This document shows positions 1-64,000 of a stretch of DNA of 64,000 nucleotides, one piece after another. Position 1 is the stretch's first letter; each line of letters starts with the position of its first letter. The stretch spans positions 647,353 to 711,352 of the forward strand of contig JAJVIF010000001.1 of NCBI GenBank assembly GCA_022072165.1. The letters are read 5' to 3'. The notes beneath the pieces are model-generated. The model worked only from the letters and a program-made list of their open reading frames with translations. It had not been told where the DNA came from and did no database searches. The DNA comes from a bacterium (GTDB lineage: Bacteria; JAJVIF01). The position numbers and the translations under genes were made by a program.

Positions 1-217
1 GCAGGAGCCGGACAGTCACGATTTGCGAAACAGCGATGAAGCATTCGAGGACTTTGCGATCCGGGTCCCGGTGGAGGGTGATGAAGTCATCACCACATTC
101 CGACAGATAGCCAAAGATGTCCTCATTGGCGGTCGTACGGACGAGCAGGCGGACGGGTCCATCGGTGTACATCCCCAAACGACGGCAAAGGGCATGTCCC
201 TGCAGAGTGGTCGGCAT
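1..217 (-). CDS. Partial small protein, possible Sm-like fold (5' end only)
   Basis: Reading the minus strand from an ATG at 217 gives an open frame that runs off the window start, with no stop in 72 codons. The visible part has the rhythm of a small beta-rich Sm/LSm-like domain: a strand VRLLVRT, then GYLSECGDDFITL, then a third strand with VSQIVTVRLL. This resembles the pattern Gx-L-x-x-CGDDFITL of short nucleic-acid-binding Sm-like proteins, but that is pattern recognition only. A purine-rich CGGAGTCC lies 6-9 bases before the ATG. It is co-oriented with and 69 bp downstream of the YchF-like GTPase gene. The plus-strand frame over the same bases looks like an antisense shadow. Confidence 0.5.
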   Translation of the reverse strand, partial: MPTTLQGHALCRRLGMYTDGPVRLLVRTTANEDIFGYLSECGDDFITLHRDPDRKVLECFIAVSQIVTVRLL

Positions 218-286
218 GATGAGGACTCCGGGAATCAGGCGAGAGTTGGGTACTGCGGGAATCAGCGTAGCACGGAGCGCTGGTGA

Positions 287-1363
287 CTAGCCGGAATGAC
301 GGAAATAGAGGATGTCGCCTTCCTGGACTACATACTCTTTCTTCTCGAGGCGGTACTTGCCGGCGGCCTTTGCACCAGCCATGCCGTCATATGTGTCATA
401 GTCGGTGTAGGCACAGACTTCAGCGCGAATGAAGTGCTTCTGGATGTCCGTATGAATCGCGCCAGCGGCGTCCCAGGCGGTTTCGCCACGCAGAATGGTC
501 CAGGCCCGGACCTCCTGCTCACCTGCTGTGAAGAATTGCATGATGCCGATGGTGTTGTACGCCGCCCGTACGAAGGCCTGCGCTGCGGCTTCCGGGAGCC
601 CCATCGCTTCCAGAAACTCGGCGCGCTCTTCAGCGGGGAGTTGCGCGATTTCCTGCTCCACTTTGCCGCGAAGAATGAGCATCCCCAGCCCGTTAGCAGA
701 CGCCCAGGCTTCGAGTTCGGCGGCGTTCGAGACATTGCCATCCTCGCCAGCGTTCACCACCAGTAAGCCGGGTTTGCGTGAGAGGAGACCATACGAGCCC
801 AGCAGCGCCAGTTCGTCGGGCTCCAGGGACTCCAACCGCAAGGGGCGTCCGGCCTCCGTGACCGCGGCGAGTCGGGCGAGGAGCGGCTGCTCCTTTTCGC
901 CCTCTTTGCGTCCGCGACGCAGTTCCTCCGCGATTTTCTCCAGCCGATTGGTGAGGACCGCGAAGTCATTGAAGATCAGTTCGTCCTGCGATTTTTTGGC
1001 GTCGCGCAACGGGTCAACCCCATCGGGGGCAAAGACATTGGGGTCGTCGAATGCCCGGACCACCAACACCAGTGCATCGCTCCCCCGGTACTCGTTCAGG
1101 AGTTGAGCCGGGAAAGGCTTCCCCGGCTCCAGCACTCCATCCGGAATCTGGAGATCAACGAAGCGCAGGGTGGCGTAGACCAGCGAACGGGTCTGGAAGT
1201 CTTCGCCGAGGCGTGTCACCCGGGGGTCGACCACCCGCGCCTGACCTGTGCGAACCCGGAGACTGGAACCCTTGCCGACCAGGGCATCCGAGTAACTGTC
1301 CACGATGGCTTCGAACAGGGTGGACTTGCCGGAGCGTGGCAGTCCCAGGAAGGCAATCTGCAT
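287..1363 (-). CDS. ychF: YchF/OLA1-type nucleotide-binding GTPase/ATPase, divergent
   Basis: A 358-residue P-loop NTPase of the Obg/YchF class, a cytoplasmic ribosome-associated family that often prefers ATP. The P-loop GLPRSGKST is at residues 6-14. A helical insert with DPLRDAKKSQDELIFNDF is typical of YchF. The G4 position reads NAGED, matching the YchF NxxE variant rather than the NKxD of true GTPases. The C-terminus is the TGS-like (DUF933) domain ending VQEGDILYFR, and the length is normal for the family (about 363). The usual G3 sequence DxxGL after the second strand is replaced by VDLQIPDG, so this is a divergent copy. The start at 1363 is chosen over an upstream in-frame ATG because GGAGG sits 8 bases before it. 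Confidence 0.85.
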   Translation of the reverse strand: MQIAFLGLPRSGKSTLFEAIVDSYSDALVGKGSSLRVRTGQARVVDPRVTRLGEDFQTRSLVYATLRFVDLQIPDGVLEPGKPFPAQLLNEYRGSDALVLVVRAFDDPNVFAPDGVDPLRDAKKSQDELIFNDFAVLTNRLEKIAEELRRGRKEGEKEQPLLARLAAVTEAGRPLRLESLEPDELALLGSYGLLSRKPGLLVVNAGEDGNVSNAAELEAWASANGLGMLILRGKVEQEIAQLPAEERAEFLEAMGLPEAAAQAFVRAAYNTIGIMQFFTAGEQEVRAWTILRGETAWDAAGAIHTDIQKHFIRAEVCAYTDYDTYDGMAGAKAAGKYRLEKKEYVVQEGDILYFRHSG

Positions 1364-1394
1364 CAGCGGACCTCCGGTTGAGTCCACACGGAAC

Positions 1395-1413
1395 GAAGGC
1401 CTGGGTGGCCTTC
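1395..1413. terminator. Perfect 7-bp hairpin between minus-strand genes
   Basis: GAAGGCC (1395-1401) and GGCCTTC (1407-1413) form a perfect inverted repeat with a 5-nt loop. It lies between the small membrane protein gene and the YchF-like gene. There is no following T-run on either strand, so it could be a weak terminator, an attenuator or an RNA-stability element. Confidence 0.35.
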
Positions 1414-1453
1414 GGGGGTTGCAGTCGGGTGGTTGTCAGGCAGGTCAGGGAGA

Positions 1454-1651
1454 CTAATGTCCGCCCCCGCTGCTGCCACCACCACCGAGGAGGATGTCGA
1501 AGGGGTTACCGTGGCGCATCACGGTCTCGATGAGGGCGTACATGAAGAGAACGACCCAGAAGAGGATGAAGGCCAGGATCCAGTACGCCTTTTTGATCTC
1601 GGCGGGATCAGGAACATAGGGCTCCATCTGCGAGTTGGACGAATCAGCCAC
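1454..1651 (-). CDS. Small single-pass membrane protein with Gly-rich tail
   Basis: A 65-residue protein starting at GTG 1651, with AGGAG six bases upstream. It has a short acidic/polar N-terminus, one hydrophobic helix at about residues 23-44 (AYWILAFILFWVVLFMYALI), and a C-terminus made of a GGGGSSGGGH tract. I do not recognise a family. The glycine/histidine tail may be a flexible linker or a metal-touching end, which is inference. It lies between the YD-repeat gene and the YchF-like gene on the same strand and may be cotranscribed with the latter. Confidence 0.6.
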   Translation of the reverse strand: MADSSNSQMEPYVPDPAEIKKAYWILAFILFWVVLFMYALIETVMRHGNPFDILLGGGGSSGGGH

Positions 1652-1737
1652 GGTGGGCTCCTGTCGGATCAGGGTGCGAGTACCAGCGGAGGAGTGTACC
1701 GCGAGAATCGGGAAATCTGACTGAAAATCGCGCAGGA

Positions 1738-2709
1738 TCAGGGGTAGTAGGTCAGCACCCGTCGGGTGACCTCCACGCGGCGGGGGAGAGCTTCTCCCAG
1801 CGCGATAGTTTGTGCTTCGTGTCGACGGAAAGTCCAGTTGCCGTGGGCGTCGTACTGGTAGCGCCAGGTTTCATGCAGGCTGGTGTTCTTGGGGGCATTC
1901 CAGTGGAGCTGCTCCAGGTCGCCCTGTTCGTTGTAAGTCCAGGTCCACTCTTCGACCACCTGTCCGCTGCGTCGATGGACTTCACTGACCCTCCGCCCGG
2001 CGGCGTCATAGCCATACTGCACTTCAGTGGGAATCGACTGCCCCGGGCGGTGAATCACCGCGCTGAGAGGTCGATGGGTTGTGTCGTAGGTGATTTCCCG
2101 CTCTTCCTGGGCCTGGTCAAGATCAATCGCTTCGCCTACTGCGGCATCAAAGAAGGATTCTGTGGCCGACGTGGGGCTGTCGAAGTTCGAGAGCTTCAGG
2201 GAGCGTACGGCTCCGCTGGCATCACGCTGGCGCTCCACCCGGACTCGGCCGGCACCGTCGTACTCCCGCTCCCAGTGGCCGGAGTCATCCCCCATCCAGT
2301 CGATCCGCTCGACATGGACTGCGCGGCCGGCATTGTCGAGCTGCACGACGAGGCGTTCGCGCTCCTTCAGGTCGATGACCCGGCGGTCGATGGTGACGTT
2401 CTCCTCGACCCGCACGACCAGTGCATTGCTTCCGGCATCCCGCTCGTAGTGGCGGAATTCCGTCAGCAGATCGCGCTCCCGGGTCTCCGCCAGGATGGTG
2501 ATGCCTCGCGCATTGAAAGTCAGGATGTCGACGCGGTTGTTGCTGTTGCCAGCGACTCCCAGGACTTCCGCCCTGGTTTCGACCGTTTTGACTTTGCCCC
2601 GGAGTCCCATTTCATCGCGTGAGAGGGGGTCCGGCAGCAACGGTGTTGCCACCGCGTTTGATTGCAGCAGGGCGTAACAAAGGGCGAAGGCCGCGAGGTG
2701 GGGTCGCAT
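1738..2709 (-). CDS. Secreted YD-repeat (RHS-like) protein
   Basis: A protein of about 323 residues. From the ATG at 2709 it begins with a Sec signal peptide (MRPHLAAFALCYALLQSNAVA). The body contains several degenerate tyrosine-aspartate repeats: REYDGAGRVRVER, YGYDAAGRRVSEV, WTYNEQGDLEQL and YQYDAHGNWTFRR. YD repeats form the beta-cage of RHS/teneurin proteins, but this one is short and has no toxin domain or RHS core signature, so it is probably a stand-alone YD-repeat protein of the envelope. An in-frame ATG exists at 2769. The 2709 start is preferred because it exposes the signal peptide and has a TACACT -10 box 8 bases upstream with no Shine-Dalgarno, suggesting a leaderless mRNA. Confidence 0.7.
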   Translation of the reverse strand: MRPHLAAFALCYALLQSNAVATPLLPDPLSRDEMGLRGKVKTVETRAEVLGVAGNSNNRVDILTFNARGITILAETRERDLLTEFRHYERDAGSNALVVRVEENVTIDRRVIDLKERERLVVQLDNAGRAVHVERIDWMGDDSGHWEREYDGAGRVRVERQRDASGAVRSLKLSNFDSPTSATESFFDAAVGEAIDLDQAQEEREITYDTTHRPLSAVIHRPGQSIPTEVQYGYDAAGRRVSEVHRRSGQVVEEWTWTYNEQGDLEQLHWNAPKNTSLHETWRYQYDAHGNWTFRRHEAQTIALGEALPRRVEVTRRVLTYYP

Positions 2710-2717
2710 GGAAAGCA

Positions 2718-2723
2718 AGTGTA
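2718..2723 (-). promoter_or_regulatory. -10 box TACACT, leaderless start of YD-repeat gene
   Basis: On the minus strand TACACT lies 8 bases before the ATG at 2709. There is no Shine-Dalgarno sequence in between. No clear -35 is visible. Confidence 0.45.
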
Positions 2724-2846
2724 CCAGCGGCTTGGAGTCTGGAGGCAGCGGACGGGCGATCAGTGCCATCAGTGCGCTGTTGAAGCACGGCTATCAAAAC
2801 TGGAGCGTCTGATCATAGCGGGGCACAACGCTTTCTTCGGATTCGC

Positions 2847-2874
2847 TTGACACTCGGCAATGTTGACTTAAAAT
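2847..2874 (+). promoter_or_regulatory. Strong sigma-70-type promoter
   Basis: TTGACA (2847-2852), a 16-bp spacer and TAAAAT (2869-2874) form a near-consensus promoter 50 bp before the exported-protein gene at 2925. The 5' leader then contains a 9-nt tandem repeat (gttcctgca twice, 2882-2899) and an AAGGTGGAG Shine-Dalgarno. Confidence 0.7.
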
Positions 2875-2924
2875 CTGTGTAGTTCCTGCAGTTCCTGCAG
2901 TTCTCGGTTCGTAAGGTGGAGACT

Positions 2925-3950
2925 ATGAAAGCGCATTCTTCTCACCGACAACAGTTGGCATTTTTGCTCGTGTGCTGCCTCGCGACTGGGTGGGCAGGGG
3001 TTGGTCTGCAGGATGCGGCAGAAGCAGCGTCCGGGAATGCCAACGACTCTTCGCCTGAGACGGATGTCGCGTGGCTCGAACAACACGGGACGGGAGTGCA
3101 TGGAGGCCATGCTACAGCAGTACCCGTATCGGGCGGTCAGACATCTACACCCGTTACGCCCTGGCGCTCCAGTGTGCCAATGGAACAAGGGGCGGCCCGG
3201 GGGGATGCTGGGGATCGCGCTACCCTGGGGTATCTGATGCTCGATACGACACTCCGCATGACGTATCGCGGCTGGCAGCACATCCAGGGTGACTATCCCT
3301 CAGCCGCGGACCTCGTGAACGCTGGCACACTGCATTTCGCAGTGGCGCGACCAGATGGCACTCCTTATCCCGTGCAGACGATGACACACGCTGCGTCGGA
3401 GCCAACAGATGCGCTCGGCGTGTCACTGTCGGGCGGCACCTGGAACACTGCGCTTCGTATTGCTGATCCGGCAGTGACGACATCCCGCATAGCGATGCCA
3501 CTGCAGGGTCTGGAAGAGCCCAAAGGATCTGGTGGCATCTGGGAGGTGCGTCGCGCTGGATTGCTGGCCTTCCAGATGGAAGTTCTGTTGCTCCAGACCG
3601 TCAAGTCACTCGGGCGTGTCCCGCAGCACTTTGACGAAGTCCTGACGCTTCATGGGGTGGTACCGACGGACGTGGAGCCGTCCATGACATTACCTGCGTC
3701 ATCCATGTCGGGTGTTATCGCGCGGGTGCAGGCGAGTCCGCCAACGCTCCACCTGGAGGTCCGACGACCCGACGGTATCGTCGATTCGCGCATCATCGAG
3801 TATCTGCTGGATCAGACCACAGGCACCGTGAAGATCAAGCCGGTAGCGGCGGCCGACGTGCCGGAAGCCGCAGAAGAGTGGCCGGTCCTGGTAGCGCTGG
3901 ATCTCACACCCAGTACGCGCCCGGCATGGCTGGTCCCCGCGACCCCGTAA
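2925..3950 (+). CDS. Exported protein, paralogue A of a two-copy family
   Basis: A 341-residue exported protein of unknown function. The ATG at 2925 is chosen because AAGGTGGAG precedes it; an in-frame GTG at 2916 lies inside that Shine-Dalgarno. The N-terminus is a Sec signal peptide (LAFLLVCCLATGWAGVG then AEAASG) without a lipobox. The mature protein shares two blocks with the gene at 4781: a LGYLMLDTTLRMTYRGWQ-like block near residue 100, and GGIWE...LLAFQMEVLLLQTVKSLGRVP..FDEVL near residue 200. The last ~75 residues are almost identical in the two proteins because of a DNA repeat. I recognise no catalytic motif. It is the first gene after a strong promoter. Confidence 0.75.
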   Translation: MKAHSSHRQQLAFLLVCCLATGWAGVGLQDAAEAASGNANDSSPETDVAWLEQHGTGVHGGHATAVPVSGGQTSTPVTPWRSSVPMEQGAARGDAGDRATLGYLMLDTTLRMTYRGWQHIQGDYPSAADLVNAGTLHFAVARPDGTPYPVQTMTHAASEPTDALGVSLSGGTWNTALRIADPAVTTSRIAMPLQGLEEPKGSGGIWEVRRAGLLAFQMEVLLLQTVKSLGRVPQHFDEVLTLHGVVPTDVEPSMTLPASSMSGVIARVQASPPTLHLEVRRPDGIVDSRIIEYLLDQTTGTVKIKPVAAADVPEAAEEWPVLVALDLTPSTRPAWLVPATP

Positions 3951-4038
3951 CGGGGCGAGTTAGAGGCACTGCACCTGACGGAATCGCGCAGGGGGGCATC
4001 CATGAGAGACCTGAATGGTCTGCATGGGGTCCCCCTTG
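3718..4038 (+). repeat. ~320-bp near-identical direct repeat, copy A
   Basis: Matches 5619-5936 with a handful of substitutions and one 3-bp indel. It covers the 3' end of the exported-protein gene, its stop codon, the downstream spacer and 79 bp that correspond to the 3' end of tldD on the opposite strand. Conservation is as high outside the coding frame as inside it, so it reflects recent DNA duplication or gene conversion rather than protein-level selection. Confidence 0.9.
3960..4038 (-). pseudogene. Duplicated 3' tail of tldD (fragment)
   Basis: On the minus strand this encodes the same ending as the real tldD at 5858 (GDPMQTIQVSHGCPPARF then RQVQCL and a stop). Upstream of 4038 the similarity stops and the frame enters unrelated sequence, so no TldD catalytic domain is present. 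It is a by-product of the segment duplication and not an expressed gene on any visible evidence. Confidence 0.8.
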
Positions 4039-4165
4039 TCGTAACTTGGGAGGAAGCCAAAGCCTGGAAAAAGTGCGAATCCCCAGGTTGAGCGAGATTC
4101 AGCTTCTTTTGCGCCTGTGTTCAACAAATCTTGGGAATGGAAATAGAGTAACAAGCCCAGGTAAC

Positions 4166-4194
4166 TTGACTACGTAGCAAAGAGTTGCTAGTAT
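4166..4194 (+). promoter_or_regulatory. Strong sigma-70-type promoter
   Basis: TTGACT (4166-4171), a 17-bp spacer and TAGTAT (4189-4194) lie 40 bp before the ATG at 4235. The following leader repeats the sequence ttcctgcagttcctgc found in the leader of the gene at 2925. The stretch 4039-4165 before it holds no gene that I can see and is visibly more AT-rich than its surroundings. Confidence 0.7.
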
Positions 4195-4234
4195 TCCTGC
4201 AGTTCCTGCTGATCGCTTCTGTTAGGTGGTTCTC

Positions 4235-4714
4235 ATGAAAACGCGGGTGCTTCGCACAACCCCCAGTTTGCTGGCGATATTCATCCTCACCTTTGTTACC
4301 GCCTTTGGATGGACCAAACTTGGCTGGATGGATCTGGGATCACCGGCCGAGGCCGGTGTCTGCTGTTTTCCGGTGACTCCATCAATCAGCAACTACTGGT
4401 CCGATACGTGTTTCATCGAGTGTGAAGGAGTGCCCGAGTACGTCATCCTTCGGACTTCTGAATCCTACGATCAGACCTGGAGCTGGTACTACACACCAGG
4501 ATCGACCTGCAATTCTCATGGCTTTCTGCCCGGCTGCTATGCCAACCTTAAAACACATGCTTGCTCCAGCGATGTGACTCCAATGGACTGCCCCAGTCCA
4601 GAGGAAATCACAGCTTGCTACGACGAGTTCGATGTACTGTGCCCCGAACCGGCGTGTCAGGAGGTGTACGCCCAGTACGACTGTGCAGCGTTAACTGGCC
4701 GCCCCTGTCCTTAG
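4235..4714 (+). CDS. Exported cysteine-rich protein
   Basis: A 159-residue protein with an N-terminal signal peptide (PSLLAIFILTFVTAFGW... AEAG) followed by a mature part of about 120 residues with 13 cysteines, spread as CC, TC, EC, TC, GC, AC, DC, AC, LC, AC, DC and PC. The density suggests a disulfide-stabilised extracytoplasmic protein; no known Cys-knot spacing is recognised. The ATG at 4235 has AGGTGG five bases upstream; an in-frame GTG at 4226 overlaps that Shine-Dalgarno. It sits between the two paralogous exported proteins and likely shares a transcript with the downstream lipoprotein. A VKOR-type disulfide-forming enzyme is encoded at 31620. Confidence 0.65.
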   Translation: MKTRVLRTTPSLLAIFILTFVTAFGWTKLGWMDLGSPAEAGVCCFPVTPSISNYWSDTCFIECEGVPEYVILRTSESYDQTWSWYYTPGSTCNSHGFLPGCYANLKTHACSSDVTPMDCPSPEEITACYDEFDVLCPEPACQEVYAQYDCAALTGRPCP

Positions 4715-4780
4715 CGCTGCAAGGCAACATCTGGAAGGAACTTTTCATTACCCAGTTTCCAGTCCGAAGAGAGGCCTACC

Positions 4781-5848
4781 ATGAGTCCAATTACCAGGCT
4801 AGGGCTGATGCTCTGCCTGCTGCTAGCCGTAACAGTCATCGGCTGTAAGCAAAAGTCCGACGAACACGCTGGCTCCTCACACACCTCAACACCGACGACT
4901 GCTTTGGACGTCACCACGCCGAAACAGCAACGGTACGAATCCGTACCGAATACCGACCTCTTCACGTCGCCAAGAGCGCAGCAGCCGTCAACAACGATCG
5001 AAACTCTTCCACCGGCTGGACCTGTGTCCGGCAAAGCCTGGGTTGAGTCAAGTAGTTCCTGGCGGGCAGCCCCAACTTCACTCGAAGGCCGAGCACAGAG
5101 CGGGGAGCCTGCAGATCGGACCCGGCTGGGTTTCATGATGCTGCACACGATGTCAGCGTTCACCTATAGGATGTGGCAACAGTCCTTTGGCTCGCAACCG
5201 ACTGCGGCAGACCTCCTGTCTGCGGGGACATATCACTTTGCGCTGCAATCTGCTTCCGGAGCACCAACTCCTTTCGCTGTTTTAGCGGATGGTGAGCGGC
5301 GTCCCCACCAAGGCTACGCAGTGCAGATAACTTCGGAAGCGCTGAAGAGCGCGTACGCACTTCCGGATTCCCCCAACGCACAGGGAACATGGGAAAGGCC
5401 GCTCAGTGGGCTCGCAGAGCCGCTACAGCAAGGCGGCATCTGGGAGGACACTCGGAGCATGTTACTGGCGCTCCAGATGGAAGTCCTGATGCTCGCCACT
5501 GTGAAAACACTGGGACGCGTTCCGGAGGATTTCGATGAAGTCCTGAATGTCCACAACCTGATTCCGCTCGATGTCACGCCAGAATTTGCACTCCCGCAAA
5601 CCTGCAGATCAGGCGTCCTCGCGCGGGTGCAGGCGAGTCCGCCAGCGCTCCACCTGGAGGTCCGACGACCCGATGGTATCGTCGATTCGCGCATCATCGA
5701 GTATCTGCTGGATCAGACCACAGGCACCGTGAAGATCAAGCCGGTAGTGGCGGCCGATGTGCCGGAAGCCGCGCAGTGGCCGGTCCTGGTAGCGCTGGAT
5801 CTCACACCCAGTACGCGCCCGGCATGGCTGGTCCCCGCGACCCCGTAG
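4781..5848 (+). CDS. Lipoprotein, paralogue B of the two-copy family
   Basis: A 355-residue lipoprotein. The signal peptide MSPITRLGLMLCLLLAVTV is followed by the lipobox VIGC, so the mature N-terminal Cys would be lipidated. A GAGAGG Shine-Dalgarno precedes the ATG. Residues ~110-150 (LGFMMLHTMSAFTYRMWQQ, TAADLLSAGTYHFAL) and ~215-260 (GGIWEDTRSMLLALQMEVL..TVKTLGRVPEDFDEVL) align with paralogue A at 2925. The last ~75 residues are nearly identical to it through a shared DNA repeat, while the N-terminal third is unrelated. No enzyme motif is visible. No separate promoter is seen in the 66-bp gap after the Cys-rich gene. It ends 9 bp from the convergent tldD stop. Confidence 0.75.
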   Translation: MSPITRLGLMLCLLLAVTVIGCKQKSDEHAGSSHTSTPTTALDVTTPKQQRYESVPNTDLFTSPRAQQPSTTIETLPPAGPVSGKAWVESSSSWRAAPTSLEGRAQSGEPADRTRLGFMMLHTMSAFTYRMWQQSFGSQPTAADLLSAGTYHFALQSASGAPTPFAVLADGERRPHQGYAVQITSEALKSAYALPDSPNAQGTWERPLSGLAEPLQQGGIWEDTRSMLLALQMEVLMLATVKTLGRVPEDFDEVLNVHNLIPLDVTPEFALPQTCRSGVLARVQASPPALHLEVRRPDGIVDSRIIEYLLDQTTGTVKIKPVVAADVPEAAQWPVLVALDLTPSTRPAWLVPATP

Positions 5849-5936
5849 CGAGGCGAGTTAGAGGCACTGCACCTGACGGAATCGCGCAGGGGGGCATCCA
5901 TGAGAGACCTGAATGGTCTGCATGGGGTCCCCCTTG
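5619..5936 (+). repeat. ~320-bp near-identical direct repeat, copy B
   Basis: The partner of 3718-4038. Here the distal 79 bp (5858-5936) are the true 3' end of tldD, so this copy is the likely ancestral arrangement. Confidence 0.9.
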
Positions 5937-7342
5937 CCGCAATTCGGCAGGCCATAGAGTTCCCAGCTGCCGGGGCCACCGATGGCATCGCAACTGTTCC
6001 AGAACTCTGGTGTGATGCCGCTGTAGACAGGATTACGATGGAGCTGGCCCAGCTTGCCATCGATGATCTCCCAGGCGGCCTCGCAGCCGAACTGGAAGTT
6101 CACCCGCATGTCATCGATGCTCCAGACTTTGTTGGTATCGAGCAGGTACCCCCGCTTCGTGTCAGCGATGATTTCTTCCAGGGTCCCCTGATGGGGTTCG
6201 AGGTTGATGCTGACCATGCGGACAATGGGGAGTCGGTTCCAGGATTCCGCCCGCATCGCGCCATTGGCATGGACATCGGGACCCAGCCGGGCGGCGGTTT
6301 CCCGGCTCTTGAGGTACCCGACAAAGATCCCCTCCCGAATGATGTCCTCACGGAGGGTCTGCACGCCTTCGTCATCGAAGCCGAAGCAGCCGAGTCCGCC
6401 AGGAATCGTGCCATCCAGGACCACATTCACGATTGGCGAGCCATAGCGGAAGTGTCCGAGCATATGCGGCTGGGCGAAGCTGCCGCCCGCCAGTGAGATC
6501 TCTTCGCCGAAGACCCGATCCAGTTCCACGGGATGTCCGATGGATTCATGGACCTGAAGCATCATCTGGTTCGGGAGAATCACCAGATCGTGGCGTCCTG
6601 CCGGCAGGACCGGGGCATCGAGGAGCGCGAGGGCCTCGCGCCGGACCCGTTCGCAATGATCGGCCAGATGCAATGACTGCACATGCTCCCAGCCCTTGTT
6701 CGCCATGTCACCGCCGAAATTGGAGGGGAAGCTCCGTTTCTGCATTTCGCCGTGGGCTGCAGCGGTGATTTCGATGCCCGCGCCGCAGCCGGTGATGTCC
6801 TGGCTGATGCGGGCCCCTTCCGTGCTCACATACTGCTTCATAAAGCGATGGGCGGTCGTGGAGGACCGGGCGGCCATGATCCTGGGATCGGGGGGCATCA
6901 GGTCCTGCAGAGTGGTCAGATATGCCAGCTTTGCTGACAGCGGCACGGTGAAGGGATCGATGAGTACCGGGGTGGCGTAGTGGGCCTGGTGAATCACCTC
7001 GTCGGAGAGGCGGACAGGCTTCTTCACCGTGATCCTGGCGGCTGAGGCGATTGCGATCGCCCGGTCGATGGTCGCTTTCAGGGCATCGATGTTGCGATTG
7101 GCGGTCGCCGCGAAGCCCCAGGCTCCCTGATGCAGGACCCGGACTCCTACCCCGCCATCGACCGTCTCATCGAAGGACTCGACTTCCTGATTCTTCAGGG
7201 TCAGCCCCTGTTTCGTGGTGATGACCTGGCGGATGTCGCCGTAATCCACACCCTGCGCTTTAAGATAAGCCAGCCCTTCGTCCAGATAGCTGTCGATCTG
7301 GGGATGCGGGGTGATCAGGGAGGTGTCGAGGGAGAGAGCCAT
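5858..7342 (-). CDS. tldD: TldD family metalloprotease
   Basis: A 494-residue TldD/PmbA-family protein. TldD with its partner TldE/PmbA forms a zinc protease that cleaves unfolded or modified peptides in the cytoplasm. The metal-binding motif HESIGHPVELDR (HExxxH) lies near residue 265 and is intact. Other family blocks are present: the N-terminal DETVDGGVGVRVLHQGAWGFA and the C-terminal CGKGDPMQ..VSHG.PPARF. Length is normal. No pmbA partner is in the window. The final 26 codons lie inside a DNA repeat shared with 3960-4038. The start has no Shine-Dalgarno; a TACAAT -10 box lies 9 bases upstream, implying a leaderless or nearly leaderless transcript. It is divergent from the acylase gene. 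Confidence 0.92.
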   Translation of the reverse strand: MALSLDTSLITPHPQIDSYLDEGLAYLKAQGVDYGDIRQVITTKQGLTLKNQEVESFDETVDGGVGVRVLHQGAWGFAATANRNIDALKATIDRAIAIASAARITVKKPVRLSDEVIHQAHYATPVLIDPFTVPLSAKLAYLTTLQDLMPPDPRIMAARSSTTAHRFMKQYVSTEGARISQDITGCGAGIEITAAAHGEMQKRSFPSNFGGDMANKGWEHVQSLHLADHCERVRREALALLDAPVLPAGRHDLVILPNQMMLQVHESIGHPVELDRVFGEEISLAGGSFAQPHMLGHFRYGSPIVNVVLDGTIPGGLGCFGFDDEGVQTLREDIIREGIFVGYLKSRETAARLGPDVHANGAMRAESWNRLPIVRMVSINLEPHQGTLEEIIADTKRGYLLDTNKVWSIDDMRVNFQFGCEAAWEIIDGKLGQLHRNPVYSGITPEFWNSCDAIGGPGSWELYGLPNCGKGDPMQTIQVSHGCPPARFRQVQCL

Positions 7343-7351
7343 AGTGGGGGG

Positions 7352-7357
7352 ATTGTA
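7352..7357 (-). promoter_or_regulatory. -10 box TACAAT before tldD
   Basis: TACAAT on the minus strand, 9 bases before the tldD ATG (7342). The spacer to the ATG is C-rich with no ribosome-binding site. Confidence 0.55.
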
Positions 7358-7384
7358 CCCGCATCCCTGATCCAGGCAGGCTGA

Positions 7385-9682
7385 ATGCTAGACTCCGATC
7401 GGCCTATGGGTCCGCCAAGCCTGCCAGTCAGGGGTCTGCAACACCCGGTGGAAATCCGTCGGGATGCCTATGGCGTGCCACACATCAGCGCGATGTCTGA
7501 CACCGATGCGTTTTTCTCGCTCGGCTGGGTGATGGCGACGGATCGTCTGTTCCAGATGGACCTGAATCGCCGGACCATCCTGGGACGACTCTCCGAATTG
7601 ACCACTACCGATGGGACGCTGGCTTCCGACCGGCTCTATCGGTCGCTGGGGATGCGTCAGGTCGCCGACGGCATGCTGGCGTTGCTGCCGGAGTCGACCC
7701 GAGCCCTGCTTGTTGCTTTCACTGATGGTGTGAATCGCTGGCTGGAGGCGCATCCGTCTCATCGGGAAGCGGAATACCAGGTCCTGCGCCTGGAAGAGAT
7801 CGCGCCCTGGGAGCTGACAGACTCGCTGGCGATTATTCGTCTCATTGGGTGGCAGTTGGCCGGTGACTTTGATAAAGAACTCTTCGCCTGGGACCTGGTG
7901 CGGAGCGTTGGGGCTGAACACGCCGCGCTCCTCTTTCCGGACATCCCGCCAGTCGGAGAGCGGATGAGGATGCTCCAGCAGTGGCCCCTGAGTGATGGGC
8001 AGCAACTGCACGATCTGGCGGGTGATGCGCTGGACGCACTAGGAAGAGCGGAGAACGGCACGAACATCTGGGTACTGGAGGGCTCGAAAACAGCGAATGG
8101 TAGGCCGCTGCTGGCGAATGATCCCCATCTGAATCTGGCGCAGCCGGGCATCTGGTACGAAGTCGGACTGCAATCGCCCAGCTTCAGCATCTCGGGATTC
8201 ACATTCCCCGGCATCCCATTTATCGCCATTGGACAGAACCAGCAGCTGGCCTGGGGGGCGGCGAACTGGCCTGCCGATACTCAGGACTGCTTCATCGAGC
8301 GCCTGAACCCCGCCGGGGATCAGTATCAGGACGCGACGGGGGGCTGGTCGCCGTTAGAGCTAAGCACCGAGGTTTTGCACTGTCGGGGGCGAGATGATGA
8401 AACGTTGATGGTGCGTCGGACACCCCGGGGCGTGATTGTGCGGGTGGAACCCGATGGGACAGCGCTGGCACTCCGCTGGACCGGGTTTGAGGCCTCGGAT
8501 GAACTGACTGCCTTTTTAAGGGCATCGCAAGCGACGACGCTGACCGACTGGCTGGCAGCGTTCGACGGCTACGCCTGCCCGACACAGAACTTCTACTGCA
8601 TCCACAGGAGCGAGGGGATTGCCGGGATCCATGCTGGCGCGGTACCTCGCCGCACGCGGGGGGAGTCTTCGTTTCCTCAGGAGGCTCACGATCCGGCAGC
8701 TGCCTGGGAGGGGCTCCTGCCGGCGGCGGAGTTTGGTCCGCGTCGGGGCTCGGGCGGGGCTGGCTGGCTCGCGAACGCGAACAATAAGCCGCTGGAAGCG
8801 GCCTCGGGAGCGCCGAGCGGGGTCCGGTTTACTCCCCCACTTCGGTATCGCCGGATTCAGGAGCTGCTCTCAGCTCAGGATGGCTGGACCGTCGAGGCGA
8901 CGCGCCAGATGCAGACCGACACGGTCAATCTCGCAGCGCGGGACCAGCTGGTGCTCCTGCGACAGCATCCGGCAGCTCAGGCGTGCAGGTATGAAGACCC
9001 GGTGATCGCAACCGGATGGTCGCGACTGCTCGCCTGGGATGCGGATCATTGCAGCGACCCCACCAGCGCAGCCCTCTGGCATGCCCTCACCCTGGAACTG
9101 GCGCGGTTGCTCTGCGAGCCCCTCATGGGGCTGGAGCTCTGGTCGCGCTTTCAGGATCTGCATGACCCGCAGCACCTGCTGTTGATCGCCTGGCTGGAAG
9201 GGGGACTGACGGAGTCGCTGGACCTGCCCGTACCAACCCCAGAGCTGTTGCAACAGGCCTTTTTGCAGGCCTGGCGGGACCTGGTGATTCTGGCGGGAGA
9301 CGATTCGACATCGTGGGACTGGGCCGAGATCCACGCCATGCGGTTGCGACATCCGATGGGGCTGCCGGTCGGGCGTGCTGAGGGGCTACGGATTCCGCAT
9401 CCGGGGGGACGGCACACCCTTAACGTGGGGAATTTCTGGCCAAGCCAGGGGTGGCGTTGCAGTCATGGGGTCAGCCTGCGGTACATCGCCTGGGTGAATG
9501 ACACCGGCGTGCTGCGAAGCGAGTCCCTGGTGCTCCCTGGGACTGCGGGGGATCCGGCCAGTCCCCATGCAGATGATCAGATCGGGCTGTTTCAACGAGG
9601 AGTCCTGCGGGAACGTCCTGTGACAGCTGAGGCTATTGCTCAGCTTCCACTGGAAGTGATCCTGACTCCAGATTCTGCGTGA
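7385..9682 (+). CDS. Penicillin acylase family Ntn-hydrolase with Thr at nucleophile site
   Basis: A 765-residue protein of the penicillin amidase (S45) family, which cleaves amides such as penicillins and acyl-homoserine lactones after self-processing into two chains. The N-terminal domain shows VEIRRDAYGVPHI and the chain-junction block is GTNIWVLEGSKTANG, then RPLLANDPHLNL and PGIPFIAIGQNQQLAWGAAN. The family nucleophile is Ser in G-S-N; here it is Thr (about residue 226). No signal peptide is visible, unlike most periplasmic members. The start could be ATG 7385 or, 21 bp later, ATG 7406, which has a TAGACT -10-like box 11 bases before it. It is divergent from tldD with a 42-bp gap. Confidence 0.88.
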   Translation: MLDSDRPMGPPSLPVRGLQHPVEIRRDAYGVPHISAMSDTDAFFSLGWVMATDRLFQMDLNRRTILGRLSELTTTDGTLASDRLYRSLGMRQVADGMLALLPESTRALLVAFTDGVNRWLEAHPSHREAEYQVLRLEEIAPWELTDSLAIIRLIGWQLAGDFDKELFAWDLVRSVGAEHAALLFPDIPPVGERMRMLQQWPLSDGQQLHDLAGDALDALGRAENGTNIWVLEGSKTANGRPLLANDPHLNLAQPGIWYEVGLQSPSFSISGFTFPGIPFIAIGQNQQLAWGAANWPADTQDCFIERLNPAGDQYQDATGGWSPLELSTEVLHCRGRDDETLMVRRTPRGVIVRVEPDGTALALRWTGFEASDELTAFLRASQATTLTDWLAAFDGYACPTQNFYCIHRSEGIAGIHAGAVPRRTRGESSFPQEAHDPAAAWEGLLPAAEFGPRRGSGGAGWLANANNKPLEAASGAPSGVRFTPPLRYRRIQELLSAQDGWTVEATRQMQTDTVNLAARDQLVLLRQHPAAQACRYEDPVIATGWSRLLAWDADHCSDPTSAALWHALTLELARLLCEPLMGLELWSRFQDLHDPQHLLLIAWLEGGLTESLDLPVPTPELLQQAFLQAWRDLVILAGDDSTSWDWAEIHAMRLRHPMGLPVGRAEGLRIPHPGGRHTLNVGNFWPSQGWRCSHGVSLRYIAWVNDTGVLRSESLVLPGTAGDPASPHADDQIGLFQRGVLRERPVTAEAIAQLPLEVILTPDSA

Positions 9683-9757
9683 CGGCTGCGGAATTCGGCT
9701 TCGCGGCGGCATCACTCCTCCCAGCCAGCCCGCACAGGGCTCGCAGGAGGTCCCTGG

Positions 9758-10549
9758 GTGATGTCTCTGCTGACGCCGACCGCCGTACTGCATCAATTGC
9801 TCGATGCCATCTGGCCCCCCTTTTGCCCCGGTTGCCAAGCGCTCGTACAGCATCGCTCCACATGCTGTGGATCGTGCCAGCAAGCCCTCCCTTGGCTGAC
9901 GCCCCCCTTTTGCGCGATTTGCGGGGAGTCACTGACCGGAGCGGTTGGTGTCTGTCGGCGCTGCGAGCGCGACCAGCCAGCATTCAGAGGTGGTCGATCA
10001 GCGCTGGTCTACGACGGTGTCGTGCAGCGGGTGATCCTGGCCTGGAAGTATGAGGGGGTGAGGTATTACGAGCCATTGCTGAGCGGCTGGTTCAGGGAGT
10101 TTCTGTGCCAGCTGCCATCGGAGCGCTACCGTTCGCTGGATGCGATCCTGCCGGTGCCGCTGCATCCGCGACGCCTTCACTGGCGCGGCTTTAATCAGGC
10201 GACCTGCCTTGCGCAGGTCGCGGGGGGTGTCTGGGAGTTGCCTGTCTGGCAGGGCCTGTTGATCCGGACCAAGTTCACCCCGCCGCAACAACGGGTCGGT
10301 GCCAGGAGCGGGCGGACACGGAATCTGCAGGGGGCATTTTTGGTGACTGATCCGGAGCTTGTTGTGGGACGACGGCTCCTTCTGGTCGACGATGTCGCGA
10401 CCACTGGCTCGACGCTGCATGAATGCGCTGTGAATCTGCGTCGAGCAGGGGCGAAGAGCGTGACGTTCGTAACCCTGGCGCGTCAGCAATCACCAAAAAA
10501 AGACCAGCTCCCGGCGGAACACCAGGAGCTGGTCGCGGAGTCGGTATGA
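9758..10549 (+). CDS. comF: ComF family amidophosphoribosyltransferase-like protein
   Basis: A 263-residue ComF protein. ComF-family proteins take part in uptake of single-stranded transforming DNA or related nucleotide handling in the cytoplasm. The N-terminus carries CxxC pairs (FCPGCQALV, CCGSCQQAL, FCAICGE, CRRCERD) typical of ComF zinc ribbons. The PRPP-binding loop LLLVDDVATTGSTL is near residue 213, with the preceding family blocks LPVPLHPRRLHWRGFNQ and QQRVGARSGRTRNLQGAF. GGAGG is 7 bases before GTG 9758 and 10 bases before ATG 9761; either may be used. Its last ~15 codons contain an intrinsic terminator that serves the convergent lipoprotein gene. Confidence 0.9.
   Translation: MMSLLTPTAVLHQLLDAIWPPFCPGCQALVQHRSTCCGSCQQALPWLTPPFCAICGESLTGAVGVCRRCERDQPAFRGGRSALVYDGVVQRVILAWKYEGVRYYEPLLSGWFREFLCQLPSERYRSLDAILPVPLHPRRLHWRGFNQATCLAQVAGGVWELPVWQGLLIRTKFTPPQQRVGARSGRTRNLQGAFLVTDPELVVGRRLLLVDDVATTGSTLHECAVNLRRAGAKSVTFVTLARQQSPKKDQLPAEHQELVAESV
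10495..10534 (-). terminator. Intrinsic terminator on minus strand, inside comF 3' end
   Basis: GACCAGCTCC (10502-10511) pairs perfectly with GGAGCTGGTC (10525-10534) around a 13-nt loop. On the minus strand it is followed by seven T (10501-10495). It would terminate transcription from the lipoprotein gene at 10561-13416 and is embedded in the comF coding sequence. Confidence 0.8.
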
Positions 10550-10560
10550 AGGTCTGGGAC

Positions 10561-13416
10561 TTACCAGGGGGTGCTAGCCCGGGCGAAGTAGAGGTCATCG
10601 ACCACGTCATCCTGGTAGGCAAGCGTGATGTAACCACTGTTGTCCATCAGGGCGCGTCCGAACTTGCCAGGGTCGGTCGAGGTCCCGCCGGTTTCGATGG
10701 TGTCGATGACCCACTCGGTCAGAAGATCGGGGGCCTGGCTGAGGGCTCGAGCTACTTTGAAGTTGCCATTGTTAGGAGAAACCGGGCTGTTGTCGTAGTA
10801 GACCGCCGCGAAGCGTCCGCCGACAGTCTGCATTATGACGTGCTGGCCAATGTTGACCCCCGGTCCTCCGTCGAGGGTGATCGGCGTCGTCCAGTCAGCG
10901 GACGACACGGGAGTCGTGACAGCGGCGTGGGCGAAGCGGAGTCGGGTGTTGGGAGAGCCGTCGTAGTACACCACCCCGAGGCGTCCGCCGGTTGAGGCGA
11001 TAGAGGAGTAGAGCACCGAAGTGCCAGTGTTTTCGACGTTGTGGATGGTCCACTGGGCTTTGCTGGTCGGGACCGGGACAGTAGCCTGCGCGACCCAGGG
11101 TCCGCGAATGCTAGCACCGGTGGCTGCGCCGAACACGAAGGCCGGATTGCCGTTGTGGAGGATGAGGCGGGAGCCCATGGTGTTTGATCCGGAAGCGGCT
11201 CCGACATCGGCGAGCTCCACCGCGTCGTAGCTCAGCCAGTCCGAAGGGAGCAGCGGATCGGCGACCGTGGCGTAGTTGAACCGGAGTCCAGAAGGAGTGG
11301 GAGTGGTTCGACCAGAAGCCATGATGAGGCGTCCGGTGGAGCTTTCCGCCATGTTGAGATTGATGCCAGGGTTGCCGGGGGTGTCGACTGCGTAGTTGGT
11401 GAATCCGGAGGGGATGCCGGGAGCGGCGACGTTCGCCCGGGCGAGGTTGATGTCCTGATTAGGGTTACCGGTGTAGTACGCCACAAAGAGTCGGCCGGCA
11501 TGGACCAGGAGGTCGGAATAGATCGCGCTGGTGCCCGCCAGAGGGTCGACCACGACATGGGTCCAGTCGGCGGGGCCACCGGGATTAGGGGTCGTAGCGA
11601 TGGAGACCCGGGGGAGACCGCCGGTCCCCAATTCGCCGTGCGATACGGCAAATCCGCTGCCGTAGGCCGTGATCGCGCTGAAGCGACCCACATTCCCGGT
11701 GTCGAGGATCAGGTGTTTGTTCCAGGTCGGCGAGGTCGGGGCGCTGACGGTGAATTCGAAGTTGAAGGGCGCTGAGGAACCGAACGTGTTTGTCGCGACC
11801 ACGGTACCGCTGTAGATGCCGGGGGCTTCAAGGGTTACGAGGGGACTGGTATCGGTGGAGGTGCCGGGAACCGCGCCAGTGTCAAAAGACCAGGACCAGG
11901 AGTCCACTGTCCCAGTGACAGTCGCGCTGAAGCTGACCTGCTGCCCAGTAGCCCCTACTGTCCCTCCGGGGCTGACCGCCGTGATCACAGGAGCCGGATT
12001 GGCGACCGTGATGGGGACGTACTGATAAGTCCGAACGCGCAATGCGCGGTTGGGGTCCGCAGCCAGCGTATTGGGATCCGAGCCGAAGCGATAGCTGGCG
12101 GCGGCGGGGTCACTGTCTTCGGGGTCGATGAAGCGGATCAGTCCTGGAACAGTCCCGATGGAGGCTGTACCGAGCATGTTGGTGATAACCCCGCTGTAGA
12201 CGATTTCATCGCCTGGCTCACCACTGACAAACGGATCGACGGACAGCAGCGGAAAGAGGCTGGCGCTGATGCGGGGGGCACTGAGGGTGGCGACCGGCTG
12301 GCCGCTCGCTCCCTGCTGAATGAGCGTGACATCCGTCTCGGTTACCAGCGAGCTGCTGCTGGCTTCGATGCCGCGGCTGTCCCAGTCGCGCAGCTGCACT
12401 TCAACTGTCGCATTCGCACCCGTGAGGGGTGTGATCAGCACCGGTCCGTTGACAGTGGACTGCGATGCATCCAGGGCGGCGTACGGTAGCCGATAGGCGA
12501 ACTGTGTGACATCCATGGGTGCGAGGGGGAAGTGGAGCTGTCGGTTGGTCCGGGGCGGCGCACTGGCAGGCTGGGAATACTTGATCACCAATGCCACCTG
12601 CAGATCAACACTGCCTGAGCCGAGTGCATCGCGATCAATGGTGAAGCTGTTCTGGATGGTCTGACCCGCGTGGACGAAATCAAAGCCGGTCCAACCGATG
12701 TTGTTCACCGCCAGAGCGGGTCGCTGCCAGCCACCTGGCGCGTCGTTGTAGCTCCCCTGGGGATCGCCGCTGTTGCTGACATCGAGTCGATTGTCCTTGG
12801 ACTCATCGGCGAGCAGCATGTACGGGAAGGTGTTGGCCAACAGGACTTGGGAGCGGAGCAGATCGCCGGTATGGAGGTAGCCGTCTGCGCTTTTGATGAA
12901 CTGGGTGTCGGTGACGATCGAACTGGAGCCATCATCGAAGAAGATGGCATCTGCCAACTGGCTCCCAGGAACCTCGCGGACAAAGAGCACACGTCCGGTG
13001 TACCCCAGATCGGCCCGGTTCTGAGCAGTGGGAGGCTGTTGCAGATTTGGAGCGGCAAAGGGATGAGCGTGCGTGAAGGTCACGACCAGATCGCCATCGC
13101 TGTCAGTCGTGAGCCCCCGGACGCGGAAGGAGTCGCGCTTCAGAAAGGCAGCGATGTCGAGATCGAAGTTGAGCGCCTGGAACTGGGCGGCTCGCTCGGG
13201 CGCGTGGGGCGTGACCGTGGCAGTCAGAGAAGCGGGGTTGATGGAGAGATCGAAGAGCCCTGCGACCCATTCATCACCGACGACCTGCGTTGCGAGAGGC
13301 GTCGTGGGTTGAGTCGCGGTGGCATCAGCACTCAGTGGTTGTGGCGAGCGCTGACAGGCTGCGAGGGTACAGGTCGCAGCCAGGGCGAGGAGAGGGAGGA
13401 CAGGGCGGGCGAGCAT
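10561..13416 (-). CDS. Large PKD-domain lipoprotein
   Basis: A 951-residue secreted lipoprotein. The signal peptide ends in lipobox LAAC (residues 17-20). The N-terminal half has the block HAHPFAAPNLQQPPTAQNRADL, shared in pattern with the lipoprotein at 28583. A PKD-like Ig domain near residues 475-560 shows VSFSATVTGTVDSWSWSFDTG and GTVVATNTFG. The C-terminal ~380 residues contain repeated blocks of the type GRLFVAYYTGNPNQDINLARA and GRLGVVYYDGSPNTRLRFAHA, with FAAVYYDNSPVS later, suggesting a beta-propeller. Likely surface-exposed binding protein; the ligand is unknown. The start ATG 13416 has a modest GGGAGC upstream. An intrinsic terminator lies just past its stop. Confidence 0.8.
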   Translation of the reverse strand: MLARPVLPLLALAATCTLAACQRSPQPLSADATATQPTTPLATQVVGDEWVAGLFDLSINPASLTATVTPHAPERAAQFQALNFDLDIAAFLKRDSFRVRGLTTDSDGDLVVTFTHAHPFAAPNLQQPPTAQNRADLGYTGRVLFVREVPGSQLADAIFFDDGSSSIVTDTQFIKSADGYLHTGDLLRSQVLLANTFPYMLLADESKDNRLDVSNSGDPQGSYNDAPGGWQRPALAVNNIGWTGFDFVHAGQTIQNSFTIDRDALGSGSVDLQVALVIKYSQPASAPPRTNRQLHFPLAPMDVTQFAYRLPYAALDASQSTVNGPVLITPLTGANATVEVQLRDWDSRGIEASSSSLVTETDVTLIQQGASGQPVATLSAPRISASLFPLLSVDPFVSGEPGDEIVYSGVITNMLGTASIGTVPGLIRFIDPEDSDPAAASYRFGSDPNTLAADPNRALRVRTYQYVPITVANPAPVITAVSPGGTVGATGQQVSFSATVTGTVDSWSWSFDTGAVPGTSTDTSPLVTLEAPGIYSGTVVATNTFGSSAPFNFEFTVSAPTSPTWNKHLILDTGNVGRFSAITAYGSGFAVSHGELGTGGLPRVSIATTPNPGGPADWTHVVVDPLAGTSAIYSDLLVHAGRLFVAYYTGNPNQDINLARANVAAPGIPSGFTNYAVDTPGNPGINLNMAESSTGRLIMASGRTTPTPSGLRFNYATVADPLLPSDWLSYDAVELADVGAASGSNTMGSRLILHNGNPAFVFGAATGASIRGPWVAQATVPVPTSKAQWTIHNVENTGTSVLYSSIASTGGRLGVVYYDGSPNTRLRFAHAAVTTPVSSADWTTPITLDGGPGVNIGQHVIMQTVGGRFAAVYYDNSPVSPNNGNFKVARALSQAPDLLTEWVIDTIETGGTSTDPGKFGRALMDNSGYITLAYQDDVVDDLYFARASTPW

Positions 13417-13471
13417 AAGGAGCGGCTCCCATGAGGGCGGTCCTGCGGAGCAGGGAACGCCGGGAGCTTAT

Positions 13472-13498
13472 CGCAATTGAGACTGCGTTGCAATTGCG
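13472..13498. promoter_or_regulatory. 8-bp perfect inverted repeat CGCAATTG..CAATTGCG
   Basis: Arms at 13472-13479 and 13491-13498 with an 11-bp spacer, centre to centre 19 bp. It directly abuts the stop codon of the small gene at 13500 and lies 56 bp before the PKD lipoprotein start. With no T-run it may be an operator for the lipoprotein gene or a weak terminator for the small gene. Confidence 0.4.
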
Positions 13499-13499
13499 C

Positions 13500-13787
13500 T
13501 CACTCAGCCACCCGCTGCAGCTTCTCCCGTCCCATGTCGCCATCCGCCAGCTTTGCAGCGTCAGCACCGCCAATCCGGGTGATCTCTTCGACTTTGTGGA
13601 TGCCATCGCCCACGAGGTACCGGAAACGCATCTCCGCCTGGTTTTGCGAGAAGGCGGTGACCTCCAGCTCGAAGGCTTCCTTTTGCGCTGCAGGGCCGAT
13701 GAGGGAATAGCCCCGCACTCGCCAGCGAGCCAGTTCATTGCCGAGGCCGAACTCGCGGGGGACTTCCCAGTCTGTCACTTTGGCCAT
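13500..13787 (-). CDS. Small conserved-looking protein, unknown function
   Basis: A 95-residue soluble protein starting MAKVTDWEVPREFGLGN, with AAGGAG about 10 bases before the ATG at 13787. Predicted alternating strands (WRVRGYSL, FELEVTAFS, EMRFRYLV) followed by a helical C-terminus rich in charged residues. No signal peptide, membrane segment or known motif. A TACAAT -10-like box lies further upstream near 13840. It is divergent from the GH3-like gene and upstream of the PKD lipoprotein. Function unknown. Confidence 0.65.
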   Translation of the reverse strand: MAKVTDWEVPREFGLGNELARWRVRGYSLIGPAAQKEAFELEVTAFSQNQAEMRFRYLVGDGIHKVEEITRIGGADAAKLADGDMGREKLQRVAE

Positions 13788-13927
13788 GCGCTGAAGACTC
13801 CTTCCAGCCCTGCAGGAGGGCTCTGGTGCGATGATCGGGATTGTAGCGGGATTTCGCGGCCGTGAGTGCTATCCTGCGTTTTCGCAGGGCCATGACCGGG
13901 GCCATCGCTGCTTGCAAGGAGGCTGGT

Positions 13928-15856
13928 ATGGCCGGACCGACGCCTGTAGTTCCCTGGCTGAATGCACTGGCGCTGCTGGTACTGGGACTGGATATACTGG
14001 CGCTGACGGTCATTCCTCCCGCCCTGCGGCATGACACGGTGCCACAGCAGGTCCTGAACTTCGCTGAGCATCTCCCCACGGTCCGCAGGCGAAGTGGCGA
14101 TACCGAGTTAGTGACTCAGCTGGTTCGTTCCCTGAGCCTGGAGCAGAAGGTCGGTCAGCTGCTCCTGATTGGAGGCTGGGAAGCCCCAACCAGCGAGATT
14201 CCTGAGGCGATCCAGCGCTGGCATTTGGGAAATCTGGTCCTGAATGATGAAGGCTTGCAGGGACTGCAGGACCTGGCGGAGCTGACATGGGACAGTCAGG
14301 AAGTCGCACGCTCCCAAAATGCCGGGGTCCCTCTGCTGATCGCGGCACGACAGGAAGGTGGCGGATACGACGCGCTCCGGGTGCCGGGGCTCGTGCGCCT
14401 CCCTTCGCCAGGCGACCTTGGAGAATATGCCAAGGCCGAAGAAGTCGAGCGCGCATACGGCTATTTGGCGGGCGAGCTGGCGGCACTGGGCATCAATACC
14501 GTGCTGGCCCCCAATCTGGACCTCGCGACGGAAGCACGGAATCCGCTGGCCGAGGAAGAGCGTCTGTTTGGAGCATCGAGCCGGGTCGTGACCCAAAGTG
14601 GACTGGCGGCAATCGCCGGCCTGCAAAATGGTGGAGTCCTGGCGTGTGCCCGGCAGTTCCCGGGAGTCGGGGCCGCCACCACCGATGTTTCCCGTTCACT
14701 GACCCTGATCCGGCTTTCCCTGAACGATCTGGAATCGAGTGATCTGGAGCCCTTCAGGAAAGCCATCAGCAATGAAGTCGCACTCATACAGGTGGGTCCT
14801 GCCTGCTATCCGCTGCTGCAGGGAGAGCGCCATGAGCCAGCCTTCCAGTCCCGGGCGATGGTACAGAGTCTCCTGCGCGACCGACTGCAATACACCGGCG
14901 TCGTTGTCACGGGGGATCTGGCAGATCCTGCTGCCGATCAGGATGCCGGGATGCGCCTGGACCGGGCGATTGCGGCACTGAAGGCCGGGTGCGACCTGCT
15001 GCTCTATACCGGTGGCACTGAAGGGGCCGAGGCACTGGCCGAGGGGTTGGTCGAAGCGGTGACCACCGGCACACTCCCGGTGGAGATTGTCGATACAGCA
15101 GTGAGTCGGATCCTGCGACTGAAGTCGGCCTATGAGCTCTTCGCAGCGACGCAGGACCCGCCAGTGTTTCTGGCAACCGGGGAGTTGCCGGACCGCCAGG
15201 TCCATCGCCAGGGGATCGGGCAACTCTACGAGAACATGGAGTTTCGCCAAAATCCGAATCAGGCGGCGAAGGTGGTCCGGGGAGGGAGCACGCCACTACC
15301 GATTCCCCTGCATCCTTCGGCGCGACTGCTGGTGGTCCATGTTGACCGGCAGGATTTTCCCTCGCGCTACAGGGGACTCACGGTCGGTGAACTGGTGCAG
15401 GAGCGCTTCCCGGCAGCGCTGGATTTTCCGGTGACACTGCTCCCAGGTGAGAAGGAAAAGGAACTCGAAGCGTTGGGAGCACTGGCACCGACAGCGGATG
15501 TCATTTTGCTGGCCACCTGGAAGCAGCTCGGCCCGGGGCAACGGCAGCTCTTCCAGACAGTCAGCAAGAGTGGTCGTCCAGTGGTAGTCCTGAGTCGCTT
15601 TGAGAATGAGAAAGACAATGTCGAGATGCCGGAAGGGACCATTCAGTACTACTGGGTGCTGAACAACTCCCGGAGTGTCCTGGGAGCCCTGGATCAGTGC
15701 TTCTCGGAGCTGATTCTTCCGCCACCCCTCACTAGCGAGCCCTCGCAGGGGGGGACCACTGCGTTGCCGATGCCCTCAGCGATTCCATCGCCTGGAGGGC
15801 CTGACCCGCTGGTGGAAGCCGATGCGTCCGGGGAAGGACCGCTCCATCTTGACTAG
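13928..15856 (+). CDS. Membrane-anchored GH3-like protein (degenerate NagZ type)
   Basis: A 642-residue protein. The start at 13928 is chosen for the AAGGAGG six bases upstream; longer in-frame starts exist at 13862 and 13892. A hydrophobic anchor (WLNALALLVLGLDILALTVI) at about residues 8-30 suggests an extracytoplasmic GH3 domain. The fold is recognisable: LSLEQKVGQLLLIG, ELAALGINTVLAPNLDL, SLLRDRLQYTGVVVTGDL and a GH3 C-terminal domain with ADVILLATWK. Key NagZ motifs are altered: the substrate-binding DQEGGR reads ARQEGGG, KHFPGHG reads RQFPGVG, and the nucleophile block TDDL/TDAL reads TGDL. It may be inactive or altered in specificity. It overlaps the NamZ-like gene by 35 bp. Confidence 0.8.
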   Translation: MAGPTPVVPWLNALALLVLGLDILALTVIPPALRHDTVPQQVLNFAEHLPTVRRRSGDTELVTQLVRSLSLEQKVGQLLLIGGWEAPTSEIPEAIQRWHLGNLVLNDEGLQGLQDLAELTWDSQEVARSQNAGVPLLIAARQEGGGYDALRVPGLVRLPSPGDLGEYAKAEEVERAYGYLAGELAALGINTVLAPNLDLATEARNPLAEEERLFGASSRVVTQSGLAAIAGLQNGGVLACARQFPGVGAATTDVSRSLTLIRLSLNDLESSDLEPFRKAISNEVALIQVGPACYPLLQGERHEPAFQSRAMVQSLLRDRLQYTGVVVTGDLADPAADQDAGMRLDRAIAALKAGCDLLLYTGGTEGAEALAEGLVEAVTTGTLPVEIVDTAVSRILRLKSAYELFAATQDPPVFLATGELPDRQVHRQGIGQLYENMEFRQNPNQAAKVVRGGSTPLPIPLHPSARLLVVHVDRQDFPSRYRGLTVGELVQERFPAALDFPVTLLPGEKEKELEALGALAPTADVILLATWKQLGPGQRQLFQTVSKSGRPVVVLSRFENEKDNVEMPEGTIQYYWVLNNSRSVLGALDQCFSELILPPPLTSEPSQGGTTALPMPSAIPSPGGPDPLVEADASGEGPLHLD

Positions 15857-17105
15857 TCAGTACTCCCGACGATCCATCCTCGCCGCAGGAGTCGGTGGCG
15901 CGCTGGCCCTGGCCAGTCGTCCTCACATGGCATTCGGAACGGATGTCGCGGTTCCGGTTGTCCTGCCAGGACTCGATGTCCTGGCGCTTCAGCACCGGGA
16001 GCGTCTGACCGGAAAGCGGATCGGGCTGGTCTGCAATCACACGGCCACTACCGCGACCGGGGTCCATGCGATTGACCTCCTGCGAAGTTTTCCCGAAACA
16101 ACGCTGGTCTCGTTGTTCGCACCGGAACATGGACTCAAAGGGCGTGTCATCGCGGGCAACATTGCAGACAGCGTGGATGAGGCGACCGGCTTGCCGGTCT
16201 GGTCGCTGCATGGAACCCACCGGAAGCCGACTCCGGCCATGCTCAAAGGTCTCGATCTGGTACTGATCGACCTGCAGGATGTCGGTGCCCGCTTCTACAC
16301 CTATTCCAGCACCCTGGCGCTGGTGATGCAGGCCGCAGGGGCGCAAGGGCTGCCTGTTCTCGTCCTTGACCGTCCGAATCCCATTGGTGGCGACGCCCTG
16401 CATGGACCCTTGCTGGATCCCGCGAGTGCCTCGTTCCTGGGGTACTACCCGGTACCGGTCCGCCATGGCCTCACGGTGGGCGAGTTTGCCCGTCTGGTGC
16501 AGGGAGCGTATGGCGTCGCCTGCGAGCTGGACGTCATCCCGATGCATGGCTGGCGTCGCGGGTTCTACTGGGCGGAAACGGGCCTGCCCTGGCAGCCCCC
16601 TTCACCGAGTCTGTGGCGTCCGGAAGCAACCATCACCTACCCCGGCATCTGCTTTTTCGAGGGAACCAACTGCTCGGTCGGTGGATCGACGTTCTATCCC
16701 TATGAGGTTGTAGCCGCGCCCTGGATCGATGGTGCTGGCCTTGCGGCGACTCTCAATGGGCAGGGATGGGCCGGTGTCAGATATGAAGCGATCAGCTATA
16801 CGCCGGAAAAGCCCAATGATGGGAAGTACCAGGGCGAAGTCTGTCAGGGCGTGTGGCTGCAGTTAACGGACCGGCAGCGTTTTGATCCGGTCGTCGCGGC
16901 CTGTGCGGTCCTGCGGCAGGTGCATCGGGATTACAGCGACAAACTGACCTTCAGAAAGCCACACATGCGTTTGCTGGGGGGCTCTGACACCTTCCTGGAG
17001 ACGCTCCTAAACGCACCTGGACTGCGGGGACTCGCCGCCATCTGGGAGGCCGAGTGCGCTGCTTTCGACCAGCTCCGGTCACCCTACCTGCTGTACTCGA
17101 CGTAG
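15822..17105 (+). CDS. namZ: NamZ-like exo-N-acetylmuramidase (DUF1343), Tat-exported
   Basis: A 427-residue DUF1343 protein. Characterised members (NamZ/YbbC) remove N-acetylmuramic acid from the non-reducing end of peptidoglycan fragments. Family blocks are intact: GLVCNHTATTATGVHAIDLL, FAPEHGLKG, TGLPVWSLHG, IDLQDVGARFYTYSSTL, VLDRPNPIGGDALHGPLLD, VPVRHGLTVGEFA, and FFEGTNCSVGGSTFYPYE. The N-terminus has a twin-arginine signal YSRRSILAAGVGGALAL, so export folded through Tat is likely. The gene overlaps the GH3-like gene, mirroring the nagZ-namZ association known in Bacillus peptidoglycan recycling. GGTGGAAG precedes the start. Confidence 0.88.
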   Translation: MRPGKDRSILTSQYSRRSILAAGVGGALALASRPHMAFGTDVAVPVVLPGLDVLALQHRERLTGKRIGLVCNHTATTATGVHAIDLLRSFPETTLVSLFAPEHGLKGRVIAGNIADSVDEATGLPVWSLHGTHRKPTPAMLKGLDLVLIDLQDVGARFYTYSSTLALVMQAAGAQGLPVLVLDRPNPIGGDALHGPLLDPASASFLGYYPVPVRHGLTVGEFARLVQGAYGVACELDVIPMHGWRRGFYWAETGLPWQPPSPSLWRPEATITYPGICFFEGTNCSVGGSTFYPYEVVAAPWIDGAGLAATLNGQGWAGVRYEAISYTPEKPNDGKYQGEVCQGVWLQLTDRQRFDPVVAACAVLRQVHRDYSDKLTFRKPHMRLLGGSDTFLETLLNAPGLRGLAAIWEAECAAFDQLRSPYLLYST

Positions 17106-17237
17106 GTACGTCAGCTGGTTTCCAGTGGGTGCCCAGTCGTAGTGAATGCAGGATGCTACGCTACGCCTTCAGAGAGAGTTCCCACCATCGCTGTGCGAGC
17201 CACAATCAGGCAGCGCAGTGCAAGGAGAGGCCACCCC

Positions 17238-17453
17238 ATGAGCGAGATCAAGATCCTGGCCAACGGGCCATTGTTCGTACAGGGCGACGATGTCACCCTG
17301 GTGGACCATGAAGGGCAGCCCATCGAGCCGCCGCGCCGACCATTTGCCCTCTGTCGCTGCGGCAGTTCTGAGAAGAAGCCGTATTGCGATGGCACCCACG
17401 GGCGCGTTGGCTGGGACGGCACCTGTGTCCTGCCGGAGTCCGCTTCTTCATAG
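17238..17453 (+). CDS. CDGSH iron-sulfur domain protein
   Basis: A 71-residue protein with the single CDGSH-type motif CRCGSSEKKPYCDGTH (three Cys and one His ligands to a 2Fe-2S cluster), followed by the conserved GW-like tail VGWDG. Such small bacterial CDGSH proteins are redox or cluster-transfer proteins of the cytoplasm. The start at 17238 (MSEIKILANGPL) is chosen because AGGAGAGG is 8 bases upstream; longer in-frame starts lack this. A TACGCT -10-like box lies near 17160. Single-gene transcript or cotranscribed with the SRPBCC gene 35 bp downstream. Confidence 0.88.
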   Translation: MSEIKILANGPLFVQGDDVTLVDHEGQPIEPPRRPFALCRCGSSEKKPYCDGTHGRVGWDGTCVLPESASS

Positions 17454-17488
17454 CCACGCTTTAACTGACTGGGAGGTCGACCCGTTCC

Positions 17489-17911
17489 ATGGCGATGCTG
17501 AAAATCACCCGGGTGCTGCAAGTAGGCGCGAGTCCTGAGAAGTGCTGGGAATTCTGGAGCAATCCGGAAAACTTTGTCCGGACGTTCGATACGGTCTCGG
17601 CGGTCAAAGTGGAAACACCAGAGCGTTCAGTCTGGACCCTGAATCTTCCTTCGGGAAAGCAGGAAGAGGTCCCGATGCAGCGTCACGGCACGTCCCCGGG
17701 AAGTCTTTCATGGGTGTCGCTGGGCGGGCCGATCACGTTCAACACCGGCTTCAGCTTCCGCGCGGCGGGTGCTGGCAGCGAAGTCGCGCTGGAGGCAGAG
17801 ATCGGGATGGAGGGGCTTCAGGGAATGATGCTCCCGGCGATGCGCCCGGTGATCGAACAGAAAATCGACCAGGTCCTCCAGCGCTTCAAGACAGCCATCG
17901 AGCAAGGCTAA
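17489..17911 (+). CDS. SRPBCC (START/Bet v1-like) family protein
   Basis: A 140-residue protein with the helix-grip fold pattern: an N-terminal strand KITRVLQVGASPEKCWEFWSNPENFVRTF, a central beta-sheet with ERSVWTLNLP and GGPITFNTGFSFRAAG, and a long C-terminal helix (MRPVIEQKIDQVLQRFKTAIE). This is typical of SRPBCC/polyketide-cyclase-like proteins that bind hydrophobic ligands. The ligand cannot be inferred. It follows the CDGSH gene and precedes moeA, neither of which fixes a role. Confidence 0.75.
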   Translation: MAMLKITRVLQVGASPEKCWEFWSNPENFVRTFDTVSAVKVETPERSVWTLNLPSGKQEEVPMQRHGTSPGSLSWVSLGGPITFNTGFSFRAAGAGSEVALEAEIGMEGLQGMMLPAMRPVIEQKIDQVLQRFKTAIEQG

Positions 17912-17928
17912 CAGCCTGATCCGGCTGC

Positions 17929-17934
17929 TATGCT
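17929..17934 (+). promoter_or_regulatory. -10-like box TATGCT before moeA
   Basis: TATGCT lies 9 bases before the moeA ATG (17944). A weak GAAGG is also present between them, so leaderless initiation is less certain here than at the other sites. Confidence 0.35.
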
Positions 17935-17943
17935 CTGAAGGCG

Positions 17944-19167
17944 ATGGCTCTGACTCCGGCTGCGGCCCAGGCATTACTGATGGAACTGGCGACTCCGCTC
18001 CCGGCGGAGGCAATCGGCCTGCTGCAGGCGCGGGGACGGATTCTGGCAGCCCCTGTCGTAGCGGACCGCGATTTGCCAGCCAGCGACCGGTCGGCCATGG
18101 ATGGCTACGCCTGCCGGGCCAGTGACACGGCAAGTCCACAGCAGCCACTTCAGGTATTGGGGACAGTGGCCGCCGGTAATCCCCCATCGCTCACGATTTC
18201 CCCGGGCACTAGCGCGAGGATTTACACCGGTGCGGTGATTCCGCCAGGGGCGGATTGTGTGGTGATGCAGGAAGTGGCGGAAGCCGGCCCAGAGGGATCA
18301 GTTCTGTTTCGTGTTCCCGCTACGGCTGGTCAGCACATCCTGCGACGCGGGGAAGATGCCCAGGCCGGCCGGCAAGTATTGCCCTCAGGAGGCGTTCTGG
18401 GAGCAGCGCAACTTTCGGTCTGTGCTGCGGTGGGCCAGGATCCGGTACCGGTATTCGGACAGCCCCGAGTCCGGCTGATCCCGACCGGTTCAGAGCTGAA
18501 ACGTGCAAGCGATCCGGTTGAAGATCACGAGCTGCGAGAGACCAACAGCTACGCCGTACGTGGGCTCATCGAAACACTGACTCCGGCGCAAGTCATGGTG
18601 GAGGCCCCACTGCCAGATGACCCCTCGCTTCTGCGAGCAGCGCTGGCAACGGCGGCGTCATCCGCCGACGTGGTGGTTACGATTGGTGGAGCGAGTGTTG
18701 GTCCACGCGATTTTCTGGCTGGGGTGGTCCGGGAGCTGGGGGGGACAATCCATGCGGATCGTCTGCTGATGAAGCCCGGGAAGCCGGTGGTCCTGGCGAC
18801 TCTGGGGAACGCGCTGCTGTTAGGGCTGCCGGGCTCTCCCCTCGCCTGTCTGACCGCAGCACGGATCCTGTTGGTTCCACTGTTATTGCGTCTGGCAGGA
18901 CATGCAGCGCCTCTGAGGGCAGCGCAAATCACCGCGCGTCTGACAACCCAGGTGATGAACAAGCCTGGCAGGACTCGCTTCCTGCTGGTGCGCCTGACTC
19001 CGGATGATGCCGGGGTGTTGCGGGCGACACCGGTGCAGACTGCCTCGGTGGCGGACCTGGTCGCTGCCGCGACTGCCGATGCCCTGCTGGAACTGCCAGC
19101 GGAGACTGACACTGCGCTTCGCGATACGCCATACCGCTGCTGGATGCTTCATGGGTGGCCGGTGTGA
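17944..19167 (+). CDS. moeA: Molybdopterin molybdenumtransferase MoeA
   Basis: A 407-residue MoeA. It inserts molybdate into adenylylated molybdopterin in Moco synthesis. Domains in order: N-terminal LPASDRSAMDGYACRA (domain III/I signature), the GTVAAGNPP-type linker, IYTGAVIPPGADCVVMQE, HILRRGEDAQAG, the MoCF-like core RLIPTGSELK and VVTIGGASVGPRDF, MKPGKPVVLATLGNALLLGLPGSPLACL, and the C-terminal beta-barrel. Length is standard. It overlaps the MobB-MobA gene by 13 bp and faces the Mo-dependent formate dehydrogenase genes, its likely client. Confidence 0.95.
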   Translation: MALTPAAAQALLMELATPLPAEAIGLLQARGRILAAPVVADRDLPASDRSAMDGYACRASDTASPQQPLQVLGTVAAGNPPSLTISPGTSARIYTGAVIPPGADCVVMQEVAEAGPEGSVLFRVPATAGQHILRRGEDAQAGRQVLPSGGVLGAAQLSVCAAVGQDPVPVFGQPRVRLIPTGSELKRASDPVEDHELRETNSYAVRGLIETLTPAQVMVEAPLPDDPSLLRAALATAASSADVVVTIGGASVGPRDFLAGVVRELGGTIHADRLLMKPGKPVVLATLGNALLLGLPGSPLACLTAARILLVPLLLRLAGHAAPLRAAQITARLTTQVMNKPGRTRFLLVRLTPDDAGVLRATPVQTASVADLVAAATADALLELPAETDTALRDTPYRCWMLHGWPV

Positions 19168-20192
19168 GTGGTGTCGAGTTCTCGCTGCCGCCGGTAGTCG
19201 GGATCGCCGGCTGGTCCAACTCTGGCAAGTCCACCATGATCTGTCAGCTCCTGCAGGATGAGCGATTACGCGACTGGCGACTGGGAGTCATCAAGCATTG
19301 CCATCATTCGCTGAAAGAGAGCGAAGAGAGCGACACCGCCCGGTTCCTCGCGGCAGGGGCACAGGTCGCGGTCCCCTGGGTCGCAGGAGATCTGGGTACA
19401 GCAGCCCTTGCAGATGCAGCGCTCGCGGCTGCCCTTGAGTCACTCAGCAACCTGACGCTGGATGGGGTCCTGGTGGAGGGGTTCAAGCGGGGCTCGCATC
19501 CTCAGATATGGATAGATCAGAGCGAGGGGCCACCGTCGGAGATCGCTGATCGCGTCCTGCACTGCCCCGATTCCGACGCACTGCTCCCCCTGGTTGTGAA
19601 TCTGCTCTGGCGGGGTCGGACTGTGCGGGCGGGGATTCTGGTTGGTGGCCAAAGCCAGCGGATGGGCCGGCCCAAAGCGTTGATCCCCGTAAATGGGGCA
19701 GCTCTTTGGCGAAAACTTCAAGCCTCATGTACATTAAATAGACTTAATGCTGTACTCATTGGGGAGCTACCGGGAGTCCCTACGGGATTGGTGGATGCTG
19801 ACTTTCCCGGGCCAGTCGGGGGGCTCATCGCCGCTGTTCGGGCTGACCCCAATGCTGCGTGGCTGATGTTGCCCTGCGATCTCCCCTGCTGGTCAGAGGC
19901 CGCGGCAAGCTGGCTCCTGGAGCAACGTCGCCCCGGGGCGCGCGCCATCATGCCGCGCCTCGGAGACCACGCCCTCCCCTTCCCGGCAATCTATGAGCCG
20001 GGGCTGCTGGCCGATCTGCTGTCGCGGGGTGCGGACCTGCGGTGGAGTCCGCAGCGATGGCTGAACAGTCGCCGCGATGTGATCCGGGTACCTGTACCCG
20101 AAGAACTCGTACGGGCGTTCACTTCGGTCAATACACCGGAAGAATGGATTGCGCTGTTGGGGTCCCCACCATTGCCCTCACAGGGAGATTAG
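19155..20192 (+). CDS. mobA: MobB-MobA fusion, molybdenum cofactor guanylyltransferase
   Basis: A 345-residue two-domain protein. Residues ~10-150 are MobB: P-loop GIAGWSNSGKST, then LGVIKHCHH and LVEGFKRG. Residues ~160-340 are MobA: AGILVGGQSQRMGRPKALIPVNG (nucleotide-binding signature GGxSxRMGxxK), a shortened central part, and LMLPCDLPCWSE (metal-binding Asp). MobA makes the guanine dinucleotide form of Moco required by formate dehydrogenase; MobB assists. The start is GTG 19155 or GTG 19164, the latter overlapping the moeA stop as GTGA, so translational coupling is likely. Fused MobBA or MobAB forms are known. Confidence 0.9.
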   Translation: MAGVSGVEFSLPPVVGIAGWSNSGKSTMICQLLQDERLRDWRLGVIKHCHHSLKESEESDTARFLAAGAQVAVPWVAGDLGTAALADAALAAALESLSNLTLDGVLVEGFKRGSHPQIWIDQSEGPPSEIADRVLHCPDSDALLPLVVNLLWRGRTVRAGILVGGQSQRMGRPKALIPVNGAALWRKLQASCTLNRLNAVLIGELPGVPTGLVDADFPGPVGGLIAAVRADPNAAWLMLPCDLPCWSEAAASWLLEQRRPGARAIMPRLGDHALPFPAIYEPGLLADLLSRGADLRWSPQRWLNSRRDVIRVPVPEELVRAFTSVNTPEEWIALLGSPPLPSQGD

Positions 20193-20235
20193 CTCCCCGA
20201 TCGACTGCCATCGCGTGGTGCTTGTCAGTGGCAGG

Positions 20236-23124
20236 CTACTCGGCGACCGGAAGCGGCACGCTTCGGGGGGTCTCCCGGAGCAGACGGGCATGTTCCATGG
20301 CGGCCTGATCCTGCCCGACCCGTTGGAGCCAGGCCTGGGTCGCCTGCGCCTGCTCAGCTGGCGTGAGTGGTTCCACGGCGACCGCGACGACCTTGTACTC
20401 CGGGCACTTGGTGTTCATCTCCCGGACATTGCTGGTGAGGAGATTGATCAGGACATCGGGGAAATGGAAGGTCAGGAAAAGGGTGCCAGGGTTGACCCAG
20501 GAGGTGACATCTACCGCCACCTCTACGGCACCGCGCCGGGAGCGCAGACGCACATAGTCCCCTTCGCCTACCCCCAGACGAGCGGCATCCTCTGGATGGA
20601 GCTCCAGCAGGTCGCGGGTGATGAGGAGGGTGTTGTTGGTCCGGCGGGTCATGGTGCCAGAGTTGTAATGCTCCAGGAGGCGTCCGGTGGTCAGGAGGAA
20701 GGGGAATTCCGCAGTCACCGCCTCTTCAGTCGGCACATAGTCCGCGGTTACCAGGTGGCCGCGTCCGCGACTAAACCGGCCTTCCTCATGGACGATGGGT
20801 GTTCCCGGATGGTCGGCATGGGGGACCGGCCACTGGAGGCCTTCGCCGGCCCGGAGACGTTCCGGCGACAGGCCGCGCCAGGCTGGCCAGATGGCTGCGA
20901 TCTCCTCGAGAATCTCATCGGGGGACTCGTACTGCCAGTTTGCCCCCATGGCGTTCGCCACCGCCTGCGTGATCTGCCAGTCGGGCCGGGCCTCCCCCGG
21001 GGAATCGATCACTTTGCGGATGAGCTGGACTCGTCGTTCCGAATTGGTAAAGGTCCCCTGCTTTTCCAGGAAGCTGGCACCTGGGAGAACGACATGGGCA
21101 TACTGCGCGGTTTCGGTGAGGAAGATCTCCTGGACGATGAGGAGGTCGAGCTGCTCCATCGCCCGGATGACATGGGCGGAGTTGGGGTCCGTCTGGACCA
21201 CATCCTCCCCGACCAACCAGAGGGCTTTGAGTTGGCCGGCAATGGCCGCATCGAACATATCCGGGATGGTGAGGCCTGTATGCGGATTCAACTTCGTGCC
21301 CCAGAGGTCCTGAATGGTTGCCATCACTTCCGGGTGTGTGAGGGGCTGATAGCCCGTGACGAGATCCGGCATGGCTCCCATGTCAGCAGCGCCCTGCACG
21401 TTGTTCTGCCCCCGGAGGGGATTCACCCCGACACCGGGACGTCCGACATTTCCGGTCAGCATGGCGAGGTTCGCGAGGAGCATGACGCCGAAAGAGCCCT
21501 GGTAATGCTCGGTGACCCCGAGTCCGTGGAACATCATGGAGCCGCCGCTGGTGGCGTAAAGACGGGCCGCTGTCCGGATGTCTTCAGCATCGACCCCACA
21601 AATCGGCGCGGCCCACTCGGGTGTTTTATCGGCGATGAAGGCGCGGTAGTCCTCCCAGCCGTCGGTGCAGTTTGCGATGAATTCTTCATCGCACAGCCCT
21701 TCGGTGACGATCACATGGGCGAGGGCGTTGAAGAGGGGGACATTGGTGCCGGGCTTCAGGGCGAGGTGGACATCTGCCATCTGCGCGAGTTCAGTCGCCC
21801 GGGGGTCTATGACAATCAGCCGGGCACCGTTGAGGACTGCCTGCTTCATCCGGGCTCCCACCACCGGGTGCCCATGGGTCGGGTTCGCCCCGACTATCAT
21901 CAGCAACTTTGCCTGATCGATGTCATCGAAGCTGTTGGTGGCCGCGCCGGTCCCGAAGGTGGTTCGCATCCCGAAAGCAGTCGGGCTGTGGCAGACCCGG
22001 GCGCAGCAGTCGATGTTGTTGCCGCCGATGACGCTCCGGATGAACTTCTGCATGAGGAAGTTCTCTTCGTTCGTACAGCGAGCGGACGAAATCCCCGCAA
22101 TGGCTTCCGGACCATGCGCATCGCGAATAGCGGTCAGCCGACTCGCGACAAAGGCGATGGCGTCTTCCCAGGTGGCAGGCTCCAGCGCACCAGACTCCGG
22201 GTTCCGGAGGAGCGGGGTGGTCAGGCGATCATCGGACTGGGCATACTGGAAAGCGAAGCGCCCCTTGAGGCACAGATGTCCGTGGCTGGAGGCGGCCTGA
22301 TCGGCCGGCTTGACTGCAATCGCCCGGTTGTTCTTCACCTGCACCAGGAATCCGCATCCGACCCCGCAATAGGAGCAGGTGGTCCGGACTTCGCGGTCCA
22401 CCCGCTGATCGGGGAACTCCAGGAATCCCTTGTCGAAGATGGCCCCGGTTGGGCAGGTATGGGCACAGGCGCCGCAGGAGACGCAGTCGGAGGCGTTGAA
22501 GTCGCCATAGGCACCGGGCACGGCGACCGAGTCGAAGCCGCGACTCTGGATGGTGAGGGCAAATGTGCCCTGCACCTCATCGCAGGCCCGGACACAGCGG
22601 CTGCAGACAATGCAGCTGTCGAGATCGAGTCCCAGGTAGGGGTGGTCGGTGTTGAAGCCCGGGGGCTGTCCGGGAAGTGCGGTCAGGGAGTCGATCTTCT
22701 GGGCCCCCGCCGGGAACCGACTGCTGCTGGCTTTTGTTTGGCGCACCACCGCGTGAAACTCGTTGTGGCCGTAGTGACGCCTATCGAAGAGATCATCCGG
22801 CAGATCGGACATCAGCAATTCGACTGTCGTACGGCGCAGGCGCTCCAGGCGCGGCGACTCCGTGAGAATCACCATCCCATCGGTGACGGGGGTGTGGCAG
22901 GCAGCGACCGGCTTCGGACGTCCCTCGATTTCCACCATGCAGACCCGGCAGGCTCCAAAGGGATCAAGCTTGGGGTCATAGCAGAGGGTCGGGACGTGGT
23001 GCCCGGCGTATCGCCGGGTGACTTCGAGAATCGTTTCGCCCGGACGGGCTTCTACGGTCTGCCCGTTCAGCTGACAGGTCCATGCGGCTGCCGATGGTTG
23101 CGACTGGTCAGTGTGAGAAGTCAT
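20236..23124 (-). CDS. fdhA: NAD-type formate dehydrogenase, molybdenum catalytic subunit
   Basis: A 962-residue Mo/W-bis-MGD enzyme. Iron-sulfur centres in order: an N-terminal NuoG-like 2Fe-2S (CYDPKLDPFGACRVC ... AACHTP), two 4Fe-4S (CIVCSRCVRACDE and CVSCGACAHTCP), then the CSYCGVGC 4Fe-4S next to the cofactor. The active-site block is NIDCCARVCHSPTAFGM, with Cys (not Sec) as the Mo ligand followed by the catalytic His. MIVGANPTHGHPVV and the C-terminal dinucleotide-binding domain complete the fold. It is translationally coupled to the NuoE-NuoF fusion (ATGA overlap at 23121-23124), so the complex should transfer electrons from formate to NAD+. No fdhD is in the window. Confidence 0.93.
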   Translation of the reverse strand: MTSHTDQSQPSAAAWTCQLNGQTVEARPGETILEVTRRYAGHHVPTLCYDPKLDPFGACRVCMVEIEGRPKPVAACHTPVTDGMVILTESPRLERLRRTTVELLMSDLPDDLFDRRHYGHNEFHAVVRQTKASSSRFPAGAQKIDSLTALPGQPPGFNTDHPYLGLDLDSCIVCSRCVRACDEVQGTFALTIQSRGFDSVAVPGAYGDFNASDCVSCGACAHTCPTGAIFDKGFLEFPDQRVDREVRTTCSYCGVGCGFLVQVKNNRAIAVKPADQAASSHGHLCLKGRFAFQYAQSDDRLTTPLLRNPESGALEPATWEDAIAFVASRLTAIRDAHGPEAIAGISSARCTNEENFLMQKFIRSVIGGNNIDCCARVCHSPTAFGMRTTFGTGAATNSFDDIDQAKLLMIVGANPTHGHPVVGARMKQAVLNGARLIVIDPRATELAQMADVHLALKPGTNVPLFNALAHVIVTEGLCDEEFIANCTDGWEDYRAFIADKTPEWAAPICGVDAEDIRTAARLYATSGGSMMFHGLGVTEHYQGSFGVMLLANLAMLTGNVGRPGVGVNPLRGQNNVQGAADMGAMPDLVTGYQPLTHPEVMATIQDLWGTKLNPHTGLTIPDMFDAAIAGQLKALWLVGEDVVQTDPNSAHVIRAMEQLDLLIVQEIFLTETAQYAHVVLPGASFLEKQGTFTNSERRVQLIRKVIDSPGEARPDWQITQAVANAMGANWQYESPDEILEEIAAIWPAWRGLSPERLRAGEGLQWPVPHADHPGTPIVHEEGRFSRGRGHLVTADYVPTEEAVTAEFPFLLTTGRLLEHYNSGTMTRRTNNTLLITRDLLELHPEDAARLGVGEGDYVRLRSRRGAVEVAVDVTSWVNPGTLFLTFHFPDVLINLLTSNVREMNTKCPEYKVVAVAVEPLTPAEQAQATQAWLQRVGQDQAAMEHARLLRETPRSVPLPVAE

Positions 23125-24929
23125 GAGTCTGCAGGACCTCGCTGCTCTGAAGTTCCGGTCGCCGCATCAGGCGCTGCTGGGGGAAGCAATTCATGTCGCC
23201 AATGCCGCAGGATGCTGTAGATGGCTGCCGGGACCCCGCCGCCAAGGGCGCAGAGGCTGCCGAGTTCCATCGTCTCCAGCAGGTCCTCCAGCAGCTGGAG
23301 TTCCGCCTCCGACCGTCTGTTTGCCTGCGGCAGGCGATCGAGTAACTCGACACCCCGCACGCTACCGATCCGGCAGGGGACACACTTGCCGCAGGACTCA
23401 TCAGCGGTGAACTCGAACAGGTGCCTGGCCAGATCGATCATGTTGACGCGGTCATCGATGGCGACAACACTGCCATGTCCAAGCAAACCTCCGACTCGCG
23501 CGAGTTCCTCAAAGCCCAGCGGAGTATCGAGGTCCTCGGGTGGCAAAATGCCTCCCATGGGACCACCGATCTGGACACCTTTCAGGATGAGAGTGTCGCG
23601 CAGGCCCCCGCCGAGTTCTTCGATGATCGTGCGTAAGGAGGTCCCCAACGGGACTTCGTAGAGTCCCGGTCTGGCGAACAGGGAGTTGAGGGACACGGCT
23701 TTGGTGCCCCGGGAGCGTCCGATGCCAATGGCGGCGTAGGCGGCTCCACCATGCGTCAGGATCCAGTCGATGTTCGCCAGGGTTTCGACATTGTTGACGA
23801 CAGTCGGCTTGCCATAGAGCCCCTTCTCCGCCGGAAAGGGTGGCCGGACAGAGACTTCGCCCCGCAGTCCCTCGATGGACCGGAGCATGGCAGTCTCTTC
23901 GCCGCAGACATAGGCCCCTGCTCCCAGAAAGAGCCGTACCTGGAACGATTTCCCGGACCCGAGGATGTCGCTCCCCAGGAGTCCTGCGGCGGTGGCTTCA
24001 GCGATGGCGGTCTTCAGGATCGCGATGGCTTCGGGGTACTCAGAGCGGAGGTAGATGACACCTTCAGTCGCGCCGATAGCGAGGCCGGCGATCGCCATAC
24101 CCGCCAGGAGTCCGTGCGGGTCCCGCTCCATGAGGAGCTTATCGATGTAGGAACCGGGGTCGCCCTCATCGGCGTTACAGCAGACAAACTTTTGATCGGC
24201 GTCGTAGCCGGCGGCGAAACTCCACTTTTGGCCGGTCGGGAATCCCGCGCCGCCCCGGCCACGGAGTCCGGAGGTTTTGACTTCTTCAATGATCTGGGCA
24301 TTTGTCATCTGCAGGGCTTTGCGGAGTCCCTCATACGCTCCCCCTGCCAGGGCAGTTGCCAGATCTGTTGCACTGGCACCTCGGTCCATGCGGCGGAGCA
24401 GGATGACCGGATCGCTGTGCGCCTCGACTCGCACCTCCTGGGGCTGACTGACCGGCTCGCCTGCGCGAGCCAGTTGGAGGAGTCCCGGCAGTTCAGCGGG
24501 CGTCACCCGGTCGACGACTTCCCGGCTGGTGCCCCGCTGCATCATGAGGCTGGGTGCAGCATGGCAGCGTCCGAGGCAATAGACCCGCTCCAGCGAGAAG
24601 GCTCCATCAGAGGTGACCTGTCGATGGCAGATCTGGAGGGCTTCCTCGAGAGCTGCGCCTGTTTCCCCGGCCCCATCAACAAGGCAGGCGGTCCCCTGGC
24701 AACAGAGAATGCGTGTCTGCCCGACAGTCTGGGGATGGGTGTCCTCGTAGAAGGTCGCGACACCATGCAACAGCGCCACTGGCAGCCCGATTTCGCTGGC
24801 CAGGGCATCGATTTCGCCTGGAGTCAGGGGGCGTCCGAGCAACGCCATCCGCTCCTGCACTGCACGCAGCGCATTGGATTCCCGGTCAGGATGCCGGTCA
24901 TGCAGGAAGGTCATCAGACGCTGCGACAT
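23121..24929 (-). CDS. Fused NuoE-NuoF-like diaphorase subunit of formate dehydrogenase
   Basis: A 602-residue protein starting at ATG 24929. Residues ~1-160 are a NuoE-like thioredoxin-fold 2Fe-2S domain (CCQGTAC ... CLGRCHAAP). Residues ~220-590 are NuoF: the NADH/FMN site GLRGRGGAGFPTGQKW and CNADEGDPGSY, GAGAYVCGEETAML, and a 4Fe-4S site ESCGKCVPCRIG. NuoE and NuoF are usually separate; here they are one chain, as in some NAD-reducing formate dehydrogenases and hydrogenases. It feeds the formate dehydrogenase subunit downstream. There is no Shine-Dalgarno; a TACAAT -10 box lies 6 bases before the ATG. Divergent from the oxoprolinase gene. Confidence 0.93.
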   Translation of the reverse strand: MSQRLMTFLHDRHPDRESNALRAVQERMALLGRPLTPGEIDALASEIGLPVALLHGVATFYEDTHPQTVGQTRILCCQGTACLVDGAGETGAALEEALQICHRQVTSDGAFSLERVYCLGRCHAAPSLMMQRGTSREVVDRVTPAELPGLLQLARAGEPVSQPQEVRVEAHSDPVILLRRMDRGASATDLATALAGGAYEGLRKALQMTNAQIIEEVKTSGLRGRGGAGFPTGQKWSFAAGYDADQKFVCCNADEGDPGSYIDKLLMERDPHGLLAGMAIAGLAIGATEGVIYLRSEYPEAIAILKTAIAEATAAGLLGSDILGSGKSFQVRLFLGAGAYVCGEETAMLRSIEGLRGEVSVRPPFPAEKGLYGKPTVVNNVETLANIDWILTHGGAAYAAIGIGRSRGTKAVSLNSLFARPGLYEVPLGTSLRTIIEELGGGLRDTLILKGVQIGGPMGGILPPEDLDTPLGFEELARVGGLLGHGSVVAIDDRVNMIDLARHLFEFTADESCGKCVPCRIGSVRGVELLDRLPQANRRSEAELQLLEDLLETMELGSLCALGGGVPAAIYSILRHWRHELLPPAAPDAATGTSEQRGPADS

Positions 24930-24935
24930 ACAGGC

Positions 24936-24941
24936 ATTGTA
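24936..24941 (-). promoter_or_regulatory. -10 box TACAAT, leaderless start of NuoE-NuoF gene
   Basis: TACAAT on the minus strand with a 6-base gap to the ATG at 24929, placing the expected transcription start at or next to the A of the ATG. Confidence 0.6.
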
Positions 24942-24982
24942 CCGGCTTCCAGCAACGAAACGGGAAGGCGCGTCAGGTGGTC

Positions 24983-24988
24983 TACTAT
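24983..24988 (+). promoter_or_regulatory. -10 box TACTAT, leaderless start of oxoprolinase gene
   Basis: TACTAT with a 6-base gap to the ATG at 24995. It forms a divergent pair with the TACAAT at 24936, only 41 bp between the two boxes. Confidence 0.6.
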
Positions 24989-24994
24989 CGCGCC

Positions 24995-27900
24995 ATGCAG
25001 GTCGCCATCGACACCGGAGGAACATTCACCGACTGCCTGGGATGGTGTCAGGATGGGCGCTTCCTGGAGATCAAGGTCCCTTCCCGTCCGGCAGCCCCGG
25101 CGGAGGCGATTCTCGACGGGCTGCGAGCGCTGGCCAGACTGGCCCCGGCGGAGCCGATTACCCGCATCGTGCATGGTTCCACCATCGCGACCAATGCCCT
25201 GCTGGAAGGGACAGAAAACTCCGCACTGCTGATCCTGCCCAGAGGCTTCGAAGACCTGCTGGAGCTGGCACGACAGCAACGTCCTGATCTTTACTCGCTC
25301 CATCCAGTACTGCCGCCGCCAGCGATGCGCCGGAGTCAGGTTGTTGGCATTCCGGCCCGGCTGCTGGCGGATGGGAGCTATGCCGAGCACTGGTCGCCTG
25401 AAAACCTCGATCAACTGATCCGTGATGTAGAGGAATGGGGGGAATGCACAGCGATCGGCATCTGCCTGCTCCATGCCCACCGATTTCCCGCAGCGGAGCA
25501 GGAGCTCGCGGCGTCATTGCGGGAAGCAGGATTGCCGGATGAGATTGCCATCACGCTCTCCTCTGATTTAAGTCGGGAGGCGGGGGAGTATGAGCGGGCG
25601 ACTACTACGGCCATCAATGCGCGCCTTCTCTCTCCGGTTGGGACGTACTTGCGACATCTGGAGTCTGCGGTGAGACAGGAGTTTCCTGGCGCGTCACTGG
25701 AGGTCGTGTTGTCGAATGGTGACGCCCTGCCGGCAGGTGAAGCCGCGCTGGTGCCGGTACGGATGCTTCTTTCCGGCCCGGCAGGGGGCGTGCAGTTTGG
25801 ATGGCAGCTCTCGCAAGCGCTGGATCAGCCGGTGATCACCCTCGACATCGGCGGGACGTCGACTGATGTCGCCTGCGTTCCTGCGGAACCGTTGGTACGA
25901 CAGGGGGGGCAGGTCGGACCATATCCCGTCCGGACCGCCATGCTCGATATCGAGACCATCGGTGCCGGGGGAGGCTCCATCATCTGGCTGGATCAGGGCG
26001 GTGCCCTGCAGGTCGGCCCCCAATCGGCAGGTGCGATGCCGGGTCCGGCCTGTTATGGCCGGGGCGGCGCGTTGCCGACACTGACAGATGCCCATCTCCT
26101 GCTGGGGCATCTCTCTACGACCGAGCCTCTGGCTGGAGGATTACAACTGCGTCTGGAACTGGCGGAAGCCGCATTCGCGCCCCTTGTCAGCCGGACAGAT
26201 TTGTCAGTCCACGCTTTGGCGAGCGGTGCCATTGCCATCGCAAACCAACGGATCGCCCAGGCCATTCGCGCTATTTCCTCCCGACGTGGCCTGGATCCCA
26301 CCGACTGTGCGCTGGTCCTTATGGGCGGGGCGGGCGGACTGCATGGCGCGGGTGTCGCGCAGCTGCTGGGGATTTCCAGTCTGGTATTGCCGCCCCATCC
26401 GGGATTGGCGAGCGCTCACGGGCTGGCGTCGTGTGGCTATGCGGTCCGCCGAGTCCTGCAACTGGAGAGCATGAGCCTGGCGCAGCCTTTGGAAGCGGCG
26501 CAGCAGACTTTGCGAACGATGGTCGTGGCCGCCTGGTCGCCGGTTGCCCCTTGTTCGATGGAAGCAGCGACCGAGGTCTGGACCGCCCATGTGCGATTCG
26601 CCGGGCAGGACCGCACCATCGCCCTGCCCCTGCTGCCGATCGAATCGTTGGACTCCCGCTTCCGTGAACTTGCGATGACGAGGCTCGGGATTGCCAGAAA
26701 TTCCCTGCCGCTGGAATTGATGCGGCTGGAGCTGGGCGTACTGGCTCCACGACGTCCCTGGCCGCTGCAGGGTACACAGGACTTCGATTCCCAGCGACTG
26801 CAGGAGGGGAGCATTGAAGAAGACCTCCTCATCCACGGTCGCTCGTCCACTACGCTGATTCCTGCGGGCTCCACCCTGGAACAGCGCCCCGGGCTGCAGG
26901 TTTTCCACCTGCCGGAGGCAGCAGTTGCTCAGGAGCCGACAGCCGGGGTCGCAGTCGAAGTCACACTTGCAGCGGATCGACTTGGTGCGATCGCGGAAGA
27001 GATGGCGGAGGTCCTGGAGCATCTCGGGCACTCATCGAACATCAAGGACCGGCGCGACCTCTCGACCGCGATTTTTGATGAGACTGGTGAAGTCCTGGCG
27101 CAGGGTGCTCATATACCGGTCCATCTGGGGAGTATGGGCGCGAGTGTGGCGGCTGCCAGGTCTGCACATGCGATGCAGCCGGGCGATGCGATCCTGCTGA
27201 ATTCCCCCTTCGCCGGTGGCACCCATCTGCCGGACCTCACACTGGTGAGCTGTGTGGCCATCGGCGACGGCAAATTGGCATATGTCGCTTCCCGGGCACA
27301 TCACGCGGACATCGGAGGTATCGCCCCCGGGTCAATGCCCCTGAGCAGTCATGCGGATGATGAAGGATTGCTGATCCCACCCACTTTGGTGGCGCGGCAT
27401 GGTCAATTTATCGTAGCAGAACTCAGCAGGATTGCGGCAGCATCGCGACAGCCACAGGAGCGGACCGGCGATTTGCTGGCGCAACTGGCCGCCAATCAAC
27501 GGGGGGCGGCACTGTTGCAGGAACTGGTGAAGTCGTACGGCCAGTCGCGCTGGCAACAGATCGCAGGGGAGCTGTCCGCTTATGGTGCGGAGTTGTTGCA
27601 ATCCACCCTGCGACGCTGGGCTCCGGGTACGCAGCCAGCCACAGTCGTGCTCGAATCAGATGGGCTCGGTGAGACCGACATCCCACTGCAGGTGACGGCG
27701 ACATTGCGCGAAGGTGTTGCAGGGCATCGGATCCTCGCGTTTGACTTCACTGGCACCAGCGAGCCTGTGGAAGGCCCGGTGAATTGTCCACGGGCGGTGG
27801 TGCTGGCAGCAATCTCGTTTGTCCTGCGCTGTCTGATGCCGCCGGAAGCGCTGTCGATGTCCGGAGTGCTCCGGAATGTCGAAATCCATATTCCATCCCC

Positions 27901-28528
27901 TTCGCTCCTGGATGCGTCCTATCCGGCTGCCACCGCCGCGGGCAATGTGGAGACCTCTCAGAAGCTGGTCGTCCTGCTGATAAAGGCGCTGCATCCGTTC
28001 GTGCGAGACGGGTTGCCACGGCCATCGCAGGGGACGATGAACAACCTCCTCCTGGGAGGCAAGACGCTTACTGGCGAGAGCTATACCTACTACGAGACGC
28101 TTGCGGGAGGCTGCGGGGCGGGCCCTCACGGCGAAGGAGCCAGTGCGGTCCATTCCCACATGACCAACTCCCGGAACACACCGATTGAGGTGCTGGAGTC
28201 ACGCTTTCCGCTGGTGATCGAGCAGTACGCCCTGCGTGCCGAATCAGGAGGATGGCCCCGGAGCGAGCGGGGCTACTTTGGGGGGCTGGGAGTCCAGCGA
28301 GCCTATCGCTTCCTCACCGATGCCACCCTGACGCTACTGGCGGACTGGCCGCGACATAACGACCAACTGGGTCCCAAAGCTGGGGCTGCCTACCTGCTCC
28401 TTACCGATGACACTCTTGAGCCGCTCCCTTCAAAAGTCTCCAGGGAGGTGACGGCGGGGATGATCCTGCTGCTGGCGACGCCCGGCGGGTGGGCCTGGGA
28501 TCCTCCAACGGGATCGGACCACCAATAG
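24995..28528 (+). CDS. Fused HyuA-HyuB protein, 5-oxoprolinase/N-methylhydantoinase family
   Basis: An 1177-residue ATP-dependent amidohydrolase. The frame is open further upstream, but the protein clearly starts at MQVAIDTGGTFTD (24995), the HyuA nucleotide-binding N-terminus. HyuA continues with HGSTIATNALLEG, LSGPAGGVQFG and TLDIGGTSTDVACV. From about residue 665 the HyuB half shows GHSSNIKDRRDLSTAIFD, IPVHLGSMGASV, NSPFAGGTHLPDL, RAHHADIGGIAPGSMP, and GGCGAGPHGEGASAVHSHMT. The length and one-chain layout match eukaryotic-type and many bacterial 5-oxoprolinases, which hydrolyse 5-oxoproline to glutamate; the substrate is not proven. Gamma-glutamyltransferase (54381) in the same window would be metabolically compatible. 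Confidence 0.88.
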   Translation: MQVAIDTGGTFTDCLGWCQDGRFLEIKVPSRPAAPAEAILDGLRALARLAPAEPITRIVHGSTIATNALLEGTENSALLILPRGFEDLLELARQQRPDLYSLHPVLPPPAMRRSQVVGIPARLLADGSYAEHWSPENLDQLIRDVEEWGECTAIGICLLHAHRFPAAEQELAASLREAGLPDEIAITLSSDLSREAGEYERATTTAINARLLSPVGTYLRHLESAVRQEFPGASLEVVLSNGDALPAGEAALVPVRMLLSGPAGGVQFGWQLSQALDQPVITLDIGGTSTDVACVPAEPLVRQGGQVGPYPVRTAMLDIETIGAGGGSIIWLDQGGALQVGPQSAGAMPGPACYGRGGALPTLTDAHLLLGHLSTTEPLAGGLQLRLELAEAAFAPLVSRTDLSVHALASGAIAIANQRIAQAIRAISSRRGLDPTDCALVLMGGAGGLHGAGVAQLLGISSLVLPPHPGLASAHGLASCGYAVRRVLQLESMSLAQPLEAAQQTLRTMVVAAWSPVAPCSMEAATEVWTAHVRFAGQDRTIALPLLPIESLDSRFRELAMTRLGIARNSLPLELMRLELGVLAPRRPWPLQGTQDFDSQRLQEGSIEEDLLIHGRSSTTLIPAGSTLEQRPGLQVFHLPEAAVAQEPTAGVAVEVTLAADRLGAIAEEMAEVLEHLGHSSNIKDRRDLSTAIFDETGEVLAQGAHIPVHLGSMGASVAAARSAHAMQPGDAILLNSPFAGGTHLPDLTLVSCVAIGDGKLAYVASRAHHADIGGIAPGSMPLSSHADDEGLLIPPTLVARHGQFIVAELSRIAAASRQPQERTGDLLAQLAANQRGAALLQELVKSYGQSRWQQIAGELSAYGAELLQSTLRRWAPGTQPATVVLESDGLGETDIPLQVTATLREGVAGHRILAFDFTGTSEPVEGPVNCPRAVVLAAISFVLRCLMPPEALSMSGVLRNVEIHIPSPSLLDASYPAATAAGNVETSQKLVVLLIKALHPFVRDGLPRPSQGTMNNLLLGGKTLTGESYTYYETLAGGCGAGPHGEGASAVHSHMTNSRNTPIEVLESRFPLVIEQYALRAESGGWPRSERGYFGGLGVQRAYRFLTDATLTLLADWPRHNDQLGPKAGAAYLLLTDDTLEPLPSKVSREVTAGMILLLATPGGWAWDPPTGSDHQ

Positions 28529-28533
28529 CAAAC

Positions 28534-28555
28534 AGTCCCCGGCGAGCCGGGGACT
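28534..28555. terminator. Bidirectional terminator-like hairpin
   Basis: AGTCCCCGG (28534-28542) and CCGGGGACT (28547-28555) form a 9-bp perfect stem with a 4-nt loop between two convergent genes. It is followed by moderately T-rich sequence on each strand. Confidence 0.65.
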
Positions 28556-28582
28556 GCCGTTACTTTGCGATGCTGTAGCAGC

Positions 28583-31477
28583 CTAGCGAGTCCAGCGATA
28601 ACCGGTCGCTTCCGGTGTTGTCTCTTCGTTCCACATGAAGAAGGCCTCCCCGGTGTTGGGGTCGATGGCCCCGAAGGGGTCATCATGCCGCCAGGTCATG
28701 ACAGGTCCAGGGACTGGATCGAAGGTCTGCATCTGGGTCGGGCCTCCCACGAGATTCAGGTTGCTGTCCAGCAGGATCGCCCGGACATCGATCTGATTGA
28801 CGACGGCAGTGCCGGAGGTCCCCCCATGCGTGTACGCATAGGTCAACCGACCAGTGGTGCGGTCTCCGACGAGATAGCCCCGGTTCTGCCCTTCGGCCAG
28901 CGTGATACGAGTAGCTGGGGTGATAAAGCTCTGGACTCCACCGGTCTCCTGGATTTTGGCGAAGATCGGGTCGTAGTCGAGGCCCGCCGTGGTGTCGAAG
29001 TCGACGATCCACCCGACGACTGCCACGCCACCTGTGGTCACCGTTGGAGAGGGCGAGGACATCGTGGTGATGGCCCCAAAGTTCGCGACTGACGAGAACC
29101 GGGCGCGTGGACCCACCGGATTGTTCAGCACGATCTTGCTGTACGCGATCCAGCGGTCAGTACTGGTCAGAATCTCTTCTTTCCAGGCGATGTGAAGGTG
29201 ATTTGTGACGGGATCAAGATACGACCGGACGTCTTCGATGGTGAGCCCTTCAGTCGTGTCCACCAGGAAGTCCTCGTAGAGACGCGTCGGATTCGGGGTA
29301 TTGGCGTTGGAGACCGCAGCGAAATGCACCCGGTCTGCACCAGTGGGGTTGAAGTAATAGGTCACATAGACTCGGGTGGGGTCTGTCGCATCCGCATGGA
29401 GGCACGGATCGCCCCAGGAATCGAGGGACGTGTTCATGTTGACCCGGACCAGGTCGTGGGTCCCCCCGCCGGGATTCACTCCCGTACCGCTCAGGTTCAC
29501 ATCGATCCAGGCGTAGTAGACACCACGGCCGTCAACCCCCGTGGTGGCGGTCGCGTTGCAGATGAGACCGAGGGTGCCATCGGCCAGGACCGTGATGCCG
29601 CGTCCGCTGATCCAGGTGAAATTGTCCCCCGGATGGGACCGCAGGACCGTATAGACCGGGGTCCCGGCATCGAAAGTCCGCCCAAAGTCCTTGGAACGAT
29701 AGATCGCCCACTCCAGGGTGGAGGTCGGGTTCGAGTCCTGCATGATGTAGACATTGCCCGGGTTGTTGCGGTCGATAGCAACAGGCACATGGTCGGCGGT
29801 CGGGAAGAGTTCCGCAGACTCTGATGGGAACGAGAACGCCGGCGTCGATGGGGTAAACGGATCTCCGACTGGAACAACATCCATCACCAGCGTGTCGTAG
29901 GCAAAGTTGTTGTCGTTGTCCCGGACACGCAGCCCGACAGTGGTCGCTCCCGCCGTTGAGAACCGACCACTCACCGGCGTGGTAGTAGTCACTACGGTGT
30001 CCGGCACAAAATTCGCCGGGACGCCATCCCAGTCAAAGTCGTAGGCGTACTGATTGATGGTTCCATCGGGGTCCATGGTGCCGGGGCCAGGGAAGAAGTA
30101 CGCCCCATTGCCGACCATGACCTCGGTCTTGTTGCTGCTGAGCTCTGCCACCGGCGGTACACCCACCATCGTGCTGACTTCAACCGAGAAGAGCTGATAG
30201 GTGGCGATCTCGGATCGCGGAATGAGGTTGGTGGCGTCCAGGTCAGCCCGGATGCCGGAAACATCATTCGCTTCGCCCGGATTGGCCGAGGCCACAGGCC
30301 GATTGCTGGTCGCCTTGACCAGGCCGTAGTAGGTGCCGTTGGCTGCACTCAGTCCGTTGTCCACGGTGACGGCATAAGCAAGTGGGTCCCCGAGCGCGCC
30401 TGTACCGGTGGGAGGGCCAGCGGGCGTGAAGGCTGTCGGGCTGAAGGCCGGGAGCAGCAGTTCCACTGACATCTCGGGAGTCCAGCTCAGGCCGAGATAG
30501 TTTTCAGAGGGATAAGCGACATCGAACTGACCATGGGCCATCGCAAAATCCCAGACTCGGACTTCGGTCACCTGCGGGCTGCCTGGGGCTGTTGAGAAGG
30601 CCATCGGAAAGGGATCCATCTCGACCCGCCAGGGTCCGGCTGCGAACTCCGCTGCATAGTACAGCGGGCTCATCCGGCCACTTTTGTTGGCGACCGACTG
30701 GCCATACTGTCCCACCAGCCGCAGGTCCACACTGGCGCTGCCGCCTGGGCCGATGTCGAAGGTGAACTCTGCGATGCCAGACTGCCCCTGCCCCAGGACG
30801 TTAAACCCCGAGGGGGCGTCCATGGCATCGAAGCGTCCGGTCGTGCTGTTGAAGTTCCCGGTCCCGACAACCCCTTCATCAACGCCGAACACCATGAACG
30901 GATAGATGTCCTGTGCGACCCCGGTGCCGGTGAAGAGGTCTTCGTTCAGGTAGTAGCCATCGGGTTCCCAAAGGATGCCGCCAGGCAGATCGATACCCGC
31001 GATGGAGAGGGGTCCGCTGTCGGCAGCAACGATGCCTTTCACATTGAAGAGAAAGAGGTCGCGGCGATTCTGGGCGGTGATAGGGAGTCCGGGATCACCC
31101 AAGGCAAAGGGATGCCGGGCCCGGACAGTCACTACCGGCCGGCCGTTGCCATCCACGCGGATGCCCTCGAGCTTCACGCAATCCTGGCAGAAGGTCCGGG
31201 TGAGCGCATCAGTGATGTCGACATCGTAGGACCCGACACCTGGAACTGCGGCCATGCTCCGGGCCGGGGTCAGGTCCGCCTGCAAGCCGTTGATGGTGAG
31301 GGTGTAAGCGCCTAGCGTCCCCTCGAAGCTGTTCACTCCGAGCAGGGAAGCGGCAGGGGTGTAGGTCGCTGCTTCAACCTGGTTGACGGAGCCCTGAGCG
31401 GGTTGTGTCGGGCTGCCTGACTGACAGCCGATGATGAGCGCTCCCAATGGCAGGAGCGACAGGATCGCGTAGCGCAA
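28583..31477 (-). CDS. Large PKD-domain lipoprotein, paralogue of the 10.6-kb gene
   Basis: A 964-residue secreted lipoprotein starting at TTG 31477 with GGAGG 7 bases upstream. Signal peptide plus lipobox LIIGC. The N-terminal region has RARHPFALGDPGLPITAQNRRDLF, the same pattern as in the lipoprotein at 10561. A PKD-like domain near residues 465-540 (DGTINQYAYDFDWDGVPANF, VGLRVRDNDNNFAYDTLVMDV) is followed by a ~400-residue C-terminal region with propeller-like repeats (VAIDRNNPGNVYIMQD, HADATDPTRVYVTYYF, YLDPVTNHLHIAWKE). Probably a surface-binding or scaffold protein. No enzyme motif is seen. It ends next to a hairpin shared with the oxoprolinase gene. The 140-bp region before its start (31478-31619) holds no gene. 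Confidence 0.8.
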   Translation of the reverse strand: MRYAILSLLPLGALIIGCQSGSPTQPAQGSVNQVEAATYTPAASLLGVNSFEGTLGAYTLTINGLQADLTPARSMAAVPGVGSYDVDITDALTRTFCQDCVKLEGIRVDGNGRPVVTVRARHPFALGDPGLPITAQNRRDLFLFNVKGIVAADSGPLSIAGIDLPGGILWEPDGYYLNEDLFTGTGVAQDIYPFMVFGVDEGVVGTGNFNSTTGRFDAMDAPSGFNVLGQGQSGIAEFTFDIGPGGSASVDLRLVGQYGQSVANKSGRMSPLYYAAEFAAGPWRVEMDPFPMAFSTAPGSPQVTEVRVWDFAMAHGQFDVAYPSENYLGLSWTPEMSVELLLPAFSPTAFTPAGPPTGTGALGDPLAYAVTVDNGLSAANGTYYGLVKATSNRPVASANPGEANDVSGIRADLDATNLIPRSEIATYQLFSVEVSTMVGVPPVAELSSNKTEVMVGNGAYFFPGPGTMDPDGTINQYAYDFDWDGVPANFVPDTVVTTTTPVSGRFSTAGATTVGLRVRDNDNNFAYDTLVMDVVPVGDPFTPSTPAFSFPSESAELFPTADHVPVAIDRNNPGNVYIMQDSNPTSTLEWAIYRSKDFGRTFDAGTPVYTVLRSHPGDNFTWISGRGITVLADGTLGLICNATATTGVDGRGVYYAWIDVNLSGTGVNPGGGTHDLVRVNMNTSLDSWGDPCLHADATDPTRVYVTYYFNPTGADRVHFAAVSNANTPNPTRLYEDFLVDTTEGLTIEDVRSYLDPVTNHLHIAWKEEILTSTDRWIAYSKIVLNNPVGPRARFSSVANFGAITTMSSPSPTVTTGGVAVVGWIVDFDTTAGLDYDPIFAKIQETGGVQSFITPATRITLAEGQNRGYLVGDRTTGRLTYAYTHGGTSGTAVVNQIDVRAILLDSNLNLVGGPTQMQTFDPVPGPVMTWRHDDPFGAIDPNTGEAFFMWNEETTPEATGYRWTR

Positions 31478-31619
31478 AGTGCTTCCTCCGGGGGGCAGAA
31501 CTGCCCCGAACTGAATGTGCGTAGAGTGCGAACAGGACCAGTTACGTGTCCCGGAGCCGTAGCTCTGAGCAGGTAATCCATTTTACATGGCGTCGACCGC
31601 TTTGAGGGCAGGGGCAAGT

Positions 31620-32066
31620 CTACAGATTGACGAAAGCGACCAGGATCAGCAGTAAGAGATTCAGCGCATGCCCGCAGAAACAGGGAACACAGACAGTTTT
31701 GCGGATGAAGATCAGGGAGTACGCCAGCCAGAGCGACATCACCATCGCTGCAACACACGCCAGCAAAAGAAACTGAAGCCACAACGCGGGCAGCAGCGCT
31801 CCGGTGAAGAGTGCGACGAATGCGGTACCGCCGGTCGCCAGGTAGAGCGCTCCGCCGAGCCAGCTATTCGGAATCCCAGCAATCAGAGAAGCAGCGGGGC
31901 TCCGGAAGAGCGTCTTGCAGGCGGCAGGATCCTGCAGGCTGCAGGCAGCGGCATCATCTGTTGAAGGTTCAGGGTGTGCTTCGGAACTCTGTGAGCTCTT
32001 GATGACATACGCGACATTCACCAGTCCCAGCACCGAGCAGAGCAGCACCGCGCTCCAGAGCAGCAT
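31620..32066 (-). CDS. Vitamin K epoxide reductase (VKOR) family membrane protein
   Basis: A 148-residue four-helix membrane protein. The start at 32066 is chosen because GGGAGG lies 5 bases upstream and the first helix (LLWSAVLLCSVLGLVNVAYVI) begins at once; longer in-frame starts exist. VKOR hallmarks are present: the paired loop cysteines CSLQDPAAC (C-x7-C) with the following Ser in LFRSP, the PNSWLGGALYL block after helix 1, and the membrane active site CVPC in KTVCVPCFCGHALN. Bacterial VKOR reoxidises DsbA-like thioredoxin proteins using quinone and so drives disulfide formation in exported proteins. No fused thioredoxin domain is present. Confidence 0.85.
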   Translation of the reverse strand: MLLWSAVLLCSVLGLVNVAYVIKSSQSSEAHPEPSTDDAAACSLQDPAACKTLFRSPAASLIAGIPNSWLGGALYLATGGTAFVALFTGALLPALWLQFLLLACVAAMVMSLWLAYSLIFIRKTVCVPCFCGHALNLLLLILVAFVNL

Positions 32067-32111
32067 CCTGGCCTCCCTCTCACAGGCAGCATACGTCATG
32101 ACCGGCCTGAG

Positions 32112-32144
32112 AAAACGAAGACACCCCATGAGGCATGGGGTGTC
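32112..32144 (-). terminator. Terminator downstream of the pentahaem cytochrome gene
   Basis: An 11-bp perfect stem, GACACCCCATG (32120-32130) with CATGGGGTGTC (32134-32144), loop of 3 nt, followed on the minus strand by TTCGTTTTC. It separates the cytochrome gene from the VKOR gene. Confidence 0.75.
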
Positions 32145-32179
32145 TGTCGCTTTGAGAACCTGACTGCAGGGGGTGTCCC

Positions 32180-33706
32180 TTACGGCAGGAACTCGGTGGT
32201 GTGGTCGATGCGGAACGGATCCGGCACGTTCTCGATGCCCTTGAAGCTGACGCCCTCAGGCAGGGTGCGGAAGAAGAGCTGGGCCGTGACATACATCTGG
32301 CCATCGACGCTCGGCAGGGGGACCTGGAAGGATTCCTTGCGGGCTTCCTTCGCACGAAGGGAAGTATCCGCCAGGACCTGCGCGGCTTCCCAGTTGTTGT
32401 AGGTCACGTTGCCATCGATGTCACCCCAGACGCGGGAGTAGACCCGCTTGCCCTGCCAGAGGGTTTCGCCATTGGGGCCCTTCAGGCGAACCACCAGGAT
32501 CAGCTCACGCAGCGGGGAGTCGGTCGGGAAGTTATGTCCCGCTTTCACGTTGGTTACGGTGCAGTCGACCAGGAGGTCGGACCCGCTGACGTTCAGATCC
32601 ATGTCCACGGTGGCGGCCTGGTAGAGGTACGCCCGGTCGTGAGCACCCTGGAACTTGTGGCTGTAGACCACTTCGCGGGTGTCACCCTGAAGGGCGGACT
32701 TGCCGGGCATCGCTTCCATGTGGCAGCTCTGGCAGCTCACCTGGTTGATGCTCTGTGCGTAGGGGGACTTGAACCACTCGTTGTAGGCGTTGTAGACATT
32801 CACGCCCAGGGGGTTCGCCTGCTGATGGCAGGACTTGCAGAACTCCGACTGCGTATGCAGGCGGGAGAACTCCATCGCGTGGGAAGCAGTCAGGCCGGTG
32901 AGGAATGGCCCCTGCTTGATGTGCGAGGGAGAGAGGACATAGCCATCAGCGTCGGTGCGGTCCACGATGGTGTGGCAGTAGTCGCAGAAGACGCCGCTGG
33001 TGCTGTTCTCGAGTTTCATGTTGTGGTCGAGGGTGATGTCCGCGCCCGGTGCATGGCACTTGAGGCAGTTCATCATCACCTTGCCATCCACGATGCCGGT
33101 GGCCATGAGACCTTCGCCATGCGTGATCTCCGCGATGGGCTCCAGCTTGGTCACGATGGACCGCTTGCTGGCCAGTTCGCGCTCGTAGGCCGAATCATTC
33201 TCAGGGGTCTTGGCCTTGGGCCGCTTGCCCTGATACGCAGCGTAGTCCTGCGTTTCAGAATGGATGCGGGCCTCTTCTTCCACCACCGTCATTTCGGTGC
33301 CGTCAAGAACCCGCTTGGACTTCCGGTCCTTCACCAGGTCAGCACCGGAGTTGCGCTGATAGATGGAGGCCGGCAGGCGGTTCGGCTGCCCCTCGGGGGA
33401 GAGGTAGTCCAGATACTCGGCGTAGAAGGCCTGGAACACCGGGTCGCGCCAGGCGAGGTAGTGGTAGGAGGTGCTCCACTCATCCGCCTGCCGGACATGG
33501 CACTGCTGACACAGCGCCACGGGCTGGAAGGGGGAAGGGTTCGAGACGATGAAGTCCAGCCCTCCGTCCACGATCTCCCGGGGATTGACCTCCGTGGAGT
33601 TAATGCGGTTGGCCGGGCGGGCGTAGAGCACGCTGGCGCTCAAAAGGCTAATGAACACGGCGATCAGTACCGTTGTCTGATAGGGCCGTGTAGGGCGATG
33701 CCTCAT
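32180..33706 (-). CDS. Exported pentahaem c-type cytochrome
   Basis: A 508-residue protein with a signal peptide (TTVLIAVFISLLSASVLYA). Start ATG 33706, with GAGGGAG 8 bases upstream. Five CxxCH haem-binding motifs are present in order: CQQCH, CLKCH, CDYCH, CKSCH and CQSCH. The C-terminal domain carries VTNVKAGHNFPTDSPLRE, the GHxxPT block found in cytochrome c554-like and related multihaem cytochromes. It resembles the cytochrome c554/NrfA-like superfamily and would transfer electrons outside the cytoplasmic membrane. The substrate is not evident. Neighbours are lexA (divergent) and VKOR (downstream after a terminator). Confidence 0.88.
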   Translation of the reverse strand: MRHRPTRPYQTTVLIAVFISLLSASVLYARPANRINSTEVNPREIVDGGLDFIVSNPSPFQPVALCQQCHVRQADEWSTSYHYLAWRDPVFQAFYAEYLDYLSPEGQPNRLPASIYQRNSGADLVKDRKSKRVLDGTEMTVVEEEARIHSETQDYAAYQGKRPKAKTPENDSAYERELASKRSIVTKLEPIAEITHGEGLMATGIVDGKVMMNCLKCHAPGADITLDHNMKLENSTSGVFCDYCHTIVDRTDADGYVLSPSHIKQGPFLTGLTASHAMEFSRLHTQSEFCKSCHQQANPLGVNVYNAYNEWFKSPYAQSINQVSCQSCHMEAMPGKSALQGDTREVVYSHKFQGAHDRAYLYQAATVDMDLNVSGSDLLVDCTVTNVKAGHNFPTDSPLRELILVVRLKGPNGETLWQGKRVYSRVWGDIDGNVTYNNWEAAQVLADTSLRAKEARKESFQVPLPSVDGQMYVTAQLFFRTLPEGVSFKGIENVPDPFRIDHTTEFLP

Positions 33707-33878
33707 GAGAATGACTCCCTCGCGGTTCCGAGCTCTGGATGACAGATGATGCCCACGAATGATCATCCGGGGTTGGATGTCTCCAGCCCGGACGTACAGA
33801 CGCGGCATAGTATCGAAGTGCAGGGGGGGTGTCAACTGGGGCCGGGGGAGTTCTCCCCCACTTCTCCCCCGGGCCACC

Positions 33879-33908
33879 TTGACAAGACTAACATCTGTTT
33901 ACTACTCT
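33879..33908 (+). promoter_or_regulatory. lexA promoter
   Basis: TTGACA (33879-33884), an 18-bp spacer and TACTCT (33903-33908). It lies 42 bp before the lexA ATG and contains a candidate LexA operator in its spacer. Confidence 0.6.
33888..33901 (+). promoter_or_regulatory. Candidate LexA operator (SOS box) in the lexA promoter
   Basis: CTAACATCTGTTTA has the AAC-N4-GTT core of the Bacillus-type SOS box (CGAAC-N4-GTTCG). Its position between the -35 and -10 elements is where autorepression by LexA would be expected. The outer bases deviate from the Bacillus consensus. Confidence 0.55.
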
Positions 33909-33949
33909 TTCTTTCACTGTCCCAGTCCCACTCGCCAACGGAGGTCAGT

Positions 33950-34681
33950 ATGCCCCGCGAAATGACAGCCCGACAGGCCGAAATCCTGCGGTTCATCGTG
34001 CAGTTCCAGCAGGAGCACGACTACACCCCTTCCTTCCGGGAGATTGCGCAGGAGTTTCAGATTCGTTCAACCAAAGCGATCAGCGATCACCTGCAGGCTC
34101 TGGAAGTGCGGGGCTATCTGACCCGGGAGAGAAAAAAAAGTCGGACCATTCGGCTGGAACCCGTCAGTTTTGAACTCTACGGCACGGGAGCGGCATCCTC
34201 TCCAGCGGCGTCTGCGCCTCCGCTGGGTTCCCTCAAACGATCCGGAACCAGCACGCTGAAGCCAGTAGCTCGGGTCGTCAGCATTGGCTCGCCAGTCCCG
34301 CTGATCGAAGGCGCTGCCATCGCAGCGAATCCTGCGGGCGCGACCGCGTTTGAGGACTATCCGATTTCGGATCTTCCAATCGACAGCGCGTTGTTTGGTG
34401 GGGGCGAGTGCTTCGCCATCCAGGTCTCCGGGGATTCCATGGAAGGCGCGCACATCTGTGATGGCGACCTGGCGATCATCCGGACGCAGCCAGAGGTTCG
34501 GGATGGGGAGATTGCCGCAGTCGACCTGGAAGGCGAAGTCACCCTCAAGTACTTCCGTCGACAGGGGAAAAATGTCACGCTGATCAGCGCCAATCCGCGC
34601 TATGCCCCCCGGGTCGTGGACCTCAGTCACGAGACTGTCCGGATTCTGGGCAAGTTTGTCGGAATCGTGCGACAGGCATAG
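33950..34681 (+). CDS. lexA: LexA repressor, SOS regulator
   Basis: A 243-residue LexA. Start ATG 33950 with GGAGG five bases upstream. Residues 1-70 are the winged helix-turn-helix (MTARQAEILRFIVQFQQEH, YTPSFREIAQEF, ISDHLQALEVRGYL). A Ser/Pro/Ala-rich linker of about 40 residues is longer than in E. coli. The S24 self-cleavage domain has Ser163 in VSGDSM and Lys200 in VTLKYF; their 37-residue spacing equals that of E. coli LexA (119/156). The scissile dipeptide is most simply Ala129-Gly130, 34 residues before the Ser, though alignment in this segment is loose. Likely autoregulated through the operator at 33888. Confidence 0.93.
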   Translation: MPREMTARQAEILRFIVQFQQEHDYTPSFREIAQEFQIRSTKAISDHLQALEVRGYLTRERKKSRTIRLEPVSFELYGTGAASSPAASAPPLGSLKRSGTSTLKPVARVVSIGSPVPLIEGAAIAANPAGATAFEDYPISDLPIDSALFGGGECFAIQVSGDSMEGAHICDGDLAIIRTQPEVRDGEIAAVDLEGEVTLKYFRRQGKNVTLISANPRYAPRVVDLSHETVRILGKFVGIVRQA

Positions 34682-34784
34682 CCTGAACAGCGCGCTCATT
34701 AATGACCAGGATGTGCTGGGAGCGGGCTCGTAATGGGGCTACACTGAGCGGACACCTGTGTTGCCTGCCAAGGAGTCCTGCCCC

Positions 34785-35276
34785 ATGACTGAGCCGCTCC
34801 CGGCCCTGGATCGATTCGCTATCCGGATGGAATTCACATACTCCGTTCCTCCCGCCCGCATCTGGAAAGCCATCACCGAAGAACTGCAGGCCTGGTGGGG
34901 TCCTCCATATCTCCTGGTGGACAGTGAACTGACCGAGCTCATCCTCGAGCCACGGTTGGGGGGACGTCTTTACGAAAAATGGGGCGGGAGTGATGGAGGC
35001 ATCTGGGGCGAGGTCACCTCGATCCGGCATGACCACTGGCTGGAAATCCGGGGGCAAATGGGGCTCCGGGCTCCGGCAGTCGCGATCGTTTGCTTTGAGA
35101 TCGATCCGGTCGATGCCGGGTGCATCCTGAAATTTAGTCATGTCGCTACCGGTGGCGCGGACTCTCAGGCAGAAGCAGCCTTCACGAAAGGCTGGAAGGA
35201 ACTGCTCGGCGACCGTCTTCGGCGGTGGCTGGAGCAGGGTATCCGACAGGAAGAAGTACCGGCGGTCCAGGCCTGA
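34785..35276 (+). CDS. SRPBCC/AHSA1-like protein
   Basis: A 163-residue protein starting at ATG 34785, with AAGGAG 8 bases upstream and a TACACT -10-like box near 34740. The helix-grip pattern is evident: FTYSVPPARIWKAITEELQAWWGPP, LEPRLGGRLYEKW, GEVTSIRHDHWLEIRG, and a C-terminal helix with TKGWKELLGDRLRRWLEQG. This is typical of AHSA1/SRPBCC-domain proteins, some of which act in stress or ligand binding. No specific ligand can be inferred. Convergent with glcD, 7 bp apart. Confidence 0.78.
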   Translation: MTEPLPALDRFAIRMEFTYSVPPARIWKAITEELQAWWGPPYLLVDSELTELILEPRLGGRLYEKWGGSDGGIWGEVTSIRHDHWLEIRGQMGLRAPAVAIVCFEIDPVDAGCILKFSHVATGGADSQAEAAFTKGWKELLGDRLRRWLEQGIRQEEVPAVQA

Positions 35277-35283
35277 CGTCGCG

Positions 35284-36729
35284 TCAATGCCCTGCAGGCT
35301 CGGCATCCGGCAGCATTTTTCCCGGATTCAGAATTCCCGCGGGATCAAAGGCGGCCTTGATGCGCCGGTAGAGTGCGATCTCAGCGGGGGAGATCCGGAT
35401 GGGCAGATAGTTTTTCTGGACCCAACCGATGCCATGTTCCCCTGAAATGGATCCTCCCAGCGCCACCACAGCCTGAAACATTTCCCGGATCGCTCCCGGC
35501 AGGACCTCCTCCCAGGTCGTTTCGTCCATCTCCCCCCGAATGATGTTGGCGTGGATGTTGCCATCCCCGGCGTGGCCGTAGGCGATGGTGGTAAGCCCGT
35601 AGCGGGCTGAAATCTCCTTGATGACCGCCACCAGTTCCGGCAGGGCAGCTCGCGGCGCAACCGTGTCCTCCTCTTTGTAGACCGAAATCGACTTCACCGC
35701 CATCCCGATGGCGCGACGCATGGCCCAGAGTTCCCGCTGCTGTTCCGGGGAGTCCGCGACCTGGACAGTCCCGGCTCCGATGGCTTCACAGACTTCCGCG
35801 ACCGCCAGAGTCTGACGCTCAATTTCAGCGTCATCGTGGCCATCCACTTCCAATAGCAACAGGGCAGCGGCATCTCTGTGAGGAAAGACTTTGTGGAGAT
35901 GCTGTTCGGCCGCTTTGATGGCGGCCTGCTCCATCAGTTCAGCGGCAGAGGGGACCACCCGGGCATGGAAGATCGCGGCCACCGCTTCAGCGGCGAGAGT
36001 CAGGCTGTCGAAGGGAATCAGAAAGAGGCGTCGGTGCGTAGGGAGCGGGATCAGCTTCACGATGATCTTTGTGATGACCGCCAGGGTTCCCTCGGAGCCA
36101 ATCAGGAGCTGGGCGATGTTGTAACCGGTGACATTTTTCAGCAGCTTGCCGCCGGTCTCGATGATTTCCCCGGTCGGCAGGACCGCTTCCACGCCCAGGA
36201 TGTAGTCCTTCGTGACGCCGTACTTCACGGCGTGCGGGCCACCGGCGTTCTCGGCCAGATTGCCGCCCAGCTGGCAGGAACCGCGCGAGGCGGGATCCGG
36301 GGGGTAGTAGAGTCCCTCTGCTTCGACTGCTTCCTGAAAGACCTGCGTAATGACTCCCGGCTCCACGACCGCCATCAGATTGGCGTGATCGATTTCGAGA
36401 ATGCGATTCAGGCGCTCGACACTGAGCACAACACCACCGAAGACCGGCAGGGCACCTCCGGAGAGACCAGTACCGCCCGCCCGGGGCGTGACCGGGATGC
36501 GGGCATCCGTGCAGAGCTTTAGGATGGCGCTGACTTCTGTGGCGGAGCCTGGACGGACCACGACTTCGGGCATGAACCGCAAGTCCTCGGTTTCATCGTG
36601 GGCATACGGCTCCATCGCGAAAGCATCGGTGAGCACCTGCTCAGCTCCGACAATCTCCCCGAGTCGGGAGATGATGTCGGGGGTAACCTGTTGAAATGAG
36701 TGCCCTGTGATGGCAGCAGCGACTGTCAT
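35284..36729 (-). CDS. glcD: FAD-linked oxidase, glycolate/D-lactate dehydrogenase GlcD-like
   Basis: A 481-residue FAD-binding protein of the GlcD/D-lactate dehydrogenase family. The FAD-binding PCMH domain shows VVRPGSATEVSAIL and VTPRAGGTGLSGGALP, then the DPASRGSCQLGGNLAENAGGPHAVKYG block and GSEGTLAVITKI. The C-terminal domain has YGHAGDGNIHANI and ISGEHGIGWVQKNYL, including the conserved His residues near the flavin. It oxidises a 2-hydroxy acid such as glycolate or D-lactate. GlcE and GlcF partners are not adjacent, so a stand-alone D-lactate-type enzyme is possible. CAGGAGCC precedes the ATG. Confidence 0.9.
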   Translation of the reverse strand: MTVAAAITGHSFQQVTPDIISRLGEIVGAEQVLTDAFAMEPYAHDETEDLRFMPEVVVRPGSATEVSAILKLCTDARIPVTPRAGGTGLSGGALPVFGGVVLSVERLNRILEIDHANLMAVVEPGVITQVFQEAVEAEGLYYPPDPASRGSCQLGGNLAENAGGPHAVKYGVTKDYILGVEAVLPTGEIIETGGKLLKNVTGYNIAQLLIGSEGTLAVITKIIVKLIPLPTHRRLFLIPFDSLTLAAEAVAAIFHARVVPSAAELMEQAAIKAAEQHLHKVFPHRDAAALLLLEVDGHDDAEIERQTLAVAEVCEAIGAGTVQVADSPEQQRELWAMRRAIGMAVKSISVYKEEDTVAPRAALPELVAVIKEISARYGLTTIAYGHAGDGNIHANIIRGEMDETTWEEVLPGAIREMFQAVVALGGSISGEHGIGWVQKNYLPIRISPAEIALYRRIKAAFDPAGILNPGKMLPDAEPAGH

Positions 36730-36790
36730 CTCGCTGGCTCCTGGGAGAGAAAATTCGGGAGTCGGTAGCGAGGATACCTGAGAGGCAGCG

Positions 36791-36796
36791 TACTAT
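36791..36796 (+). promoter_or_regulatory. -10 box TACTAT, leaderless start
   Basis: TACTAT followed by eight C residues and then the ATG at 36805. No Shine-Dalgarno sequence is present. Confidence 0.55.
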
Positions 36797-36804
36797 CCCC
36801 CCCC

Positions 36805-37647
36805 ATGAGTCTGGCCCTTTGGTGGACCGGCACGGTACGACTTCCCAACGAACAGGTGGGTGTCATAGGTCCGTTGGCGCTCCCCCCAGGCGAGGCGTCG
36901 ATCACAGCACTTTCCCGGGGAAAAGTTGTCCTGCGGTCGCGGGGCTGCACGGTCGCCATCGGCCCGGTCGAGCGGACCTGCTGGGGGACCGTCGGGGAGA
37001 CCGCCGATCTGGAGCAGGGGGTCTCCGCCCTGCTGGAGGACAACCCTACTTTTTCCTATCACGGGCCGTCCTGGAAGCAGGCCGGATTCACGCCCTGGCG
37101 GACCTGGACCACCTGGAAGCTTTCCACCACAGACTGGAAGGATCGTCGGCTCGATGCGGTCCGACGGCTGCTGCCCAGCCTCGGCCTCGACATCCGGGCC
37201 TGGCAGGCAGCGGACCGCGAAACCCTGAAGCCTGGGATCTTGCGACTGGTCCATACCTGGCAGGACCAGGAGCCTCTGGCGGTAGCGCTGCCAGTGGCCC
37301 TGGCCCGTCGCATTCTTGGTCAGCGACTGGCGGAACTCGAGCCGCTCCTCTGTTACGCCGTCTGGCGTCAGCAACAGCTCGTGGGGACTGTTGGGACCCG
37401 ACTGCTGCTCCAGCCCGAACGGATCGCGGTGATCGAAGGAGTCATGGTGGATGCCCAGCTCACGACGCCGGGGATTGCCGGGTTGCTACTTGATGGGGTA
37501 ATGCAACAGGCGGCCTCGCTCGGGGTGTCGCAGGTGATCGTGCGACGAGTGGCCGATGAGAGTCCGCTGGGCCATCGACTGGCGCGGATCGCGACCCCGC
37601 TACAGCGCCACACCGTGTATCAGTGTCGCCTGCAGATCGCGGAGTAG
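36805..37647 (+). CDS. Unknown protein with possible GNAT-like C-terminal half
   Basis: A 280-residue cytoplasmic protein. The C-terminal half has a pattern suggestive of a GNAT acyltransferase: strands LVGTVGTRLLL and IAVIEGVMVDAQL, then a loop-helix TTPGIAGLLLDGVMQQAASLG in the position of the acyl-CoA-binding motif A, then VSQVIVRR. The N-terminal half (TVRLPNEQVGVIGPLALPPG, SFYHGPSW-like region) is not recognised. I would call it a GNAT-like protein only tentatively. It lies 151 bp upstream of the PspA operon on the same strand. Confidence 0.55.
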   Translation: MSLALWWTGTVRLPNEQVGVIGPLALPPGEASITALSRGKVVLRSRGCTVAIGPVERTCWGTVGETADLEQGVSALLEDNPTFSYHGPSWKQAGFTPWRTWTTWKLSTTDWKDRRLDAVRRLLPSLGLDIRAWQAADRETLKPGILRLVHTWQDQEPLAVALPVALARRILGQRLAELEPLLCYAVWRQQQLVGTVGTRLLLQPERIAVIEGVMVDAQLTTPGIAGLLLDGVMQQAASLGVSQVIVRRVADESPLGHRLARIATPLQRHTVYQCRLQIAE

Positions 37648-37798
37648 AGTGCAGCATGGCGCGGGCATTGCTATCCTGCCTGCCAGACTGCCGTCTGCAG
37701 GGATGCAACTTCCCTCTGCTCTGGGAGTCTGTGCAGTACGAACACCGCAACCGGCGGAGCCGTCCAAACGCCGTCTGCCAGCCAGAGGAGCTCTCTCC

Positions 37799-38581
37799 AT
37801 GATCTTTTCCAAGCTCTGGGCCGCCTTCCGGGCGCAGCTCAACAAGATCGCCAACATCTTCTACCAGTCCGATCCGATCGCGACGATGCAGTATGAGTAT
37901 GACAAGGCGGTAGAGGAACTGAAGCAGGGCCGTCAGGGGCTGGAGCAGTATCGGGGTCTGGTGGAGACGGTCTCGCGGCAGCAGGCTAAGGCCAAGATTC
38001 ATGTGGAAAAGCTGGAAGCGCAGGTCAAGGCATATCTGAAGACCGGCGACCGGGAGACAGCCGCCAAGTTCGCGCTGGAGCTGCAGAAGGCGAAGGCAGA
38101 GATGCAGTCTGCCACGGACAATCTCAAGGCGCATGAAGAGGCCTACAACAACAACCTGAAGAAGATCAAGCACGCGAATGAAAAGCTCATGAGTCTGCGC
38201 GAGCGGATTCAGAAGTACGACGCCGAGCTGAAGATGAGCGCTGCTGAAGCGGAAATCGCCAAGCTGTCGGAAGTGATGGAGTTCAACATTACGACCGACT
38301 TCGGCGAGCTCGAGTCCATCATTCAGCGGAAAATCGACACGAACCGCGGCAAAGCCCGGGTGGCGATGGACATGTCGAGCAAGGGCCTGGCGGAAATCGA
38401 AGCCGAGGAGCGAATGCAGGCCGTCATGGCCGAGGAAGCGCTCCTGGCGATGGAGATCGAGATGGGGCTCAAGAGCCCTGAGACCACGCCGGTGGTGGAA
38501 AGCCAGAAAGATCTGGGACCGGCCGTGACCGAGGAGCCCCTCAAGGAACTGGGGCCGGTGGAAGAGACTTCCGGCCACTAA
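37799..38581 (+). CDS. pspA: PspA/IM30 family membrane-stress protein
   Basis: A 260-residue PspA/Vipp1-type ESCRT-III-like protein. It begins with the amphipathic helix expected for membrane binding (MIFSKLWAAFRAQLNKIANIF) and continues as a long coiled coil with DPIATMQYEYDKAVEELKQG near residue 25, the family's conserved first hairpin. The acidic/Pro-containing C-terminal tail (~residues 225-260) is longer than in E. coli PspA (222 residues). AGAGGAG lies 8 bases before the ATG at 37799. It heads a seven-gene same-strand operon with an ABC transporter and AAA+ protein. A TATCCT -10-like box occurs near 37670. Confidence 0.9.
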   Translation: MIFSKLWAAFRAQLNKIANIFYQSDPIATMQYEYDKAVEELKQGRQGLEQYRGLVETVSRQQAKAKIHVEKLEAQVKAYLKTGDRETAAKFALELQKAKAEMQSATDNLKAHEEAYNNNLKKIKHANEKLMSLRERIQKYDAELKMSAAEAEIAKLSEVMEFNITTDFGELESIIQRKIDTNRGKARVAMDMSSKGLAEIEAEERMQAVMAEEALLAMEIEMGLKSPETTPVVESQKDLGPAVTEEPLKELGPVEETSGH

Positions 38582-38649
38582 CAGAGCACCACACTCGTCT
38601 CACTTTCAATCTGGTCCGCCAGTGAACCTGCAGGGAGGTTGCTACACGA

Positions 38650-40374
38650 ATGTCCGGTCAACCGAAGCCGATGTTCTACATCGCACTGGGAATCATCATC
38701 CTGGGCCTCATTGGTCTGGCGGTCAGTCGCTCCGGAGCCGGGAAGGGTTCCAAGAGCGGCGGGCCCTCGATCAGCAAAGAGGAACTGGCTGATGCGGGAA
38801 TGGGAGCGGAAGCTGCCGACTCAGCCGGCATCACGACGGTGTCGGAGTACACCTATGTGCCGGCGCAGCGGCTGCCCGAGGTCAAAGGGGTCTCGAACTA
38901 CAAGCCCCTGAAAGACCGGACGGTTCGCTTCGCCATCAATGTCTGGGCAGGCTGGGCACCCATCGTGCTGGCCAACAACGGCTTTGCTCCGGGAAAGACC
39001 TGGCAGGCACCGGGCGGTCAGCCGTTCAAGGTTGAACTGGTGCTGATCGACAACCCCGTGTCGATGCGGGATGCCTACGCCGCTGGCGAAGTGCATATCG
39101 GCTGGGCGACGCTGGACATGGTGCCGCTCTTTCTCGACAGCCTGCAGCGCGACTCCCGGGTGATGCCACGTATCTTCCAGCAGATCGACTGGTCAAACGG
39201 TGGCGACGGTATCGTGGTGCGGGACCGCATCAAAACGATGAGCGATCTGCGGGGGCAGACCATCGTGCTCGCCCAGAATTCGCCATCGGAGTTCTTCGTC
39301 CTCAATGCCCTGATCAACGCCGGTGTGCAGCCTTCGGAAGTCACCTTCAAGTACACCGAGGATGCCTTTCAGGCTGCAGCCGCGTTTAACGCGGACAAGA
39401 AGATCGCAGCCTGCGTCTCCTGGGCTCCGGACATCTACAACCTGTCCGAGATTCCGGGCAACAAGCTCATTGTCTCGACTCAGACCGCCAACAAACTGAT
39501 CGCCGATGTCTGGTTCTCCCGCGCGGACTTTGCCAAGGACCATCCGGACATCATCGAGGGGCTGACCCGGGGCATCTTCGATGCGATGATCGACCTGGAA
39601 GGCGACACCGCCAAACAGTCCGCTTCCAAGCTCATGGCGGCAGGGTATGGCATCCCGGACACTGATGCCTTCGCCATGCTGGCAGATGCCCATTCCACGA
39701 ACTACGCTGAAAATCGCGACTTCTTCATTAACCAGAACAATCCAACCAACTTTGAGCGGACCTGGAACACGGCGTACTTCCTGTACCGGAAGATCGGGAA
39801 AGTGGGGACGCCGGTCCCCTTCGATCAGGTAATGGACTTCTCGGTGCTGAAAAAGCTGGAGAAGGAACCGAAGTACGCGAATCAGCAGAACACCTACGGG
39901 ATGCAGTTCGTGCCGGCGAGTGCGGCGACCATCCAGGCGGAGTCAGAGGAGATTCTGACCAAGACGGTCACGATCCACTTCTACCCGAACTCATGGGACC
40001 TCTACAAGAAGGTGATGAAGGATGTCGGTGGCAAGCAGGTGGAGCAGCTTTATGACCCCAATGTCGACCTGATCATCGAAGAGGTCGGCAAGCTGGCGGG
40101 GCAGTATGGTGCCGCCCGCATCGTCATTGAGGGACATACCGACTCCAGCCTCAAAGGGCGGGTCCCGGACAGCCTGGTGAAGGAGCTTTCCAGCAATCGG
40201 GCGAACTCAGTCAAAGAGCAGATCCTGAAAAAGTTCAATACGCTGCAGCCGAATCAGTTTTCCACGGCTGGTGTCGGCTGGGATCGCCCCTTCGACCAGA
40301 ACGACCTGCTGAATCACGCCAAGAATCGTCGGGTGGAGATCAAGGTCTATCCCGCAGAGGCTCCTGCCGGGTAG
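38650..40374 (+). CDS. Membrane-anchored substrate-binding protein fused to OmpA-like domain
   Basis: A 574-residue fusion. Residues ~8-26 (MFYIALGIIILGLIGLAVS) are a single hydrophobic anchor without a lipobox or obvious cleavage site. Residues ~90-400 form a periplasmic binding protein of the NMT1/TauA/SsuA type (VRFAINVWAGWAPIVLANNG, AYAAGEVHIGWATLDMVPL, LRGQTIVLAQNSPSEFFVLNAL). Residues ~430-570 are an OmpA-C domain with IVIEGHTDSS, LSSNRANSVKEQIL and NRRVEIKV, carrying the Asp and Arg that bind diaminopimelate. So the binding protein is probably tied to both the inner membrane and peptidoglycan. GGGAGG is 12 bases upstream. The ABC permease follows 2 bp later. Confidence 0.88.
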   Translation: MSGQPKPMFYIALGIIILGLIGLAVSRSGAGKGSKSGGPSISKEELADAGMGAEAADSAGITTVSEYTYVPAQRLPEVKGVSNYKPLKDRTVRFAINVWAGWAPIVLANNGFAPGKTWQAPGGQPFKVELVLIDNPVSMRDAYAAGEVHIGWATLDMVPLFLDSLQRDSRVMPRIFQQIDWSNGGDGIVVRDRIKTMSDLRGQTIVLAQNSPSEFFVLNALINAGVQPSEVTFKYTEDAFQAAAAFNADKKIAACVSWAPDIYNLSEIPGNKLIVSTQTANKLIADVWFSRADFAKDHPDIIEGLTRGIFDAMIDLEGDTAKQSASKLMAAGYGIPDTDAFAMLADAHSTNYAENRDFFINQNNPTNFERTWNTAYFLYRKIGKVGTPVPFDQVMDFSVLKKLEKEPKYANQQNTYGMQFVPASAATIQAESEEILTKTVTIHFYPNSWDLYKKVMKDVGGKQVEQLYDPNVDLIIEEVGKLAGQYGAARIVIEGHTDSSLKGRVPDSLVKELSSNRANSVKEQILKKFNTLQPNQFSTAGVGWDRPFDQNDLLNHAKNRRVEIKVYPAEAPAG

Positions 40375-40376
40375 GC

Positions 40377-41309
40377 ATGGAGACTCTGACTCCCCCACCC
40401 TCAGAGTCGGCACCTGTGCCAACTGAGAGTCATGAGCAGCAAACCACCCGGGTGAGCCGTCGGGCAGCCCGGGTGGAGTCGGCTATGCAGCGGAAGCCAC
40501 GCCATGAACGCCCCGCGCTGCGAGTTACGCCTTCGCTGCTGCTGGGCAGGCTCCTCGGCCTGAGTTGCGTCGCGATCGTGCTGGTGGTCTGGACCATTCT
40601 GACCCACGGCAAATCGTCCGAAGAGCGGATCATTTCCGCTGTGATTCTTCCCAGTCCGGGAGAAGTGCTGGCGAGTTTTCCGGTACTGGTCCAGGAGCGG
40701 GAACTGTTTCCGAGCATCGCAGCAACGCTCGACCGGGTGCTGCGGGGATTCGGGCTCGCTATCCTCGTCGGGGTCCCCATGGGGATCCTCGGTGGGTCGT
40801 TTCCAGCGCTGCGATCTTTCTTAGGGCCGCTGGAAGTCTTCGGCCGCAACATCCCGGTGGCAGCGCTGATTCCGCTGACCCTGCTCTGGTTCGGCATCGA
40901 TGAGTTGCAGAAGTACATGTTCATCTTCATCGCAGCGGTCCCCTTCGTGTTCTACGACTCCGCCACCGCCATTGGAGCAGTCCCGCAGCGTTATGTAGAG
41001 ACGGCAGAGACACTGGGAGCGTCGCGCTCGCAGATCATCATGAAGGTCCTGATTCCGCTGGCGCTGCCGGACATCTACAACAGCCTGCGACTCCTCTTCG
41101 GGCTCGCGTTTGGGTACATCATGCTGGCGGAGCTGGTTAATGCCGAACAGGGGCTGGGGGCATTGCTGAATATCAGCCAGCGTCGGGGCCTGAATCAGGA
41201 TATCTTCGCCATCCTGCTCATCATCGGCAGCCTGGCGTATGGCATCGATCGCCTTCTGGTCTTCCTGCAGCATGGCTTCTTCCCCTGGCGACCGGAGGCT
41301 GAAGGATGA
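40377..41309 (+). CDS. ABC transporter permease, NitT/TauT (SsuC-like)
   Basis: A 310-residue inner-membrane permease of the SsuC/TauC/NrtB family. A long polar cytoplasmic N-terminus (~55 residues) precedes six hydrophobic segments starting at LLGLSCVAIVLVVWTIL. The ATPase-coupling EAA loop is VETAETLGASRSQIIMKVLIPLALP near residue 205. Transporters of this type import organosulfonates, nitrate, aminopyrimidines or related ligands. It begins 2 bp after the binding protein and overlaps the ATPase gene by 4 bp (ATGA). Confidence 0.92.
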   Translation: METLTPPPSESAPVPTESHEQQTTRVSRRAARVESAMQRKPRHERPALRVTPSLLLGRLLGLSCVAIVLVVWTILTHGKSSEERIISAVILPSPGEVLASFPVLVQERELFPSIAATLDRVLRGFGLAILVGVPMGILGGSFPALRSFLGPLEVFGRNIPVAALIPLTLLWFGIDELQKYMFIFIAAVPFVFYDSATAIGAVPQRYVETAETLGASRSQIIMKVLIPLALPDIYNSLRLLFGLAFGYIMLAELVNAEQGLGALLNISQRRGLNQDIFAILLIIGSLAYGIDRLLVFLQHGFFPWRPEAEG

Positions 41310-42211
41310 GCACCTCCCCCGCCACGGAGCCCAGGCCTTTGGAGGAGCCGCGCTCCGCCGAAGCACCGAATCCGCCGCCATCCGGGAGACCCCCGGTGGT
41401 GCGATTCTCACAGGTCAGCAAGACGTTCTTCGCCGGAACCCCCAGGGAACATACGGCTGTCCGGGATGTCTCGTTTGAGGTCGAAGACCTCGAGGGGCAC
41501 GGCGAGTTCATTGGGATTCTTGGGCCTTCCGGTTGCGGCAAATCGACTGTTCTGCGCTGTATCGCCGGGCTGGCGCCGCATCATCCACCGACCAGCGGCG
41601 AAGTGAGTGTGATGGGACGTCCGGTGCTCGGTCCGGGAAGCGACCGGGGGATGGTTTTCCAGGACTACACTTCCTTCGATCATCTGACTGTGCTGGATAA
41701 CGTCGCCTTCGGACTGGAATGCCAGGGCATTTCAACGGCGGACCGATATGAGCAGGCGCGTCACTGGATTCAGAAGGTGGGGCTGAATGTCGACCGGGAT
41801 GTGTACAAATTTCCGCATCAGCTGTCTGGTGGGATGCGGCAGCGGGTCGCCATCGCCCGGAGTTTGATTCTGCATCCGAAGCTGATCCTCATGGACGAGC
41901 CCTTCGGAGCACTCGATCCTGCCACCCGACTCAACATGCAGGATATGCTGATCAGCCTCTGGCGGGAACTGGAAGCCACGGTCTTTTTTGTGACGCACAG
42001 CGTGGAAGAGGCCATTTATCTGGGGGATCGCATCTACATCTTTTCCCCAGCCCCGGGAACTATTCTGAAAGAGATGCGGGTCCCGCCGCCGGATCGTCCA
42101 GCGAAAGAGATGCAGCGGGACCAGGCATTTCAGGACCTGGTGTTTGAAGTCCGGGATCTCGTCGAGACCTTAGAATCGGAGGCGCAGGCGAAACGTCGGC
42201 CTGCCACCTAA
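41306..42211 (+). CDS. ABC transporter ATP-binding protein, NitT/TauT (SsuB-like)
   Basis: A 301-residue ABC ATPase. Walker A GPSGCGKST near residue 73, Q-loop VFQDYTSFDHLTVLDN, signature LSGGMRQRVAIARSL, Walker B LILMDEPFGALD and the switch His in VFFVTHSVEEAIYLGD. An extra Pro/Glu-rich stretch of about 30 residues precedes the domain. It pairs with the permease upstream (ATGA overlap). Confidence 0.93.
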   Translation: MSTSPATEPRPLEEPRSAEAPNPPPSGRPPVVRFSQVSKTFFAGTPREHTAVRDVSFEVEDLEGHGEFIGILGPSGCGKSTVLRCIAGLAPHHPPTSGEVSVMGRPVLGPGSDRGMVFQDYTSFDHLTVLDNVAFGLECQGISTADRYEQARHWIQKVGLNVDRDVYKFPHQLSGGMRQRVAIARSLILHPKLILMDEPFGALDPATRLNMQDMLISLWRELEATVFFVTHSVEEAIYLGDRIYIFSPAPGTILKEMRVPPPDRPAKEMQRDQAFQDLVFEVRDLVETLESEAQAKRRPAT

Positions 42212-42219
42212 GGTCCACC

Positions 42220-43209
42220 ATGACGCTGTCTCCCCCCACACCGCAGGAAGAGCTGAAGGAAGGCATCAAGACCTACCTGCATCAGGTGCTGGATGCGGAG
42301 TCACAAAAGGAAACGCTTAGTGGCAAGGCCGCGCGGTTTGTCCTTGAGGAGCCGCCCGATGCCGGACTCCAGGCATATGTGAGGGCGGCCTTCCTGTACG
42401 AGCCCAATCTGTTAGCGCTCGCCGCAATTGGCGGAGCGACTGCGATTCTGGCGACCTGGGCACTGCCACTGGTCGTCGCGGCAGAATTGGCGTATCTGGG
42501 CGGCATGGTCTCGATGCCGAAGTTTCGGCAGGCAATTGATCGTCAGATCTGGCAGCGCAAGCGTGAAGCGTCGCAAGCTGCCGCGCCTCCTGCGGCCCCC
42601 ATTCGACCTCTGGGCGAGATCCTCAAAACCCTCCAGCCAGCGAACAGGATGCGTTTTGAAAACCTGAAGTCCGCCTGTGTCGACATGCGAGACATCGCCC
42701 GGGATGTCCGGGGGAGCACCACCACACAGGACTCCGGCATGGAGTCACTCCTCACCGGAGATCTGGACCGGTTGCTCTGGACTTTCCTGCGCTATCTGAT
42801 CGTGGAAGAGGCACTGGAGCGCTTCGCAATGAGCACCGATGCCGGCGCACTGCAGGATCAGATTGCACAGCTGGAGGAACGCATCGCCAAAGCCCAGACA
42901 GCGGATGATGACCGGCTCCTGCGTTCCCTGAACGACAGTCTGGCGACCGCCCACGCTCGCATGGAGAACTTCCAGCAGGCAGTTCGGAACAGTGAATTCG
43001 TCCAGGCAGAACTTGACCGCATTGAGGGGAAAATCCGGGCGATTACGGAGATGACAGTAAATCGCTCTGATCCGGGGTTCATCTCCAGCCAGGTCGACTC
43101 AGTGGTCCAGAGTATGCGGCTGACTGAGCAGACCATCAGCGAACTGAACCTGGTCACCGGGCTGACCGACGAGTACTTCGAGCCTCCAGCTATCCTGGAA
43201 ACGCACTGA
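42220..43209 (+). CDS. Unknown coiled-coil protein with hydrophobic hairpin
   Basis: A 329-residue protein of no family I recognise. Residues ~60-95 hold a hydrophobic hairpin (LLALAAIGGATAILATWALPLVVAAELAYLGGM) that could enter the membrane. The rest is helical, with coiled-coil stretches at ~220-300 (LQDQIAQLEERIAKAQ, AHARMENFQQAV, VQAELDRIEGKIRAI). It lies 8 bp after the ABC ATPase and 11 bp before the AAA+ gene, so it is clearly part of the operon. A role as adaptor between the transporter or PspA and the AAA+ protein is inference. Confidence 0.75.
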   Translation: MTLSPPTPQEELKEGIKTYLHQVLDAESQKETLSGKAARFVLEEPPDAGLQAYVRAAFLYEPNLLALAAIGGATAILATWALPLVVAAELAYLGGMVSMPKFRQAIDRQIWQRKREASQAAAPPAAPIRPLGEILKTLQPANRMRFENLKSACVDMRDIARDVRGSTTTQDSGMESLLTGDLDRLLWTFLRYLIVEEALERFAMSTDAGALQDQIAQLEERIAKAQTADDDRLLRSLNDSLATAHARMENFQQAVRNSEFVQAELDRIEGKIRAITEMTVNRSDPGFISSQVDSVVQSMRLTEQTISELNLVTGLTDEYFEPPAILETH

Positions 43210-43220
43210 CAGGAGCTGCC

Positions 43221-45029
43221 ATGCCGAACGACGCTTCCACCACACTTTCCGTCGCGACGCCCCTCGATAAGGGGACCGGTCAGACCCGGAGTCTGCCGGA
43301 CTGGTTTCCTGGTTGGGCACAAAAGATGGCGGAACTGTACTTCTCCGGCACGACTTCCATGTTCCTGCTGCATGGGAATACCTATGACGTCGTGGAATCA
43401 AGGGATGCCGCGGGGCAGGTGAAGTACTCCGGCATCAGCGAGTTTCTGGCAGAGCAGTTCTTTGGACGCTGGGACCTCGTTCTGGTGTATGACCTGGCGC
43501 GGGGGCTTCGCTGCCTCGCCGGCTCCAATGAGAAGCGACTGCAGGAGATGATCGTGACCGCGAACAAGCGGCTGGGTGATCTCCAACAGATTCCGAAGGA
43601 CCCTTCGGCGGTCCTCTCCCTCCTCGATAAGTTCGTGACCCGCAACATCATGGCCGGCGACAAGGAGCGGCTGCGGGTCGGGGTCATCATCGAGGATGCC
43701 GGGTACCTGGCACCGGAAGGGGATGCGGGACGGCTCAATCTGGGGGCATCGACCAATATCGTGACGCTGATGAACTGGGCGACCAGTCCTTATGTGAAGC
43801 GGATCAACATGGCGTTCGTGCTGATCAACGACAAGTTGTCGGTGATCAACGGTCGACTCTCCTCGAATCCCCATGTGGCAGCATTTGACGTGCCGCTGCC
43901 AACAGAAGGTCATCGCCAGCGCTACATCGAGCACATCACCGCGGGTCGGGACATGGAAGCGCTGTCGATCTACGATGCCCCGGCGCTTGGCCGGCTGACA
44001 GCGGGGATTTCGTTCACCGACCTGTCGGTGCTGATTCAGTCAGCGATTGAGGGGGGACGTCGCCTCGATGAGAATACCTTCCGGGAGCTCAAAAAGCGGC
44101 TCATCGAACGGCAGGCGCAGGGCTTCCTGGAATTCGTCGAACCGCACTGGACGCTGGACATGGTTATCGGCCATGAGGCAGCGATTCAGCGCCTGAAAGA
44201 TGACGCCGAACTGTTGCGCCGCGGTCAGTTAAAGAGCCTGCCGATGGGTTATCTCTTCTGCGGCCCGGTGGGGACCGGGAAGTCGTTCCTCGCCGAATGC
44301 GCTGCCGGTACCATCGGGATACCCTGTGTGGTGCTGAAGAACTTTCGGTCGAAATATGTTGGCGAGACTGAGGGAAACCTGGAGCGGGTGCTGTCAGTCC
44401 TCCGCGCCATGGGGCCAGTGGTGGTCATCATTGATGAAGCCGACACCCAGCTGGGCGATCGTGACGCCGGTGGGGATTCCGGAACCTCTTCCCGGGTCTT
44501 CGGGATGATCGCCAGTCAGATGGGGGACACGAAGTACCGGGGGAAAATCATCTGGATGCTCCTGACCGCTCGTCCGGACCTCCTGCCGATTGACATCAAG
44601 CGGCAAGGGCGGGCGGAGGTCCATATACCCCTCTTCTACCCCGGTACCCAGGACGAGATCAAGGCGATGTTCAGTGTGATGGCCCGGAAGCTGGGCACGA
44701 CGCTCGATGCCGGGAGCGTGCCGGATGTGCCGTTCACTGGCAAACTCTCAGGGGCCGACATCGAGGGTATTGTCGGACGCGCCTGGCGTAAGTCGCTCCT
44801 GGCGGACAGCGAGACGCTCCGGCTGAGCGACCTGGAAGAATCAATCCTGAGCTTTCTGCCCTCCACGAACTCGCTGGAGAAGGAACTGCAGGAAGTCGCG
44901 GCGATGGTGGAGTGCACCGACCGCGAATTTTTGCCGCCGGAGATCGAAGCCCGCATCGCTTCGTACGGTGGCCGGGACCGGCTGCAGGAGCGTCTGACCG
45001 CGCTGAAGCAGCTGGTGGAGAGCATGTAG
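43221..45029 (+). CDS. Tandem AAA+ ATPase, N-terminal domain degenerate
   Basis: A 602-residue protein with two AAA-like regions. The first (~residues 40-240) keeps AAA-like strands (LVLVYDLARGLRCL, RVGVIIEDAGYLAP, INMAFVLINDKLSVI) but no Walker A. The second (~310-500) is intact: GYLFCGPVGTGKSFLAE, KYVGETEGNLERVLSVLR, Walker B VVVIIDEADTQLGD, sensor region IWMLLTARPDLLP. A C-terminal helical lid and a tail of about 60 residues follow. It resembles classical FtsH/VPS4-like remodelling ATPases more than sigma-54 activators, so it is not PspF. Given PspA's ESCRT-III fold, a VPS4-like remodelling role on PspA is an attractive but unproven idea. AGGAG precedes the ATG. Confidence 0.85.
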   Translation: MPNDASTTLSVATPLDKGTGQTRSLPDWFPGWAQKMAELYFSGTTSMFLLHGNTYDVVESRDAAGQVKYSGISEFLAEQFFGRWDLVLVYDLARGLRCLAGSNEKRLQEMIVTANKRLGDLQQIPKDPSAVLSLLDKFVTRNIMAGDKERLRVGVIIEDAGYLAPEGDAGRLNLGASTNIVTLMNWATSPYVKRINMAFVLINDKLSVINGRLSSNPHVAAFDVPLPTEGHRQRYIEHITAGRDMEALSIYDAPALGRLTAGISFTDLSVLIQSAIEGGRRLDENTFRELKKRLIERQAQGFLEFVEPHWTLDMVIGHEAAIQRLKDDAELLRRGQLKSLPMGYLFCGPVGTGKSFLAECAAGTIGIPCVVLKNFRSKYVGETEGNLERVLSVLRAMGPVVVIIDEADTQLGDRDAGGDSGTSSRVFGMIASQMGDTKYRGKIIWMLLTARPDLLPIDIKRQGRAEVHIPLFYPGTQDEIKAMFSVMARKLGTTLDAGSVPDVPFTGKLSGADIEGIVGRAWRKSLLADSETLRLSDLEESILSFLPSTNSLEKELQEVAAMVECTDREFLPPEIEARIASYGGRDRLQERLTALKQLVESM

Positions 45030-45082
45030 CGCCTGCGAAGAAGAACCAACTTTACGACGTCACCTGAAAGAGGACCCGAGAC

Positions 45083-45370
45083 ATGACCCGCACGAACTGG
45101 TTCGATACCACCACTGACCTCCCCCTGCTGAGCGAGCAGGTGCAGAAGCTGGAGAGTCTCACGCAGGCGATGGCGGATGGGATCATCGCCGCCGATGAGA
45201 TCGCGGCCCAGGAAGCGCGGCTGGTGGCAGCGATGAAAGCGGCGGAGGGGCTGCTGAACGATGAACAACATGCAGCGGTGACCGCAGTCCTGCTGGAACT
45301 GTCGGCGTACAACATCATGGCCACCATGCACGAAACCCAGCAGATGCGTCTGAAGGCGGCCTTCAGCTAG
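45083..45370 (+). CDS. Small helical protein closing the PspA-ABC-AAA+ operon
   Basis: A 95-residue, wholly helical acidic protein (VQKLESLTQAMADGIIAADEIAAQEARLVAAMKAAE and a second helical half). GAGGA lies 9 bases before the ATG. It is 53 bp after the AAA+ gene and overlaps the convergent gene at 45367 by 4 bp. No family recognised; a small subunit or substrate-adaptor of the AAA+ protein is possible. Confidence 0.65.
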   Translation: MTRTNWFDTTTDLPLLSEQVQKLESLTQAMADGIIAADEIAAQEARLVAAMKAAEGLLNDEQHAAVTAVLLELSAYNIMATMHETQQMRLKAAFS

Positions 45371-45900
45371 TACACGGTGCCTTCCCAGCGACTCCGCCAG
45401 CGTTGCGGCGTGAAGTCCGGGATAGGACGAGGTTCAACCAGCGGCTGATTCGGCTCCCAGAAGGAGCGGAACGGCCGCTTTTCGCCTGTCTGGTAGAGAT
45501 GCGTGAGGTACTTAAAGTCGCAGTGCGCGTAGTCCGCAACCCACTGGTCCAGGTCCCGGATCCCCATTTCGTGGAGTAGCTGCTGGCTATAGGCCACCGC
45601 TTCAATCTCGTAGGCGTGGAGTGCCGCGATCCGCTCCGGCGATTGCTGCACTTCGGCGGCGAAGCTGGTTTCCCGGGCGGCAGGGTCTGTATTCCACTGG
45701 ACCGTATGCCCAAACAAATGAATCAGGATAAAGACGGCCTCTTCGGGATCGACTTCGAAGTCAATCTGCACTTCGCCGCCATCCAGATCGCCGGTGAAGG
45801 GATGCGCGATGTCCGTCAGCACAACCGGGAGGTTGTACTTCTGTTCCAGCCAGGCTTCGATGCGGTTGAAGAGCTGCAGGAAGTCGTCGGAGGAGTACAG
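45367..45900 (-). CDS. Degenerate zinc-peptidase-like protein, possible CTG start
   Basis: A protein of up to 177 residues. A conventional GTG start exists at 45822, but the frame is open and protein-like for another 26 codons upstream (YSSDDFLQLFNRIEAWLEQ, KYNLPVVL). The only plausible initiator there is CTG at 45900, preceded 7 bases earlier by a good Shine-Dalgarno (AGAGGTG, minus strand of 45908-45914). That Shine-Dalgarno overlaps the upstream carboxylase stop codon. Residues near 60 read FILIHLFGHTVQWN, the HxxxH layout of an ImmA/IrrE- or SprT-like zinc site but with Leu in place of the catalytic Glu, followed by HAYEIEAVAYSQQLL. It is therefore probably not an active HExxH peptidase. 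Confidence 0.65.
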   Translation of the reverse strand: MYSSDDFLQLFNRIEAWLEQKYNLPVVLTDIAHPFTGDLDGGEVQIDFEVDPEEAVFILIHLFGHTVQWNTDPAARETSFAAEVQQSPERIAALHAYEIEAVAYSQQLLHEMGIRDLDQWVADYAHCDFKYLTHLYQTGEKRPFRSFWEPNQPLVEPRPIPDFTPQRWRSRWEGTVY

Positions 45901-45912
45901 CGGTCGGCACCT

Positions 45913-47532
45913 CTACATGGGGCAGTTGCCGTGCTTCTTCGGGGGTAGCTGCTCACGTTTGTTGCGGAACATCTCCAGCCCACGGATCAGCGCGGCACGG
46001 GTGTTGTGGGGTTCGATGACATCATCGACAAAGCCGCGTTCGGCGGCAATGTACGGATTCGAGAAGGTTTCCTCGTATTCCTGTTGGCGCTGTACCCGGA
46101 CCGCCTCCGGGTTCTTCGCCTTGGCCAGCTCACTACGATACAGAATATTGACCGCGCCTTTGGACCCCATCACGGCGACTTCGGCTGAGGGCCACGCGAG
46201 GTTGAGGTCAGCGTGCATGTGCTTGGAGCCCATGACGCAGTACGCCCCGCCGTAGCTTTTGCGGGTGATCACAGTGAGCTTGGGGACCGTGGCTTCGCAG
46301 TAGGCGTAGAGGAGCTTGGCTCCATGCCGGATGACGCCCCCAAGCTCCTGATTCTTCCCAGGGAGGAAGCCAGGAACATCTTCAAAAGTGACAACCGGGA
46401 TGTTGAAGGCATCACAGCAGCGGATGAACCGGGCCCCTTTGTCGGAGGCATCGATGTCGAGGACGCCAGCCAGGGACTTCGGCTGATTCGCCACCATGCC
46501 GACGACGTAGCCCCCGAGTCGGGCAAAGCCGATGACGATGTTGGTGGCCCAGAGCGGCTGGACTTCGAAGAAGTCACCATCATCAACTACCGCCCGAATG
46601 ACATCTTTCATGTCGTAGGGCTTGTTGGGCTCATCGGGAATGATGGTCTGGAGGAGGGGATCGCGACGGTCCCGGGGGTCATCGGTGGGCCGGAAGGGGG
46701 GGTCTTCCATGTTGTTGGAGGGCAGGAAGCCGAGGAGGTGCCGGATCGCCTGCAGGCACTCGACCTCGTCGTTGGCAGCGAAGTGGGCGACACCGGTCTT
46801 CTGGGAATGCGTAATGGCGCCTCCCAGTTCCTCGAAGGTAACGTCTTCGTTGAGAACTTCCTTGATGACATTGGGACCGGTGAGGAACATGTGGCTGGTG
46901 TTCTTCACCATGAAGATGAAGTCCATCAGTGCTGGCGAGTAGACCGCTCCCCCGGCGCAGGGGCCCATGATGGCCGCGATTTGCGGCACGACCCCGGAAG
47001 CCTGGACGTTGCGATAGAAGATGTCGGTGTAGCCGCCGAGCGAGACTACACCTTCCTGAATGCGGGCGCCGCCGGAGTCATTGATGCCGATGATCGGCAC
47101 TCCGTTGCGGAGGGCGTGGTCCTGGAGCTTGCAGATTTTCTGGGCGTGGCGCTCGCCGAGGGAGCCCCCCATCACGGTGAAATCCTGGGCATAGACAAAG
47201 ACGAAGCGGCCATCGATGGTGCCGGAGCCGGTCACGACGCCATCCCCATAGACCCGGTCCACGCCGGGGATGTCCCGGGCAGCGGTGACGAAGCCATCCA
47301 TTTCCACGAAGGAGTTGGGGTCGAGCAGGATTTCGAGGCGCTCCCGGGCGTGGAGCTTTCCCTGCTGATGCATCTTGGCGATTTTCTCAGCGCCGCCCCC
47401 CTGCAGGGCTTCCGCCTTCCGGGCACGCAGATCCCCGACCCGTTCGGCCTGGGACTTCGTTTTCACCCTGGGGAGGCGGCTGTCATCAGAGGGATGATCC
47501 GCTGCAGTCGGGGGGAGTTTGGTGGTGCTCAT
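45913..47532 (-). CDS. mmdA: Propionyl-CoA carboxylase beta / methylmalonyl-CoA carboxyltransferase 12S subunit
   Basis: A 539-residue carboxyltransferase of the PccB/MmdA family. Conserved blocks: AKMHQQGKLHARERLEILLD, FVYAQDFTVMGGSLGERHAQKI, GVPIIGINDSGGARIQEGV, GPCAGGAVYSPALMDF, and the second crotonase-like domain with RCCDAFNIPVVTFEDVPGF and ITRKSYGGAYCVMGSK. It transfers a carboxyl group between biotin and propionyl/methylmalonyl-CoA. The epimerase gene lies 3 bp upstream in the same operon, which supports methylmalonyl-CoA metabolism. Biotin-carrier and mutase genes are not in the window. Confidence 0.93.
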   Translation of the reverse strand: MSTTKLPPTAADHPSDDSRLPRVKTKSQAERVGDLRARKAEALQGGGAEKIAKMHQQGKLHARERLEILLDPNSFVEMDGFVTAARDIPGVDRVYGDGVVTGSGTIDGRFVFVYAQDFTVMGGSLGERHAQKICKLQDHALRNGVPIIGINDSGGARIQEGVVSLGGYTDIFYRNVQASGVVPQIAAIMGPCAGGAVYSPALMDFIFMVKNTSHMFLTGPNVIKEVLNEDVTFEELGGAITHSQKTGVAHFAANDEVECLQAIRHLLGFLPSNNMEDPPFRPTDDPRDRRDPLLQTIIPDEPNKPYDMKDVIRAVVDDGDFFEVQPLWATNIVIGFARLGGYVVGMVANQPKSLAGVLDIDASDKGARFIRCCDAFNIPVVTFEDVPGFLPGKNQELGGVIRHGAKLLYAYCEATVPKLTVITRKSYGGAYCVMGSKHMHADLNLAWPSAEVAVMGSKGAVNILYRSELAKAKNPEAVRVQRQQEYEETFSNPYIAAERGFVDDVIEPHNTRAALIRGLEMFRNKREQLPPKKHGNCPM

Positions 47533-47535
47533 GGC

Positions 47536-48030
47536 TTACGGGTCTCCTTGGGCCGGCGCCACCGGCACCTCGACGTTGTAGCCCCCGGCCCGGAGATGCT
47601 CCGTGGCGTCGGGGTGAGTCGGCGATGCGTGATGTTCACCAGGCTGAACGAACTCCACAAGAATACCGGCGACCGACTTCGGATGCAGGAAGGTCACCTG
47701 CATCCCCTCGGCTCCCGGCCCTTCCCGTGGCGGGATGATCTGAAATCCCTGTTGCTGCTTTTCGGCCAGTGTTTCCGCGAGATCCTCGGTCTGGAATGCG
47801 ACATGGTGGATGCCCGGTCCCCGCTTCGCCAGGTAATTGGCGATCGGGCTCGCTTCACCGAGCGGGGTAACCAGCTCAATGACGATGTTTTCGAGGTGAA
47901 ACGCGCAACTGGTGACCCCCTGGTTGGGGAGGTCTTCCGTGGGAGGAGCCGGCAAGTTCAGCAGACGCGACCAGGTATCCCGGGCGGAAACCAGGTCAGC
48001 GACGGCGATGGCGATGTGCGCGACTCGCAT
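47536..48030 (-). CDS. mce: Methylmalonyl-CoA epimerase
   Basis: A 164-residue VOC-fold protein starting at ATG 48030 (MRVAHIAIAVADLVSA); an upstream in-frame start gives an unlikely basic extension. Metal ligands of the family are visible: His in VAHIAIAV, Glu in NIVIELVTPLGE, His in GIHHVAFQTEDL and Glu in GILVEFVQP. It interconverts (R)- and (S)-methylmalonyl-CoA. The C-terminal ~30 residues (GEHHASPTHPDATEHLRAGGY) extend beyond the usual end. It precedes mmdA by 3 bp. A TATAAT -10 box lies 36 bp upstream. Confidence 0.88.
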   Translation of the reverse strand: MRVAHIAIAVADLVSARDTWSRLLNLPAPPTEDLPNQGVTSCAFHLENIVIELVTPLGEASPIANYLAKRGPGIHHVAFQTEDLAETLAEKQQQGFQIIPPREGPGAEGMQVTFLHPKSVAGILVEFVQPGEHHASPTHPDATEHLRAGGYNVEVPVAPAQGDP

Positions 48031-48066
48031 GGACGGGACGGTGTCCTTCCTCGCACGGATGGAAGG

Positions 48067-48072
48067 ATTATA
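48067..48072 (-). promoter_or_regulatory. -10 box TATAAT before the epimerase-mmdA operon
   Basis: A perfect TATAAT on the minus strand, 36 bp before the epimerase ATG. No convincing -35 is visible at 16-18 bp. Confidence 0.5.
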
Positions 48073-48085
48073 GAGGGCTCGCTGA

Positions 48086-48406
48086 TTAATCGAGGAGGAA
48101 GGTGCGGAGGTCAGGACGGAGGCGCGGGACAGCATCGTCCCAGATGATCTCGACCTGGACATAGCGCCGGTCATCGCCGGGGGTCTTGCCCTTGTCCAGG
48201 ATGCGGCCTACTGCCTGAAGATAGACCGGCTCGCTGGAGGAGGCTTCCCAGTGCCGAATCTTGCTGAACTGCACCAGATCACCCGTGCTGGCGCTGCTCC
48301 AGTCCAGCTTGCCTGGGAACTCCCAGACCCGGGTGTCAGTGGCAGTTCCATTGGCGCTGCCCCCCGCGAAGAGGTCCGGGGTGGTTTCTTTTTTACGGCT
48401 GGCCAT
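48086..48406 (-). CDS. Small protein of unknown function
   Basis: A 106-residue soluble protein beginning MASRKKETTPDLFAGG, with GGAGG 7 bases before the ATG at 48406. A basic, low-complexity N-terminus precedes a predicted beta-rich region (WEFPGKLDWSSA, DLVQFSKIRHWE, PVYLQAVGRIL, YVQVEIIWDD). No family or motif recognised. It lies upstream of the methylmalonyl-CoA epimerase gene on the same strand, 55 bp away and separated by a TATAAT box. Confidence 0.6.
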   Translation of the reverse strand: MASRKKETTPDLFAGGSANGTATDTRVWEFPGKLDWSSASTGDLVQFSKIRHWEASSSEPVYLQAVGRILDKGKTPGDDRRYVQVEIIWDDAVPRLRPDLRTFLLD

Positions 48407-48499
48407 AGAGGTTCCTCCCGCCTGTCTGCACAACAACACTGCTCCCTTCCATGCATGGGTCAGGGCAGCAATCGCTGAGCATACCAGACTCTGTTGCCG

Positions 48500-49723
48500 C
48501 TACCGGGCAAATTTTGAGAAGAGGCGCTCTAGAGCGGTGAGCACGTCATCGACATCTTCGTCAGCGAGTCCGGCGTGCAACGGGAGACTCATTTCCTGTG
48601 CCCCTAAAGCTGCTGCAACGGGGAACTGTTCCGGAGTCCAGCTATACCTGGCGGCGTAGTAGCTGAACTGATGGACCGGCGTGAAATGAACCGAACAACC
48701 GATGCCCAGTTGCTGCATCGCGCTGACTGCGGCATCCCGACTGCAGCTGAACCGGTCGGGATTGAGGATGAGGGGAAAGAGATGAAAAGCGGCCCGGGCG
48801 GGAGTCTCAGCGCTCATAGGATCTGGCAGCAGCACACGGCAGTACTCCTTCACGATCCAGTCCGCGAGACCTTCCAGATAGCGCGACACCAGGGCGCCCC
48901 GACGTGCCCAGCGTGCATCCAGCGTCCGGAGCTGTTCCCGTCCGAGGGCCGCCGCCGGATCGGTGAGATTGCACTTGTAGCCGGGCTCGGTGACGTCGTA
49001 AGTCGGCCGGGCTCCCGGCTCGTAGCGCCGATGGGCATCGGCAGACATCCCGTGGAGGCGGAGCTGGCGCAGGCGGGTGTCGAAGTCCGGGTTGTGGCAG
49101 GTGAGGGCTCCCCCTTCGCCGGTGGTGAGATTTTTCGTGGCATAGAAACTGAAAGCGGCGAGGTCCGACAGGGTGGCAAGCGGTACCCCCTCCCAGCGAC
49201 TCTCCACGGCATGGGCACAATCCGACAGCACGGGCACATCGGCGGCAGCGGCCCAGTGACGCAGGGCGGTCATGTCGCAGGGCGTCCCGGCAAAATGGAC
49301 GGGGAGCAGCGCTCGCACAGCCGGAAGCGACGCCGGATCCGGCAGGAGCGCTGGGTCCAGATTGCCGGTGGCAGGATCCACGTCCACCAGCCAGGGGACC
49401 GCTCCGAGATGCTCAATGACATTGACAGTCGCGCAGAAGGTCATCGGAGTCGTGACGACCACGGTGCCAGGTCCGACTCCCAGGACTTTGAGTCCCAGTT
49501 CCAGGGCCGCTGTGCAGGAGTTCATTGTCGCGACATGCGGCACCCGCCAGTACGTGCGCAATTCGGCTTCAAAGGCGGCGCATTCGGGTCCGGTGGTCAG
49601 CCAGCCGGAGGCCAGGACCCGCTGCACCGCTGCGCATTCCGCGTCGGTCAGTACCGGTTTGCAGAACGGCAGGGGCGTTTCCCGAACAGGGGCTTCCGGA
49701 CTTGTCAGGAGAGTGCTGGACAT
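48500..49723 (-). CDS. DegT/DnrJ/EryC1/StrS aminotransferase
   Basis: A 407-residue PLP-dependent sugar aminotransferase. It begins MSSTLLTSP at 49723, with AAAGG upstream; earlier in-frame codons lack a ribosome site. Family blocks: PFCKPVLTDAECAAVQRVLASGWLTTGP, NSCTAALELGLKVLGVGPGTVVVTTPMTF, SDCAHAVESRWEG, the PLP-lysine block FYATKNLTTGEGGALT, and GYKCNLTDPAAALG. Such enzymes aminate NDP-keto-sugars in O-antigen, glycan or secondary-metabolite synthesis. No other sugar-nucleotide gene is adjacent, so the product is not inferable. Confidence 0.9.
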   Translation of the reverse strand: MSSTLLTSPEAPVRETPLPFCKPVLTDAECAAVQRVLASGWLTTGPECAAFEAELRTYWRVPHVATMNSCTAALELGLKVLGVGPGTVVVTTPMTFCATVNVIEHLGAVPWLVDVDPATGNLDPALLPDPASLPAVRALLPVHFAGTPCDMTALRHWAAAADVPVLSDCAHAVESRWEGVPLATLSDLAAFSFYATKNLTTGEGGALTCHNPDFDTRLRQLRLHGMSADAHRRYEPGARPTYDVTEPGYKCNLTDPAAALGREQLRTLDARWARRGALVSRYLEGLADWIVKEYCRVLLPDPMSAETPARAAFHLFPLILNPDRFSCSRDAAVSAMQQLGIGCSVHFTPVHQFSYYAARYSWTPEQFPVAAALGAQEMSLPLHAGLADEDVDDVLTALERLFSKFAR

Positions 49724-49838
49724 CGGGCATGACCTTTCTGTGCTGCAGCGGTACAGACACAGGGGTTCTATCGGCGCGCTGTCAGGCTGCTGAAGCCGAG
49801 AAAACATCTGTAGTCCTTCAATCAGATCGAATCAGGTC

Positions 49839-49844
49839 TATACT
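49839..49844 (+). promoter_or_regulatory. -10 box TATACT before secreted protein gene
   Basis: TATACT 10 bases before the ATG at 49855; a weak TTCAAT at 49817-49822 is a possible -35 (16-bp spacer). Any leader would be about 3 nt long. Confidence 0.5.
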
Positions 49845-49854
49845 CGGGGCTGCC

Positions 49855-50487
49855 ATGAACGGGTGCGGACCTCTTTCTGGCCGGCACTGCCAACTTGTCG
49901 GCCTCTTGCTACTGATGTGCAGCCTCCCGACCGTACCAGCCCAGGCTGGGCCGGAGCAGGCAGCCGCGCTCTTTGATCTGGGGCATGCCCATGCCCAGCC
50001 TCCCCTCCCCTGGAGCACCGGCATTTACTCGACGGTCTTCGCGACCGGAGTCCGGGCGATGTACAGCGGGATGGGACACCGGCTGGAGGGCACAGAAGAT
50101 TTCTTCGTGGCCCTGCCAGCGGTCAGGGATGAGCATCCCTGTCTCGATGGACGGATGATGCGACGAGACACCCAAAGTGGTCTGCTGACCTGCCGGGTTA
50201 TCGAAATTCGTCCGCACGGAAAGGCAGGTCCGGTGATCGAGGCGACCGTGGAAGACATCGGTCCCTGGAGCATCCGTGATCCCTATTGGGTTGAAAACGA
50301 GCGTCCCGACGCCGAAGACGGCTCGACCGAGAGCGGGCGGCGCACTAACCGTGCGGGCATCGACTTATCGCCGGCACTTGTCAAGGCACTGGGCGTCAAG
50401 AACTCCTCCAGAGTGGACTGGCGATTCAAGACGGATGCGGAGGGGAACATCGTGACTGTGACCCGGCCGGAGAAGTTCCGCACCTAG
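49855..50487 (+). CDS. Secreted protein with possible double-psi beta-barrel (3D/RlpA-like) domain
   Basis: A 210-residue protein with a signal peptide (LVGLLLLMCSLPTVPAQA). The C-terminal half has the pattern VIEATVEDIGPWSIRDPYW, TNRAGIDLSPALVKALGV and VDWRF. This matches the DxGP...GIDLSPA..alG arrangement of 3D-domain/RlpA-like double-psi barrels, a fold found in lytic transglycosylase-type wall enzymes. The catalytic Asp of that fold would be the one in GIDLS. Assignment is by pattern only. The start at 49855 lacks a Shine-Dalgarno and has a close TATACT box. Confidence 0.65.
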   Translation: MNGCGPLSGRHCQLVGLLLLMCSLPTVPAQAGPEQAAALFDLGHAHAQPPLPWSTGIYSTVFATGVRAMYSGMGHRLEGTEDFFVALPAVRDEHPCLDGRMMRRDTQSGLLTCRVIEIRPHGKAGPVIEATVEDIGPWSIRDPYWVENERPDAEDGSTESGRRTNRAGIDLSPALVKALGVKNSSRVDWRFKTDAEGNIVTVTRPEKFRT

Positions 50488-50512
50488 TCGCACATTGCAA
50501 GCAACAGCGTCG

Positions 50513-50518
50513 TACACT
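50513..50518 (+). promoter_or_regulatory. -10 box TACACT before MFS gene
   Basis: TACACT 11 bases before the ATG at 50530, with a C-rich gap and no Shine-Dalgarno. Confidence 0.45.
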
Positions 50519-50529
50519 CCCCGGCGCTC

Positions 50530-52014
50530 ATGGCATCTGAGTCCCCCATCATCGATCGCACACCCGAAGCCTGGTGGGTCCGGCTGCTGCTGTGGCCGAT
50601 CCGGCTAACCGGCGATGAGCCACCGGACATCAGCCGACGACGTCGGCTCGCCTGCGCCATCGCCTGCTGGGAAGTCCTGGCGTTTCAGGCTGCCCTGATG
50701 CTGACGACGGGCGACATCATGACCGCACTCGCCCTCCATCTGAACTTCAGCAAGCAGTGGATTGGGCTGCTGGGAGTCCTGCCTGCCGCCGCGACGCTGC
50801 TGCACCCGGTGGGGTCCTGGGCAGTCGAGCGGCTTGGACGCAAAAAGCCGTTTCATCTGTGGCTGGTGGGCTGGTCCCGGGTTGCCTTTTTTGCGCCGGT
50901 CCTCACCTACCCCCTCTGGCCAGAGGCGTGGCAACGTCCGGGGGTGTTCGTTGGGCTGGTCATTGCCAACGCCCTGTTCGCCATCGCGACCAATGCCTGG
51001 CAGGCCTGGATGGGGGATCTGTCAGATGGCATCCTGCGTGGCCGGTTCTTCGGGATTCGTTATGCCCTTTCAGCGGTCGCAGCCCTGATCATCAGTCCGC
51101 TCTTGCTCCGGGCTCTCGGCCAGCATCCGACAGACGCCGATTTCTTTCGGCTCTTTGTCTGGGGACTCGTGGCCAGTGTGATCTCGCTGGTGATGATGCT
51201 GATGCAGGACGAGCTGCCCCCACCGCGACCGGCTGTGCTGGTCAGTCTGCGGGAGGCGATGCAGGCGTTGCTGCAGACGCCGAATGTCCGGCAGCTACTC
51301 GCCTTTCGGATGGTGCATGACTTCGGGGTACACCTCGCTGCGCCTTTTTGGCTGGTCTATCACCGGGAAGTGGCCGGGCTGAGCTTCGCGACCATCGCCT
51401 GGTTCAGCATCACCGCGCAGATCTGCGCCATCATCGGATTTCTCTTTTGGGGACGTCTTGCCGACCGGATCGGGCATAAACCGGTAGTGATCATCGGTGT
51501 ACTCGGAGCTGGCATCACTCCGTTGTTCTGGTACTGGTACACGCCATCCACCTGGTGGATCATGTTCCCGGAGGCAGCGCTTTCCGGGCTCTTCTGGTCC
51601 GGGGTCGTGGCACAGAGCTATACGCTTATGGTCGCGAGTGCCCCGGCTGGAGTGCGGACCCATCTCCTCGCGCTGGTCTCCGCAGGGAGCGGCCTGACCG
51701 CCCTGATCGGCGGTGCCCTGGGGGGGGCGCTGGCGGAGGCCTCGCAAGGCTGGCGCTGGGCGTTCGGACCGGAAGAGGTCGGTTTTGCCCTCATCGGGCT
51801 GCATCTCAACTTCACACTCTCAATGGGATTTCGACTGGGGAGTCTGTTGTTACTGCGGGGGTTTTATGAACCCGGAGCCCGGGCGAGTCTGGCGATTCTG
51901 GGTCTGATGGTGACTTCTCGCGGATGGCGGCAGTTGCTGGCGATACCGATCATTGAATCAGCGGAGGGGTCGCCTCCCCAGTCAGCATCGTCGGGGCCAG
52001 CAGCCGGAGAATGA
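50530..52014 (+). CDS. Major facilitator superfamily transporter
   Basis: A 494-residue polytopic membrane protein of MFS type. About 12 hydrophobic segments are visible. The loop 2-3 signature region reads VGSWAVERLGRKKPFHLW, and its second-half counterpart is FWGRLADRIGHKPVVIIGV (G-x-x-x-D-R-x-G-x-K/R). The substrate cannot be inferred. A 40-residue polar N-terminus precedes the first helix. Its 3' end overlaps the convergent small membrane gene at 51950 by 65 bp. Confidence 0.85.
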   Translation: MASESPIIDRTPEAWWVRLLLWPIRLTGDEPPDISRRRRLACAIACWEVLAFQAALMLTTGDIMTALALHLNFSKQWIGLLGVLPAAATLLHPVGSWAVERLGRKKPFHLWLVGWSRVAFFAPVLTYPLWPEAWQRPGVFVGLVIANALFAIATNAWQAWMGDLSDGILRGRFFGIRYALSAVAALIISPLLLRALGQHPTDADFFRLFVWGLVASVISLVMMLMQDELPPPRPAVLVSLREAMQALLQTPNVRQLLAFRMVHDFGVHLAAPFWLVYHREVAGLSFATIAWFSITAQICAIIGFLFWGRLADRIGHKPVVIIGVLGAGITPLFWYWYTPSTWWIMFPEAALSGLFWSGVVAQSYTLMVASAPAGVRTHLLALVSAGSGLTALIGGALGGALAEASQGWRWAFGPEEVGFALIGLHLNFTLSMGFRLGSLLLLRGFYEPGARASLAILGLMVTSRGWRQLLAIPIIESAEGSPPQSASSGPAAGE

Positions 52015-52150
52015 CGAAGCCCATCAGCAGGGCAAAAGCCATCAGGATCAGCATCTGCAGGGTCGTGACCCGATTCCGGATGCGCAGATAGACGGCGAAC
52101 AGGATGAGCGCTGTGGTTCCGGAAAAGACCGGCAGGGGGACCTGTTCCAT
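51950..52150 (-). CDS. Small two-helix membrane protein
   Basis: A 66-residue protein with two hydrophobic helices (TTALILFAVYLRI and LQMLILMAFALLMGFVILRLL). It starts 2 bp after the stop of the 77-residue gene upstream, so it belongs to the M28 peptidase operon. Its 3' end overlaps the MFS gene. Unknown function. Confidence 0.55.
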   Translation of the reverse strand: MEQVPLPVFSGTTALILFAVYLRIRNRVTTLQMLILMAFALLMGFVILRLLAPTMLTGEATPPLIQ

Positions 52151-52152
52151 TG

Positions 52153-52386
52153 CTATCCCAATCCTGCTTCACGCCAGCGATCCTGCAACTGGTAGCCAGC
52201 GACCAGCAGCCCGATGCCGATGACATAGAACCCGATGATGAGGGTCCAGTACTCCCGGGAGTAGAGATGCTCGGTCCCCTCGTGATCGCGAACCGCGAGG
52301 TACCGCGCGAGAAGTCGCGGCCAGAGCAGCGTGAAGGTCACGCCGACAACCAGGCAGAGCCAACCCGCGACCAATGGGACCTGCAT
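52153..52386 (-). CDS. Small two-helix membrane protein
   Basis: A 77-residue protein with hydrophobic segments at ~5-22 (LVAGWLCLVVGVTFTLLW) and ~48-66 (LIIGFYVIGIGLLVAGYQL) and a charged loop between. TAGGAGCG lies about 11 bases before the ATG and overlaps the stop of the M28 peptidase gene, indicating one transcript. No family recognised. Confidence 0.6.
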   Translation of the reverse strand: MQVPLVAGWLCLVVGVTFTLLWPRLLARYLAVRDHEGTEHLYSREYWTLIIGFYVIGIGLLVAGYQLQDRWREAGLG

Positions 52387-52401
52387 CGTGAAAACGCGCT
52401 C

Positions 52402-54333
52402 CTAGTGTCCTGCGCCCCGATGCGCGCCATGCGCGTGGGCGGAGTGACCGGACTCCTCGGACTCCTTATGCTCCGGTGACTGACTGCGGCCCTCCAGGAG
52501 CATGGTGATGGTGAACTCTTCGGCGCCGCGACGCACCAGCAGGTCGACTGTTTCTCCCGGGTGATATGTCTGCAGGGCGTAGGTGTAATCGTAGACATTC
52601 CGGATGTCGATGGTCCCGAAACGGAGCAGTTGATCGCCGCCCCGAAGGCCTGCGTTCCATCCTGGGCCCCCTTCCCGGACTCCCTGGAGAATCAGCTTGT
52701 CGGTGACCGCGTAATCCGGGATGGTCCCGAGGTAGATGTTAAAGCCCCGACTGGTATCGATCCCCTGTTCCGCATCGGCACCATTCGCCACTTCTGTGTA
52801 GACCGGCGTGAACTCCGCCCTGGCCAGCGGTGCAAGGACCCGGTAGGCGAATGTCAGCACTGCAACCTGTCCTGGGAAGTTGATTTTCTCGATGGTATCG
52901 GAGGGCTTGTGGTAGTCCTCATGCGCCTTGGTGAAGAGCGAGAGGACCGGGATGCGCTGCGCAACAAACGGTGTCTGATCGGAGGGGCCGACACCATCCT
53001 CCGCAGTTGTAAGACGCAACGGGAGGCCTGCAGCGGCGACATCCACAGCATGCGGCCAGTCTTTTGCGGTCCCGGTCCCCAGCACGACCAGGGCCTGCTC
53101 GGCGTTCAGCCGTCCGATCATGTCCATGTTCAGCATCGCCACGACATTCTTGATGGGAAAAGGTGGGTGCTTGGTGAAGTGGCTGGATCCGAGCAGTCCC
53201 AGTTCTTCACCCGAAAAGGTCACGAAGCAGATGCTCCGCTTGAGCTGGTTTTTCTCTGCCGCAAAGGCCCGGGCGAGTTCCAGGACACCGGCGACTCCAC
53301 TGGCGTTGTCATCGGCACCGTTATGAATGGAAGCCGGGTCCGCACTCAGGCTGCCGGAGCCCAGTCCGCCATACCCCAAGTGGTCGTGATGTGCGCCGAT
53401 CACAATCACCTGATCGCGGTACTTGGGATCGCTTCCTTTGAGGTACCCCACGACATTTGAGGAGGTGGAGGTCTTCCGCGTCAGGGCTATACGGGCTGTG
53501 ATGATCCCATCCGGGGCCGTAACCGCCACCGGCTCATAGCGGGTTTCCATCGCTTCCTGGAGCGCCTGGATCGAAAGTCCCGACGATGCCAGCAGGGTGT
53601 CGGCATGACGTCTTTTGAGCTGAAACACCGGGAGGCCGACTTCGCCAAAATTGCTGATCTGACGGAAATCCAGGAACTGATCCGCCTTGCCATCTGGGGT
53701 CAGGGGGCCATTGACGATGATGAGTCCGGCGGCACCCGCCTCCCGGGCACGAATCGCTTTATGTCGGGGATCGGAATAGCGCGTCATCATCCGTCCGGCG
53801 AAGGGGGAGTTCGGGTCATCAACCCCGGGCTCCTGACGCAGGATCATGACCAGCTTGCCGCGGACATCCAGGTCGGCGTAGTCATCCCATTTGTACTCGG
53901 GAGCGGTGATGCCATAGCCAGCGAACACGACTTTGCCCGACAGCCCTCCATTGGGGCTGAAGAACATGGGCATCCAGTCTTCGCCTGCCTTGAGTTCCGA
54001 GACGATAGCGCCGGCGGTGATGGTGCAGCGATTCTCCGGGGCGAGGCTGATGCCACTGGTGAAAGAGAACTCATCGAACCAGGTGCCGTTATCCCCCATT
54101 GGGGTCAGCCCGATGCCAGCCATCTGCGCGGCGATGTACGCCTCAGCCTTCTGACAGCCTGCCGTTCCGGTCAGGCGGCCTTCCAGGGCATCAGACGCCA
54201 GGTACTCGATATGGGCCCGAAGTCGCGTCGCATCGATCCCGGTGAGGCCGGGAACTGGCTCGGCAGCGAGTCCCGGCACGGTGCAGGTCAAGAGGAAGAT
54301 CAGCAGGGCCGTGAGCGGCCGTCGCAAGGACAT
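52402..54333 (-). CDS. Exported M28 aminopeptidase with PA insert and C-terminal PDZ domain
   Basis: A 643-residue secreted zinc peptidase. Signal peptide MSLRRPLTALLIFLLTC...GLAAEP from ATG 54333. A PA-like insert at ~130-230 (VVFAGYGITAPEYKWDDYADLDVRGKLVMIL). The M28 core has the zinc ligands in VIVIGAHHDHLG, NGADDNASGVAG, VTFSGEELGLLG and MLNMDMIGRL. Near residue 555-620 a PDZ-like domain (PGWNAGLRGGDQLLRFGTIDIRNVYDY) is followed by a His-rich tail (SGHSAHAHGAHRGAGH). It releases N-terminal amino acids outside the cytoplasm. No Shine-Dalgarno; TAGAAT lies 7 bases before the ATG. Two small membrane protein genes follow in the operon. Confidence 0.9.
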   Translation of the reverse strand: MSLRRPLTALLIFLLTCTVPGLAAEPVPGLTGIDATRLRAHIEYLASDALEGRLTGTAGCQKAEAYIAAQMAGIGLTPMGDNGTWFDEFSFTSGISLAPENRCTITAGAIVSELKAGEDWMPMFFSPNGGLSGKVVFAGYGITAPEYKWDDYADLDVRGKLVMILRQEPGVDDPNSPFAGRMMTRYSDPRHKAIRAREAGAAGLIIVNGPLTPDGKADQFLDFRQISNFGEVGLPVFQLKRRHADTLLASSGLSIQALQEAMETRYEPVAVTAPDGIITARIALTRKTSTSSNVVGYLKGSDPKYRDQVIVIGAHHDHLGYGGLGSGSLSADPASIHNGADDNASGVAGVLELARAFAAEKNQLKRSICFVTFSGEELGLLGSSHFTKHPPFPIKNVVAMLNMDMIGRLNAEQALVVLGTGTAKDWPHAVDVAAAGLPLRLTTAEDGVGPSDQTPFVAQRIPVLSLFTKAHEDYHKPSDTIEKINFPGQVAVLTFAYRVLAPLARAEFTPVYTEVANGADAEQGIDTSRGFNIYLGTIPDYAVTDKLILQGVREGGPGWNAGLRGGDQLLRFGTIDIRNVYDYTYALQTYHPGETVDLLVRRGAEEFTITMLLEGRSQSPEHKESEESGHSAHAHGAHRGAGH

Positions 54334-54340
54334 GCGCCAG

Positions 54341-54346
54341 ATTCTA
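54341..54346 (-). promoter_or_regulatory. -10 box TAGAAT, leaderless start of M28 gene
   Basis: TAGAAT on the minus strand with a 7-base gap (CTGGCGC) to the ATG at 54333. Confidence 0.6.
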
Positions 54347-54380
54347 CGCACGTTGCGCCGCTCCCGGACCACAGGACGAA

Positions 54381-55979
54381 TCAGAAACCCACGGCCTGTC
54401 CATCCGCCCGACTGTCGCTGGCCCCCAGATAGCCACCGGTCGGCAGACTAACTATCGCCTGACCTCGTCCGAAACCGACACCCCGCGGCTCCAGCACAAC
54501 CTCGTGCCCATGCTGCTGAAGGGCATCGATGATCGCAGTGGGAGTCCCCTGCTCTACTGCAACCCTGGCTTGCTCATCCCAGCGCCAGCGTGGCGCATCG
54601 AGGGCCGCCTGCGCGTGATAGCCCTGCCGGATACGCAACAGGAACTGCAAATGAGCTTGCGGCTGCATATGTCCCCCCATGATGCCGAAGGGTCCTGTGA
54701 CCTCGCCGGAGTAGTCGAAAAAGCCGGGCATGATTGTGTGATACGGACGCTTCCCCGGCCCTACGCCATTGGGATGCTGCGGGTCAGGGTCGAAGCACGC
54801 GCCGCGATTCTGCAGGGCGATGCCAGTACCGGGAACCACCAGTCCTGATCCGAAGCCCATGTAGTTGGACTGGATCATCGAGACCATCATGCCGTCCGCA
54901 TCGGCGGTGCAAAGGTAGACCGTCCCGCCCGGCCTGGCCCGGAGGTCCCCTGGATCTGATGCCCGGTCTGGCAGGGGCGTGAGCTGGCTAATCCACCAGT
55001 CTTCGTTGAGCCAGAGTGGTTCAGCGTGCTCTGGATCTGCGATGCAATCCCGGGAGCATCGGAAGGCGATCTTGATCGCTTCGATGGCAGCGTGCCAGAG
55101 TTCCGGCGACTCCGGATCCCGCGTGTCCACCTGCCAGGCGAGCAGTTGCTCCAGGGCGAGGAGCGCCACGAGCCCCTGGCCATTGGGAGGGAGTTCGATC
55201 AGACCAGCCGCGCCTGGGCTTTGCCCCCTGATGGGCGTGACTTCGAGAGTGTGATGGCCTGCAAGGTCCTGTTCAGTGAGGAAGCCACCAGTGGTGGCAG
55301 CGAAGCGGGCGATGGCTGAGGCGAGCGCCCCTTCATAAAAGCTGGAACAACCAGTCGCGGCGAGTTCTGCCAGCGTCTGCGCCTGTTCTGGCTGTCGCCA
55401 CCACTCACCGGGAGCCGGCGACGTCCCCTCTCTCAGAAAGGCACTCCGCCAGGTTTCGAGTAACGGAAACTCGCTGGTCGCGTAGCGACGCGCCACGGCT
55501 GCCCAGCCACGCGCTGTCAGGGGAGCCACCGGGAATCCTTCGCTGGCATAGCGGATGGCTGGGGCGAACAAATCGGCGAAGGGGAGCAGTCCGAACTTCG
55601 CATGGAGATCTGCCCAGAGTCGGGGGGCACCAGGGACTGTCACGGGCAGCCAGCCGAAGTCCGGTACGGTGGTACTCCCCGCAGCAGCCAGCACGGCAGC
55701 CTCGCTCAGCAATCCTGGCGACTTCCCTGAACCGTTAAATCCGAAAAGCTGGCCCTGGTGACGAACAATCGCGAAAGCATCCCCGCCGATGCCGTTGCTG
55801 GTTGGCTCCAGGACCGTCAGGGCGATCGCGACTGCCACCGCAGCATCGACCGCGTTCCCACCATTGCGAAGCATCGCCAGGCCAGCTTCGGCAGCGAGGG
55901 GCTGGCTGGTCGCGACCATCGCCCGGGGTGCAAGGACCGGCATTCGGGGTGCGGGAAAGGGTGTCTCCCAGAGTTCCAT
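54381..55979 (-). CDS. ggt: Gamma-glutamyltransferase family protein
   Basis: A 532-residue Ntn-hydrolase of the gamma-glutamyltranspeptidase family. Start ATG 55979 (MELWETPFPAP); the longer frame lacks support. Blocks: MVATSQPLAAEAGLAMLRNGGNAVDAAVAVA, PTSNGIGGDAFAIV, the chain-junction Thr in GGTVYLCTADADGMMVSMIQSNYMGFGSG, and GHMQPQAHLQFLLRI. The nucleophile Thr starts the small subunit after autocleavage. No signal peptide is seen, so it may be a cytoplasmic YwrD-like or acylase-type member. Divergent from ybeY; its TACCCT -10 box 8 bases upstream overlaps that of ybeY. Confidence 0.9.
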   Translation of the reverse strand: MELWETPFPAPRMPVLAPRAMVATSQPLAAEAGLAMLRNGGNAVDAAVAVAIALTVLEPTSNGIGGDAFAIVRHQGQLFGFNGSGKSPGLLSEAAVLAAAGSTTVPDFGWLPVTVPGAPRLWADLHAKFGLLPFADLFAPAIRYASEGFPVAPLTARGWAAVARRYATSEFPLLETWRSAFLREGTSPAPGEWWRQPEQAQTLAELAATGCSSFYEGALASAIARFAATTGGFLTEQDLAGHHTLEVTPIRGQSPGAAGLIELPPNGQGLVALLALEQLLAWQVDTRDPESPELWHAAIEAIKIAFRCSRDCIADPEHAEPLWLNEDWWISQLTPLPDRASDPGDLRARPGGTVYLCTADADGMMVSMIQSNYMGFGSGLVVPGTGIALQNRGACFDPDPQHPNGVGPGKRPYHTIMPGFFDYSGEVTGPFGIMGGHMQPQAHLQFLLRIRQGYHAQAALDAPRWRWDEQARVAVEQGTPTAIIDALQQHGHEVVLEPRGVGFGRGQAIVSLPTGGYLGASDSRADGQAVGF

Positions 55980-55987
55980 GGCAGAAC

Positions 55988-55993
55988 AGGGTA
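55988..55993 (-). promoter_or_regulatory. -10-like box TACCCT before ggt
   Basis: TACCCT on the minus strand, 8 bases before the ggt ATG (55979). It overlaps by two bases the TACGCT box of ybeY on the other strand. Confidence 0.45.
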
Positions 55994-55997
55994 CGCT
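55992..55997 (+). promoter_or_regulatory. -10-like box TACGCT before ybeY
   Basis: TACGCT, 10 bases before the ybeY ATG at 56008; no Shine-Dalgarno is present. Confidence 0.45.
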
Positions 55998-56007
55998 CTG
56001 CAGCGTT

Positions 56008-56508
56008 ATGTCGACGCTGGTCATCGACATCGCCGACCGGGCACCCCGTCCGCACCCCTTCCGCAAAGCTCCCATCCGGAGCCTGCTGATGGCATTGTGT
56101 GAGGAGCTGCTCCCTGAGGCGGATATCGAGCTTTCGGTTTCACTGGTCGGCGATCGGCGGATGCGGCAGCTGAATCGCAATCATCGGGGGTACGACAAAA
56201 CGACAGATGTCCTCTCTTTTCCCCTGGAAGCAGACCTGCGTCCAGTAGTAGCGGGCACTGCCCCGGTGCCAGCGAATCTGGTGCTGGGGGATATCGTCAT
56301 TAGTCCAAAAGTCTGCCTCCAGCAGGCGGCGGACTGGGGCTGGACCCCAGGGGAGCGTCTGGCGCAACTGCTGATCCACGGATTGCTGCATCTGCTGGGC
56401 TATGACCATGAACTGGAGCCTGAGCGACTGGCCATGGAAGCGCTGGAGGATCGGCTGTTCGCCCATGTCGCAGCCCGGGACCTTATTTTGGATTTACACA
56501 GCAAGTAG
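56008..56508 (+). CDS. ybeY: Endoribonuclease YbeY
   Basis: A 166-residue YbeY, a single-strand RNase needed for 16S rRNA 3'-end maturation and ribosome quality control. The zinc motif HGLLHLLGYDHE (HGxLHLxGYDH) is near residue 121, preceded by NRNHRGYDKTTDVLSFPL and LGDIVISPKV, all family blocks. The start at 56008 (MSTLVIDIADR) is inside a longer open frame; it has no Shine-Dalgarno but a TACGCT box 10 bases upstream. Divergent from ggt with only 28 bp between starts. Confidence 0.93.
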   Translation: MSTLVIDIADRAPRPHPFRKAPIRSLLMALCEELLPEADIELSVSLVGDRRMRQLNRNHRGYDKTTDVLSFPLEADLRPVVAGTAPVPANLVLGDIVISPKVCLQQAADWGWTPGERLAQLLIHGLLHLLGYDHELEPERLAMEALEDRLFAHVAARDLILDLHSK

Positions 56509-56546
56509 AACACTCCGACAGGGCGTCGCATGCCGCACCCGACGTC

Positions 56547-56552
56547 TATACT
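56547..56552 (+). promoter_or_regulatory. -10 box TATACT, leaderless start of first sulfatase-like gene
   Basis: TATACT with an 8-base gap to GTG 56561. No Shine-Dalgarno. It likely drives the three-gene tandem cluster. Confidence 0.6.
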
Positions 56553-56560
56553 CAATCCGC

Positions 56561-58822
56561 GTGAGTACTGCCGAATTCTCCCAGGCTGAAACAGCTTCCG
56601 CAGTCACGGGGAGCGCATTACCGGAACTGCCGGGGTGGGCGTGGCTGATCCCGTGGCTGACGGTGTACGTCATTGAGTTGCCTTCGCTGCACTGGCTTTG
56701 GGGATTCGCGCTCTGGCATGGTGGGAGCCTGGGACTCCTGCTGCCGCTGGTCCTGTATCTGGCACTCGGCGCTGGCAGCTGGTTGCTGGGCTGGATCATC
56801 GAGCCCGTCGTCAGTGGCCTGACAAAACGGGAGCGAAGTCGTTCTCACAGCCGGATCTGGCAGTTTTGCTGGGCCGCGATGCTTGCCTGGGGTCTGTGCG
56901 GGCTCACCTCTCCGCTCTTTCTGTGGTGGAGTCCGGACAGCCATCCTGCCACTGTCTATGCCTGGCTGGCCACGATCACCGGATGCGTCCTGGGACTCGG
57001 CATCGCCCAGGGAGTTGTCCGGGGACTCACCGCTCCGATGCAGCAGAGTGACGCCGATGTGACGCCATCGAAGCGAGCCCGAAGCGTCCTGCTCGGGACA
57101 GTTGCGATGGCGGGGATGGTGGCGATGGGGCACGCCTGGGCTCACATCACGCCGCCTCGTCCTGGTACGACGCCACCGCCTAATGTGCTGCTGGTAACCC
57201 TCGATACGGTGAACACGAGTCGGCTCGGACTCTTCGGGCATGAGCATGAAACGATGCCGACGCTATCCCGGCTCGCCCGGGAAGGTGTGTCATTCACGAG
57301 TGCCTACGCCCACATCCCATTGACTCAACCGAGTCATGCCACGATCTTCATGGGATTACAGCCGCAGGCGATCGGGGTCTATGAGAATCAGCGTCCGACT
57401 CCCTTTCGTCACGTCACACTGGCGGAGAGCTTCCGTGAGGCGGGGTACTTCACAGCCGGCGTCCCGGCATCGCGGGTCATGCGGGAGAAGTTCTACATCC
57501 ATCAGGGCTTTGATCGCTGGCCGGAGCGATCAGCGGAACGTGGCATCCGAAGCCTGCAATGGGTTCGGCTAAGTCCGCTGCGGCTCCTGCGGATAGTCTG
57601 GGGGAGTCCACTGGATTTGGCGCTGCTGATCGACGATGCCGAGTACTCCACGACCAGGGCGTTAGAAGCAGTGGAGTACTCCGCTCACCGGTCCTGGTTT
57701 ATGTGGGTGCATTACTACGACCCCCATGCGCCGTATGTGGTGCCCAGGAGCCCTGTCGGGAAATACAACTTTGAGCCCTTTGAGACCCCCGGGTTTGATC
57801 CCGCAGAGCTGGGCCAGGTTAAGGAACTCTTCAACATCTCCTATTGGGGACTGAAACCGCTCCTCGGCGCCTGTTACATGCAGGACCACGATATTCGACC
57901 GTTGGAAGCATCCATCACTGAGATCGCGGATTTGCGTCGAGCCTACGACGCCCAACTCAAGTACACCGATGAGTGGCTGGGAAAGCTTCTTAAGGGGCTG
58001 GAGGATCGCGGCGAGCTGGAAAACACGCTGGTGGTGGTCACGGCGGATCATGGAGAGGGTCTGTTCGATCATCAGTACTTCGGACACAACTTTTTCCTGC
58101 ATCAGGAGGAGGTCCATGTCCCGCTGATTTTCTGGTGGCCCGGACGCATCGCACCACAGGAAGTATCGGAACCTGTGGGCCTGAGCGATCTCTTTCCCAC
58201 AATCCTGAGCCTCGCCAGGCTAGCGCCGCCATCGCGCTGGTCCCGAATGCCTGATGCGGTGAAAGGGCGGGACCTGGCGGAGCGGGTGCTCGCGACTAGC
58301 GCTGGCCCCAGCCCTGCTCCTGTTTACCTGCAGCAATTCACTTTCAGCCGGGGGGCCATCACCCCAGATGGGCAGCAGGTGCTCTTCCAGGCGGTCAAGG
58401 GGCGAACCGCCTATGCGGCTAATCCGTATCCGGGTCCGATGTGGAAGTGGTACGACCTGAAAACACCTATGGGAAGGCGTACGAACCTGGCGGGTGAGAA
58501 TCCCGACGCGCTGCCGCAACAGGAGTATCAGCAGTTCAATCGCCTGCAGGCATTACTGGAAGGGCTCGCCAGAGACATCGATGGAGTCGGAGTTCAGGAG
58601 ATCAATTTCCAGGGCTATTTGTCGATGGCGATTGACGATGCTGAGCGCAAGGCACTGGAGTCGCTGGGATACATCTCCCCCAGTGGCGAAATCACGTTGC
58701 CCGATGAGTCGGCCTGTGAGCAGGAAGTCGAACAGACCGCTGCGCGCAAGGCCGAACTGGCCGCCAGTGCTGCCAGTCCTGAGCAATCTTCGGAGATCCC
58801 TGCTCCGGAGGTGACTGAATGA
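56561..58822 (+). CDS. Membrane-anchored sulfatase-superfamily enzyme, copy 1
   Basis: A 753-residue protein. GTG 56561 is chosen over upstream codons because the TATACT box sits before it. Four hydrophobic segments occupy ~25-190, then the extracytoplasmic alkaline-phosphatase/sulfatase domain from ~207: PNVLLVTLDTVNTSRLGLFG (metal Asp), LTQPSHATIFMGLQPQAIGV at the catalytic site, and VVVTADHGEGLFDHQYFGH (metal Asp-His). The nucleophile position, Cys or Ser in [CS]xPSR sulfatases, is Thr in TQPSH, as in phosphotransferase-like members. A conserved tail VQEINFQGYLSMAIDDAERK ends the domain. The substrate is unknown; transfer or removal of phosphate-type groups from envelope glycans is possible. 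Overlaps copy 2 by 4 bp. Confidence 0.85.
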   Translation: MSTAEFSQAETASAVTGSALPELPGWAWLIPWLTVYVIELPSLHWLWGFALWHGGSLGLLLPLVLYLALGAGSWLLGWIIEPVVSGLTKRERSRSHSRIWQFCWAAMLAWGLCGLTSPLFLWWSPDSHPATVYAWLATITGCVLGLGIAQGVVRGLTAPMQQSDADVTPSKRARSVLLGTVAMAGMVAMGHAWAHITPPRPGTTPPPNVLLVTLDTVNTSRLGLFGHEHETMPTLSRLAREGVSFTSAYAHIPLTQPSHATIFMGLQPQAIGVYENQRPTPFRHVTLAESFREAGYFTAGVPASRVMREKFYIHQGFDRWPERSAERGIRSLQWVRLSPLRLLRIVWGSPLDLALLIDDAEYSTTRALEAVEYSAHRSWFMWVHYYDPHAPYVVPRSPVGKYNFEPFETPGFDPAELGQVKELFNISYWGLKPLLGACYMQDHDIRPLEASITEIADLRRAYDAQLKYTDEWLGKLLKGLEDRGELENTLVVVTADHGEGLFDHQYFGHNFFLHQEEVHVPLIFWWPGRIAPQEVSEPVGLSDLFPTILSLARLAPPSRWSRMPDAVKGRDLAERVLATSAGPSPAPVYLQQFTFSRGAITPDGQQVLFQAVKGRTAYAANPYPGPMWKWYDLKTPMGRRTNLAGENPDALPQQEYQQFNRLQALLEGLARDIDGVGVQEINFQGYLSMAIDDAERKALESLGYISPSGEITLPDESACEQEVEQTAARKAELAASAASPEQSSEIPAPEVTE

Positions 58823-61050
58823 GCACGACTCCAGTTACCCCGCCTGAAGCATCAGTTCCAGCCACAACCACTTCAGCAGCCGCATGGCCCTGGTGGGCCT
58901 GGGCGATTCCGTGGATTGGCCTCTGGCTGATGGAAGCGCCTCTCCTCATCTGGAACTGGGGTTTCACTCTGTCCAAGGTCGGAGCGCTCGGGCCACTGCT
59001 CCCCCTTGGCATGTATCTCGGGATGGGGCTGGTCTGCAGCACCGCGGCGGCGCTCGTCGGCTGGATATTCCGTCGGATTCGAAAGTCGAGTGAAACAGAA
59101 GCCCAATCGCGCTGGCTTTTTCGGTGCGGCATCGCAATCGCCTGGGGAGCCCTGGCCGGAGGGTTGGGGTTGTACAGCCTCCTGTTCAGCAATCCCCTCC
59201 AGAGCCAATGGCAGGCACAGGGCGCGACTTTGCTGGGAGCGGCATTGGGAGGGGTGCTGAGTCTCCTGCTGGCGCGACTCATCGACATCGCCCCCCCACA
59301 GCGTCTGGGACAGCTCACCCTGTTGCTACTTGTCGGGAGCCTCGTGGTCATGCCATCACGACTTCCGGCATGGCCAGGTGCAGCGACACAGCCGAACGTT
59401 CTGCTGATCTCCATCGATACAGTCAATGTGCGGCATTTGAGCACCTATGGATACGACAAAGAGACAACGCCGAACCTGACCCGCATCGCAAATGAGGGGG
59501 TGCTATTCGAGAATGCGTGGTGCCATGTCGCGCTGACAGGACCTTCGCATGGTTCCATTTTCTCCGGCTTGCAGCCGCAGGCGTTCCATGTGTACGACAA
59601 CGCGAAACCGTTGCCCTTGCCGCTGGAAACACTGGCTGAGCTATTTCGTGAGAAGGGGTACTTCACGCTCGGGATTCCCGGCAACCTCGTGATGCTGGAG
59701 GCCTACAACATGCACCAGGGCTTCGACCGGTATCCCCAGCGGTCACAAGAGCGGGGACTCAAGTCGCTGCAATGGGAGCACACCCTTCCCTGGCGGATCC
59801 GTCGGGTGATGTGGAACGATCGTGCGACCACGGCGGTAATGGTCCACAACGCGCAATCGCAGAATCGTCACTTTTTCGAGTCGTTGCCGCTGGCAGGGTC
59901 GCGGCGCTGGTTCACCTGGCTGCATTACTTTGATGCCCATGCGCCCTATGAAGCCCCCGATGAAATGCTGCTGGAGCCGCGGGAACTGCCGGACCAGGAT
60001 TTATCTGCGCTGGGGAGCATCCCGGGCCTGTTTAATCTGTCGCATGTAGCACTGGAGCCGCTGTATGGCAATTGCTTCCTGCAGCACCATCAGGTGAATC
60101 CACTGGTGGCGAGTCCGGAGGAAATCCGCGATCTCATCCGCATCTACGATGCTCAATTGCGCTACCTCGACCAGGCACTGGGGGAGTTGTTCGATCAGCT
60201 CAGGGCATCTGGAGAGCTGGACAACACCATCATCGTGATTTGTGGAGATCATGGTGAAGCGCTGTTTGAGCGGGGCTATTTCGGCCACAGCTTCTTTCTC
60301 CACGATGACGAGATGCGGGTCCCGCTGATTGTCTGGTACGGCGATAAGCTTAAGCCGGGACGGGTGTCACGGCCAGTCGCGCTGAGCGACATCGCCCCCA
60401 CGATCGCGGAGATGGCAGGACTCCGGACTCCACCAGCCTGGAAGCGACAGCCTGCTCTTGCTGGTCGCTCCATGGTGCGACTGCTTGAAGGAGAGGATGA
60501 CCCTACCTTTGAGACGGTGTACATGGCTCGCTTTGATCATGCCCGGGGGATGGTGACCGCCGATCAGCAGAAGCTGGTCTATCAGGCCGTGCTGGGCAAG
60601 ACTGCACTGGCGGCGCGTCCCTGGTACGGTCCGCAATGGTTGTGGTTCGACCTGGAGGAAGATCCGAAGGAAGAGCTGAACCTGGCAGGTCGGGACCTTA
60701 CCGCGTTGCCCGATGACGCCTATCAGCGCCTGTTGCGGCTGCAGGGCCCATTGCTGGGACTCTCCAGAGACATCGATGGAGTCCCGGCAGAGGACATCAA
60801 TTTCCAGCAATACCTGGAAGCGGCGGTCAGCGAACAGGAAGCAGCGATGCTCCGGAGTCTGGGATATCTCCAGGGACCGAGTTCAAGTGGACCGCAGTCC
60901 GAAGCGGCCTGCGAGCAGCCGGTCCGGTACACCCCTGCAGCGGAACGCTGGCGGTCCGATACCGGTAGCGATCCGCGTCCGATGCCTATGGGATTCCAGA
61001 CCTATCGCTGGCCAGAGGACGTGTCAATCGCTGCCTCTCCCCGGTTCTGA
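58819..61050 (+). CDS. Membrane-anchored sulfatase-superfamily enzyme, copy 2
   Basis: A 743-residue paralogue with the same architecture: four N-terminal membrane segments to ~190, then PNVLLISIDTVNVRHLSTYG, VALTGPSHGSIFSGLQPQAF with Thr at the nucleophile site, RWFTWLHYFDAHAPY, and VICGDHGEALFERGYFGHS. The tail PAEDINFQQYLEAAVSEQEA and a Pro-rich C-terminus follow. Its start overlaps the previous gene (ATGA) and its stop overlaps the next start by one base, so the three are one translationally coupled unit. Confidence 0.85.
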   Translation: MSTTPVTPPEASVPATTTSAAAWPWWAWAIPWIGLWLMEAPLLIWNWGFTLSKVGALGPLLPLGMYLGMGLVCSTAAALVGWIFRRIRKSSETEAQSRWLFRCGIAIAWGALAGGLGLYSLLFSNPLQSQWQAQGATLLGAALGGVLSLLLARLIDIAPPQRLGQLTLLLLVGSLVVMPSRLPAWPGAATQPNVLLISIDTVNVRHLSTYGYDKETTPNLTRIANEGVLFENAWCHVALTGPSHGSIFSGLQPQAFHVYDNAKPLPLPLETLAELFREKGYFTLGIPGNLVMLEAYNMHQGFDRYPQRSQERGLKSLQWEHTLPWRIRRVMWNDRATTAVMVHNAQSQNRHFFESLPLAGSRRWFTWLHYFDAHAPYEAPDEMLLEPRELPDQDLSALGSIPGLFNLSHVALEPLYGNCFLQHHQVNPLVASPEEIRDLIRIYDAQLRYLDQALGELFDQLRASGELDNTIIVICGDHGEALFERGYFGHSFFLHDDEMRVPLIVWYGDKLKPGRVSRPVALSDIAPTIAEMAGLRTPPAWKRQPALAGRSMVRLLEGEDDPTFETVYMARFDHARGMVTADQQKLVYQAVLGKTALAARPWYGPQWLWFDLEEDPKEELNLAGRDLTALPDDAYQRLLRLQGPLLGLSRDIDGVPAEDINFQQYLEAAVSEQEAAMLRSLGYLQGPSSSGPQSEAACEQPVRYTPAAERWRSDTGSDPRPMPMGFQTYRWPEDVSIAASPRF

Positions 61051-63131
61051 TGTCTACGGCGTCCCCTGACCAGAAGGGAGCGTTATCCCTGTCCGCAGGT
61101 GTTCTGCTACTCCCCTGGGTGCTCTGTTGGCTGACTGAAGTGCCAGTCCTGTCAGGGTGGGGCTTCGGCGGCGTAGCGATGCTGTTCCCCCTCGTGCTAT
61201 ATCTGCTGGTGGGACTACTGCTGCAGGTGGGTATTGCTGCAGCCTGCTGGTGCGTTCGGCGCACTACGCTCAGCCATCGACTGGGGTACTGGTCGCACTG
61301 GACTGTCGCTGGCAGCATGGCACTCGGGCTCCTGACACACACGATCCTGTTTCAGAATCAGATTGAAGTGCCGCAATACGGCATCGTATCGATTCTGATG
61401 GGAGGGCTCGGCGGACTTGCGTGTGGTGGGGGCTTCGTGCGAGTGCTGGGACGATTCCCCGCCTGGCAGTCAGTGGCTGCGGTGTGCGGGCTGGTTCTGC
61501 TCCTGAGCATTGGCACAAATCAGTGGCAACGTCAGCAGTGGCGACCATCGCAACGTACCAATGTCCTGCTCGTGACCATCGATACTTGTCAAGCACGACG
61601 GCTTTCTCCGTATGGATACGAACTTGACACGACGCCATGTCTGAAGCAGCTCAGCGAAGAGGGGCGACGGTTCGATCGGGCGTACACGCCTATCGCCCTT
61701 ACCGGTCCCGCACACGCGTCGCTCTTCACCGGGCGACATCCGCTGGAATTGCAACTCACCGACAATCTGCGGCCCCTGTCTCCCCGATTTCAGACGCTGG
61801 CAGAGGTCCTGCGGGGAGCGGGGTACCGCACATTGGGCGTACCGGGAAACATGATGGTCCGCAGCCGTCAGCACCTGCATCAGGGGTTCGACCGCTATCC
61901 ACAAGCGGCAGGAGCGCAGGACCTGCGGTCGTTGCAATGGGAACATTCCCTGCCCTGGCGCGCTGGACGACTGTTGCTGGATCGGCAGTGGACACTCTCC
62001 CGCTTTGTGCCTGATGCGAGGATTCAGACAGACACCGCTTTGTCGCTCATTAAGCCCGGCGGGCCTGCACCCTGGTTTTGCTGGGTGCACTACTTTGACG
62101 CCCACTCCCCGTATGTGGCGACCACTGATCATCTGCTGGAACCTGTCAGTACTCCGCAGGATCTCTTACAGGAACTCTGCTCGCATCACGGACTCTATGA
62201 CCTCTCTTACGGTCCGATGGCGGACCTCTTTGGTGAAGAGGTCATGGAGGAGCGGGGCATCACTCCACTCGTAGCCGCTCCCAGTGAACTGGAGGATGTC
62301 CGACGAATGTATGACGCACAGCTGCGGTACATCGACCAGCAGCTGGAGCGTCTACTGACTACGCTCCGCACTCAGGGCATGCTGGATAACACCATCGTCA
62401 TCGTGACTGCTGATCATGGCGAGATGCTCTTCGAACAGGGGTATTTCGGGCACTCGTACTTCCCATGGGAGGAGGAACTCCACATCCCGATGATCTGGTG
62501 GTGGCCCGACAAAATCGCGCCTGGTGTGTCATCGGATCTGGTGATGCTCCAGGAGATAGGCCCTTCGGTACTGAGCTGTCTGGGGATCGATGCAGCATCG
62601 GCCGCCTTTCCTGACGAACCAACGATGCTCGCACAGGTCCTCCTGCGTAAGGCAGGGGAGAGCTCTCAGCAGTCGTCGCCCCAGCTGGCGATCCGGGGAG
62701 ATCATTCCCGGACCCTGCTGCTCCCTGATGGTGAAAAGCTCACCTGGTTTGCGCGTCGTGATTCAGCGACTCATGCCTGGCATCCCTGGACCGGTCCGGT
62801 GTGGCGGCTGGAACGCTCCACATCAGAAACAGAGATGGAGTCCATCGAGGAAGCTGATGCGATGGCCTACCCATCGTTTCCGACATGGGCTGCACAACTG
62901 GATGCCGCGGTCCGCGAACTGGAGGGAGTGAGTCTGCCCGACGTGAACTTCCGGGGGTACGCGAAGGGACCGCAGGACGCATCCGCCCGGGCGATGCTCC
63001 AAAGTCTGGGTTATCTGCAGGGGCAACAGGATGTTCCTGCGGGTCGCCAGACCCCTCCCCCACCCCGTTATACGCCGGCGGCGGCGGCACTGCGTGACAC
63101 GCCTGAGCCTGCGGATCGGACAGTAGAATGA
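61050..63131 (+). CDS. Membrane-anchored sulfatase-superfamily enzyme, copy 3
   Basis: A 693-residue third paralogue. Four membrane segments to ~150, then TNVLLVTIDTCQARRLSPYG, IALTGPAHASLFTGRHPLEL (Thr nucleophile position, PSH changed to PAH), CWVHYFDAHSPYV, and VTADHGEMLFEQGYFGHS. The tail is SLPDVNFRGYAKGPQDAS. It starts TGATG-coupled to copy 2. Its own divergence suggests a different substrate from copies 1 and 2. Confidence 0.85.
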   Translation: MSTASPDQKGALSLSAGVLLLPWVLCWLTEVPVLSGWGFGGVAMLFPLVLYLLVGLLLQVGIAAACWCVRRTTLSHRLGYWSHWTVAGSMALGLLTHTILFQNQIEVPQYGIVSILMGGLGGLACGGGFVRVLGRFPAWQSVAAVCGLVLLLSIGTNQWQRQQWRPSQRTNVLLVTIDTCQARRLSPYGYELDTTPCLKQLSEEGRRFDRAYTPIALTGPAHASLFTGRHPLELQLTDNLRPLSPRFQTLAEVLRGAGYRTLGVPGNMMVRSRQHLHQGFDRYPQAAGAQDLRSLQWEHSLPWRAGRLLLDRQWTLSRFVPDARIQTDTALSLIKPGGPAPWFCWVHYFDAHSPYVATTDHLLEPVSTPQDLLQELCSHHGLYDLSYGPMADLFGEEVMEERGITPLVAAPSELEDVRRMYDAQLRYIDQQLERLLTTLRTQGMLDNTIVIVTADHGEMLFEQGYFGHSYFPWEEELHIPMIWWWPDKIAPGVSSDLVMLQEIGPSVLSCLGIDAASAAFPDEPTMLAQVLLRKAGESSQQSSPQLAIRGDHSRTLLLPDGEKLTWFARRDSATHAWHPWTGPVWRLERSTSETEMESIEEADAMAYPSFPTWAAQLDAAVRELEGVSLPDVNFRGYAKGPQDASARAMLQSLGYLQGQQDVPAGRQTPPPPRYTPAAAALRDTPEPADRTVE
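63124..63129 (+). promoter_or_regulatory. -10 box TAGAAT, leaderless start of M50 protease gene
   Basis: TAGAAT with a 6-base gap to GTG 63136; it overlaps the last codons of the sulfatase-like copy 3. Cotranscription with the upstream cluster is also possible. Confidence 0.5.
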
Positions 63132-63135
63132 CCCC

Positions 63136-63804
63136 GTGCCTGATGAACTCCACCGTGCACTTCAGCTGCTGACCATCGTACCGGTGGTCTTTGCCAGCCT
63201 CGTGCTGCATGAGGTGGCCCACGGACGTGCTGCGCTGGCGCTGGGAGATGACACAGCCCAGCGTCAGGGTCGACTGAGCCTGAATCCGTTGCGGCATCTG
63301 GACCCGGTGGGTCTGGCGGTGTTCGTGATCTGTCTGCTGGTGCTGCATGTCGGATTCGGCTGGGCGAAGCCGGTGCCGATTGACCCCCGCAAACTGCAGG
63401 ATCCCAAGCGCGACATGGCGCGCATTGCGATCGCGGGTCCGGCGATGAATTTCGTATTGGCAGGACTGGCTGCCGGCACGCTGTTTTTGCTGTCGCTGCT
63501 GGCGATCGTGGATGTCCCACGACTCCTCGACATCATCGCCACCAGCCAGGAGCTGCCAGTTATGCAGTCATGGCAGATGCTGCTGGGATTTGTGTTACTG
63601 GTTGCGGTCACCGCGAATCTGGTACTGGGACTGCTCAATCTGCTGCCGATCCCGCCGCTGGATGGATCGCGGATTCTGTACGCCATGCTGCCGTACTACT
63701 GGGGCTATCGGCTCTACCGCCTCCAGTCGTATACGATTCCAGCGCTGCTGGCGATCCCGGCACTGCTTATTCTCTACAACCTCTACCGGCTGCTCGCCCT
63801 CTAA
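63136..63804 (+). CDS. M50 (site-2 protease) family membrane metalloprotease
   Basis: A 222-residue polytopic membrane protease of the small M50B type (no PDZ or CBS domain). The zinc motif HEVAH is near residue 25 in SLVLHEVAHGRAA, and the third ligand block is NLLPIPPLDGSRIL near residue 180. About six hydrophobic segments are visible. Such rhomboid-like intramembrane proteases cut membrane-bound regulators; small FpvI/YwhC-like ones are widespread and often of unknown target. The GTG start has no Shine-Dalgarno but a TAGAAT box 6 bases upstream. Confidence 0.9.
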   Translation: MPDELHRALQLLTIVPVVFASLVLHEVAHGRAALALGDDTAQRQGRLSLNPLRHLDPVGLAVFVICLLVLHVGFGWAKPVPIDPRKLQDPKRDMARIAIAGPAMNFVLAGLAAGTLFLLSLLAIVDVPRLLDIIATSQELPVMQSWQMLLGFVLLVAVTANLVLGLLNLLPIPPLDGSRILYAMLPYYWGYRLYRLQSYTIPALLAIPALLILYNLYRLLAL

Positions 63805-63810
63805 GGAGCT

Positions 63811-64000
63811 ATGAGTCCTACCACGCCATCTTCCCCTCCTCCCGCAGTTCCGGCATCCGGTGATGTCGTCGCCCGGCCACCGCATCCCATGGCGCGGATG
63901 GTGATGGTGGCAGTCGTCCTGCTCCTGGGGGGAAGTCTTGCCTGGTTCTTCACGAAACCAGGACCTCCTGGTGGCACGTCGCAGGAAAAGTCGCCTGTGG
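63811..64000 (+). CDS. Partial membrane protein (5' end only)
   Basis: An open frame from ATG 63811 to the window end (63 codons). The N-terminus is Pro/Ser-rich (SPTTPSSPPPAVPASGDVV) and is followed by one hydrophobic segment (MVMVAVVLLLGGSLAWFF), then a Gly/Pro-rich stretch. This looks like a single-pass anchor with an extracytoplasmic domain that lies beyond the window. AAGGAG is 2 bases before the ATG and overlaps the M50 gene's stop codon. Family unknown. Confidence 0.6.
   Translation, partial: MSPTTPSSPPPAVPASGDVVARPPHPMARMVMVAVVLLLGGSLAWFFTKPGPPGGTSQEKSPV

What the first reader, a model, noticed from the sequence alone, without database searches (positions are those of the whole stretch)
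13928..17105. GH3 protein with degenerate catalytic motifs coupled to an intact NamZ-like muramidase
In Bacillus, NagZ (GH3) and NamZ act together to dismantle peptidoglycan from the non-reducing end. Here the genes overlap, but the GH3 partner lost the canonical DQEGGR, KHFPGHG and TDDL/TDAL sequences (ARQEGGG, RQFPGVG, TGDL). It may have become a membrane-bound binding or scaffold partner for the exported NamZ-like enzyme.
Basis: partly seen in the sequence, partly recalled or inferred. Interest (0 to 1): 0.55.

Follow-up and report, generated by a model that had tools for sequence, protein, structure and literature searches.

The report
Dead NagZ-like protein beside NamZ
Next to a cell-wall-sugar-cutting enzyme gene, this bacterium carries a relative of a second cutting enzyme that has kept its fold but lost nearly all of its active site, so it probably no longer cuts and may serve as a non-catalytic partner; it is an unusual local variant of a well-known gene pair.

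Summary
Confirmed: 13928-15856 (+) encodes a two-domain NagZ-type GH3 protein and 15822-17105 (+) a NamZ, overlapping by 35 bases. The GH3 active site is gone: in place of the sugar-binding Asp, the Lys-His pair, the dyad His and the nucleophile Asp it has Arg, Arg-Gln, Ser and Gly; 84 of 84 other GH3 domains keep the Asp, the Lys-His and the nucleophile. Gly351 aligns with residue 318 of B. subtilis NagZ. The fold is kept (best PDB match B. subtilis NagZ, Z 51.1), and an intact second GH3 lies elsewhere in the genome. Of 180 other NamZ loci, 39 carry a GH3 in the flank, none so degenerate. So it is a pseudo-NagZ, seen here once. Two corrections: the NamZ is not fully ordinary (it misses 4 of 28 near-invariant columns; 0 of 184 others do), and most GlcNAc-binding residues are lost too, so a GlcNAc-binding role like that of fungal Ngs1 is unlikely. 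A non-catalytic partner of NamZ is my best guess, unproven; a decaying relic is the main rival. New variant of a known kind; moderate interest.

The parts
13916..13922 (+). Shine-Dalgarno-like AAGGAGG, 5 bases before ATG 13928
   Evidence: read from sequence
13928..15856 (+). degenerate two-domain NagZ-type GH3 protein (642 aa from ATG 13928; 664 aa if GTG 13862 is used). Residue numbers in this report count from GTG 13862
13958..14014 (+). N-terminal hydrophobic stretch LNALALLVLGLDILALTVI, possible membrane anchor (contains one Asp; no clear positive n-region if translation starts at 13928)
   Evidence: Kyte-Doolittle mean 2.37
14138..15121 (+). GH3 N-terminal (beta/alpha)8 domain, residues 93-420
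   Evidence: PF00933 2.5e-48; model and PDB match
14348..14350 (+). R163 in place of the sugar-binding Asp (DQEGG -> RQEGG)
   Evidence: Asp in 84 of 84 others
14651..14656 (+). R264-Q265 in place of Lys-His (KHFPG -> RQFPG)
   Evidence: K and H each in 84 of 84 others
14690..14692 (+). S277 in place of the His of the Asp-His dyad (DxH -> DVS; D275 kept)
   Evidence: His in 83 of 84 others; dyad described in PMC5063960 and PMC4974736
14798..14800 (+). P313 in place of an invariant His
   Evidence: His in 84 of 84 others
14912..14914 (+). G351 in place of the nucleophile Asp (TD(D/A)L -> TGDL)
   Evidence: Asp in 84 of 84 others; aligned to the mutated residue 318 of B. subtilis NagZ entry 3lk6
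15266..15658 (+). C-terminal alpha/beta domain as in two-domain NagZ
   Evidence: model strands and helices 399-529; alignment to B. subtilis NagZ over model residues 5-547
15822..15856 (+). 35-base overlap of the GH3 and NamZ reading frames
15822..17105 (+). NamZ-like exo-beta-N-acetylmuramidase (427 aa from ATG; TTG 15849 is another possible start)
   Evidence: PF07075 1.9e-75, PF20732 1.8e-37; model pLDDT 87.8
15864..15881 (+). SRRSIL, twin-arginine-like motif ahead of a hydrophobic stretch
   Evidence: read; motif recalled, export not tested
16209..16211 (+). NamZ H130 where others have Tyr
   Evidence: Tyr in 186 of 186
16683..16715 (+). NamZ G288, S289, Y294, A298: altered EGRGTTRPFExxG stretch
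   Evidence: R 160 of 185, G 184 of 185, F 184 of 185, G 183 of 185 in others

Best explanation
A NagZ-type GH3 glucosaminidase, inherited or acquired as the usual neighbour of NamZ, has become a pseudoenzyme. SHOWN by sequence and fold: nucleophile, dyad His and most GlcNAc-binding residues are replaced while the two-domain fold, reading frame and overlap with namZ are kept, and an intact second GH3 exists elsewhere in the genome. INFERRED: it does not hydrolyse GlcNAc-MurNAc, and the intact GH3 supplies any NagZ activity. INFERRED, weaker: the protein is kept because it acts as a non-catalytic partner, made in coupled translation with NamZ and tethering, stabilising or positioning it at the cell envelope.
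For: Loss of the site: 53 of 53 other distinct GH3 rows keep Asp, Lys-His and nucleophile Asp; 84 of 84; alignment to residue 318 of B. subtilis NagZ. Fold kept: pLDDT 76.8, pTM 0.75; 4gyj, Z 51.1, 513 aligned. Frame open over 642 codons with ordinary codon-position composition. Overlap of the two genes. GH3 and NamZ as neighbours elsewhere: 39 of 180 NamZ loci, GH3-first on the same strand in many Bacillota as here; in G258 and G086 both domains lie in one reading frame (983 and 1390 aa, and 75 for G258), so the two families do work together. Intact second GH3, L002.
Against: No ortholog of the degenerate form was found: the best match in 385 genomes has 35% identity and no listed row exceeds 38%, none by pattern scan of genome contigs, and the three other genomes of its phylum have neither family. 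So purifying selection could not be tested and a partner role has no comparative support. The NamZ itself has unusual residues, as if the pair were drifting. The GH3's membrane anchor is not certain. Nothing shows physical contact.
Confidence: 0.45

Rival explanations
1. Relic: the GH3 gene lost its activity because an intact, probably exported NagZ exists elsewhere, and it is drifting while its upstream position still feeds translation of namZ. It has no protein-level function.
For: Intact second GH3 in the genome; losses spread beyond the active site (16 of 49 conserved columns); a very long branch (2.06 changes per column); namZ too departs from its family; MurQ and AnmK not found at their cut-offs in the genome, so the classical use of the products may be missing.
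Against: A 642-codon frame without a stop or frameshift, at such divergence, with ordinary codon-position composition and a foldable two-domain protein, is unlikely for an unselected gene. The other GH3 of the genome, which is intact, has a branch just as long (2.49), so a long branch alone is no sign of decay.
Confidence: 0.22
2. Repurposed pocket: the barrel binds another ligand (a modified cell-wall sugar or other glycan) and acts as a lectin-like or sensor domain, as fungal Ngs1 does for GlcNAc.
For: Precedent: Ngs1 is a NagZ-like GH3 protein without hydrolase activity that binds GlcNAc (PMC5063960, passages). R234 and D275, equivalents of Ngs1 R145 and D186, are kept.
Against: Ngs1 needs its D74, R145 and K175-H176; the window has lost the equivalents of D74, K175 and H176. 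No attached signalling domain was found.
Confidence: 0.18
3. Still an enzyme, with a different chemistry or with shifted catalytic residues (for example D352 of TGDL).
For: D352 lies next to the lost nucleophile; E165, D220, R234 and D275 are kept. Some GH3 NagZ relatives tolerate loss of the dyad His: one of 53 rows has Tyr, and 5bu9 shows no DSH in the printed alignment.
Against: The second position of TD(D/A/C/S)L is variable in relatives with an otherwise intact site, so D352 is the usual non-catalytic neighbour. Five of seven known catalytic or GlcNAc-contacting positions and two further invariant ones (H313, M355) are changed at once.
Confidence: 0.1

Closest known systems
Bacillus subtilis NagZ/YbbD (GH3, two-domain exported N-acetylglucosaminidase; 3bmx, 3lk6, 4gyj)
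   Same: two-domain architecture, best structural match (Z 51.1), gene just upstream of namZ (operon ybbIHFEDC, PMC4974736 passage; ybbD = nagZ and ybbC = namZ recalled)
   Different: nucleophile, dyad His, sugar-binding Asp and Lys-His replaced
NamZ (Pfam NamZ_N/NamZ_C; GH171 by recall; DUF1343 structures 4k05, 4jja)
   Same: both domains above Pfam cut-offs; most invariant residues kept, among them E102, H103, D150, D183, R184, E221, E280
   Different: Y130H, R288G, G289S, F294Y, G298A; 4 of 28 columns conserved at 97% or more missed, 0 of 184 others miss as many
Ngs1 of Candida albicans (GH3 pseudo-NagZ GlcNAc sensor; PMC5063960, passages read)
   Same: NagZ-like GH3 domain that lost catalytic residues
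   Different: Ngs1 keeps the GlcNAc-binding D, R and KH and is fused to a GNAT domain; the window protein keeps only the R and has no such domain
GH3-NamZ neighbour pairs and fusions in other bacteria
   Same: adjacency of the two families
   Different: none of the 39 loci found here has the nucleophile Asp or Lys-His lost

Membership tests
NagZ (GH3 beta-N-acetylglucosaminidase) | GH3 N-terminal barrel domain | tested here: met
   PF00933 165.6 bits against a cut-off of 27; match to NagZ structures
NagZ (GH3 beta-N-acetylglucosaminidase) | catalytic nucleophile Asp (residue 318 in B. subtilis NagZ) | tested here: not met
   G351
NagZ (GH3 beta-N-acetylglucosaminidase) | Asp-His dyad in KHFPGHGX4DSH | tested here: not met
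   ARQFPGVGAATTDVS: Asp kept, His to Ser; motif from PMC4974736
NagZ (GH3 beta-N-acetylglucosaminidase) | GlcNAc-binding Asp, Arg and Lys-His (Ngs1 D74, R145, K175-H176) | tested here: not met
   R163, R234 (kept), R264-Q265 (Ngs1 residues; column correspondence is mine)
NagZ (GH3 beta-N-acetylglucosaminidase) | NCBIfam equivalog NF003740 cut-off | tested here: not met
   112.2 bits against 207; how two-domain NagZ proteins score on this model was not checked
NagZ (GH3 beta-N-acetylglucosaminidase) | hydrolysis of GlcNAc-MurNAc | not testable with these tools
   needs an assay
NamZ exo-beta-N-acetylmuramidase | NamZ_N and NamZ_C domains above cut-off | tested here: met
   253.1 and 129.9 bits
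NamZ exo-beta-N-acetylmuramidase | family-invariant residues | tested here: inconclusive
   24 of 28 columns conserved at 97% or more are kept, 4 changed; roles of the changed residues not known to me, founding paper not held
NamZ exo-beta-N-acetylmuramidase | release of MurNAc from non-reducing ends | not testable with these tools
   needs an assay
Ngs1-like GlcNAc sensor | intact GlcNAc-binding pocket | tested here: not met
   against residues named

The most novel reading that the evidence does not exclude
The whole pair has left its old chemistry together: a pseudo-NagZ subunit and a NamZ with an altered conserved stretch form a two-part envelope complex that recognises or trims an unusual cell-wall sugar in a lineage for which no MurQ or AnmK was found.
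Probability: 0.1. Interest if true: 0.6.

Novelty: new variant of a known kind. Interest (0 to 1): 0.36.

Why it matters
NagZ and NamZ together strip peptidoglycan chains from the non-reducing end. A case in which one partner is dead but still encoded in overlap with the other asks whether the GH3 partner has a structural role besides catalysis, something that can be tested by co-purification. It is also a bacterial counterpart, with a more thorough loss of the pocket, to the fungal GH3 pseudoenzyme Ngs1. The weight is limited because only one such gene was found.

Tried and rejected
Searches for an ortholog of the degenerate GH3 failed: 59 and 385 relatives, genome contigs by pattern, the phylum. 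A tree (the quick tree; the careful one did not finish and was not rerun) left the window GH3 unplaced on a branch of 2.06. I considered that the remaining Asp in TGDL could be the nucleophile and rejected it, since that position varies in relatives. I considered assembly error: unlikely, as the changes are many in-frame substitutions in an open frame. Rfam gave no match in the window. Paper searches listed no report of a GH3 pseudoenzyme beside NamZ; the library is partial and the NamZ founding paper is not held. I could not map the unusual NamZ residues on the model, as no coordinates are given out. NagK, AmgK, MurU and AmpG were not searched for.

Sampling limits: the 180 NamZ loci are best-scoring matches (100 stretches from the listed unnamed-genome hits, some genomes giving more than one; 80 named loci kept of 578), with flanks of about 4-5 kb, and some are cut by contig ends. 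Three stretches (L083, L211, L223) were taken longer on one side because or 24 had shown a GH3 there, and L071 has a 7-kb flank. So 39 of 180 is neither a rate nor an unbiased count. Rows dropped: L012 was read on the wrong strand and its row there is void (it was read by the profile); one search dropped rows under 250 residues and identical rows; the 45 GH3 rows include one domain split in two (L172). One neighbour GH3 has Asn at the dyad Asp (L124), one has KHFQG (L146) and one KHCPG (L187).

Full report
What is there. Two overlapping genes on the + strand. The first, 13928-15856 (an ATG with AAGGAGG 5 bases ahead; the longest ORF starts at GTG 13862 and I number residues from there), gives a GH3 protein with an N-terminal hydrophobic stretch, the Glyco_hydro_3 domain at 93-420 (2.5e-48), a C-terminal alpha/beta domain and a low-confidence, proline-rich tail. 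The second, 15822-17105, gives a NamZ with both Pfam domains and a twin-arginine-like start (SRRSIL, motif recalled). The window lies in a 3.26-Mb genome of an unnamed bacterium whose phylum holds four genomes in the set; the other three have neither GH3 nor NamZ at E 0.001.

The active site is lost. Against 84 other GH3 domains the window changes D163 to R, K264 to R, H265 to Q, H313 to P, D351 to G and M355 to D, all invariant in 84 of 84, and H277 to S (His in 83 of 84). It keeps E165, P217, D220 and R234 (84 of 84) and D275 (83 of 84). Over 49 conserved columns it misses 16, the others at most 11 with a median of 2. In the printed alignment, G351 sits opposite the Asn of B. subtilis NagZ entry 3lk6, whose title names a mutation at residue 318; the dyad motif KHFPGHGX4DSH is given in PMC4974736 (passages). 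An earlier, smaller count gave the same: 53 of 53 other distinct rows keep Asp, Lys-His and nucleophile Asp; 52 keep the dyad His and one has Tyr (three further rows were the window itself).

Single losses do occur elsewhere: the Tyr row; 5bu9, an actinobacterial structure, where the printed alignment shows no DSH; and L124, with Asn at the dyad Asp. What sets the window apart is that nucleophile, dyad His, sugar-binding Asp and Lys-His are all changed at once.

The fold is kept. An AlphaFold model from the window protein and 31 relatives has pLDDT 76.8 and pTM 0.75. Its closest solved structures are B. subtilis NagZ (4gyj and 3bmx, Z 51.1; 513 residues aligned for 4gyj, rmsd 6.4) and other N-acetylglucosaminidases; the high rmsd over two domains suggests a different domain angle or a loose model, while single-domain NagZ structures fit at 2-3 Angstrom.

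The genome has another GH3, C3:334067-335062 (L002), with DQEGG, KHFPGHG...DSH and SDDL intact and a hydrophobic, signal-like N-terminus. Its neighbours are an RND pump, tryptophan dioxygenase and others, no NamZ. NagZ activity need not be missing from the cell. MurQ had no match over its cut-off (one 28.8-bit hit, cut-off 302) and AnmK no match, so the classical routes for MurNAc and anhydro-MurNAc are not evident.

Pairing. In 39 of 180 NamZ loci a GH3 lies in the flank, and none has lost the nucleophile Asp, the Lys-His or the dyad His (how the loci were chosen is told under Tried and rejected). Many Bacillota have GH3 first and NamZ second on one strand, as here. In G258 a 983-codon frame and in G086 a 1390-codon frame hold both domains, so the two families do belong together. 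The degenerate state was seen only in the window.

The NamZ is not fully ordinary. It has His130 where 186 of 186 others have Tyr, Gly288 (others R 160, V 17, I 7, T 1), Ser289 (G in 184 of 185), Tyr294 (F in 184 of 185) and Ala298 (G in 183 of 185). Of 28 columns conserved at 97% or more it misses 4, and 0 of 184 others miss as many; at the looser 90% threshold 44 of 184 others miss as many, so the outlier status rests on the strictest columns. Acidic and histidine residues of the family (E102, H103, D150, D183, E221, E280) are kept, and the fold is clear (4k05, E 1.5e-36, TM-score 0.84 by query length; 4jja). I do not know which of these residues are catalytic; the founding paper is not held. 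'Intact' is therefore too strong, and 'inactive' is not shown.

How it most likely works. Shown: pseudo-NagZ sequence and fold in overlap with namZ. Inferred: no hydrolysis. Inferred more weakly: a kept, non-catalytic partner of NamZ. Against it stand the open 642-codon frame, ordinary codon-position composition and a foldable two-domain protein.

Verdict. Observation confirmed; interpretation partly supported; a new variant (a pseudoenzyme member) of a known gene pair; interest moderate because it is a single case with no functional evidence.

Noticed in passing
window 15822-17105: The NamZ partner departs from its family at five near-invariant positions (Y130H, R288G, G289S, F294Y, G298A).
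   Followed up: partly
G258:C57 (L209:2204-5152 +) and G086:C2:211834-215721 +: GH3 and NamZ domains lie in one open frame (983 and 1390 aa), natural fusions of the pair.
   Followed up: partly
L124, L125, L127, L129, L138: Several Gemmatimonadota loci carry two GH3 genes in tandem on the strand opposite NamZ.
   Followed up: no
window 19155-20192 +: One ORF that looks like a MobB-MobA fusion, just after a MoeA-like ORF (17944-19167); names from recall of the sequence, not searched.
   Followed up: no
window 23121-25025 -: NuoE-like and NuoF-like domains in one protein.
   Followed up: no
window 7385-9682 +, 24713-28528 +: A penicillin-amidase family protein and a fused hydantoinase A/B (oxoprolinase-like) protein.
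   Followed up: no
L007 (G042): A GH3 with DSY in place of DSH, otherwise intact.
   Followed up: no

Follow-up and report, generated by a model that had tools for sequence, protein, structure and literature searches.

A conserved bacterial locus joining PspA, a CDC48-like AAA+ protein and a wall-tethered ABC transporter: a candidate envelope-maintenance system

Why does a gene for PspA, a member of the ESCRT-III superfamily, stand in one run with genes for an AAA+ ATPase and for a NitT/TauT-type ABC transporter whose binding protein (SBP) carries an OmpA-like domain, and do these genes form a single system? The question is raised by a locus in the window, the 64,000-nt stretch of DNA analyzed here. 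The locus contains seven complete open reading frames (ORFs) on the + strand at 37799-45370, separated by 68, 2, -4, 8, 11 and 53 bp. This agrees with the first-pass annotation of the window, and the families that it named (PspA/IM30, SBP with OmpA, NitT/TauT-type permease, ABC ATPase and AAA) are upheld by Pfam matches and by relatives. The features of the locus are as follows.

37799-38581, + strand: PspA, ESCRT-III superfamily; PF04012 match with E 7e-7, single copy
38477-38521, + strand: PspA C-terminal tail, residues 227-241 (PETTPVVESQKDLGP), a conserved motif and candidate AAA+ handle
38650-40374, + strand: SBP-OmpA, TauA/NMT1-type, with an N-terminal membrane anchor and a C-terminal OmpA-like domain (Pfam NMT1 and OmpA)
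40377-41309, + strand: NitT/TauT-type ABC permease, SaoP/TauC/NtrB-like (BPD_transp_1, E 5e-19)
41306-42211, + strand: ABC ATPase with intact motifs (Pfam, relatives, motif conservation)
42220-43209, + strand: CC, a hairpin/coiled-coil protein without a Pfam match, encoded next after the ABC ATPase; helical model
43221-45029, + strand: AAA+ ATPase with a degenerate N-terminal AAA-like domain and an active CDC48-like C-terminal AAA domain (Pfam, relatives, motifs)
44349-44366, + strand: AAA+ pore loop 1, SKYVGE, residues 377-382, with aromatic 379 and G381 conserved
45083-45370, + strand: SH, a 95-aa helical protein with no Pfam family, directly 3' of the AAA+ gene across relatives

The G+C content of the seven genes is 0.59-0.62, compared with 0.62 for the window, and their third-position G+C is 0.70-0.82. 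Because the genes are closely spaced, a single transcript is plausible for all seven. No sigma-70-like promoter is found between 36700 and 45800, where the scan is uninformative for this organism, and terminator-like matches in the same interval are near chance (8 observed, 5.4 +/- 2.7 expected from shuffled sequence). A GNAT acetyltransferase-like gene (36805-37647, + strand) lies 151 bp upstream of pspA and is not recurrent at related loci. Elsewhere in the window, the ORF at 32180-33877 (- strand) appears by eye in the ORF list to encode a protein that resembles multihaem cytochromes c and has several CxxCH motifs.

To place the locus among its relatives, the SBP-OmpA alignment was scanned against one genome per GTDB species. 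This yields 250 relatives. The 80 best were taken with their flanks, and all locus counts given here come from this sample, which is selected through the SBP. All seven genes are present at 37 of the 80 loci, in two main orders by profile annotation. The order PspA-AAA-SH-SBP-permease-ATPase-CC is found at 24 loci, mostly in the Planctomycetota. The window order, PspA-SBP-permease-ATPase-CC-AAA-SH, is found at 13 loci in the Acidobacteriota, Myxococcota and other phyla, and nine further loci have the window order without SH. Seven loci, from the Verrucomicrobiota apart from two labelled Planctomycetota, have the order SBP-permease-ATPase-CC-PspA; the AAA+ gene is present at four of these and SH at none. 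Many of the remaining loci are interrupted by contig ends. The SH gene lies directly 3' of the AAA+ gene in all 39 detected copies and CC comes after the ABC ATPase in 69 of 70 cases, so the locus resolves into two modules, one of PspA, AAA+ and SH and the other of SBP, permease, ATPase and CC. These modules are rearranged among genomes yet kept together. Conservation across phyla rules out a chance adjacency of the seven genes. An operon unique to this genome is likewise rejected, as the gene set recurs in many unrelated phyla.

Most clusters of neighboring genes at the 80 loci are antisense artefact ORFs, so only one re-checked family is relied upon. This family has a VWA domain whose DTSGS MIDAS motif is intact, is secreted or lipoprotein-like, and is the only recurrent extra gene. 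It occurs as an optional eighth gene at 14 of the 80 loci and is not in the window. The VWA gene lies upstream of or by PspA at L049-L053, L062, L064 and L066, and between SH and SBP at L075, L081, L084, L099, L100 and L118. Other loci vary in different ways. In L037 (575-4769), pspA is flanked by two SBP-OmpA genes in one cluster. The Lysobacterales loci L057, L061, L069, L070 and L072 are split, with pspA-SBP or SBP-permease-ATPase in one place and the AAA+ gene in another. A very divergent set is found in L045 (1532-9652), which contains an SBP-OmpA, a hairpin/coiled-coil protein, a PspA-like protein (E 7e-4), a second SBP, a permease, an ATPase and an AAA+ protein. This divergent version suggests that the system is old.

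Because the 80 loci are selected through the SBP, two tests independent of that sample were made, one of co-occurrence across a diverse set of 192 genomes (mostly a single genome per family, with an AAA+ orthologue cut-off of E<1e-40) and one a whole-genome search for the AAA+ protein. Among the 192 genomes, the AAA+ protein is present in 13, CC in eight and SBP-OmpA in six; some genomes carry the AAA+ protein without CC or SBP-OmpA. With the window genome left out and residual relatedness ignored, one-sided Fisher tests give 1.0e-7 for AAA+ and CC, 3.9e-7 for AAA+ and SBP, and 3.2e-6 for CC and SBP. In the whole-genome search, the AAA+ protein is found elsewhere in 15 of the 16 genomes whose fetched transporter locus lacked it (matches 1e-82 to 1e-218). 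Several of these transporter loci end at a contig edge, but genuine separation of the genes is seen in the Lysobacterales and in several Verrucomicrobiota. Of the two proteins that the first-pass annotation could not place and whose co-occurrence it raised, CC co-occurs with the AAA+ protein and SH tracks it by adjacency; both belong to the system. Given the synteny and the co-occurrence, which persists when the genes are unlinked, the seven genes almost certainly form one functional unit. The proposal of one system beyond simple nutrient uptake gains support from an order that is kept, from modules that are permuted yet stay together, and from co-occurrence at a distance.

The combined system had been thought undescribed, which is not borne out. 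Ravi et al. 2024 (PMC11237479) describe operons of PspA, double-AAA+, ABC ATPase, permease and PBP-OmpA, with OGG56892.1 as an example, and propose ATP-dependent membrane remodelling linked to transport. As described there, these operons share with the window a PspA beside a two-domain AAA+ protein with an inactive N-terminal copy, and an ABC ATPase, permease and SBP with an OmpA domain in the same operon. Their "Snf7 homolog with a TM segment" is only a candidate equivalent of CC. The window thus carries one member of a system already recognized in silico. The 95-aa SH, the tail motif of PspA, the VWA gene and the co-occurrence of unlinked genes do not appear in the main-text passage of Ravi et al. 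2024 on these operons. Relative to that text, SH, the tail motif and the optional VWA gene are apparently new here, as are the gene-order permutation, the co-occurrence when unlinked and the lack of ESCRT-III homology in CC. No experimental study of the PspA–AAA+–transporter system was found in the literature searched.

The window PspA matches PF04012 over residues 1-215 (profile positions 1-213) with 29.5 bits, below the Pfam cut-off of 33.9. All 54 aligned PspA orthologues match the same family, with a best E of 1e-15, and PspA is the sole PF04012 gene in the genome of the window. A sequence search with the profile of the system PspAs detects no solved structure. After the last helix, these proteins have a variable linker followed by [KR]x[LM]G, usually with P next. 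The L/M at position 239 is found in 67 of 67 sequences, the K/R at 237 in 64 and G240 in 62. In contrast, [KR]x[LM]GP is found within the last 45 residues of none of 25 control ORFs, which were extracted by coordinates from control PspA loci and of which about 20 are clear PspA C-termini. More distant system PspAs have the variants KTVGP and KTIGK, and the motif is absent in the divergent L045 system. In L042 (= L165), a PspA that lies beside the AAA+ gene without transporter genes ends in KTMGP. On the sequences compared, the tail motif tracks the AAA+ protein, which is why it is proposed as a candidate AAA+ handle.

The C-terminal module of the AAA+ protein keeps the Walker A Lys, the Walker B Asp-Glu and both Arg fingers in 56 of 56 orthologues. 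In pore loop 1, the aromatic Y/W/F379 and G381 are each found in all 56. The earlier description as a tandem AAA+ needs correcting: the C-terminal module is of the active type, whereas the N-terminal module is degenerate and has no P-loop in 55 of 56 orthologues. The label "VPS4-like" needs correcting too. There is no Pfam match to MIT or Vps4_C in the AAA+ protein, whose N-terminal part is AAA-like but degenerate. The window protein scores 56 bits as CDC48 and 28 bits as CdvC, and VCP/CDC48 chains are the top solved structures for its profile. Membership in the VPS4 family is rejected on domain content and best relatives. By analogy, the protein may still plausibly work like VPS4, as a polypeptide-threading ATPase. 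In L038 (3545-10154), a system-family AAA+ gene is directly downstream of a gene for a 1623-aa protein kinase/TPR/GAF/sigma-54 activator fusion.

The conserved tail suggests that the AAA+ protein probably acts on PspA. A second candidate substrate is the transporter or CC, with the AAA+ protein and SH regulating or recycling the ABC complex as an unfoldase and PspA guarding the surrounding membrane. CC and AAA+ are adjacent in the window order, the two proteins co-occur, and the L038 AAA+ has neither PspA nor the transporter beside it. However, PspA-AAA-SH are consecutive in the 24 loci of the commonest order and in L177, PspA and AAA+ remain together without a transporter in L042, and no tail comparable to the conserved one of PspA is noticed in CC. 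Action on the transporter or CC is accordingly judged improbable, and PspA is kept as the favored substrate.

CC has a hydrophobic hairpin at about residues 62-97 followed by a long helical coiled coil, with a predicted model pLDDT of 86. It has no match to a Pfam family, Snf7 included, and comparison with the PspA profile indicates no homology (probability 0.6%). A fold search returns nothing below E 0.001; its weak matches are BAR proteins and CdvB2 (E 0.29), as expected for any long helical bundle. CC as an ESCRT-III protein is rejected, given the lack of a Pfam match, of PspA homology and of a significant fold match. CC is probably an extra subunit of the transporter, and we infer that it links the transporter to PspA.

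These results also bear on the idea that the locus is a true ESCRT-III/VPS4 system that came from archaea and has CC as its second ESCRT-III subunit. PspA does belong to the ESCRT-III superfamily, and the weak CdvB2 and BAR matches of CC would fit. The comparison of CC with PspA and its lack of any significant fold match count against this origin, as do the absence of Snf7, MIT and Vps4_C domains and the preference of the AAA+ protein for CDC48 over CdvC. Such an acquisition is very improbable.

SH is predicted as a short helical protein (pLDDT 82). It matches no Pfam family, MIT included, and its model has no fold match; the idea that SH is an MIT domain finds no support on either count. In 22 whole genomes, nearly all picked because their cluster lacked SH, no SH is found elsewhere in 21. 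The one positive is L058, from the culturable Paraliomyxa miuraensis, whose cluster carries SH and the other six genes. SH is missing genome-wide from many members, therefore it is not essential and is an addition of some lineages. Its position suggests a partner or adaptor of the AAA+ protein.

In the transporter module, all 86 SBP sequences compared carry a hydrophobic anchor at the N terminus. Residues D498 and R517 of its OmpA domain, which we take to be the diaminopimelate-binding residues, are invariant in 84 sequences, and the domain aligns with Omp38 (3td3) at "GHTD" and "LSxxRA". The ligand domain is TauA-like (6ssy), with a mean identity of 0.77 over residues 95-415. TauA E106, D205 and W176 align with SBP D186, D286 and W258, each invariant in 84 sequences, whereas the counterparts of the sulphonate-contacting TauA G61 and G79 are P136 and D156. 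TauA residues are in the precursor numbering of PMC6906117, with an offset of 21 inferred from the alignment. Judged from these residues, the SBP ligand is likely to be a real amine-containing compound; that it is a sulphonate is not assured.

The module has the parts of a NitT/TauT importer: SBP, permease and ATPase all belong to that family, and the catalytic motifs are intact; the Walker A, signature, Walker B and H-loop of the ATPase are invariant in 75 of 75 sequences. The locus could thus encode an ordinary high-affinity importer of a taurine-like or other amine, with co-expressed PspA and AAA+ proteins protecting the membrane or providing quality control for the transporter, and with a tether that merely keeps the SBP near the permease. 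The intact ATPase and the conserved pocket, with three TauA ligand-site residues that map to invariant positions, favor this reading. Against it, no catabolic gene that would hint at a substrate is recurrent beside the 80 loci, where only VWA recurs. The AAA+ protein and the transporter also persist together when unlinked, and the motif in the PspA tail goes with the AAA+ protein. An ordinary importer is considered unlikely, if a little less so than the transporter or CC as AAA+ substrate. The alternative, that the transporter part is a sensor or anchor rather than a plain importer, is itself tentative and is the most speculative element of the system. The conserved ligand pocket also fits a true importer and so counts against the reading of the locus as a machine.

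We give moderate confidence to a composite reading by analogy, in which the locus encodes an envelope-maintenance machine, an ESCRT-III/VPS4-like pair on a wall-tethered ABC complex. It starts from the observed gene set, synteny, co-occurrence, intact catalytic motifs and conserved tail. PspA would polymerize on the cytoplasmic membrane, on its inner face. Partnered by SH, the CDC48-like AAA+ protein would engage the [KR]x[LM]G(P) motif conserved in the PspA tail and thread or extract PspA subunits, and the resulting turnover of the coat would remodel or seal the membrane. The SBP would be anchored in the inner membrane, bound to peptidoglycan through its OmpA domain, and would pass an amine-containing ligand to the permease and ATPase. 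The state of the ligand or ATPase may then be relayed to PspA via CC. More broadly, and with rather less confidence than in the machine itself or in a sensing or anchoring transporter, bacteria outside the VPS4 lineage may have evolved their own ESCRT-III disassembly machine. In such a machine, a CDC48-derived AAA+ protein would pull PspA by its tail motif with SH helping as an adaptor, and an ABC complex that includes CC, is bound to the wall and is gated by ligand would direct where and when. Junglas et al. 2024 (PMC11746142) suggest, by analogy with Vps4, that chaperones or PspF may disassemble PspA. With a conserved pair of PspA and AAA+ protein in bacteria, and a candidate handle on PspA, the question of PspA polymer disassembly becomes directly testable in vitro. 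The proposed link to a peptidoglycan-bound transporter, if true, would couple wall and membrane in a new way.

The system resembles three known ones in part. Like archaeal and eukaryotic ESCRT-III with VPS4, it pairs an ESCRT-III-superfamily membrane polymer with what may be a threading AAA+ protein, and the polymer has a conserved C-terminal tail that is the likely handle. Unlike them, it is bacterial and is coupled to an ABC complex, and its AAA+ protein resembles CDC48, has a pseudo-AAA domain at the N terminus and lacks an MIT domain. As in PspF-PspA and other Psp stress systems, PspA adjoins an AAA+ protein. PspF, however, is a sigma-54 activator, whereas the AAA+ protein here lacks a DNA-binding domain and belongs to the classical CDC48/PAN type. 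The TauABC, SsuABC and NrtABC importers share the SBP, permease and ATPase families, and several TauA pocket residues are conserved in the SBP. In contrast to those importers, the SBP here carries a membrane anchor and a fused peptidoglycan-binding domain, and the hairpin/coiled-coil protein CC probably adds a further subunit.
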